From an uncultured Bacilli bacterium (GTDB lineage: Bacteria > Bacillota_I > Bacilli_A > RF39 > UBA660), in NCBI GenBank assembly GCA_910586425.1, contig CAJUHL010000024.1:1-22807 (forward strand): a stretch of 22,807 bases of DNA. The letters are read 5' to 3'. The stretch's first letter is position 1. Every line of letters starts with the position of its first letter. The position numbers were made by a program, and so were the translations under genes. Below are positions 1-22,807 of the stretch, in pieces. Under the pieces are notes generated by a model that saw only the letters and a program-made list of their open reading frames with translations, did not search any database and was not told the DNA's origin.

Positions 1-20
1 TTATACAACGATTTTTTTTA

Positions 21-52
21 AAAGAAAAGAGCATTGACCTTTGTCAACACTC
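21..52 (-). terminator. Terminator of the def / small membrane peptide unit
   Basis: Read on the minus strand, GAGTGTTGAC pairs with GTCAATGCTC (two G-U wobbles) around a short loop and is followed by TTTTCTTT. On the plus strand the two wobble positions become A-C mismatches, so the hairpin is a terminator only for the leftward transcript. Confidence 0.7.
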
Positions 53-54
53 TG

Positions 55-79
55 AGACACTTTGATGAAGTGTCTTTTA
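55..79 (+). terminator. Terminator for a plus-strand gene lying left of the window
   Basis: AGACACTT and AAGTGTCT form an 8-bp stem around TGATG and are followed by TTT on the plus strand. It faces the leftward terminator at 21-52, as expected between convergent genes. The gene it would serve is outside the window. Confidence 0.5.
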
Positions 80-157
80 TGCATAGTAATAGATAAGGAA
101 AGAGCAAAGACAAGCAAGTAAAATCAATAAAATTACTTGGAATATTACTTTTTTCAT
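77..157 (-). CDS. 26-residue single-span membrane peptide downstream of deformylase
   Basis: Not recognised as a named family. The reading frame begins MKKVIFQVILLILLACLC and ends YYYA, giving a two-lysine N-terminus followed by one hydrophobic stretch of about 20 residues, the layout of a small inner-membrane peptide or a lipoprotein-like leader (L-A-C-L). The start ATG at 157-155 is preceded at the right distance by a strong ribosome binding site, AGGAGGC (161-167), which overlaps the stop codon of peptide deformylase. The two genes are therefore probably translated from one message, and a terminator (21-52) closes the unit. The full-strength SD argues for real translation. Function is unknown; it could also be a chance ORF behind a fortuitous SD, but the combination of SD, basic start and clean hydrophobic span makes that less likely. 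Confidence 0.6.
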   Translation of the reverse strand: MKKVIFQVILLILLACLCSFLIYYYA

Positions 158-165
158 GTAGCCTC

Positions 166-714
166 CTATATTAATCTAATTTCATGTTCGGAAAAGAAAG
201 GTTTCTTTTTGTTGATACGATCAAAAAATAAGATTCCATTTAAGTGATCAATTTCATGTTGAAATGCAATGGATAAATCTTCTCTTGCCCTTACTCGAAT
301 GAAGTTACCATTTTCATCGTAACCTTCGACAGTGACACGTGCATATCTAGGAACATGTCCCTCTATTTCTCTATTGACACTCAAACATCCTTCTCCAGCA
401 TCTGCTGCAATGATTTCAGTAGAATTACTTACAACGACAGGATTAATTACTACATAATTGTCAAATTTTCCTTCTTCGTATTCATATACAATTACAATAA
501 TACGTTTGCTGATACCAAGTTGGGGAAATGCAAGTCCCATTCCTGGACGTAAATTGTATTTTTCTGCTTTTTCTTCTATTTGACTGAATGTGAGATGATC
601 AATCATCTGTTGAATCAGTTTTTTTTCTTCTTTGCTTAACGGAAAAGATGCATCTTTACTTACTGTACGTAATCGTTTATCTTTTTCATCTAATATGTCT
701 AGAGGTTTAAACAT
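166..714 (-). CDS. def: Peptide deformylase
   Basis: Removes the formyl group from the N-terminal methionine of nascent proteins in the cytoplasm. All three family motifs are present (numbering from the upstream ATG at 729): motif 1 GMGLAFPQ (63-70), motif 2 EGCLSV (113-118, metal ligand Cys115) and motif 3 QHEIDH (157-162, metal ligands His158 and His162, catalytic Glu159). The spacing and length fit the type 2 deformylases of Gram-positive bacteria. Motif 1 has Phe where the second Ala of GLAAPQ is usual. I place the start at the ATG at 714-712 (182 residues), because GGAG (724-727) lies 9 bases upstream and a probable extended -10 (TGATAAAAT in minus-strand sense) lies so close that the ATG at 729 would be almost leaderless; 729 remains possible (187 residues). 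A small membrane peptide follows in the same transcript. Confidence 0.95.
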   Translation of the reverse strand: MFKPLDILDEKDKRLRTVSKDASFPLSKEEKKLIQQMIDHLTFSQIEEKAEKYNLRPGMGLAFPQLGISKRIIVIVYEYEEGKFDNYVVINPVVVSNSTEIIAADAGEGCLSVNREIEGHVPRYARVTVEGYDENGNFIRVRAREDLSIAFQHEIDHLNGILFFDRINKKKPFFSEHEIRLI

Positions 715-781
715 ATCTATCAACTCCATTTTTCATTATTTTATCACAATTTATTTGAATTAGAAAGCAAATTTTTAAAAT

Positions 782-810
782 CCAAAAGAAAAGAAGAGTT
801 TTCTCTCCTT
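782..810 (-). terminator. Terminator of the YjcZ-like gene
   Basis: On the minus strand GGAGAG, loop AAAA, CTCTTC and then TTTTCTTTT: a 6-bp stem with one wobble followed by a T tract, directly after the stop codon at 815-817. Confidence 0.6.
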
Positions 811-814
811 TTTA

Positions 815-982
815 CTAGTTACCCCAAGATCTAGCTCCGATGATGATAACTAATAAGATAAATAGAACTAGAATGATAGCAGCACCGTATCCAGCACCGT
901 ATCCGTATCCACCAGTAGGGTAACTTCCACCACAACATGGGTTTCCACAGCCATACCCTTGGTATCCGCCATAATAATACAT
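815..982 (-). CDS. YjcZ-family tiny membrane protein with Gly/Tyr-rich N-terminus
   Basis: A 55-residue protein. Residues 1-33 are Gly/Tyr-rich with three cysteines (MYYYGGYQGYGCG, then NPCCGG). Residues 34-49 form a hydrophobic span, GAAIILVLFILLVIIIGA, ending RSWGN. The C-terminal half matches the tiny transmembrane YjcZ family of Bacilli (core FALIVVLFILLIIVGAS-like), abundant in spore formers and often expressed during sporulation; molecular function is unknown. The start is supported by a GGAGGG ribosome binding site just upstream (about 987-993) and the frame is closed by TAG and a terminator. It is divergent from the FtsW-family gene, sharing a roughly 95-base promoter region. The Gly/Tyr/Cys-rich domain is longer than in the shortest family members and could be a low-complexity, surface-associating segment. 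Confidence 0.75.
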   Translation of the reverse strand: MYYYGGYQGYGCGNPCCGGSYPTGGYGYGAGYGAAIILVLFILLVIIIGARSWGN

Positions 983-1077
983 AATGTTCCCTCCTATCTA
1001 GGTCTAATATATTGTATTAAAGAGTGACAAATGTGTTAATGAAAAAGTCCTAATTTTGTAAAAATTTTATGTTGGGA

Positions 1078-1107
1078 TTGAAAGGTCAATTTGGGTTGTG
1101 GTATGAT
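1078..1107 (+). promoter_or_regulatory. Promoter of the FtsW-family gene
   Basis: TTGAAA (1078-1083), an 18-base spacer, then extended -10 TGGTATGAT (-10 hexamer 1102-1107). It leaves a leader of only about 10 bases before the AGGTGAG ribosome binding site (1114-1120) and the ATG at 1124, which excludes the upstream TTG (1091) as start. Confidence 0.6.
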
Positions 1108-1123
1108 AATCATAGGTGAGAGT

Positions 1124-2287
1124 ATGAATGTGCCAAAAAAATTTCGTGATTTAATTCATGATATCGATAAACCATTGTTTTTTATAACAACAGCGTTGTT
1201 TATTTTTGGCTTACTCAATATTGTAACGGCTTCTAGTCAAGCCTCTGTTTTAAAATACAATGCCTCTTTATATGGCTTTTTCTACAAACAATTTTTATTT
1301 CTAATTGCCGGGTTATGCATGTTTCTTTTTTTACTATATGAACCTACCAAACGCTACCGGTTTTGGGGCCTTCTTTCTTTTATAGGGGTGACAGGCTTGA
1401 TGATTTATTTAACCTTGTTTGGTAGTTATAACAAGGGTTCCTTGAATTGGATTCGTATTGGCTTTTTTTCGATTCAACCAAGCGAATTTGCAAAACCTGT
1501 TATGATTATGTGCTTATCAATTTTGTTTGAGTTGTTTTATAAAAAATTGCATATTAAAAATCAAAATCATTATGATATGATTGGAATGATTTTATTGGTT
1601 GGATGCTTATTTCCTATATTTGTATTTTTTCAAAAGGATTTGGGGACCATGACCATTTTATTTCTTTTATTTGTAAGTATGTTTTTAGCAAGTCCTATTT
1701 TACGGATGGATAAATTAAAAACCATTGCATTGGGTGTTGTTTTGATGTTGTGTGCAAGTTCAATATTGATTGCCAAAACAGGACATTTATTCACCAAAAC
1801 ACAACTCAGTCGCTTTGATTTCTTTGATCCTTGTGCTGATTATGAAAGTGGTGGATATCAGATTTGTAATGGATTTATTGCCATTAATGATGGTGGCTTA
1901 TTGGGTGTTGGCATTGGAAATAGTAAACAGGTTTCTTATATTCCAGAATCACATACAGATAGTGTGTTTGCGATTATTGCAGAAGAATATGGTTTTATCA
2001 AAGCTACCCTTATATTTATTGCCTATATTATTATTTTATATCGAATTTTAAAACTTTCGATGCGTGCGAATACAATACGTGGTAGATACATTTGCTTTGG
2101 GGTTGCCATTTATATCTTTTTGCATGTCGTTGTCAATTTAGGTGGCTTATTTGGTGTGATGCCACTTACAGGAGTTCCTTTGCCTTTTTTGAGTTATGGT
2201 GGGTCATTTACATTGTCGTTAATTGCTGCTTTGGGTATGGTCCAACGTGTGCACATAGAAACCCAAAATCAAAGAATCAATGTTTAA
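1124..2287 (+). CDS. FtsW/RodA/SpoVE-family peptidoglycan glycosyltransferase
   Basis: A SEDS-family integral membrane enzyme that polymerises lipid II into glycan strands, acting with a class B penicillin-binding protein in division, elongation or spore cortex synthesis. From ATG 1124 it is 387 residues with about ten hydrophobic spans. Family signatures visible: RIGFFSIQPSEFAKP in the first third, GVGIGNSKQ followed by YIPESHTDSVFAIIAEEYG, and the C-terminal block GVMPLTGVPLPFLSYGGS that corresponds to the family signature. The ESHTD...EEYG region is closer to FtsW/SpoVE than to RodA, but sequence alone does not separate FtsW from SpoVE; no murG or division-cluster gene is adjacent. The start is set by AGGTGAG 4 bases upstream of ATG 1124; the ORF can be read from TTG 1091, but that codon lies upstream of the promoter -10. 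A bidirectional terminator follows the stop. Confidence 0.9.
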   Translation: MNVPKKFRDLIHDIDKPLFFITTALFIFGLLNIVTASSQASVLKYNASLYGFFYKQFLFLIAGLCMFLFLLYEPTKRYRFWGLLSFIGVTGLMIYLTLFGSYNKGSLNWIRIGFFSIQPSEFAKPVMIMCLSILFELFYKKLHIKNQNHYDMIGMILLVGCLFPIFVFFQKDLGTMTILFLLFVSMFLASPILRMDKLKTIALGVVLMLCASSILIAKTGHLFTKTQLSRFDFFDPCADYESGGYQICNGFIAINDGGLLGVGIGNSKQVSYIPESHTDSVFAIIAEEYGFIKATLIFIAYIIILYRILKLSMRANTIRGRYICFGVAIYIFLHVVVNLGGLFGVMPLTGVPLPFLSYGGSFTLSLIAALGMVQRVHIETQNQRINV

Positions 2288-2316
2288 AAAAATACAACTT
2301 GAAAGGTTGTATTTTA
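2288..2316. terminator. Bidirectional terminator between convergent genes
   Basis: AAATACAACTT and AGGTTGTATTT pair around GAA. On the minus strand the stem is followed by TTTTTTTA, a strong terminator for the FkbM gene, whose stop codon (2314-2316) lies in the stem; on the plus strand it directly follows the FtsW-family stop codon. Confidence 0.75.
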
Positions 2317-3246
2317 GATTGGAATGGCCAGTAAGACAATTTCAGTTGGAAAGATGCTTCCTCCATGCGATCTTAAATAAAAATGATAGGTATTTGGACA
2401 CATTTCTTCAATCATTGATGGGATTTTCCATAAGTCTTCTAAATTGTGATAAACCGAAATCAATAATTTTGGATGTTCTTTTTGAATGTGATTTTTAGCG
2501 CCCAACAATGCGCGTTGTTCACTGCCTTCAATATCCATTTTAATCATCGTAATTGGTTCTTCAATATCCAAATCCAAGCTAGTTGTTGCGATTTGTTTCT
2601 CACCAACTTCTTCTATGGTATTGGCGGATGCATCTACACTGTTTTCACCCAAATACATGGTAGAAATTTTATCTATGACCGCTTTGTTACGGATTTCAAT
2701 ATTCGCATATGCATTTGTATTCTGTTTCAAATATTCTAAAATATCATCAGAAATTTCATAGGCATATATTTTTTGGTAGCTATTTTCTCCATAGGTATGT
2801 ATATAGTCTAAAACGGTGTCTCCTATATAAGCGCCCAAATCGACAAAGACTTCTTCATTACAATTGATTAAGTCTAAATCAAAATAGTGTGTATAATTTT
2901 TTTCATGAGCACCATCTAATGTTGTAAAGTCATATTGGTACCAGTTGTTTAAAATAGCCAATAATAACTTTTTAGAACGATAATCTTTTAACTGTTCATA
3001 TAGCCAAATAAAATCTTGCAGATGTGTTGACAAAGCTTCTGCCTTTAAATGAAAATGCTCATATTCTTGTTCCTTGCAATTCAATTTCCCCCAATATGGG
3101 AATTTTTTAAAATAATCCTCAATTGAATATTGGATTTGGGGATTGATACTCAAAAATGTATTTTTGGTTTGTTCAAAAATTTCCTCTTTTGATAAATTTT
3201 TTAAGTAGTTTGTTAGGGATTGAAATTGCTTATCAATATAATTCAA
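2314..3246 (-). CDS. FkbM family SAM-dependent methyltransferase
   Basis: Predicted class I methyltransferase of the FkbM family, which methylates oxygen atoms on sugars or small molecules; substrate unknown. The C-terminal half carries the fold: SAM-binding VDLGAYIGDT (138-147), acidic end of strand 2 in YAYEIS (about 164-169), and the family hallmark IKMDIEGSEQRAL (238-250), followed by HPKLLISVYH (261-270); residues are counted from the GTG at 3255. The first 130 residues are a helical N-terminal extension without a recognised motif. The frame opens with GTG at 3255, but that codon lies inside the best ribosome binding site AGGTGA (3252-3257), so TTG at 3246-3244, five bases downstream of it, is the more plausible start. 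It stands alone, convergent with the FtsW-family gene, with no sugar or polysaccharide genes nearby to suggest a substrate. Confidence 0.85.
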   Translation of the reverse strand: MNYIDKQFQSLTNYLKNLSKEEIFEQTKNTFLSINPQIQYSIEDYFKKFPYWGKLNCKEQEYEHFHLKAEALSTHLQDFIWLYEQLKDYRSKKLLLAILNNWYQYDFTTLDGAHEKNYTHYFDLDLINCNEEVFVDLGAYIGDTVLDYIHTYGENSYQKIYAYEISDDILEYLKQNTNAYANIEIRNKAVIDKISTMYLGENSVDASANTIEEVGEKQIATTSLDLDIEEPITMIKMDIEGSEQRALLGAKNHIQKEHPKLLISVYHNLEDLWKIPSMIEEMCPNTYHFYLRSHGGSIFPTEIVLLAIPI

Positions 3247-3397
3247 ATGAATCACCTCTATTTAAATCATATGCATCGTTTCGTAAATATGTATCAATTG
3301 AACGTAAAAAGTGCTGATTAGCAGTGAAAAATATTAAAAATAAATTTATGAATGGTAATAGAGCCTGACGCATACGATTTTTATAAATGTAAGAATG

Positions 3398-3426
3398 TTT
3401 AAAATTCAAAAAAAGTAGCGTATAAT
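3398..3426 (+). promoter_or_regulatory. Promoter of the SIMPL-domain gene
   Basis: TTTAAA (3398-3403), 17-base spacer, perfect TATAAT (3421-3426). The 220-base gap 3256-3475 holds this promoter and the common leader described at 3457; I see no small gene in it. Confidence 0.55.
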
Positions 3427-3456
3427 AACATAAGGAAAAAGATAGTAAAATAATGA

Positions 3457-3471
3457 ATAGAAAGAAGGATA
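3457..3471 (+). repeat. 15-base leader repeat, copy 1
   Basis: ATAGAAAGAAGGATA, identical to 4261-4275, holds the ribosome binding site of the SIMPL gene. Both copies are followed within a few bases by ATGGAA. Confidence 0.6.
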
Positions 3472-3475
3472 AATA

Positions 3476-4132
3476 ATGGAAATTATTGTACAGGGGAGAG
3501 GGCTTGAATATGTTACTCCAAATGAAGTGCTATTAAATCTTAACTTTACAGCAAAAGGATATACCTATGAGGAAGTATTGAGGGAAGGAACCCAAAATGT
3601 TCAATTGTTTGTAGAAGAAATATTACTCAAAAATAATTTTAGAATAGAAGATATGAAAACTAGAAATTTTGTAATCAGAGAAGATACAAAATATAATAAG
3701 ATAACTGGGCAATATGACCCAGATGGGTACATTTTTAGTCAAGTAGCCTCATTAAAGTTTGATTATCATAAAGAATTAATGGCTCATATGATGGTTGAAA
3801 TATCTAAATTAGATCATGCACCAATGTATCAAATAAATTTTCGATTAAAAGACGAAAGAGAGTGTAGAAGAGGCATTTTAGCACTTGCTTATCAGGATGC
3901 TGAAAATCAAGCAAAAGCAATTGCAGAAGCTTCTTTTAAAACATTAAAATATTGTGAGAAAGTTGATTTTCGACCATTTACAATTGATTATGCTTCGCAA
4001 TCAATGATTGATTCTGATATGATGTATGCTAAAAAGTCCTTTTATGAGACAACGCAAACAATAGTAAATACGTTTACTCCAGAAGATATTGAGCTATCTG
4101 AAACATTATATTGTGTATGGATTGCTGAATAA
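3476..4132 (+). CDS. SIMPL (DUF541/YggE-like) domain protein
   Basis: A 218-residue protein matching the SIMPL/DUF541 family by overall pattern: N-terminal IIVQGRGLEYVTPNEVLLNLNF (family I-x-V-x-G-x-G...P...), a central SQVASLKFDYH strand, the alanine-rich helix ALAYQDAENQAKAIAEA (about 140-156), and the terminal strand TFTPEDIELSETLYCVWIAE. Members form oligomeric beta-rich assemblies and have been linked to oxidative-stress tolerance in some bacteria, but no biochemical activity is established. Unlike many YggE-type relatives it has no signal peptide, so it should be cytoplasmic. ATG 3476 is preceded by GAAGGA. It sits just before rubrerythrin with its own promoter and shares a nearly identical leader with it, consistent with a common stress-related role, although that is inference. 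Confidence 0.75.
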   Translation: MEIIVQGRGLEYVTPNEVLLNLNFTAKGYTYEEVLREGTQNVQLFVEEILLKNNFRIEDMKTRNFVIREDTKYNKITGQYDPDGYIFSQVASLKFDYHKELMAHMMVEISKLDHAPMYQINFRLKDERECRRGILALAYQDAENQAKAIAEASFKTLKYCEKVDFRPFTIDYASQSMIDSDMMYAKKSFYETTQTIVNTFTPEDIELSETLYCVWIAE

Positions 4133-4214
4133 TAATTATAAAAATATTTTTCTAAAGGATATGACATATGGGTGATTTTTCGAGAGAAAACCATTGAAAA
4201 AATAGTTATTTCAA

Positions 4215-4243
4215 TTGACAATAGACAGTAAAAAATATATACT
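4215..4243 (+). promoter_or_regulatory. Strong promoter of rubrerythrin
   Basis: Perfect TTGACA (4215-4220), 17-base spacer, TATACT (4238-4243): the best -35 of the coding genes here, consistent with high constitutive expression. No convincing PerR box overlaps it. Confidence 0.75.
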
Positions 4244-4260
4244 TACTATATAAATATGAA

Positions 4261-4275
4261 ATAGAAAGAAGGATA
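4261..4275 (+). repeat. 15-base leader repeat, copy 2
   Basis: Identical to 3457-3471; contains the GAAGGA ribosome binding site of rubrerythrin. Copies are 804 bases apart in the same orientation. Confidence 0.6.
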
Positions 4276-4279
4276 TTTT

Positions 4280-4813
4280 ATGGAATTAAAAGGAACAAAA
4301 ACAGAACAAAATTTATGGACTGCATTTGCAGGAGAAAGTCAGGCTAGAAATAAATATACTTATTTTGCAAGTGTAGCAAAAAAAGAAGGGTATGAACAAA
4401 TTAGAGCAATTTTTGAAGAAACAGCCAATAATGAAAAAGAACATGCTAAAATGTGGTTCAAAGAATTGGGTGGAATTGGAACTACAATGGAAAACTTAAA
4501 AGCTGCATCTGAAGATGAAAACTACGAATGGACCGATATGTATGATGGTTTTGCAAAAACGGCAAAAGAAGAAGGATTTGACCATATCGCTTACTTGTTT
4601 ACCGAGGTTGCCAAAATTGAAAAAGAGCATGAGGAAAGATATCGTAAATTGCTACAAAATTTGGAAGATGGAACAGTATTTAAAAGTGAACAACCTAAAA
4701 TGTGGATTTGTCGTAATTGTGGTCATATTCATTTTGGTGAAGAAGCTCCAAAAGTATGTCCAGTGTGTGCACATCCACAAAGCTATTTTGAACAAAAAGC
4801 AGAAAATTATTAA
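4280..4813 (+). CDS. rbr: Rubrerythrin
   Basis: Cytoplasmic non-haem iron peroxidase that reduces hydrogen peroxide to water in anaerobes. The 177-residue length and both domains are complete: an N-terminal four-helix ferritin-like domain (1-130) with diiron ligand motifs (FAGES with Glu19, NNEKEH at 51-55, and [13 protein letters not shown] around 108-120), then a C-terminal rubredoxin-like domain with Cys144-x-x-Cys147 (CRNCGH) and Cys160-x-x-Cys163 (CPVCAHP). Electrons would come from NAD(P)H via a rubredoxin or ferredoxin reductase; the neighbouring PFOR makes reduced ferredoxin, so both fit one anaerobic redox economy. Start ATG 4280 has GAAGGA upstream. Own near-consensus promoter and own terminator make it monocistronic. 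Confidence 0.95.
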
Positions 4814-4829
4814 TTCAAATTATTTTATG

Positions 4830-4857
4830 AAAAAGACAAAAATGGTCTTTTTTCTTT
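4830..4857 (+). terminator. Terminator of rubrerythrin
   Basis: AAAAAGAC (4830-4837) pairs with GTCTTTTT (4845-4852), followed by TCTTTT. The promoter of the next gene begins within ten bases. Confidence 0.75.
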
Positions 4858-4865
4858 TGGGTGTA

Positions 4866-4874
4866 TGCTATAAT
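4866..4874 (+). promoter_or_regulatory. Extended -10 promoter of PFOR
   Basis: TGCTATAAT, a perfect extended -10 without a good -35 (the -35 position falls in the rubrerythrin terminator T tract). It lies 19 bases before the ATG at 4894 and rules out the upstream GTG at 4861 as start. Confidence 0.6.
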
Positions 4875-4893
4875 GATATTAGGATGTGAAGAT

Positions 4894-7800
4894 ATGAAAA
4901 AAACAATTACAGTTGACGGTAATGAAGCTTGTAGTAGAACCGCTTATTTGTTTACAGAACTAGCAGGTATTTACCCAATTACACCATCTAGCCCCATGGC
5001 AGAATTAACAGATGAGTGGAGTCATAAAGGGATTCAAAATCTGTTTCATGATACAGTGAAAGTGGTGGAGATGCAAAGTGAAGCAGGTGCAGCAGGACTG
5101 ATTCATGGTGCGTTACAAGCAGGAACACTTGCCACTACTTTTACGGCAAGTCAAGGCCTATTATTGATGATTCCAAATATGTATAAGATGGCAGGAGAGA
5201 TGCTGCCATGTGTTATGCATGTTGCGGCTCGGTCTTTATCAACACATGCGCTTAGTATTTTTGGGGACCATCAAGATATTTACGCTACAAGGGCAACGGG
5301 ATTTGCCATGCTTGCCTCTTCTAATGTACAAGATGCCAGTTTTCTATCTGCGGTTGCTCATTTATCAGCAATTGAAGCCAGTATTCCTTTTCTACATTTT
5401 TTTGATGGATTTCGTACTAGTCACGAAATTCAAAAAATTGAAGTATTAGAACGGGAAGATTATGCGGCTATGTTGAATCAAGAAGCATTATGTCGTTTTC
5501 GAAAAAGGGCATTACTTTCGGGACAGTCTATTACGCGTGGAACCAATCAAAACGATGATATTTATTTTCAAATGATGGAATCTAGAAATACCATTTATCA
5601 ATCATTACCTGATATTGTTGCTTCTTATATGAACCAAATCAATGAAGTCGCAAAAACCAATTACGCACCTTTTCAGTATTATGGAAGTGCAAGAGCGAAA
5701 AAGGTAATTGTTGCAATGGGATCTGTTTGTGATACCATAAAAGAAACCATTGATGGTATGGCAGAAGAGGTTGGCTTGATTGAAGTGCATTTATATCGCC
5801 CATTTAGTGCTACTTATTTGAAGAAAGTATTGCCAAAAACGGTCGAAAAAGTGGCAGTACTAGATCGTACCAAAGAAGCTGGAAGCAATGGGGAACCTTT
5901 ATATTTGGATGTGTTTAGTGTTTTGGGCTCTACAGTAACCGTAGTAGGTGGAAGATATGGTCTTTCTAGTAAGAATACAACACCTGACCAAATCCAAGCT
6001 GTTTATCAAATGCTTGACTCTCCAACAAACAATTTTACCATTGGGATTGAAGATGATGTAACTCATTTGAGTTTAAAGTCGAAAGAAGCGTTTTCAGATG
6101 ATACAGATTCCTTATTAATCTATGGGTATGGTAGTGATGGGATGGTAAGTGCTGGAAAATCCTTGATTCATATGATGGGTGAATGTACCAATCAGTATGT
6201 ACAAGGTTATTTTCAATACGATTCTAAAAAATCAGGTGGTGTTACAGTAGGTCATTTAAGATTTTCCAATCATAAAATTCGTAAGCCATATTATGTTCAA
6301 AATCCTAAAGTAGTAGTGGTGACCAAAGAAAGCTATTTATCTGAATTTGAATTATTTGATAATATACAGGAAAATGGCATTTGTTTGATAGAAACCAGTC
6401 TTTCGAAAGAAGAATTGATTGAGCGGATTTCTCCTTTCAATTTAAAGTGTTTATCGGAAAAAAAGATTCAAATTTATACCATAGATGCTTTCCGAATCGC
6501 ACAGACTTATGGACTCAAAAATAAGATTAGTATGATTATGGAAATGGCCATTATTATGGTTTCGCGTCTGATTGATTTAGAGGTTGCCAAAACATTTATG
6601 AACCAGTATATTCAAGACAAGTTTTCCAAAAAAGGAGAAACAATTGTAAGTGCCAATTTAGCGTCTTTGCAGGCTGTAGAAGGCGCCATTACTTCTTTTA
6701 TGTTGGAACAAGATTATCAAGGAAAACCCTATGTTTCTTCTAATATATACGAGATGATACAAAAAAGAAAGGGAAATCAATTAAAAGTTTCAGCTTTTTT
6801 AAAAAATCAAGATGGAACTTTTTACAAACAAACTGCAGGAACGCAAAGAGGAATTAGTACCTTTGTACCAAAATGGTTAAACCGTGCTTGTATTCAATGT
6901 AACCAGTGTTCTTTTGTTTGTCCACATGGTGTGATCCGACCTTTTCTATTAAGTCATGAGGAATATGAACAAGCTTTAGATATTGTAAAATCAAAATGTA
7001 TAAAACCGATGAATCCCAACTTAAAAGATTACTATTATTTGGTTGCAATTTCGATTCAAAACTGTACAGGTTGTGGAGTTTGTTTGAATATTTGTCCAGG
7101 ATTTAAGGGAGAAAAAGCACTCATCATGGAATCTTTAGATCAACAAGTGTTAAGCCAAGAACAAGAAATTTTTGATTATGTAAGTACGCACATTACCAAC
7201 AAAAAGAAGTTCCCAAATGCAACAGTAATTGGAAGTCAATTTGAGCAACCAAAATTTGCTTTTTCAGGAGCTTGTGCAGGTTGTGGAGAAACGGCATATA
7301 TAAAATTGCTTACCCAACTATTTCCAAACGAGCTTGTAATTGCCAATGCGACTGGATGCTCTTCTATCTATGGGGGTAGTGTTCCATCATTCCCTTACGA
7401 TGTACCTTGGGCAAGTTCTCTGTTTGAAGACAATGCAGAGTATGGATATGGGATGTTACTTGGTAATCAAGTCATTCATCATCATATGGAAAAAATCATT
7501 GAGCAAAATAAAGAACATACAGCATATCCTATTTTGAAACGTTGGTGTGAATGTGCTTCTGATGTAGATGCTTGTAAAGAGATGATACAACAATTACAAG
7601 AAAAAGAACTTCCAGACGATTTAAAACCTTATCAAGATTATTTTCTTCCTAAAAAGATTTGGACCATTGGCGGGGATGGTTGGGCTTATGATATTGGTTT
7701 TGGTGGAATAGACCATGTGTTATCCAGCCATGATGATGTTAATATTTTGGTATTGGATAGTCAAGTTTATTCCAATACTGGTGGGCAGGCTTCAAAAGCA

Positions 7801-8298
7801 AGTCCAAAAGGAGTGATTGCTTCTTTTGCAACCAGTGGGAAACAAACAGCCAAAAAAGATTTGGCACGTATGTTGTTGGCCTATCCCCATGTCTATGTTG
7901 CAACTGTTTCTTTGGGTGCTAACATGACACATGTTATTCAGATACTCAAAGAAGCGGCGGCTTATAAGGGCCCATCGATTGTAATTGCTTATACCCCATG
8001 TATTTCACATGGCATCGAAGGCGGCATGGAAAATAGTGTTTCGATGGAACGACTCGCAACAGAATGTGGATATTTTCCGATTTTTCATTATCATCCTAAT
8101 GAGAATAAATTTTATTTAGATGGTAAAGAACCAAATTTTGAGTTGTATCCAAAGTTTTTACAAAGGCAAACACGATATCAGATGTTATGTAAAGTCAATC
8201 CAGAAAAGGCCAATCAATTGTTGCAAGAAAATCTAGAACATGCGAAAGCAAGATATGTCTATTATAAAAAGTTAAGTGAAAAGTCAGCCACCATTTAG
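4894..8298 (+). CDS. nifJ: Pyruvate:ferredoxin (flavodoxin) oxidoreductase
   Basis: Single-chain PFOR of 1134 residues that converts pyruvate and CoA to acetyl-CoA, CO2 and reduced ferredoxin, the central pyruvate-oxidising step of fermenting anaerobes. All domains are present in order: pyruvate-binding domain I from residue 1 (IYPITPSSPMAEL, TFTASQGLLLMIPNMYK), domain II (about 250-390), the gamma-type domain (SGGVTVGHLRFS), two 4Fe-4S motifs Cys666-x2-Cys669-x2-Cys672-x3-Cys676 and Cys724-x2-Cys727-x2-Cys730-x3-Cys734, the proximal-cluster CAGCGE (Cys794, Cys797), and the thiamine-diphosphate domain with GDGWAYDIGFGG and NTGGQASKASPKG. The start is ATG 4894, with AGGATGTGA upstream and the -10 at 4869. 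No frameshift is seen. Length is slightly below the roughly 1170-1200 typical of the family. Confidence 0.97.
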   Translation: MKKTITVDGNEACSRTAYLFTELAGIYPITPSSPMAELTDEWSHKGIQNLFHDTVKVVEMQSEAGAAGLIHGALQAGTLATTFTASQGLLLMIPNMYKMAGEMLPCVMHVAARSLSTHALSIFGDHQDIYATRATGFAMLASSNVQDASFLSAVAHLSAIEASIPFLHFFDGFRTSHEIQKIEVLEREDYAAMLNQEALCRFRKRALLSGQSITRGTNQNDDIYFQMMESRNTIYQSLPDIVASYMNQINEVAKTNYAPFQYYGSARAKKVIVAMGSVCDTIKETIDGMAEEVGLIEVHLYRPFSATYLKKVLPKTVEKVAVLDRTKEAGSNGEPLYLDVFSVLGSTVTVVGGRYGLSSKNTTPDQIQAVYQMLDSPTNNFTIGIEDDVTHLSLKSKEAFSDDTDSLLIYGYGSDGMVSAGKSLIHMMGECTNQYVQGYFQYDSKKSGGVTVGHLRFSNHKIRKPYYVQNPKVVVVTKESYLSEFELFDNIQENGICLIETSLSKEELIERISPFNLKCLSEKKIQIYTIDAFRIAQTYGLKNKISMIMEMAIIMVSRLIDLEVAKTFMNQYIQDKFSKKGETIVSANLASLQAVEGAITSFMLEQDYQGKPYVSSNIYEMIQKRKGNQLKVSAFLKNQDGTFYKQTAGTQRGISTFVPKWLNRACIQCNQCSFVCPHGVIRPFLLSHEEYEQALDIVKSKCIKPMNPNLKDYYYLVAISIQNCTGCGVCLNICPGFKGEKALIMESLDQQVLSQEQEIFDYVSTHITNKKKFPNATVIGSQFEQPKFAFSGACAGCGETAYIKLLTQLFPNELVIANATGCSSIYGGSVPSFPYDVPWASSLFEDNAEYGYGMLLGNQVIHHHMEKIIEQNKEHTAYPILKRWCECASDVDACKEMIQQLQEKELPDDLKPYQDYFLPKKIWTIGGDGWAYDIGFGGIDHVLSSHDDVNILVLDSQVYSNTGGQASKASPKGVIASFATSGKQTAKKDLARMLLAYPHVYVATVSLGANMTHVIQILKEAAAYKGPSIVIAYTPCISHGIEGGMENSVSMERLATECGYFPIFHYHPNENKFYLDGKEPNFELYPKFLQRQTRYQMLCKVNPEKANQLLQENLEHAKARYVYYKKLSEKSATI

Positions 8299-8317
8299 GA
8301 ATAGGTTGCTTTTTTTA
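8285..8317 (+). terminator. Terminator of PFOR
   Basis: AGCCACC pairs with GGTTGCT (one mismatch) and is followed by TTTTTT; the stem overlaps the last codons of the gene. Confidence 0.6.
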
Positions 8318-8357
8318 ATTTTATGTAGTATGCTATGCCTATTGAGGGGGCATTTTA

Positions 8358-9071
8358 ATGAAAGTAATTAATAAAAACAGAATGCTAGAAGTTATTTCAA
8401 CAGGTGAATATATTGAATTTATGAAACCATTTATTGAAAATCATCTGGATTATGTAATAGAGGTGAGTGGCCTTTTGACGTTTTCGGCATGGGATGAAAA
8501 AACTAGTGTTCGGTCTATTCCTTTGCGATTAAGACAACTGTTTTCTAAATTTCAAGTTATATATCCTGAAGTGGATCCTTACTTATTTATTTATCAGTTG
8601 CTAAAGAAGTTTTCATTTTTAAATGGAAATTGTTGTGAGGTAGGGGCTGGATTTTATCCACGGTTGGCTGAACTTGTTTTACCAACATTGGAGCAGAATC
8701 ATCATAAATTGACGGTTTATGACCCTGAACTTGTTTTAGAACGATTGGGTAATGCTAAATTGGTAAAAGATAAGTTTACCAGTCAAACTAGTATGAAAGA
8801 TATCGATACCATTTACGGACTTTTTCCTTGTGAAGCAACAATTCCTATGATAGATAAAGCAATCTTGGAAAATAAAAATTTACTGTTAGCTTTTTGTGGC
8901 TGTGATCATTCTACACCAGAACATTTAAAATGGGTAGGCGAGTGGTGGTCTGAAGATGTATGTATGGATTATTGTGAAAAATATGGAAAAGAAATTCAAA
9001 TTTTAAAGTGGCCTGATGAGTATCAGATTCCCTTTCCAATTATGGTAAGAGAAAAGCAAAAGGTAAAGTGA
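8358..9071 (+). CDS. Unrecognised 237-residue protein with methyltransferase-like motif
   Basis: I do not recognise the family. Residues 85-125 resemble the SAM-binding half of a class I methyltransferase: a hydrophobic strand entering EVGAGFYPRLAE (94-105), then LTVYDPE (118-124), where an acidic residue after strand 2 would contact the ribose. Residues 150-185 (DTIYGLFPCEA ... NLLLAFCGCDH) could be the strand carrying motif IV. The protein is cysteine-rich for this region (NCC, PCEA, FCGCDH, VCMDYC), so metal binding is also possible. No signal peptide or membrane span. The start is secure: the unusually G-rich ribosome binding site GAGGGGG (8344-8350) lies 7 bases before ATG 8358. Its promoter is unclear; TGCTATGCC at 8331-8339 is only a weak match to the local extended -10. 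It could act in small-molecule or RNA methylation, but this is not shown. Confidence 0.75.
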   Translation: MKVINKNRMLEVISTGEYIEFMKPFIENHLDYVIEVSGLLTFSAWDEKTSVRSIPLRLRQLFSKFQVIYPEVDPYLFIYQLLKKFSFLNGNCCEVGAGFYPRLAELVLPTLEQNHHKLTVYDPELVLERLGNAKLVKDKFTSQTSMKDIDTIYGLFPCEATIPMIDKAILENKNLLLAFCGCDHSTPEHLKWVGEWWSEDVCMDYCEKYGKEIQILKWPDEYQIPFPIMVREKQKVK

Positions 9072-9112
9072 AAATGTAAACAAGTGTCAAATTTACAAAA
9101 TACAGACAAATA

Positions 9113-9145
9113 TTGATATTTCTTTTTATTGTCATATGATATACT
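9113..9145 (+). promoter_or_regulatory. Promoter of candidate ncRNA A
   Basis: TTGATA (9113-9118) with TATGAT (9135-9140, 16-base spacer), overlapping an extended -10 TGATATACT (9137-9145). Either choice puts the 5' end at about 9146-9152, the first bases of the closing stem of the RNA. Confidence 0.55.
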
Positions 9146-9146
9146 G

Positions 9147-9297
9147 TGATTGTAGGTTAGGTAACAGTAATGCTTATTTATGGTATGAGAACAGGCATGA
9201 AAGAAAAAAGGGGAAACTGTCTTCCGAAAAACAGTTTGATAAATGTGAAAAAACCTAACCAATCATAGATAGCACCATTTGGTGTTATTTTTTTTTT
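9147..9297 (+). ncRNA. Candidate structured non-coding RNA A
   Basis: About 150 bases, no convincing ORF. The 5' end (TGATT plus GGTTAGGT, 9147-9151 and 9155-9162) pairs with ACCTAACC plus AATCA (9253-9265), a 13-bp closing helix with a 3-base bulge. Inside, AAACTGT (9214-9220) pairs with ACAGTTT (9231-9237) around a 10-base loop; ATTTAT (9175-9180) and ATAAAT (9239-9244) could add a further helix. A terminator follows: AGCACC, loop ATTT, GGTGTT, then a run of ten T (9271-9297). A promoter starts transcription exactly at the closing helix. I checked it by eye against SRP RNA, 6S RNA, tmRNA and common riboswitches and found no diagnostic motif. The next coding sequence is a ruined acetyltransferase, so a stand-alone RNA is more likely than a riboswitch. 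Confidence 0.6.
9212..9247 (+). repeat. Imperfect repeat, left copy (inside ncRNA A)
   Basis: GGAAACTGTC, variable 9-base loop, ACAGTTT, one base, ATAAA: closely resembles 9755-9790. The two copies bracket the GNAT pseudogene. Confidence 0.5.
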
Positions 9298-9304
9298 GAT
9301 AAGA

Positions 9305-9757
9305 AGAAATTATCATTCAAAATTTAGAAGATGTTCCAAAGTAGATAGAAGAAGCAAGGCAGTTTCAATCTTTGAATGGGGGAAAAAGGCGATACTTTAG
9401 GAAGCTTAATTTAATCGTACCAGCCAGACAATATCCAAAACAGATATCGCACCAACTTTTGTAGCAACTGATCAAAATCAATTTTTGGGAGTAATTGCAT
9501 TATAGTCCAATGATTTATGCGCTAGTCCTATATCTATGGATGGCATGCTTGTATGTGAAAAAAGAATATCGTCATTATGGAATTGGAACAATGTTACAAA
9601 ATAAAGTAATGGATTATGCAAAACAATTAGGATATTCTTATATTTATTTGATTACACATCACAACACCTGTATGAAAAAATGGTTGAATATTTGTAGAGG
9701 AGGCCTCTCATGGGGATGGGACAATGACGAAAATATATTTATTATAAACACAAAAAG
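9305..9757 (+). pseudogene. GNAT acetyltransferase, multiply frameshifted
   Basis: Remnant of a GCN5-related N-acetyltransferase. Conceptual pieces in all three frames line up in family order: IIQNLEDVP at the N-terminus, then an in-frame TAG; a shift after GGGAAAAAGG, where GDTL continues in another frame; IAPTFVATDQNQFLGVIAL followed by TAG, then SNDLCASPISMDGMLV; a shift to KKEYRHYGIGTMLQNKVMDYAKQLGYSYIYLITHH, which holds the acetyl-CoA binding motif (R/Q-x-x-G-x-G/A, here RHYGIG); and a last shift to LYEKMVEYL. At least three frameshifts and several stops exclude a functional protein. The longest intact piece (9495-9794) starts within the gene. The decay appears old, since lesions are spread over the entire length. 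The ancestral substrate is unknown. Confidence 0.8.
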
Positions 9758-9790
9758 AAACTGTCCCCCTGAGAACAGTTTCATAAAAGA
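9755..9790 (+). repeat. Imperfect repeat, right copy, with C-rich hairpin loop
   Basis: GAAACTGT (9757-9764) and ACAGTTTC (9775-9782) form an 8-bp stem with loop CCCCCTGAGA. It is followed by ATAAAAG, as in the left copy at 9212-9247. Confidence 0.5.
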
Positions 9791-9797
9791 ATAAAAA

Positions 9798-9850
9798 GGG
9801 GTTGGCTAGTGTGATACTAGCACCAATCCGGTTTTCCGAATTGGTGCTTT
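9798..9850 (+). promoter_or_regulatory. Two mutually exclusive hairpins; attenuator-like element
   Basis: Form 1: GGGGTTGGCTAGT (9798-9810) pairs with ACTAGCACCAATCC (9816-9829) around GTGAT. Form 2: AGCACCAATCCGG (9819-9831) pairs with CCGAATTGGTGCT (9836-9848) around TTTT, with one mismatch, followed by TTTCTAT. They compete for 9819-9829. Form 2 alone could be a simple terminator, though its T tract is short. No ligand-binding domain is recognised. Confidence 0.45.
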
Positions 9851-9911
9851 CTATACTAACTTAAAAAATTTGAAATGTCAAGCTTTTTTTTCTTGAATTG
9901 ATAAAAATTAC

Positions 9912-9940
9912 TGGACGGGAGATTTCAAAGTTAATATAAT
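9912..9940 (+). promoter_or_regulatory. Promoter of the serine hydrolase gene
   Basis: TGGACG (9912-9917), 17-base spacer, perfect TATAAT (9935-9940), 20 bases before the start codon and downstream of the hairpins at 9798-9850. If this is the main promoter, those hairpins cannot attenuate the hydrolase. Confidence 0.5.
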
Positions 9941-9959
9941 TAGTGTAGGATGTGAAGCT

Positions 9960-11159
9960 ATGAAAAGTCTAAATCACTATTTTCCAGAGTTTGGAACTGG
10001 CTGTGTCGCAAAGGTTGCCTATCAAAAAAATCACCAGATATATATCGATACTTTAGTAGAAGGCTATGCACAAGTGAAACCTAATTTCATTCCTATGGAA
10101 GAGGATTGCTTGTTTGATATTGCCTCTTTAACCAAAACATTTACAGCTATTTTAATTCATAAAGCAATAGAAAGAAACCTGTGTTCTTTCAATGACAAAG
10201 TTTGTGACATTGATGAGCGTTTTATTCATTTAGAAAATGTAACAATAACAGATTTATTAATGCATGCGACTGATATCTGGACTGATGGATATCTAGGAAA
10301 TGCGAAGAGTAAACTAGAGTTTTATACCATTTTATTTTCTGCTTATGTAAAGGAAAATTCCCGCCGATATGTAGATGTGCATTATATGATACTTTCTGTT
10401 TTGTTAGAAAAAATCTATGGAATTTCATATAGGGAAATTGTAATACGTGATATCATAGATCCACTTCATTTAAAACATACCAAATTTGAAGTGAATGTAT
10501 CAGATAAACTGGCTTCCTGTAATTATCAAGTGATAGATGGAAAAGAGATTCACAATATAATCAATGTACCACATGATACCAAAGCAAGGGTTGCTCATCA
10601 CTTTGGTTTTACAGTTGGACATGCAGGTATTTTTACCACTGCAGAGGATTTATTTCAGATTTTGCTTTGCTTTATCGATCATAAAGAAGTCCTTTTGAAA
10701 CAAACAACAATAGACAATATGTTAAAGCATGGGGATTATGGGGCGTATTTAAATACTTCTATTTTGACATATGCGAAGGAACATTCTATTCCGATGATTC
10801 GTACAAGTGATATCCACTTGCTGTTACAACATTTGCTTTCTCAAATAGAAAATCCCGATGATTTTTTAGATTCCATTGTCAAACCGTATAATCTAGCAGG
10901 AATGCGATATCAAAATCCTTATTCTGAAATTCTGACCATTCCGTTTGATACCAGTTCTCATACAGTAATTTTTAGTGGGTATACAGGGCCTGTATATTTA
11001 ATTGATTTGGAAAAAAAGATTATCATATTGGTGATGACCAATGTATGCCATGCTTCTAAAAAGGAAAGAAAAGAACGTTTGTATGCAATCATTCATATGG
11101 TCAAAGATTTGTATGAAGATACCAAAAAGAAAATATTTTGTGATTTGGGAAAAAAGTAG
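9960..11159 (+). CDS. Serine hydrolase, class C beta-lactamase/penicillin-binding-like fold
   Basis: A 399-residue beta-lactamase-related (Pfam Beta-lactamase) hydrolase. The catalytic motifs are readable: nucleophile motif S56-L-T-K59 (FDIASLTKTFTAIL), second motif Y137-V-D139 (YxN-type; followed by HYMILSVLLEKIYG, where typical members read YSNxGYxLLG), and third motif Y341-T-G343 (SGYTGPVYLIDLEKKIIILVMTN) replacing the usual HTG/KTG. Such proteins act as carboxypeptidases, esterases or D-aminopeptidases; few of this branch are true beta-lactamases. There is no signal peptide or membrane anchor, so it is predicted cytoplasmic, unlike wall-active PBPs. ATG 9960 is preceded by AGGATGTGA, the same leader motif as PFOR. 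The YVD and YTG variants leave the exact chemistry open. Confidence 0.85.
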   Translation: MKSLNHYFPEFGTGCVAKVAYQKNHQIYIDTLVEGYAQVKPNFIPMEEDCLFDIASLTKTFTAILIHKAIERNLCSFNDKVCDIDERFIHLENVTITDLLMHATDIWTDGYLGNAKSKLEFYTILFSAYVKENSRRYVDVHYMILSVLLEKIYGISYREIVIRDIIDPLHLKHTKFEVNVSDKLASCNYQVIDGKEIHNIINVPHDTKARVAHHFGFTVGHAGIFTTAEDLFQILLCFIDHKEVLLKQTTIDNMLKHGDYGAYLNTSILTYAKEHSIPMIRTSDIHLLLQHLLSQIENPDDFLDSIVKPYNLAGMRYQNPYSEILTIPFDTSSHTVIFSGYTGPVYLIDLEKKIIILVMTNVCHASKKERKERLYAIIHMVKDLYEDTKKKIFCDLGKK

Positions 11160-11165
11160 TATAAT
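11138..11165 (+). promoter_or_regulatory. Promoter of the 195-residue membrane protein
   Basis: TTGTGA (11138-11143), 16-base spacer, TATAAT (11160-11165). It lies inside the 3' end of the serine hydrolase gene. Confidence 0.5.
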
Positions 11166-11191
11166 TTTCATAGAATGTATTAGGAGGATAT

Positions 11192-11779
11192 ATGGAGAGA
11201 TTAAAAAAAATTATGTTTCACCCTATTCACAAGTTAGAAGAAGAAGCCAATTATAAAAAGGTTGGAATTTTGCTTGGATTTATTGTTGTTGCTTTATTTG
11301 TTGGAAATTTTGTTGCTTATCTTTATCACACATTACAGGCTACTAAAATCTATAGTGACCATATCAATTTTGATGTATTAGGATCTATTAATTATATCAA
11401 ATATATTGTTGACTTTTTCTTACATCAGGTGATTTTTTTTGGTAGTTTATTGGCTGGAGCTTATGTATTTTGTTCTTTACAAAAAAAGGAATTTAAATTG
11501 GAGAAAATCTGTCAAACCATAGTGGTTGCTTTTACTTTAAACTACTTATTGCAAGCCGTATTATCGTTATTATTCATGTTTTCATTTATGGATATTCCTT
11601 TCTTGATTGCGATAAAAAATGCCGTAATCTCGGCTGTTAACTATTTTTCATACTTTGTGATATTATTGGTGTGTATGAAACAGTTCCAAATACAAGTAAA
11701 CGACAAAAGCTTGTGGGATTTTGGATTTGCGATGGCAACCATCTTTATCATTCGTAATTTATTATACTTACTTTTTTAA
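11192..11779 (+). CDS. Polytopic membrane protein of unknown function
   Basis: A 195-residue protein with about five hydrophobic spans: residues 24-45 (GILLGFIVVALFVGNFVAYL), 70-95 (VDFFLHQVIFFGSLLAGAYVF), 107-130 (TIVVAFTLNYLLQAVLSLLFMF), 133-160 (FLIAIKNAVISAVNYFSYFVILLV) and the C-terminal AMATIFIIRNLLYLLF. The cytoplasmic N-terminus MERLKKIMFHPIHKLEEEANYKK is basic and amphipathic. The overall pattern is reminiscent of Yip1-like membrane proteins, but I see no diagnostic motif. Start ATG 11192 follows a full AGGAGG ribosome binding site. It has its own promoter and terminator, and sits between the serine hydrolase and sepF without evident functional linkage to either. Confidence 0.7.
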   Translation: MERLKKIMFHPIHKLEEEANYKKVGILLGFIVVALFVGNFVAYLYHTLQATKIYSDHINFDVLGSINYIKYIVDFFLHQVIFFGSLLAGAYVFCSLQKKEFKLEKICQTIVVAFTLNYLLQAVLSLLFMFSFMDIPFLIAIKNAVISAVNYFSYFVILLVCMKQFQIQVNDKSLWDFGFAMATIFIIRNLLYLLF

Positions 11780-11802
11780 GAGAAACATTTCTCTTTTTTT
11801 CT
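11778..11802 (+). terminator. Terminator of the membrane protein gene
   Basis: AAGAGA and TCTCTT pair around AACATT and run into a T7 tract immediately after the stop codon. Confidence 0.7.
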
Positions 11803-11869
11803 GCATATAATGTAGTAGAAACAAAATTTCTTTTAAAAATAAAAAAATGTTTTCTTTTTCTTTAAAGTA

Positions 11870-11878
11870 TGCTAAAAT
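11870..11878 (+). promoter_or_regulatory. Extended -10 promoter of sepF
   Basis: TGCTAAAAT preceded by AAAGTA, matching the local GTATGCTATAAT pattern. No good -35 hexamer. Leader of about 40 bases to the GTG start. Confidence 0.45.
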
Positions 11879-11923
11879 GAACTATAGAATGAAATCATAT
11901 AGAAGCTAGAGGAGGAATACAAA

Positions 11924-12334
11924 GTGGGAATACTAAAAAAATGGTTAAGTGGCGATGACGATGTTTTCGCAAACGATATATCTGGTGACGAATATTATGA
12001 TTTGAAACCAGAAGAAGCACTACAAGAAAATGATGGACAGAGTAAAATGATTTTACTAGAACCGCGTGCTTATTCAGAATCACAACAGATTGCAGATCAT
12101 TTAAAAATGAGAAATACAGTAGTAGTAAATTTAAAAAGGGTGACATCTGACCAAGCCAAAAGAATCGTTGATTTTTTAGCAGGTACCATTTATGCGATTG
12201 GTGGGGATTTGCAAAAAATCGGTGGTGGGATTTTCCTTTGTACTCCAAATAATATTAATGTACAAGGAAAAATCACAGAAGAAACAGAAGGCAAAGATAT
12301 CCATGACAATGATGATATCAATATCGAGTGGTAA
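11924..12334 (+). CDS. sepF: Cell division protein SepF
   Basis: FtsZ-associated membrane anchor and ring-bundling protein of the Z-ring in Gram-positive bacteria. The 136-residue sequence has the expected architecture: an N-terminal amphipathic membrane-binding helix ([10 protein letters not shown]), an acidic linker (11-50) and the SepF core (about 53-120) with [48 protein letters not shown] and [13 protein letters not shown], ending in an acidic tail. The start is GTG 11924 with GGAGGA (11910-11915) 8 bases upstream; no better ATG exists. It precedes divIVA and ileS, as in the Bacillus ylm-divIVA-ileS region, but ylmE, ylmG and ylmH, which accompany it in Bacillus, are absent. divIVA has its own promoter overlapping the sepF end. 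Confidence 0.95.
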
Positions 12335-12339
12335 AATAC

Positions 12340-12368
12340 TTGAAATAGAAAAAATTGTGTGCTACAAT
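12340..12368 (+). promoter_or_regulatory. Promoter of divIVA
   Basis: TTGAAA (12340-12345), 17-base spacer, extended -10 TGCTACAAT (-10 hexamer 12363-12368). The expected 5' end near 12375 leaves a leader of about 20 bases. Confidence 0.65.
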
Positions 12369-12395
12369 ATGGCGTAGTGCCAAGAGGTGAAGAAT

Positions 12396-12938
12396 ATGGA
12401 AAAATTTACAAGAACACTTCGTGGCTATGACCCTGATGAAGTGAATAATTTTTTGGATAAAATTATTGGTCAGGTAGAAGGCATGGTAGCTGAGATTAAG
12501 GAAAAAGATAAAAAAATTGCAGAACAAAATCAAAGACTAACAGAACAAAATCAAAAATTAGTAGAGCAAAAACAAAAACTTGTGGAACAAAACCAAAAAA
12601 TCTCAGAACTACAAAGTTTAGAAGCGGATAATAAAAATTTAAAACAAAAGTCAGAACAATATCAACGGATGGAAGCAACTTTCAATAAGGCAATTGTGAT
12701 GGCACAAAAAACTTCAGAACAACTTCGCGCTTCTGCGCAAAGGGAAAGTGACGCAGTGTTAGACGAAGCCAAAAAAAATGCCAATCGTATTATCAATGAA
12801 GCTCTTCTCAAAGCTGAAAAAACGGAACGAGAAGCGAATATGTTAAGAAGAAATATCAATATATTCAAGCGTAGAGTAAAAGATATTGTAGAAGCACAAT
12901 TAGAAGTCGTAAATGAATTAGATGAAGTAGAATTATAA
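12396..12938 (+). CDS. divIVA: DivIVA-family cell division/polarity protein
   Basis: Coiled-coil scaffold that recognises curved membrane at poles and septa. The 180-residue protein begins MEKFTRTLRGYDPDEVNNFLDKI, the DivIVA signature (F-x-x-x-x-R-G-Y-D-x-x-E-V-x-x-F-L), continues as a long coiled coil with four near-identical heptads EQNQRLT, EQNQKLV, EQKQKLV, EQNQKIS (43-70), and a second coiled-coil block (about 75-170, RESDAVLDEAKKNANRIINEALLKAEKTEREAN). Compared with Bacillus DivIVA it lacks roughly nine N-terminal residues before the membrane-contact F-R pair (here L8-R9). ATG 12396 is chosen because AGAGGTGA (12383-12390) precedes it, the in-frame GTG 12387 lies inside that SD, and an in-frame TAG at 12375 blocks any longer start. 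It lies between sepF and the ileS leader. Confidence 0.93.
   Translation: MEKFTRTLRGYDPDEVNNFLDKIIGQVEGMVAEIKEKDKKIAEQNQRLTEQNQKLVEQKQKLVEQNQKISELQSLEADNKNLKQKSEQYQRMEATFNKAIVMAQKTSEQLRASAQRESDAVLDEAKKNANRIINEALLKAEKTEREANMLRRNINIFKRRVKDIVEAQLEVVNELDEVEL
12522..12605 (+). repeat. 21-base tandem repeat, four copies, in divIVA
   Basis: Four consecutive 21-base units, each beginning GARCAAAA and encoding one heptad of the coiled coil (EQxQxxx). Units diverge mainly at third codon positions and the last two residues. Confidence 0.85.
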
Positions 12939-12944
12939 AACAGA

Positions 12945-13158
12945 TGAAAGAGACGGGAATCAATAGAAGGAAAAGAGAGTTCGTGGTAGGTGCAAACGAA
13001 ACAAATCATTGATTACAAATCACTCTGGATGTGTTTTTCTGAAATAATGAGGAAAAAACGGATTACTTACGTTATAAGTATTAAGTGTATGATTGGTTCA
13101 TAAATTAAGGTGGTACCACGGATTTGATTTCGCCCTTAAATTATGGGCTTTTTATTTT
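12945..13158 (+). promoter_or_regulatory. T-box leader of ileS (isoleucine-specific)
   Basis: tRNA-sensing attenuator that allows ileS transcription when uncharged tRNA-Ile binds. Visible elements: stem I 5' side AGAGAGT (12974-12980) pairing with ACTCT (13022-13026); conserved distal-loop stretch GGTAGGTGCAAACGAA; specifier codon ATC (13019-13021) directly before ACTCTGG, reading Ile; the T-box sequence AAGGTGGTACCACGG (13107-13121), which base-pairs the tRNA acceptor end and forms the antiterminator with CCTTAAATT; and the terminator GCCC (13132-13135)/GGGC (13145-13148) with TTTTTATTTT. A possible -10 TATAAA (12934-12939) overlaps the divIVA stop codon, but no good -35 accompanies it. Confidence 0.9.
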
Positions 13159-13175
13159 GAAAGAGAGGAAATAAA

Positions 13176-16100
13176 ATGAAACAATTTAAAGAATTAGACA
13201 AACGACCAGTGAGTCAAGTAGAAACTTCTATTTTGGAATCTTGGGGGAGTATCAATCAGATGCATGATGCTCAAGTTGCCAAAAATGAAAATAGCGAAAC
13301 ATTTGTATTTTATGATGGACCAGCTTTTGCCAATGGTTTTCCGGGATTACACCATATGGTTGCCAAAAACTTAAAAGATTGTATTACCAAATATCACGTA
13401 ATGAATGGTAAAAAAGTCATCCGTAAAATTGGATGGGATACCCATGGATTACCGATTGAAAATCATGTGGAAAAAAAATTAGGAATTTCTTCTAAAAAAG
13501 AAATTGAGACTTTGGGAATTGAAAAATTCAATGAAGAGTGCCGTCATAGTGTAAGAGAAAATGAGGCAGCATTTACCAACTTGACTGCTAAAATGGGACA
13601 ATTTTTTGATGTCGAAAATCCTTATTTGACCTATAAAAATGAATATATTGAAACCGAGTGGTGGATTTTAAAACAAATGTTCCAACAAGATATGTTTTAT
13701 GAAGGGACCCGAGTAGTACCGTATTGTCCGCATTGTGGGACTGGACTTGCAACCCATGAAGTTGCACAAAACTATCAGACAGATACAGCTATTACTGTTT
13801 ATGTCCCATTCAAGAAAAAGAATGAAGATGTATATTTCTTGGTATGGACCACAACACCTTGGACGTTAATTGCCAATGTGGCTCTTTGTGTCAATCCAGA
13901 AGAGGAATATGCTTTGGTAGAATCCAAAGGAACAAAGTTTATTTTAGCCAAAGCGTTAGTGGAAAAGGTACTTGGGGAAGAGGTTAAAATCATAGAAACC
14001 TATCAAGGGAAAGATTTAGAATATCAGGAGTATGAACAATTGATCCCATCTTTGTCTGTTGACCGAAAAGCGTTCTATGTAACTTGTGATTCCTATGTAA
14101 CTATGGATGATGGAACTGGTATTGTTCATATCGCACCTGCTTTTGGAGAAGATGATGCAAATGTTGGGAAACGTTATGATTTGCCATATATAAACCCAGT
14201 AGGTAAAGACGGATGTTATACAGAAGGGTTATGGACTGGAAAATTTGTACATGATGTCAATGAAGAAGTAGTGGATTATTTGAAAGAAACTGGAAAATTG
14301 TTCAAAAAGCAAAAATTAGCTCATGAATATCCACATTGCTGGCGTTGTGATACTCCACTTTTATACTATTCTATGCCAAGTTACTATATTAGGGTGAGCG
14401 AAATGACCAAGCAATTGGTTGAAGCCAATTCTAAAGTGAACTGGTATCCTGCTTATGTTGGGGAAAAACGCTTTGCCAATTGGTTGGCCAATGCCCGTGA
14501 TTGGAATGTATCACGTAGTCGTTATTGGGGGAGCCCAATCCCTTACTTTAAGTGCGAATGTGGTCATGCCCATATGGTAGGTTCTATTGCTGAATTAAGA
14601 GAGCTTTCTGTAGAAGAAATAGGTGAAAATTTTGATTTACATAAACCATATATTGATCAAATTCATTTGAAATGTCCAAATTGTGGTGAAAAGATGACCC
14701 GCATTCCTGATGTGTTAGATTGTTGGTTTGACTCTGGAGCAATGCCTTTTGCACAATATCACTATCCATTTGAAAACAAGGAATTATGGGAATCACAATT
14801 TCCAGCTGATTTTATATGTGAGGGAATTGATCAAACCAGAGGATGGTTTTACACCTTGATGGTGATTTCTACTTTTGTCAAAGGATGTTCGCCATTTAAG
14901 AATGTTTTGGTCAATGATTTATTATTAGACGCGGAAGGAAAAAAGATGTCTAAATCACGTGGTAATATTGTCGAACCATTTACAACGATTGAAGAATATG
15001 GTGCGGATACAGTTAGATTTTATCTGCCTTATGTATCCCCTGTGTGGACGCCTCTTAAATTTGATATTGATGGATTAAAAGAAGTTTATTCTAAATTCTT
15101 TAATCCTCTTAAAAATACTTATAATTTCTTTGTAATGTATGCTAATATCGATGGTATTGATACTGATTTGTGTCAAGTTCCATATGAAAAAAGAGAGGAA
15201 ATTGATAAATGGTTGTTATCTAAATACAACCAATTGGTTCAAAATGTACGTGATTCATTTGATGAATATGATTTGAATAAAGTAGTACATTATTTATCTT
15301 CTTTTGTTTCAGAAGATTTATCGAATTGGTATATCCGTCGTAATCGAAATCGATTCTGGGGTAGCGAACTAAATGATTCAAAGAAATCTGTTTATATGAC
15401 TACTTACGAGGTATTATTAGGACTATCCAAATTGATGGCACCAATTACCCCTTTCTTATCAGAAGAATTGTACCGCAATTTAACAGGCTTGGTATCTGTT
15501 CATTTGGAAGAATATCCACAAGTAAATTATGATCTCATCAATTCTCATATCGAACAAAAAATGGATTTGGTCAAGAATATTATTTCAATTGGACGTTATG
15601 TACGTGAAGAAACTAAAATTAAAGTACGTCAGCCGCTTGCACAAGCTTTACTGGATGCTAAAAATAAGGATTTGATTTTAGATTTGATTCCGCTGATTGA
15701 AGAAGAACTGAATATCAAAGAAGTGATTTTTACGGAAGATTTGAATGCTTATATGAATTTTTCAGTAAAACCAAATTTCAAAGTAGTAGGAAAAGTGTTT
15801 GGCTCTTTGATGAAAGAATTCCAAACGAAATTAGAAATGTTATCTGCGAGTGAAGTTACAGAATTACAAAAGGGAAATTCTATTGTAATGAACATTGGAG
15901 ATGAATCAAAGGAAATAATGCCTGATATGGTAGAAGTTCGTATTTCTTCGAAAGAAGGCTTTGATGTAGGTATGGAAAATAATCAGTTCATTATATTGGA
16001 TACCACTTTAACAGAGGAATTGATTGCTGAAGGAATCGCTCGTGAAATTGTATCTAAGGTTCAAAATTTAAGAAAACAAAAGGATTTCAATATTGTAGAT

Positions 16101-16271
16101 CGTATTCATTTATCGTATAGTGGAGATGCTGAAGTAACCAAAGCCATTCAATGTTATAAAGAATTTATCCAAAATGAAACACTTGCCGATACAATAGAAG
16201 AGAAAGCAAGCGGTGAATGTTTTGATATCAATGGACATGAAGTGACATTAGAATTAACATTGGTGCAATAA
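13176..16271 (+). CDS. ileS: Isoleucyl-tRNA synthetase, type 2 with GXHH signature
   Basis: Charges tRNA-Ile. The 1031-residue protein has the class I catalytic core with the first signature at FANGFPGLHHMVAKN (G57-L58-H59-H60) and KMSKS at 590-594; the CP1 editing domain (about 190-400) with TTPWTLIANVAL and GIVHIAPAFGEDD; zinc-binding pairs CECGH (about 459) and CPNCGEK (about 500), preceding DCWFDSGAMP; then the helical anticodon domain (about 650-820) and a C-terminal extension. Length and motif order match the eukaryote-like type 2 enzymes rather than the roughly 920-residue type 1 enzyme with a terminal zinc finger. The active-site signature is G-x-H-H, not H-x-G-H: the first and third residues are exchanged. 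This is the variant described for mupirocin hyper-resistant type 2 IleRS. ATG 13176 follows GAGAGGAA. It is T-box regulated and appears to be the only IleRS here. Confidence 0.96.
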   Translation: MKQFKELDKRPVSQVETSILESWGSINQMHDAQVAKNENSETFVFYDGPAFANGFPGLHHMVAKNLKDCITKYHVMNGKKVIRKIGWDTHGLPIENHVEKKLGISSKKEIETLGIEKFNEECRHSVRENEAAFTNLTAKMGQFFDVENPYLTYKNEYIETEWWILKQMFQQDMFYEGTRVVPYCPHCGTGLATHEVAQNYQTDTAITVYVPFKKKNEDVYFLVWTTTPWTLIANVALCVNPEEEYALVESKGTKFILAKALVEKVLGEEVKIIETYQGKDLEYQEYEQLIPSLSVDRKAFYVTCDSYVTMDDGTGIVHIAPAFGEDDANVGKRYDLPYINPVGKDGCYTEGLWTGKFVHDVNEEVVDYLKETGKLFKKQKLAHEYPHCWRCDTPLLYYSMPSYYIRVSEMTKQLVEANSKVNWYPAYVGEKRFANWLANARDWNVSRSRYWGSPIPYFKCECGHAHMVGSIAELRELSVEEIGENFDLHKPYIDQIHLKCPNCGEKMTRIPDVLDCWFDSGAMPFAQYHYPFENKELWESQFPADFICEGIDQTRGWFYTLMVISTFVKGCSPFKNVLVNDLLLDAEGKKMSKSRGNIVEPFTTIEEYGADTVRFYLPYVSPVWTPLKFDIDGLKEVYSKFFNPLKNTYNFFVMYANIDGIDTDLCQVPYEKREEIDKWLLSKYNQLVQNVRDSFDEYDLNKVVHYLSSFVSEDLSNWYIRRNRNRFWGSELNDSKKSVYMTTYEVLLGLSKLMAPITPFLSEELYRNLTGLVSVHLEEYPQVNYDLINSHIEQKMDLVKNIISIGRYVREETKIKVRQPLAQALLDAKNKDLILDLIPLIEEELNIKEVIFTEDLNAYMNFSVKPNFKVVGKVFGSLMKEFQTKLEMLSASEVTELQKGNSIVMNIGDESKEIMPDMVEVRISSKEGFDVGMENNQFIILDTTLTEELIAEGIAREIVSKVQNLRKQKDFNIVDRIHLSYSGDAEVTKAIQCYKEFIQNETLADTIEEKASGECFDINGHEVTLELTLVQ

Positions 16272-16276
16272 TTTGT

Positions 16277-16302
16277 AAAACAGGAATCAGTCCTGTTTTT
16301 TC
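16277..16302 (+). terminator. Terminator of ileS
   Basis: AAAACAGGA (16277-16285) pairs perfectly with TCCTGTTTT (16291-16299) around ATCAG, followed by further T. Confidence 0.85.
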
Positions 16303-16313
16303 TTTGCAAAGTA

Positions 16314-16322
16314 TGGTATACT
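16314..16322 (+). promoter_or_regulatory. Extended -10 promoter of the YfhO-family gene
   Basis: TGGTATACT, preceded by GTA, again the GTATGnTATAnT pattern; the -35 position falls in the ileS terminator T tract. Confidence 0.5.
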
Positions 16323-16348
16323 GGAGTAGAATTGTGATAGGTGAGTAT

Positions 16349-18838
16349 ATGAAGAAACAAGATAAGAAATATATTGGAATTATGGTATTATTGATTGTAA
16401 TATTAGGAGTAATATTTTTTCTTTCCCCTTATGTATTTGGTTCTAAAACCGATTGGTTGGGACAACATATTGCTTTTCCAGATTATTTTAGAAACCTTTT
16501 TTATGAAACTGGAAATTTTTTTCCCTCTTTTTCCATGCATTTAGGAAGTGGGCAAAATATTTTCAACTTTTCTTATTATGGACTTTACAATCCCATTATT
16601 GTATTTTCTTATTTATTTCCTTTTATTTCTATGAAGGATTATATTGTTTTTACTAGTTTACTTGGTATTTTGGTATCAATGATATTACTTTATTATTTTT
16701 TAAAAAATAAGTTTCAGTCTTCTACTGCCTTTCTATGCTGCCTTCTTTATTTTTTGGCTTCCCCTATTATCTTTCATGCCCACCGTCATATTATGTTTGT
16801 CAATTATATGCCTTTTTTGATATGGGGACTGATTGCGGTCGATCGTTATTTAGAAAAGAAAAAGATAGTAGGACTTACTATCAGTGTCTTTTTAATGATT
16901 TTGACAAGTTATTATTATAGTATTGGTGGTATTTTGGTACTTGTTATTTATGGTATTTACATCTGGTTAAAAGACAATAAATTTCAATTTGGTATTTTTA
17001 TAAAAGAAGGAATTCAATTTTTGCTTCCCATTATCACAGGTATTTTATTAGCAGCTTTCTTTCTATTACCAACAGCATATTGTTTACTAGGTGGCAGAGA
17101 AGGTGCAAGTCATAATATCTCTTTGGTTTCATTATTTCTTCCAACAGGAAATTTGGATAGTTTACTTTACTCTTCTTATTGCCTTGGAATCACCAGTATT
17201 TTCATTTTTGCTTTGTGGTATTTTATCACATATCCTAAAAAACAACATAAATGGTTAGGGATTTCTATATTATTCATTTGTTTTCTTCCACTTGTTGTGT
17301 ATCTGTTAAATGGAACTTTATATATTCGGACAAAATCTTTGATTCCTTTTCTTCCTTTAGCACTTTATATGGTTGCCTTCTTTTTGGAGGATATGCTAGA
17401 ACATAAAAAGATAAGCCTTTTTTTTGTAGTTGCTTTTTGCTTTTTTCACCTTTTTCTATTATTACGAGGTTTTACTTCTATTCGTTATTATCTTGATTTA
17501 TTTGTGATGATATTCGCTTTTCTTTTGTATCATCGTTATGGTAAAAAGTGGCTTGTTATCGTTCCCTTATTAACCTGCGCTTTCATTGTTTGTCTTTGTG
17601 CCAATTTGAAAGAAGATTATGTTAAAAAATCATATTCTGATTTTTCTACTAAAACATTGATTCAAAATATCCAAATGCAAGATAACTTATGGAGAACTAG
17701 TGCGCAAGTAAATACACTTTATGGAATTAACCAAATTTATAGTAATCATCACTATAGTACTTCGCTTTATTCTTCTGTCTATCATGCTGATTATTCTACT
17801 TTTTTTAAAACTACATTCGAAAAAGCTTTACCATATCGCAATCAATTGATTTTAGGAACAGCAAGTAATCTTCCTTTTCAGGTTTTGATGGGAGAACGAT
17901 ATGTTATTAGTACATGTCAAAAAAATTTCATTGGTTATCAAAAGATAACTTCTGAAGGGGATATTTGTTTGTATGAAAATCAGGATGTATATCCGCTTGG
18001 GTATGGCAGCAGTCAAATTTTATCGGAAACAGAATTTCAGGAACTATCATATCCTTATTCGATAGAGGCTCTTTTACATACCATAATTGTAAAGGATTAT
18101 CCCTCTACAGTAATGGAAACACCACGGATTCAAGAAGTTCCTTTTGAATATCAATCTAGACAGATTGGGGAACAGATTCAAATCCAAAAATCTTCTAATG
18201 GATATACTGTAACCGTAAATGAAAAAGACAAAATGATATATACGTTCAAAGAACCAATTCATAACCAATTGTTATTCATTGACTTTTATGTGGAGGAAGA
18301 ACCTTCTTGTAAAGATGGTGATTTGAGTATTACCATTAATGATATCACCAATAAACTTACCTGTTCTAGTTGGGAATACAAAAATGAAAATCATCGTTTT
18401 GCTTATGTGTTATCTGAAAGTGATTTAGAACAGTTGGAGGTTACTTTCGCGAAAGGAAATTATAAACTGAATGATTTTCATATCTATGTATGGAATTATG
18501 CAGATGTCAGCCAAAAGAAGGAAGAATTATCGCCATTTTTACTGGATAAAGATAAAACCACGAAAGATAAAATACAAGGAACAATTGCAATGAAAAAAGA
18601 TGGCTATTTTGTATTATCAATTCCATATGATAAGGGATTTCACATTTCTGTAGATGGAAAGAAGATTGCATATGAAAAAGTAAATACTGCATTTTTAGGA
18701 TTTCCTTTAAAAAGCGGTCATCATTTGATTGAAATTACATATGAAGCACCATATTTCCAACTCGGAAAAACGATTAGTGTGGTAACACTTGGATTTTTCT
18801 TTCTTTATCTTGTGATGTTAAAAAGGTATCAAAAATGA
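16349..18838 (+). CDS. YfhO-family polytopic membrane protein (GT-C-like)
   Basis: An 829-residue membrane protein of the YfhO family, which is thought to use lipid-linked sugars to decorate wall or lipoteichoic polymers. The N-terminal half (about 10-460) has a dozen hydrophobic spans; after the first span comes the loop GSKTDWLGQHIAFPDYFRN with the D-x-x-x-Q...P-x-x-R pattern and LGSGQNIFNFSYYGLYNP (family G-x-G-x-x...YY..-x-P), where the catalytic acid of GT-C enzymes usually lies. The C-terminal half (about 460-800) is an extracellular beta-rich domain, closed by a last span TISVVTLGFFFLYLVML and a basic KRYQK tail. The start is ATG 16349 with AGGTGA (16339-16344 region) upstream; the longer frame from 16304 begins upstream of the promoter. 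Monocistronic, flanked by terminators. Confidence 0.85.
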   Translation: MKKQDKKYIGIMVLLIVILGVIFFLSPYVFGSKTDWLGQHIAFPDYFRNLFYETGNFFPSFSMHLGSGQNIFNFSYYGLYNPIIVFSYLFPFISMKDYIVFTSLLGILVSMILLYYFLKNKFQSSTAFLCCLLYFLASPIIFHAHRHIMFVNYMPFLIWGLIAVDRYLEKKKIVGLTISVFLMILTSYYYSIGGILVLVIYGIYIWLKDNKFQFGIFIKEGIQFLLPIITGILLAAFFLLPTAYCLLGGREGASHNISLVSLFLPTGNLDSLLYSSYCLGITSIFIFALWYFITYPKKQHKWLGISILFICFLPLVVYLLNGTLYIRTKSLIPFLPLALYMVAFFLEDMLEHKKISLFFVVAFCFFHLFLLLRGFTSIRYYLDLFVMIFAFLLYHRYGKKWLVIVPLLTCAFIVCLCANLKEDYVKKSYSDFSTKTLIQNIQMQDNLWRTSAQVNTLYGINQIYSNHHYSTSLYSSVYHADYSTFFKTTFEKALPYRNQLILGTASNLPFQVLMGERYVISTCQKNFIGYQKITSEGDICLYENQDVYPLGYGSSQILSETEFQELSYPYSIEALLHTIIVKDYPSTVMETPRIQEVPFEYQSRQIGEQIQIQKSSNGYTVTVNEKDKMIYTFKEPIHNQLLFIDFYVEEEPSCKDGDLSITINDITNKLTCSSWEYKNENHRFAYVLSESDLEQLEVTFAKGNYKLNDFHIYVWNYADVSQKKEELSPFLLDKDKTTKDKIQGTIAMKKDGYFVLSIPYDKGFHISVDGKKIAYEKVNTAFLGFPLKSGHHLIEITYEAPYFQLGKTISVVTLGFFFLYLVMLKRYQK

Positions 18839-18848
18839 TATCTTTTTA
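18821..18848 (+). terminator. Terminator of the YfhO-family gene
   Basis: AAGGTATC (18823-18830) pairs with GATATCTT (18837-18844) around AAAAAT, followed by TTTT. The stem includes the last codons of the gene. Confidence 0.7.
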
Positions 18849-18877
18849 TTGTGGCGAACAAAAATTCGTGTTATAAT
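18849..18877 (+). promoter_or_regulatory. Promoter of recG
   Basis: TTGTGG (18849-18854), 17-base spacer, perfect extended -10 TGTTATAAT (hexamer 18872-18877), 19 bases before the start codon. Confidence 0.6.
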
Positions 18878-18896
18878 AAGAAAAAGTTGGTGATAT

Positions 18897-20891
18897 ATGA
18901 AACAGTTAGAAGAATTAAAAGGCCTTGGACCGAAAGGCTTAAGATTGTTAAAGCAATTAGGAATTCACACTATTTCTGATTTGGTTCATTATTATCCTTT
19001 TCGGTATGATATGTTAAAACGTACCAATCTAGATGATGCAAAAAAGGATGAGAAAGTAGTGATAGATGGGGTGATTGAAAGCTTTCCAAGTGTATTTCAT
19101 ATCAATCGGAAATTGGATAAAATGGATTTTAAAATGAATGCGCAGAATCATTTATTGCGGGTTACGATATTTAATCGTGGTTTTTTAAAAACACAATTGT
19201 CAATTGGAACCAAAATTATTGTAATAGGAAAATATGATCCAATTCATAATCATATTGTTGCTTCAGAATTACGTTTAGGAAATTTAGAAAAAGAAACCAT
19301 TGAACCTGTCTATCATACTGTATATGGTATTTCTAGTAAGCAAATATCCCATTATATTGGTATTGCACTTCAGGACTCTATTGATACAGAAGATTATGTA
19401 TTGCCAATTTACCAAAAAAAATATGGTTTTTTAGAGAAGGTCAAAAGCATTCGTATGGTACATCAGCCAACGAATGAAATGGATTTGAAAAAAGCAGAAG
19501 AACGAATTAAATATGAAGAACTATTTTTGTTTATGTTAAAAATGAATTATCTCAAAAATAATAAGCAAAATAAAATTGGATTAAAAAGAAGTGTTGATTA
19601 TCAAAAAGTACAAGAATTAATGGATAGATTGCCTTATACATTAACGGAGGATCAAGAAAAAAGTGTTCAGATGATTTATCAAGATTTGATGTCTCCCATT
19701 CGAATGAATCGATTATTACAAGGAGATGTAGGAAGTGGAAAAACGGTAGTCGCCTTTATTGCGTGCTATATCAATTATTTAAGTGGCTATCAAAGTGCTT
19801 TGATGGCACCAACGGAAATTTTAGCAGAACAACATTATCAAAATGCGATATTACTTTGTAAAAATACTGGGATGCGAATTGGTCTTTTGACGGGAAAAAT
19901 GAAAGTAAAAGAAAAACGGGATATATATGATAAATTAAAGCAAGGAAATATAGATTTCATTATTGGTACGCATGCTTTGTTTACAGAGACCGTTGCATAT
20001 GCGAATTTAGGACTTGTCATTACTGATGAGCAACATCGTTTTGGTGTAAATCAAAGAAGTAGTTTAAAAAATAAGGGTATTACCCCTGACATTTTATATA
20101 TGAGCGCGACTCCAATTCCAAGAACTTATGCTCTTACGTTATATGGAGATATGGATATTTCTAGTATTCGTACGATTCCAAGGGGAAGAAAACCTGTGAT
20201 TACAAAGATTGCTTCTCATCGTGATATGAAACAGGTTCTGAAAGAAATGTATGAACAAATGAAACAGGGACACCAAATTTATGTCATTGCTCCTCTGATT
20301 GAGGAAAGTGAAAATAGTGATTTTGAAAATGTGAATGAGCTTTCAGAAAAGATGAATAGGGCTTTTGGTAAGGTATTTCATATTGGGATGTTACATGGAA
20401 AGATGAAATCTGATGAAAAGGAAAGTGTAATGAATCAATTTGCAAATAATGAAATACAAATTTTAATTAGTACAACAGTAGTAGAAGTAGGGGTTGATGT
20501 CCCGAATGCAACAATGATTGTTATTTTTGATAGTTATCGTTTTGGTTTATCAGCATTACATCAGCTACGAGGACGTGTTGGTAGAAGTGAATTTCAATCA
20601 TATTGTATTTTGATGAGTGAGCGAGAAACAGAAAGACTGCAAATTTTAACACAGACCAATGATGGATTTAAGGTAAGTGAGGAAGATTTTTTATTGCGTG
20701 GTAGTGGTGATTTATTTGGGGCAAAGCAAAGTGGCGATATGGTATTTCAAATGGCTAATTTAAAAAACGATTTTAATATTTTATTAAATGCGAAACAGGA
20801 TAGTGAATTATTTTTAGAACGATTCGACAAAAAAGATTTTTTGTCAAATAAAATTATGAATTTAATTGAAAAATCAATGGATTTAGATTAA
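18897..20891 (+). CDS. recG: ATP-dependent DNA helicase RecG
   Basis: Branch-migrating helicase that regresses stalled forks and processes Holliday junctions. The 664-residue length is near the family's usual 680. N-terminal wedge domain (about 1-230) begins with the helix-hairpin-helix-like LKGLGPKGLRLLKQLGIHTISDLVHYYPFRYD and an OB fold (VVIDGVIESF). Helicase lobe 1 carries Walker A GDVGSGKT (276-283), a TGKMK motif and DEQH box D377-E378-Q379-H380 followed by RFGVNQR, and motif III MSATPIPRT. Lobe 2 carries TTVVEVGVDVPNATM, HQLRGRVGRSEFQSYC and the C-terminal LRGSGDLFGAKQSG region typical of RecG. ATG 18897 has GGTGAT upstream. In many Firmicutes recG is near fapR/plsX; here no such genes follow, and a small RNA and a mobile element begin downstream. 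Confidence 0.96.
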   Translation: MKQLEELKGLGPKGLRLLKQLGIHTISDLVHYYPFRYDMLKRTNLDDAKKDEKVVIDGVIESFPSVFHINRKLDKMDFKMNAQNHLLRVTIFNRGFLKTQLSIGTKIIVIGKYDPIHNHIVASELRLGNLEKETIEPVYHTVYGISSKQISHYIGIALQDSIDTEDYVLPIYQKKYGFLEKVKSIRMVHQPTNEMDLKKAEERIKYEELFLFMLKMNYLKNNKQNKIGLKRSVDYQKVQELMDRLPYTLTEDQEKSVQMIYQDLMSPIRMNRLLQGDVGSGKTVVAFIACYINYLSGYQSALMAPTEILAEQHYQNAILLCKNTGMRIGLLTGKMKVKEKRDIYDKLKQGNIDFIIGTHALFTETVAYANLGLVITDEQHRFGVNQRSSLKNKGITPDILYMSATPIPRTYALTLYGDMDISSIRTIPRGRKPVITKIASHRDMKQVLKEMYEQMKQGHQIYVIAPLIEESENSDFENVNELSEKMNRAFGKVFHIGMLHGKMKSDEKESVMNQFANNEIQILISTTVVEVGVDVPNATMIVIFDSYRFGLSALHQLRGRVGRSEFQSYCILMSERETERLQILTQTNDGFKVSEEDFLLRGSGDLFGAKQSGDMVFQMANLKNDFNILLNAKQDSELFLERFDKKDFLSNKIMNLIEKSMDLD

Positions 20892-20930
20892 ATTGGGATT
20901 GTAAAGCGCTGATGAGCTTGCAAATAAAGA

Positions 20931-20959
20931 TTGACTTTATGACAATAAACTTATATAAT
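20931..20959 (+). promoter_or_regulatory. Near-consensus promoter of candidate sRNA C
   Basis: TTGACT (20931-20936), 17-base spacer, perfect TATAAT (20954-20959). Together with the rubrerythrin promoter it is one of the two best promoters in the window. Predicted 5' end is about 20966. Confidence 0.75.
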
Positions 20960-20965
20960 TATCAT

Positions 20966-21065
20966 AGCGTGATGATATTCACGCTAGGTACTCTTACGGA
21001 ATAGAGTGTGAGAGTACTCAACCAAAACCCCCTGAAGTCCAGCAGAAATGCTGGACACTTTTTTT
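20966..21065 (+). ncRNA. Candidate small regulatory RNA C with exposed CCCCCU
   Basis: About 100 bases with no start codon plus SD. Three helices: AGCGTGA/TCACGCT (20966-20972 and 20979-20985, perfect); GTACTCTTAC/GTGAGAGTAC (20988-20997 and 21008-21017, one G-U) with loop GGAATAGAGT; and terminator GTCCAGCA/TGCTGGAC (21037-21044 and 21049-21056) with GAAA loop, followed by seven T. Between helix 2 and the terminator lies an unpaired stretch, AACCAAAACCCCCTGAA. This is the layout of trans-acting Firmicutes sRNAs of the RsaE/RoxS kind, where C-rich single strands bind ribosome binding sites; homology to a known sRNA is not claimed. It lies directly after recG, on the border of the decayed mobile element. 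Confidence 0.7.
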
Positions 21066-21116
21066 ATCCCTTTATTTATAATGGTTTATAACATTTCATA
21101 TTTTTAAAATATGCCT

Positions 21117-21137
21117 TTATGTAACAGTTATGTAACA
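21117..21137. repeat. Tandem pair of TTATGTAACA
   Basis: TTATGTAACA occurs at 21117-21126 and 21128-21137, an 11-base period, in the AT-rich stretch between sRNA C and the integrase remnant. Apart from this pair and the terminator at 21172 the 21066-21213 stretch holds nothing I can name. Confidence 0.5.
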
Positions 21138-21171
21138 AATTTAGGCTTTTTTGGAAATTTAAACATAAAAA

Positions 21172-21211
21172 AATAAGGAAACTAGCATAATAATATACCA
21201 GTTTCCTTATT
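21172..21211 (-). terminator. Terminator of the integrase remnant unit
   Basis: Perfect 12-bp inverted repeat AATAAGGAAACT (21172-21183) / AGTTTCCTTATT (21200-21211); on the minus strand it is followed by TTTTTTATG, directly after the C-terminal integrase tail. Confidence 0.75.
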
Positions 21212-21213
21212 CA

Positions 21214-21826
21214 TTATAAACTCATTTCATAGTCATCATTGTTTTTTGTAGAATCAATTTCAATATTGCTTTTTGCATTCTCATTTAGATTATCAATAAG
21301 TCCTATGATCTAGTGGGACAGCATTACCAAATACAAACCAATTATCATTATAATTTGTAAACTCCATAACTTTTTCTTTAAGTTCTTTTAGATCATTTAA
21401 CAACTCTTTAGGAATAGGTAGTGTTCTATTACTTGTGAGAGTTTTAGGACTTGTTATGATATATTTTTTACCATTTACATTGTCCGATAACCCTTTATTG
21501 ATTCTAATTGTACCATTTGTAAAATCAATATCATTCCAATTTAATGCCCTTGCTTCGCCTTTACGAAGTCCACAAAAGTATAAAGTTTTAAATAAACATT
21601 TAAATGTTAAATCTTCTTCTACTGAAATAAATTTGCTAAATTCTTCATAAGTCCAAAATTCCATTTCTTTTTTAATTTCATTTGGATTTGTAAAATTAGT
21701 CATTTTAGGATATATTTGATTGAAATTTAACCCATACCACTTTGTACCAAAATTCATAATTGTTTTTAAAAATTTGTAAATATAATTTCTAGTCCTATTT
21801 GATAAAGGATATTCTAAAATCATCAC
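21214..21826 (-). pseudogene. Tyrosine recombinase (integrase), truncated and internally deleted
   Basis: Remnant of a phage/ICE-type tyrosine recombinase. The open part (21293-21826, 177 residues) carries the end of the core-binding domain (SNRTRNYIYKFLKTIMNFG) and the start of the catalytic domain: FCGLRKGEARALNWNDIDF with catalytic Arg88, and SPKT with Lys128. It then stops. The second half of the active site (H-x-x-R, H/W and the nucleophilic Tyr) is missing. One frame over, immediately after the stop, an open tail IDNLNENAKSNIEID ... DDYEMSL runs to a TAA at 21214-21216 and looks like the original C-terminus, so about 100 codons were deleted with a frameshift. The N-terminal arm-binding domain is also absent: the ORF begins inside the end of the ATPase gene. 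It cannot be an active integrase. Confidence 0.8.
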
Positions 21827-22094
21827 TATTTAATTTACAATTCATAAGTTCAGTGCGACTTATTGTTTCTGTAGGATTCATCTCTGTACTTAAATAAAGT
21901 ACAGGAGTTTTATTTGTTTTTAAATCTAGAAAAAGAATACCATTACAGACTGAATTTGCTATTTGAAGAGCCATAGCAGATTTACCAACTTTGGCTTCTC
22001 CAAGTAAGCAATATAAACCATTTTCACGAATCATATCTTCGATGATATAATTCATATCGACAATACTACTTCTTAATTCTTCAATTGTTTTCAT
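21795..22094 (-). CDS. RecA/RepA-like ATPase fragment of a mobile element
   Basis: A 99-residue ORF with a Walker A motif, GEAKVGKSAMALQIA, preceded by LYCLL and followed by PVLYLSTEMNPTE, the pattern of RecA-like AAA_25/RepA-type replication ATPases of plasmids, phages and integrative elements. Those proteins are usually 250-400 residues, so only the N-terminal third remains. The frame crosses a junction near 21826-21838, after which the sequence reads as integrase in another frame, so the last residues (about FRISFIK) are foreign. Probably a deletion fused the ATPase gene to the middle of the integrase gene. Start ATG 22094 has AAGGA upstream; 11 bases separate it from the preceding ORF, suggesting one operon. 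A functional product is unlikely. Confidence 0.65.
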   Translation of the reverse strand: MKTIEELRSSIVDMNYIIEDMIRENGLYCLLGEAKVGKSAMALQIANSVCNGILFLDLKTNKTPVLYLSTEMNPTETISRTELMNCKLNSDDFRISFIK

Positions 22095-22105
22095 ATAATT
22101 CCTTT

Positions 22106-22342
22106 CTATAAATTTTCTTTCGCCATTTTTTCTAAATAATTAATATTTATTTTTAGCTTATTAACGACTTCAATCATTGGTAATCTGTTATTAGGAAGAG
22201 TATAACCTTGATTTAGTAAATCTTGTTTTATCTCTTTCCTAAGTTTCACTGCATTATTTTTACCTATTTCAGCAAGTAGCATTAAATCATCAAGATTACA
22301 CCATTGCTTTGAAATAAGTTTTAATGTTTCTCTAGCATCCAT
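22106..22342 (-). CDS. Small helix-turn-helix-type protein of a mobile element
   Basis: A 78-residue, highly charged protein (MDARETLKLISKQWCNLDDLMLLAEIG ... NNRLPMIEVVNKLKIN). The pattern of a short HTH-like helix pair, a lysine-rich helix (KLRKEIKQDLLNQG) and then NNRLPMIEVVNKL resembles small excisionase/DUF3173-like proteins that sit next to integrases in Firmicutes integrative elements. This is by pattern only, so the family is not certain. ATG 22342 follows a full AGGAGG (22353-22358) 10 bases upstream. It is the first gene of the leftward element operon and starts from the operator-containing region at 22397-22522, divergent from the XRE regulator, so it is probably repressed by it. 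Confidence 0.65.
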   Translation of the reverse strand: MDARETLKLISKQWCNLDDLMLLAEIGKNNAVKLRKEIKQDLLNQGYTLPNNRLPMIEVVNKLKININYLEKMAKENL

Positions 22343-22416
22343 ATTAAGTGTTCCTCCTTTCGTTAGACTCTAGATATAAAAATATCTATGTATATGGATT
22401 ACCAATAAAGAAAAGA

Positions 22417-22453
22417 ATTATATTATTGTGAGTATAACTCACAATAATATAAT
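22417..22453. promoter_or_regulatory. Operator O1: perfect 37-base palindrome
   Basis: Arms of 17 bases, each perfect, around ATA; the inner part reads TTGTGAGT-ATA-ACTCACAA. Centre at 22435. Likely binding site of the divergently encoded XRE repressor. Confidence 0.75.
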
Positions 22454-22481
22454 ATCATACAGATTTAATTTAAGTCAATAC

Positions 22482-22508
22482 ATTTTTGTGATTAAAACTC
22501 ACAAAAAT
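22482..22508. promoter_or_regulatory. Operator O2: 27-base near-palindrome
   Basis: ATTTTTGTGATT-AAA-ACTCACAAAAAT with one mismatched pair. It shares the GTGA(G/T)T-3-ACTCAC core with O1; centre 22495, exactly 60 bases from the O1 centre. It ends 2 bases before the -35 of the XRE promoter. Confidence 0.7.
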
Positions 22509-22509
22509 A

Positions 22510-22538
22510 TTGTTTGGTAATCAAAATTGTGTTAAAAT
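22510..22538 (+). promoter_or_regulatory. Promoter of the XRE regulator
   Basis: TTGTTT (22510-22515), 17-base spacer, extended -10 TGTTAAAAT (hexamer 22533-22538). Confidence 0.6.
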
Positions 22539-22568
22539 GGTAGTAGATGAGTAAATGAGGTGTAGCTG

Positions 22569-22807
22569 ATGGAAGATAAAACTTTAGCCAGTGTAGTAAA
22601 GAGTGCTAGAGAAAAAATGGGAATATCGCAAAGAGAGTTATCAAGAAGAACTGGGATAGATAATAATACACTAGCAAAGATAGAAAAAGGCGAAAGAAAG
22701 AAACCAAATGTATTATCTTTAAGAAAAATTAGTTATATTTTAAATATAAAATTAGAAGAATTATTAAAATTATCTGGCTATAATGAACAAGATATAGAAG
22801 TTGCACT
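22569..22807 (+). CDS. XRE-family transcriptional regulator, 3' end outside window
   Basis: A Cro/CI-type DNA-binding repressor. The first 79 codons are visible. Residues 7-62 form the five-helix HTH_3 domain: LASVVKSAREKMGISQRELSRRTGIDNNTLAKIEKGER, with the SQRELSRRTGIDNNTLAKIE recognition helix-turn-helix, then PNVLSLRKISYILNIKLEELLKLSGY. The sequence continues open to the window edge, so whether it has a C-terminal peptidase, oligomerisation or other domain cannot be seen. ATG 22569 follows GAGGTG (22557-22562), 6 bases upstream. Divergent from the small element protein, with operators O1 and O2 between them, so autoregulation and control of the leftward operon are likely. Its AGA-rich, very AT-rich codon use matches the mobile element rather than the chromosomal genes to the left. 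Confidence 0.9.
   Translation, partial: MEDKTLASVVKSAREKMGISQRELSRRTGIDNNTLAKIEKGERKKPNVLSLRKISYILNIKLEELLKLSGYNEQDIEVA

What the first reader, a model, noticed from the sequence alone, without database searches (positions are those of the whole stretch)
13344..13355. IleRS with swapped active-site signature GLHH instead of HxGH
The class I signature reads P-G-L-H-H at residues 56-60: the first and third residues of H-x-G-H are exchanged (G-x-H-H). Seen directly in the sequence. Established knowledge: type 2 IleRS carrying this exchange have been described as hyper-resistant to mupirocin while staying catalytically active. The length, domain order and KMSKS motif fit type 2. Inference: this anaerobe would be intrinsically very mupirocin-resistant through its sole, T-box-controlled housekeeping ileS, not through an acquired accessory gene.
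Basis: partly seen in the sequence, partly recalled or inferred. Interest (0 to 1): 0.75.

Follow-up and report, generated by a model that had tools for sequence, protein, structure and literature searches.

The report
Isoleucine tRNA enzyme with swapped motif
The isoleucine-charging enzyme of this gut-type bacterium carries a rearranged active-site signature that is already known from other bacteria to make such enzymes extremely resistant to the antibiotic mupirocin, so this is a clear further example of a known thing.

Summary
The ORF at 13176-16271 (+) encodes a 1031-aa isoleucyl-tRNA synthetase whose class I signature reads GLHH (residues 57-60, bases 13344-13355). It aligns gap-free with HVGH of solved type 2 enzymes; the best PDB hit is 8c8w, engineered to carry the same swap. 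It is type 2, sits behind a T-box with an AUC specifier, and is neither MupA nor MupB. The mechanism is published: Brkic et al. 2023 (PMC10485003) report 86 G/AXHH IleRS2 and a mupirocin Ki of 6.6 mM for one. Here 80 of 80 kept relatives have GXHH. So do 11 of 120 genomes sampled from the relatives' class, none with a second ileS over the cut-off. The window's own genome is not held and resistance was not measured, so 'sole' and 'very resistant' remain inferences. A possible extra: in GXHH rows the adenine-stacking His/Phe is Leu/Met (333 of 334) and residue 140 is Met (331 of 334), against 1 and 0 of 125 canonical type 2 rows; rows are redundant and confounded by ancestry. Verdict: new member of a known kind.

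The parts
13176..16271 (+). ileS, type 2 isoleucyl-tRNA synthetase, 1031 aa
   Evidence: ORF; TIGR00392 927.1 bits over cut-off 621.4, MupA and MupB models below their 1900-bit cut-offs; PF00133, PF08264, PF19302
13344..13355 (+). swapped class I signature GLHH (residues 57-60)
14943..14957 (+). KMSKS second signature (residues 590-594), intact here
   Evidence: bases read
14913..14921 (+). Asn580-Asp581-Leu582, where type 1 has HGF and canonical type 2 mostly TGH or LGH; Leu582 aligns with His582 of PmIleRS2, the counterpart of Phe586 of PmIleRS1
   Evidence: roles of those two residues from PMC10485003
13593..13595 (+). Met140 (aligned with Leu137 of PmIleRS2), present in nearly all GXHH rows and in none of the canonical ones compared
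12935..13140 (+). T-box leader (RF00230)
   Evidence: 108 bits, gathering 93
13019..13021 (+). T-box specifier codon AUC (Ile)
   Evidence: place read from the Rfam alignment; ATCAC in 12 of 12 leaders that I chose to align
13111..13114 (+). T-box UGGU that would pair with the tRNA acceptor end (discriminator A)
   Evidence: read; pairing rule recalled
11924..12334 (+). sepF-like gene upstream (name recalled, no family scan)
   Evidence: ORF; homologue within 3 kb upstream in 27 of 80 relatives' loci
12387..12938 (+). divIVA-like gene directly upstream (name recalled, no family scan)
   Evidence: ORF; homologue within 3 kb upstream in 25 of 80 relatives' loci

Best explanation
The gene is most likely the housekeeping, T-box-controlled type 2 isoleucyl-tRNA synthetase of an uncultured Bacilli-type bacterium. 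Its class I signature has positions 1 and 3 exchanged (GLHH). [quoted passage not shown] ATP and isoleucyl-adenylate still bind because the tip of helix alpha1 is displaced in type 2 enzymes. The enzyme should therefore be active and mupirocin-resistant in the high micromolar to millimolar range, as an inherited clade trait and not an acquired resistance gene. Shown here: sequence, alignment, family, conservation in relatives, leader. Inferred by homology: catalysis, Ki, resistance of the organism.
For: In-register alignment to 8c8w, 8c8u and 1ile. Published kinetics: DrIleRS2 (ALHH) Ki 6600 uM against 8.1 uM when made canonical; PmIleRS2 1.08 uM against 460 uM with the swap (PMC10485003, parts 1-4 of 7 read). 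80 of 80 kept relatives GXHH. The 11 GXHH genomes in the 120-genome class sample each have one match over the ileS cut-off. T-box with AUC specifier. GXHH rows form one side of a branch in both trees (support 89; 79).
Against: Nothing found against the motif or family. Ki and growth inhibition are unmeasured. The genome is not held, so a second, type 1 ileS in this strain is not excluded; 2 of 120 sampled genomes have a type 1 plus a type 2-sized match. Ki values of type 2 enzymes span a wide range (PMC4861432 passages). The divIVA/sepF neighbourhood is not general: neither was found upstream in 51 of 80 relatives' loci, some of which hold little upstream DNA.
Confidence: 0.93

Rival explanations
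1. The swap was fixed for a reason other than mupirocin (neutral drift permitted by the type 2 architecture, another natural inhibitor, or tuned catalysis), and resistance is a by-product.
For: The motif is shared by 80 of 80 kept relatives, whose record titles name goat, roe deer, reindeer and water buffalo samples among others, by A. noterae, by one Bacteroides and by 120 of 121 rows of a Nonomuraea-like set. I noticed no mupirocin-related gene in the window, but did not search for one.
Against: In published enzymes the swap raises the mupirocin Ki about 10^2- to 10^3-fold at limited catalytic cost (PMC10485003). This rival concerns cause, not effect.
Confidence: 0.4
2. The genome also encodes a mupirocin-sensitive type 1 IleRS and this gene is an accessory resistance copy.
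For: 2 of 120 sampled class genomes carry a type 1 plus a type 2-sized match: G079 (HVGH) and G061 (in-frame TGA, motif not read).
Against: 8 of 8 relatives' genomes and 11 of 11 GXHH genomes of the class sample show only one full-length IleRS match; the leader is a T-box with an Ile specifier.
Confidence: 0.04
3. The GLHH reading is an assembly or frame error and the true motif is elsewhere.
For: None.
Against: Same motif class in 80 of 80 kept relatives and gap-free alignment to solved structures.
Confidence: 0.005

Closest known systems
Non-canonical G/AXHH IleRS2 group (Brkic et al. 2023, PMC10485003; S. griseus and D. radiodurans IleRS2)
   Same: Type 2 enzyme with first and third signature positions swapped, KMSKS-type second signature, housekeeping role
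   Different: A Bacilli member with N-D-L before KMSKS, where the Nonomuraea-like GVHH set mostly has LGL (116 of 121) and T. thermophilus has HGL; no kinetics for it
P. megaterium IleRS2 (8c8u/8c8v canonical; 8c8w engineered GVHH)
   Same: Same architecture over the aligned length; the mutant carries the same swap and is the best PDB match
   Different: Natural PmIleRS2 is HVGH, with Trp130, Leu137 and His582 where the window has Phe133, Met140 and Leu582
MupA / MupB acquired mupirocin-resistance IleRS
   Same: Related to type 2 (MupA groups there in both trees); known for mupirocin resistance
   Different: The MupA read here is HAGH, lies on a plasmid and is 38.4% identical; the window scores far below both NCBIfam cut-offs
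Type 1 IleRS of other Bacilli
   Same: Same reaction
   Different: Shorter open frames (mostly about 870-970 aa); 28 of 28 compared rows have HXGH and HGF before KMSKS

Membership tests
Isoleucyl-tRNA synthetase (TIGR00392) | score over curated cut-off | tested here: met
   927.1 against 621.4 bits
IleRS type 2 | C-terminal region of the type 2 kind and grouping with type 2 enzymes | tested here: met
   PF19302/DUF5915 at 840-1027 (that this domain marks type 2 is recalled, but it is also listed for the canonical type 2 hits); both trees separate it from 8 type 1 rows with support 100
Non-canonical G/AXHH IleRS2 | Gly/Ala at position 1 and His at position 3 of the signature, in register | tested here: met
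   GLHH at residues 57-60
Non-canonical G/AXHH IleRS2 | mupirocin Ki in the high micromolar to millimolar range with retained activity | not testable with these tools
   needs enzyme kinetics
Acquired MupA/MupB | score over NCBIfam exception cut-off (1900 bits) | tested here: not met
   841.5 and 832.5 bits
T-box regulated ileS | T-box leader with an Ile specifier codon | tested here: met
   RF00230 108 bits; AUC at the specifier place; ATCAC in 12 of 12 aligned leaders
Sole housekeeping ileS | no second ileS in the genome | tested here: inconclusive
   own genome not held; one full-length IleRS in 8 of 8 relatives' genomes

The most novel reading that the evidence does not exclude
The signature swap is part of a coupled rewiring of the ATP site. 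When His moves to position 3, the adenine-stacking residue before KMSKS (Phe in type 1, His in most canonical type 2) becomes Leu/Met, Met appears at position 140, and in the Bacilli-Clostridia clade the otherwise constant Gly at 581 becomes Asp/Glu; part of that clade further changes KMSKS to KMHKS. These second sites could help explain why a natural non-canonical enzyme such as DrIleRS2 shows no catalytic penalty while engineered swaps lose some activity.
Probability: 0.25. Interest if true: 0.5.

Novelty: new member of a known kind. Interest (0 to 1): 0.27.

Why it matters
It puts the published mupirocin hyper-resistance motif in what appears to be the only IleRS of a broad set of uncultured Bacilli, many from animal guts, so mupirocin resistance there is probably inherited and not acquired. 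The correlated second-site residues give a concrete, checkable hypothesis for how a class I synthetase tolerates a change in its most conserved motif.

Tried and rejected
Considered and rejected: frame or assembly error (80 of 80 kept relatives agree); a MupA/MupB homologue (the MupA read is HAGH); a general oddity of HIGH motifs in these genomes (canonical in the 5 of 7 stretches where a motif could be read: 2 ValRS, 3 LeuRS; L134 gave KMSKS but no HIGH-type motif, and L139 only an unrelated string in a 402-aa frame).

Led nowhere: a strict specifier pattern matched only 8 of 57 leaders with a T-box core, so it was replaced by an alignment of 12 chosen leaders. The Bacteroides PDB search printed the P. 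megaterium alignments again and not the eukaryotic ones. Paper searches on Bifidobacterium and gut mupirocin resistance listed nothing on GXHH that I could see in titles and abstract starts. Structure prediction was not run: it returns no coordinates, and the aligned solved structures already answer the register question.

Results against the extra reading: canonical L116 also has Leu at 582, and so has T. thermophilus with HVGH (the paper infers a reversion there). Three GVHH enzymes of the Nonomuraea-like set have Leu at 140 and one has His at 582. Asp/Glu581 is absent from that set and from Bacteroides. The Paenibacillus, Nonomuraea-like and window sets are close kin and not de-duplicated (P0001 is the window's own protein), so the counts are not independent. 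One GXHH origin is neither shown nor rejected (support 89 and 79; the two long branches Nonomuraea and Bacteroides meet, which the tool warns may be false), while the paper infers at least two origins.

Rows dropped before counts: of 129 candidate proteins, L103, L107 (short or broken), L122 (in-frame TGA) and L130 (not matched by my expression) gave none; L115 duplicates L111 and was removed, leaving 124. P0339 lacks the motif region; it was kept in the counts of positions 140 and 580-582. Without it the counts are 332 of 333 and 330 of 333. The trees used 43 and 44 rows that I chose out of these.

Full report
Observation. The ORF at 13176-16271 (+) encodes 1031 aa. Residues 56-60 are P-G-L-H-H, with GLHH at bases 13344-13355. 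phmmer against PDB sequences aligns this gap-free, in the segment YDGPAFANGFPGLHHMVAKNLKD, with the HVGH of P. megaterium IleRS2 (8c8u, 8c8v) and T. thermophilus IleRS (1ile). The top hit is 8c8w, identified in the paper's data statement as the GVHH mutant of PmIleRS2. KMSKS is intact at residues 590-594.

Family. NCBIfam TIGR00392 (ileS) scores 927.1 bits against a cut-off of 621.4. MupA and MupB models score 841.5 and 832.5 against cut-offs of 1900, so it is not an acquired mup gene by that test. Pfam gives the class I catalytic domain, the anticodon-binding domain and DUF5915. In trees of 43 and 44 chosen rows it groups with type 2 enzymes, separated from 8 type 1 rows with support 100.

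What is already published. I read parts 1-4 of 7 of the main text of Brkic et al. 2023 (PMC10485003) and ran a term search in it. It reports 86 G/AXHH and 77 HXGH IleRS2 in a tree of 379 IleRS, no IleRS1 with the swap, and a Ki of 6600 uM for D. radiodurans IleRS2 (ALHH) falling to 8.1 uM when made canonical. Putting the swap into PmIleRS2 and TtIleRS2 raised Ki from 1.08 to 460 uM and from 0.20 to 35 uM. The mechanism it proposes: the third His takes the catalytic place of the first and clashes with mupirocin, tolerated because the helix alpha1 tip is shifted in type 2. PMC4861432 (passages only) places bIleRS2 predominantly in firmicutes and actinobacteria and mentions clostridia. PMC10177144 (passages only) notes mupirocin resistance of gut Sarcina, without linking it to IleRS.

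Distribution. A genome-contig search confirmed 151 relatives and kept the best 80, 58-90% identical. 80 of 80 carry the swap: GLHH 75, GVHH 4, GIHH 1. A family search over 120 genomes drawn evenly from the class of the closest relative found matches over the cut-off in 116. Signatures were read only in the stretches fetched (30 loci, 16); the rest were classed by frame length alone, and most are type 1-sized. Fifteen genomes have a type 2-sized match (frame of 1030 aa or more). Eleven are GXHH and have no second match over the cut-off (G001 read as L082, the rest as L117, L118, L120, L121, L123-L128). Two are HIGH without a second match (G059, G074). Two stand beside a type 1 (G079, HVGH; G061, in-frame TGA, motif not read). 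The clostridial Acetoanaerobium noterae enzyme is GIHH and 54% identical. A Staphylococcus aureus MupA is HAGH. In both trees the GXHH rows lie on one side of a branch, with support 89 and 79, so one origin in this sample is allowed but not shown.

Housekeeping context. A T-box (RF00230, 108 bits) fills 12935-13140. The Rfam alignment puts AUC at the specifier place, and ATCAC is present in 12 of 12 leaders that I chose to align (window and 11 relatives). A T-box core lies within 600 bases upstream in 57 of 80 relatives' loci. sepF- and divIVA-like genes lie upstream here; homologues lie within 3 kb upstream in 27 and 25 of 80 loci, and neither in 51 of 80, some of which hold little upstream DNA, so this neighbourhood is not general. 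No whole genome is held for the window. In 8 of 8 relatives' genomes searched (enzyme 62-90% identical) only one full-length IleRS was found; the other matches are weaker and partial. Of 7 such stretches fetched, 2 read as ValRS (HLGH) and 3 as LeuRS (HAGH, HAGH, HVGH), all canonical; 2 gave no readable motif.

Possible second-site signature. The alignments hold 367 proteins and 120 more from a Nonomuraea query; rows were not de-duplicated. Residue 582 aligns with His582 of PmIleRS2, the counterpart of Phe586 of PmIleRS1, which stacks on adenine (roles from the paper). It is Phe in 28 of 28 type 1 rows and His in 124 of 125 canonical type 2 rows, 121 of which come from the Paenibacillus query and locus. 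On the GXHH side it is Leu or Met in 212 of 212 rows of the Bacilli-Clostridia set, 120 of 121 of the Nonomuraea-like set and 1 of 1 Bacteroides: 333 of 334. Met140 is in 212 of 212, 118 of 121 and 1 of 1: 331 of 334, against 0 of 125 canonical type 2 and 0 of 28 type 1. One row (P0339) lacks the motif region; without it the counts are 332 of 333 and 330 of 333. Residue 581 is Gly in all canonical type 2 and type 1 rows, in the Nonomuraea-like set and in Bacteroides, but Asp/Glu in 212 of 212 Bacilli-Clostridia GXHH rows. KMSKS reads KMHKS in 31 of those 212, all 58-65% identical to the window, and not in the window itself.

Against this: T. thermophilus (HVGH) and canonical L116 also have Leu582; three Nonomuraea-like GVHH enzymes have Leu140 and one has His582; most rows are close kin and the sets were chosen by similarity. 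A term search of the paper finds His582 once and Phe586 twice, as stacking residues, not as partners of the motif (parts 5-7 and supplements not read). Paper searches listed one paper on GXHH IleRS, this one; by title the other papers holding the strings GXHH or KMHKS are unrelated. I treat the second-site idea as a lead at probability 0.25.

Verdict. The housekeeping, clade-wide nature is supported in relatives; resistance of this organism is a strong homology inference. It is a new member of a known kind, of modest interest.

Noticed in passing
30 loci between L037 and L079, and L127; not the window: The KMSKS signature reads KMHKS in 31 of 212 Bacilli-Clostridia GXHH IleRS rows, so both class I signatures are altered there; the Nonomuraea-like set has KMSKH (121 of 121) and the Bacteroides enzyme KMSKR.
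   Followed up: partly
L135, L136 against L138: Relatives with 81-84% identical IleRS carry LeuRS frames of different length and HIGH context (927 and 945 aa, GVGLHAGHPEGYT; 811 aa, GSGLHVGHVRSYT), which may mean replacement of leuS within the clade.
   Followed up: partly
window 21293-22094 (-): Beyond a recG-like gene (name recalled) at 18897-20891 lie a phage-integrase-family ORF (PF00589) and an overlapping AAA_25 ORF (PF13481), perhaps a decayed or edge-of-element module.
   Followed up: partly
L122 (G061:C1:1037500-1042600): A genome with a type 1 ileS also has a type 2-sized ileS match holding one in-frame TGA; not read through.
   Followed up: no
L131 and L140: The plasmid collection holds chromosome-sized records labelled plasmids (Acetoanaerobium 2.6 Mb, Nonomuraea 11.9 Mb), which is probably how their ileS appears there.
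   Followed up: no
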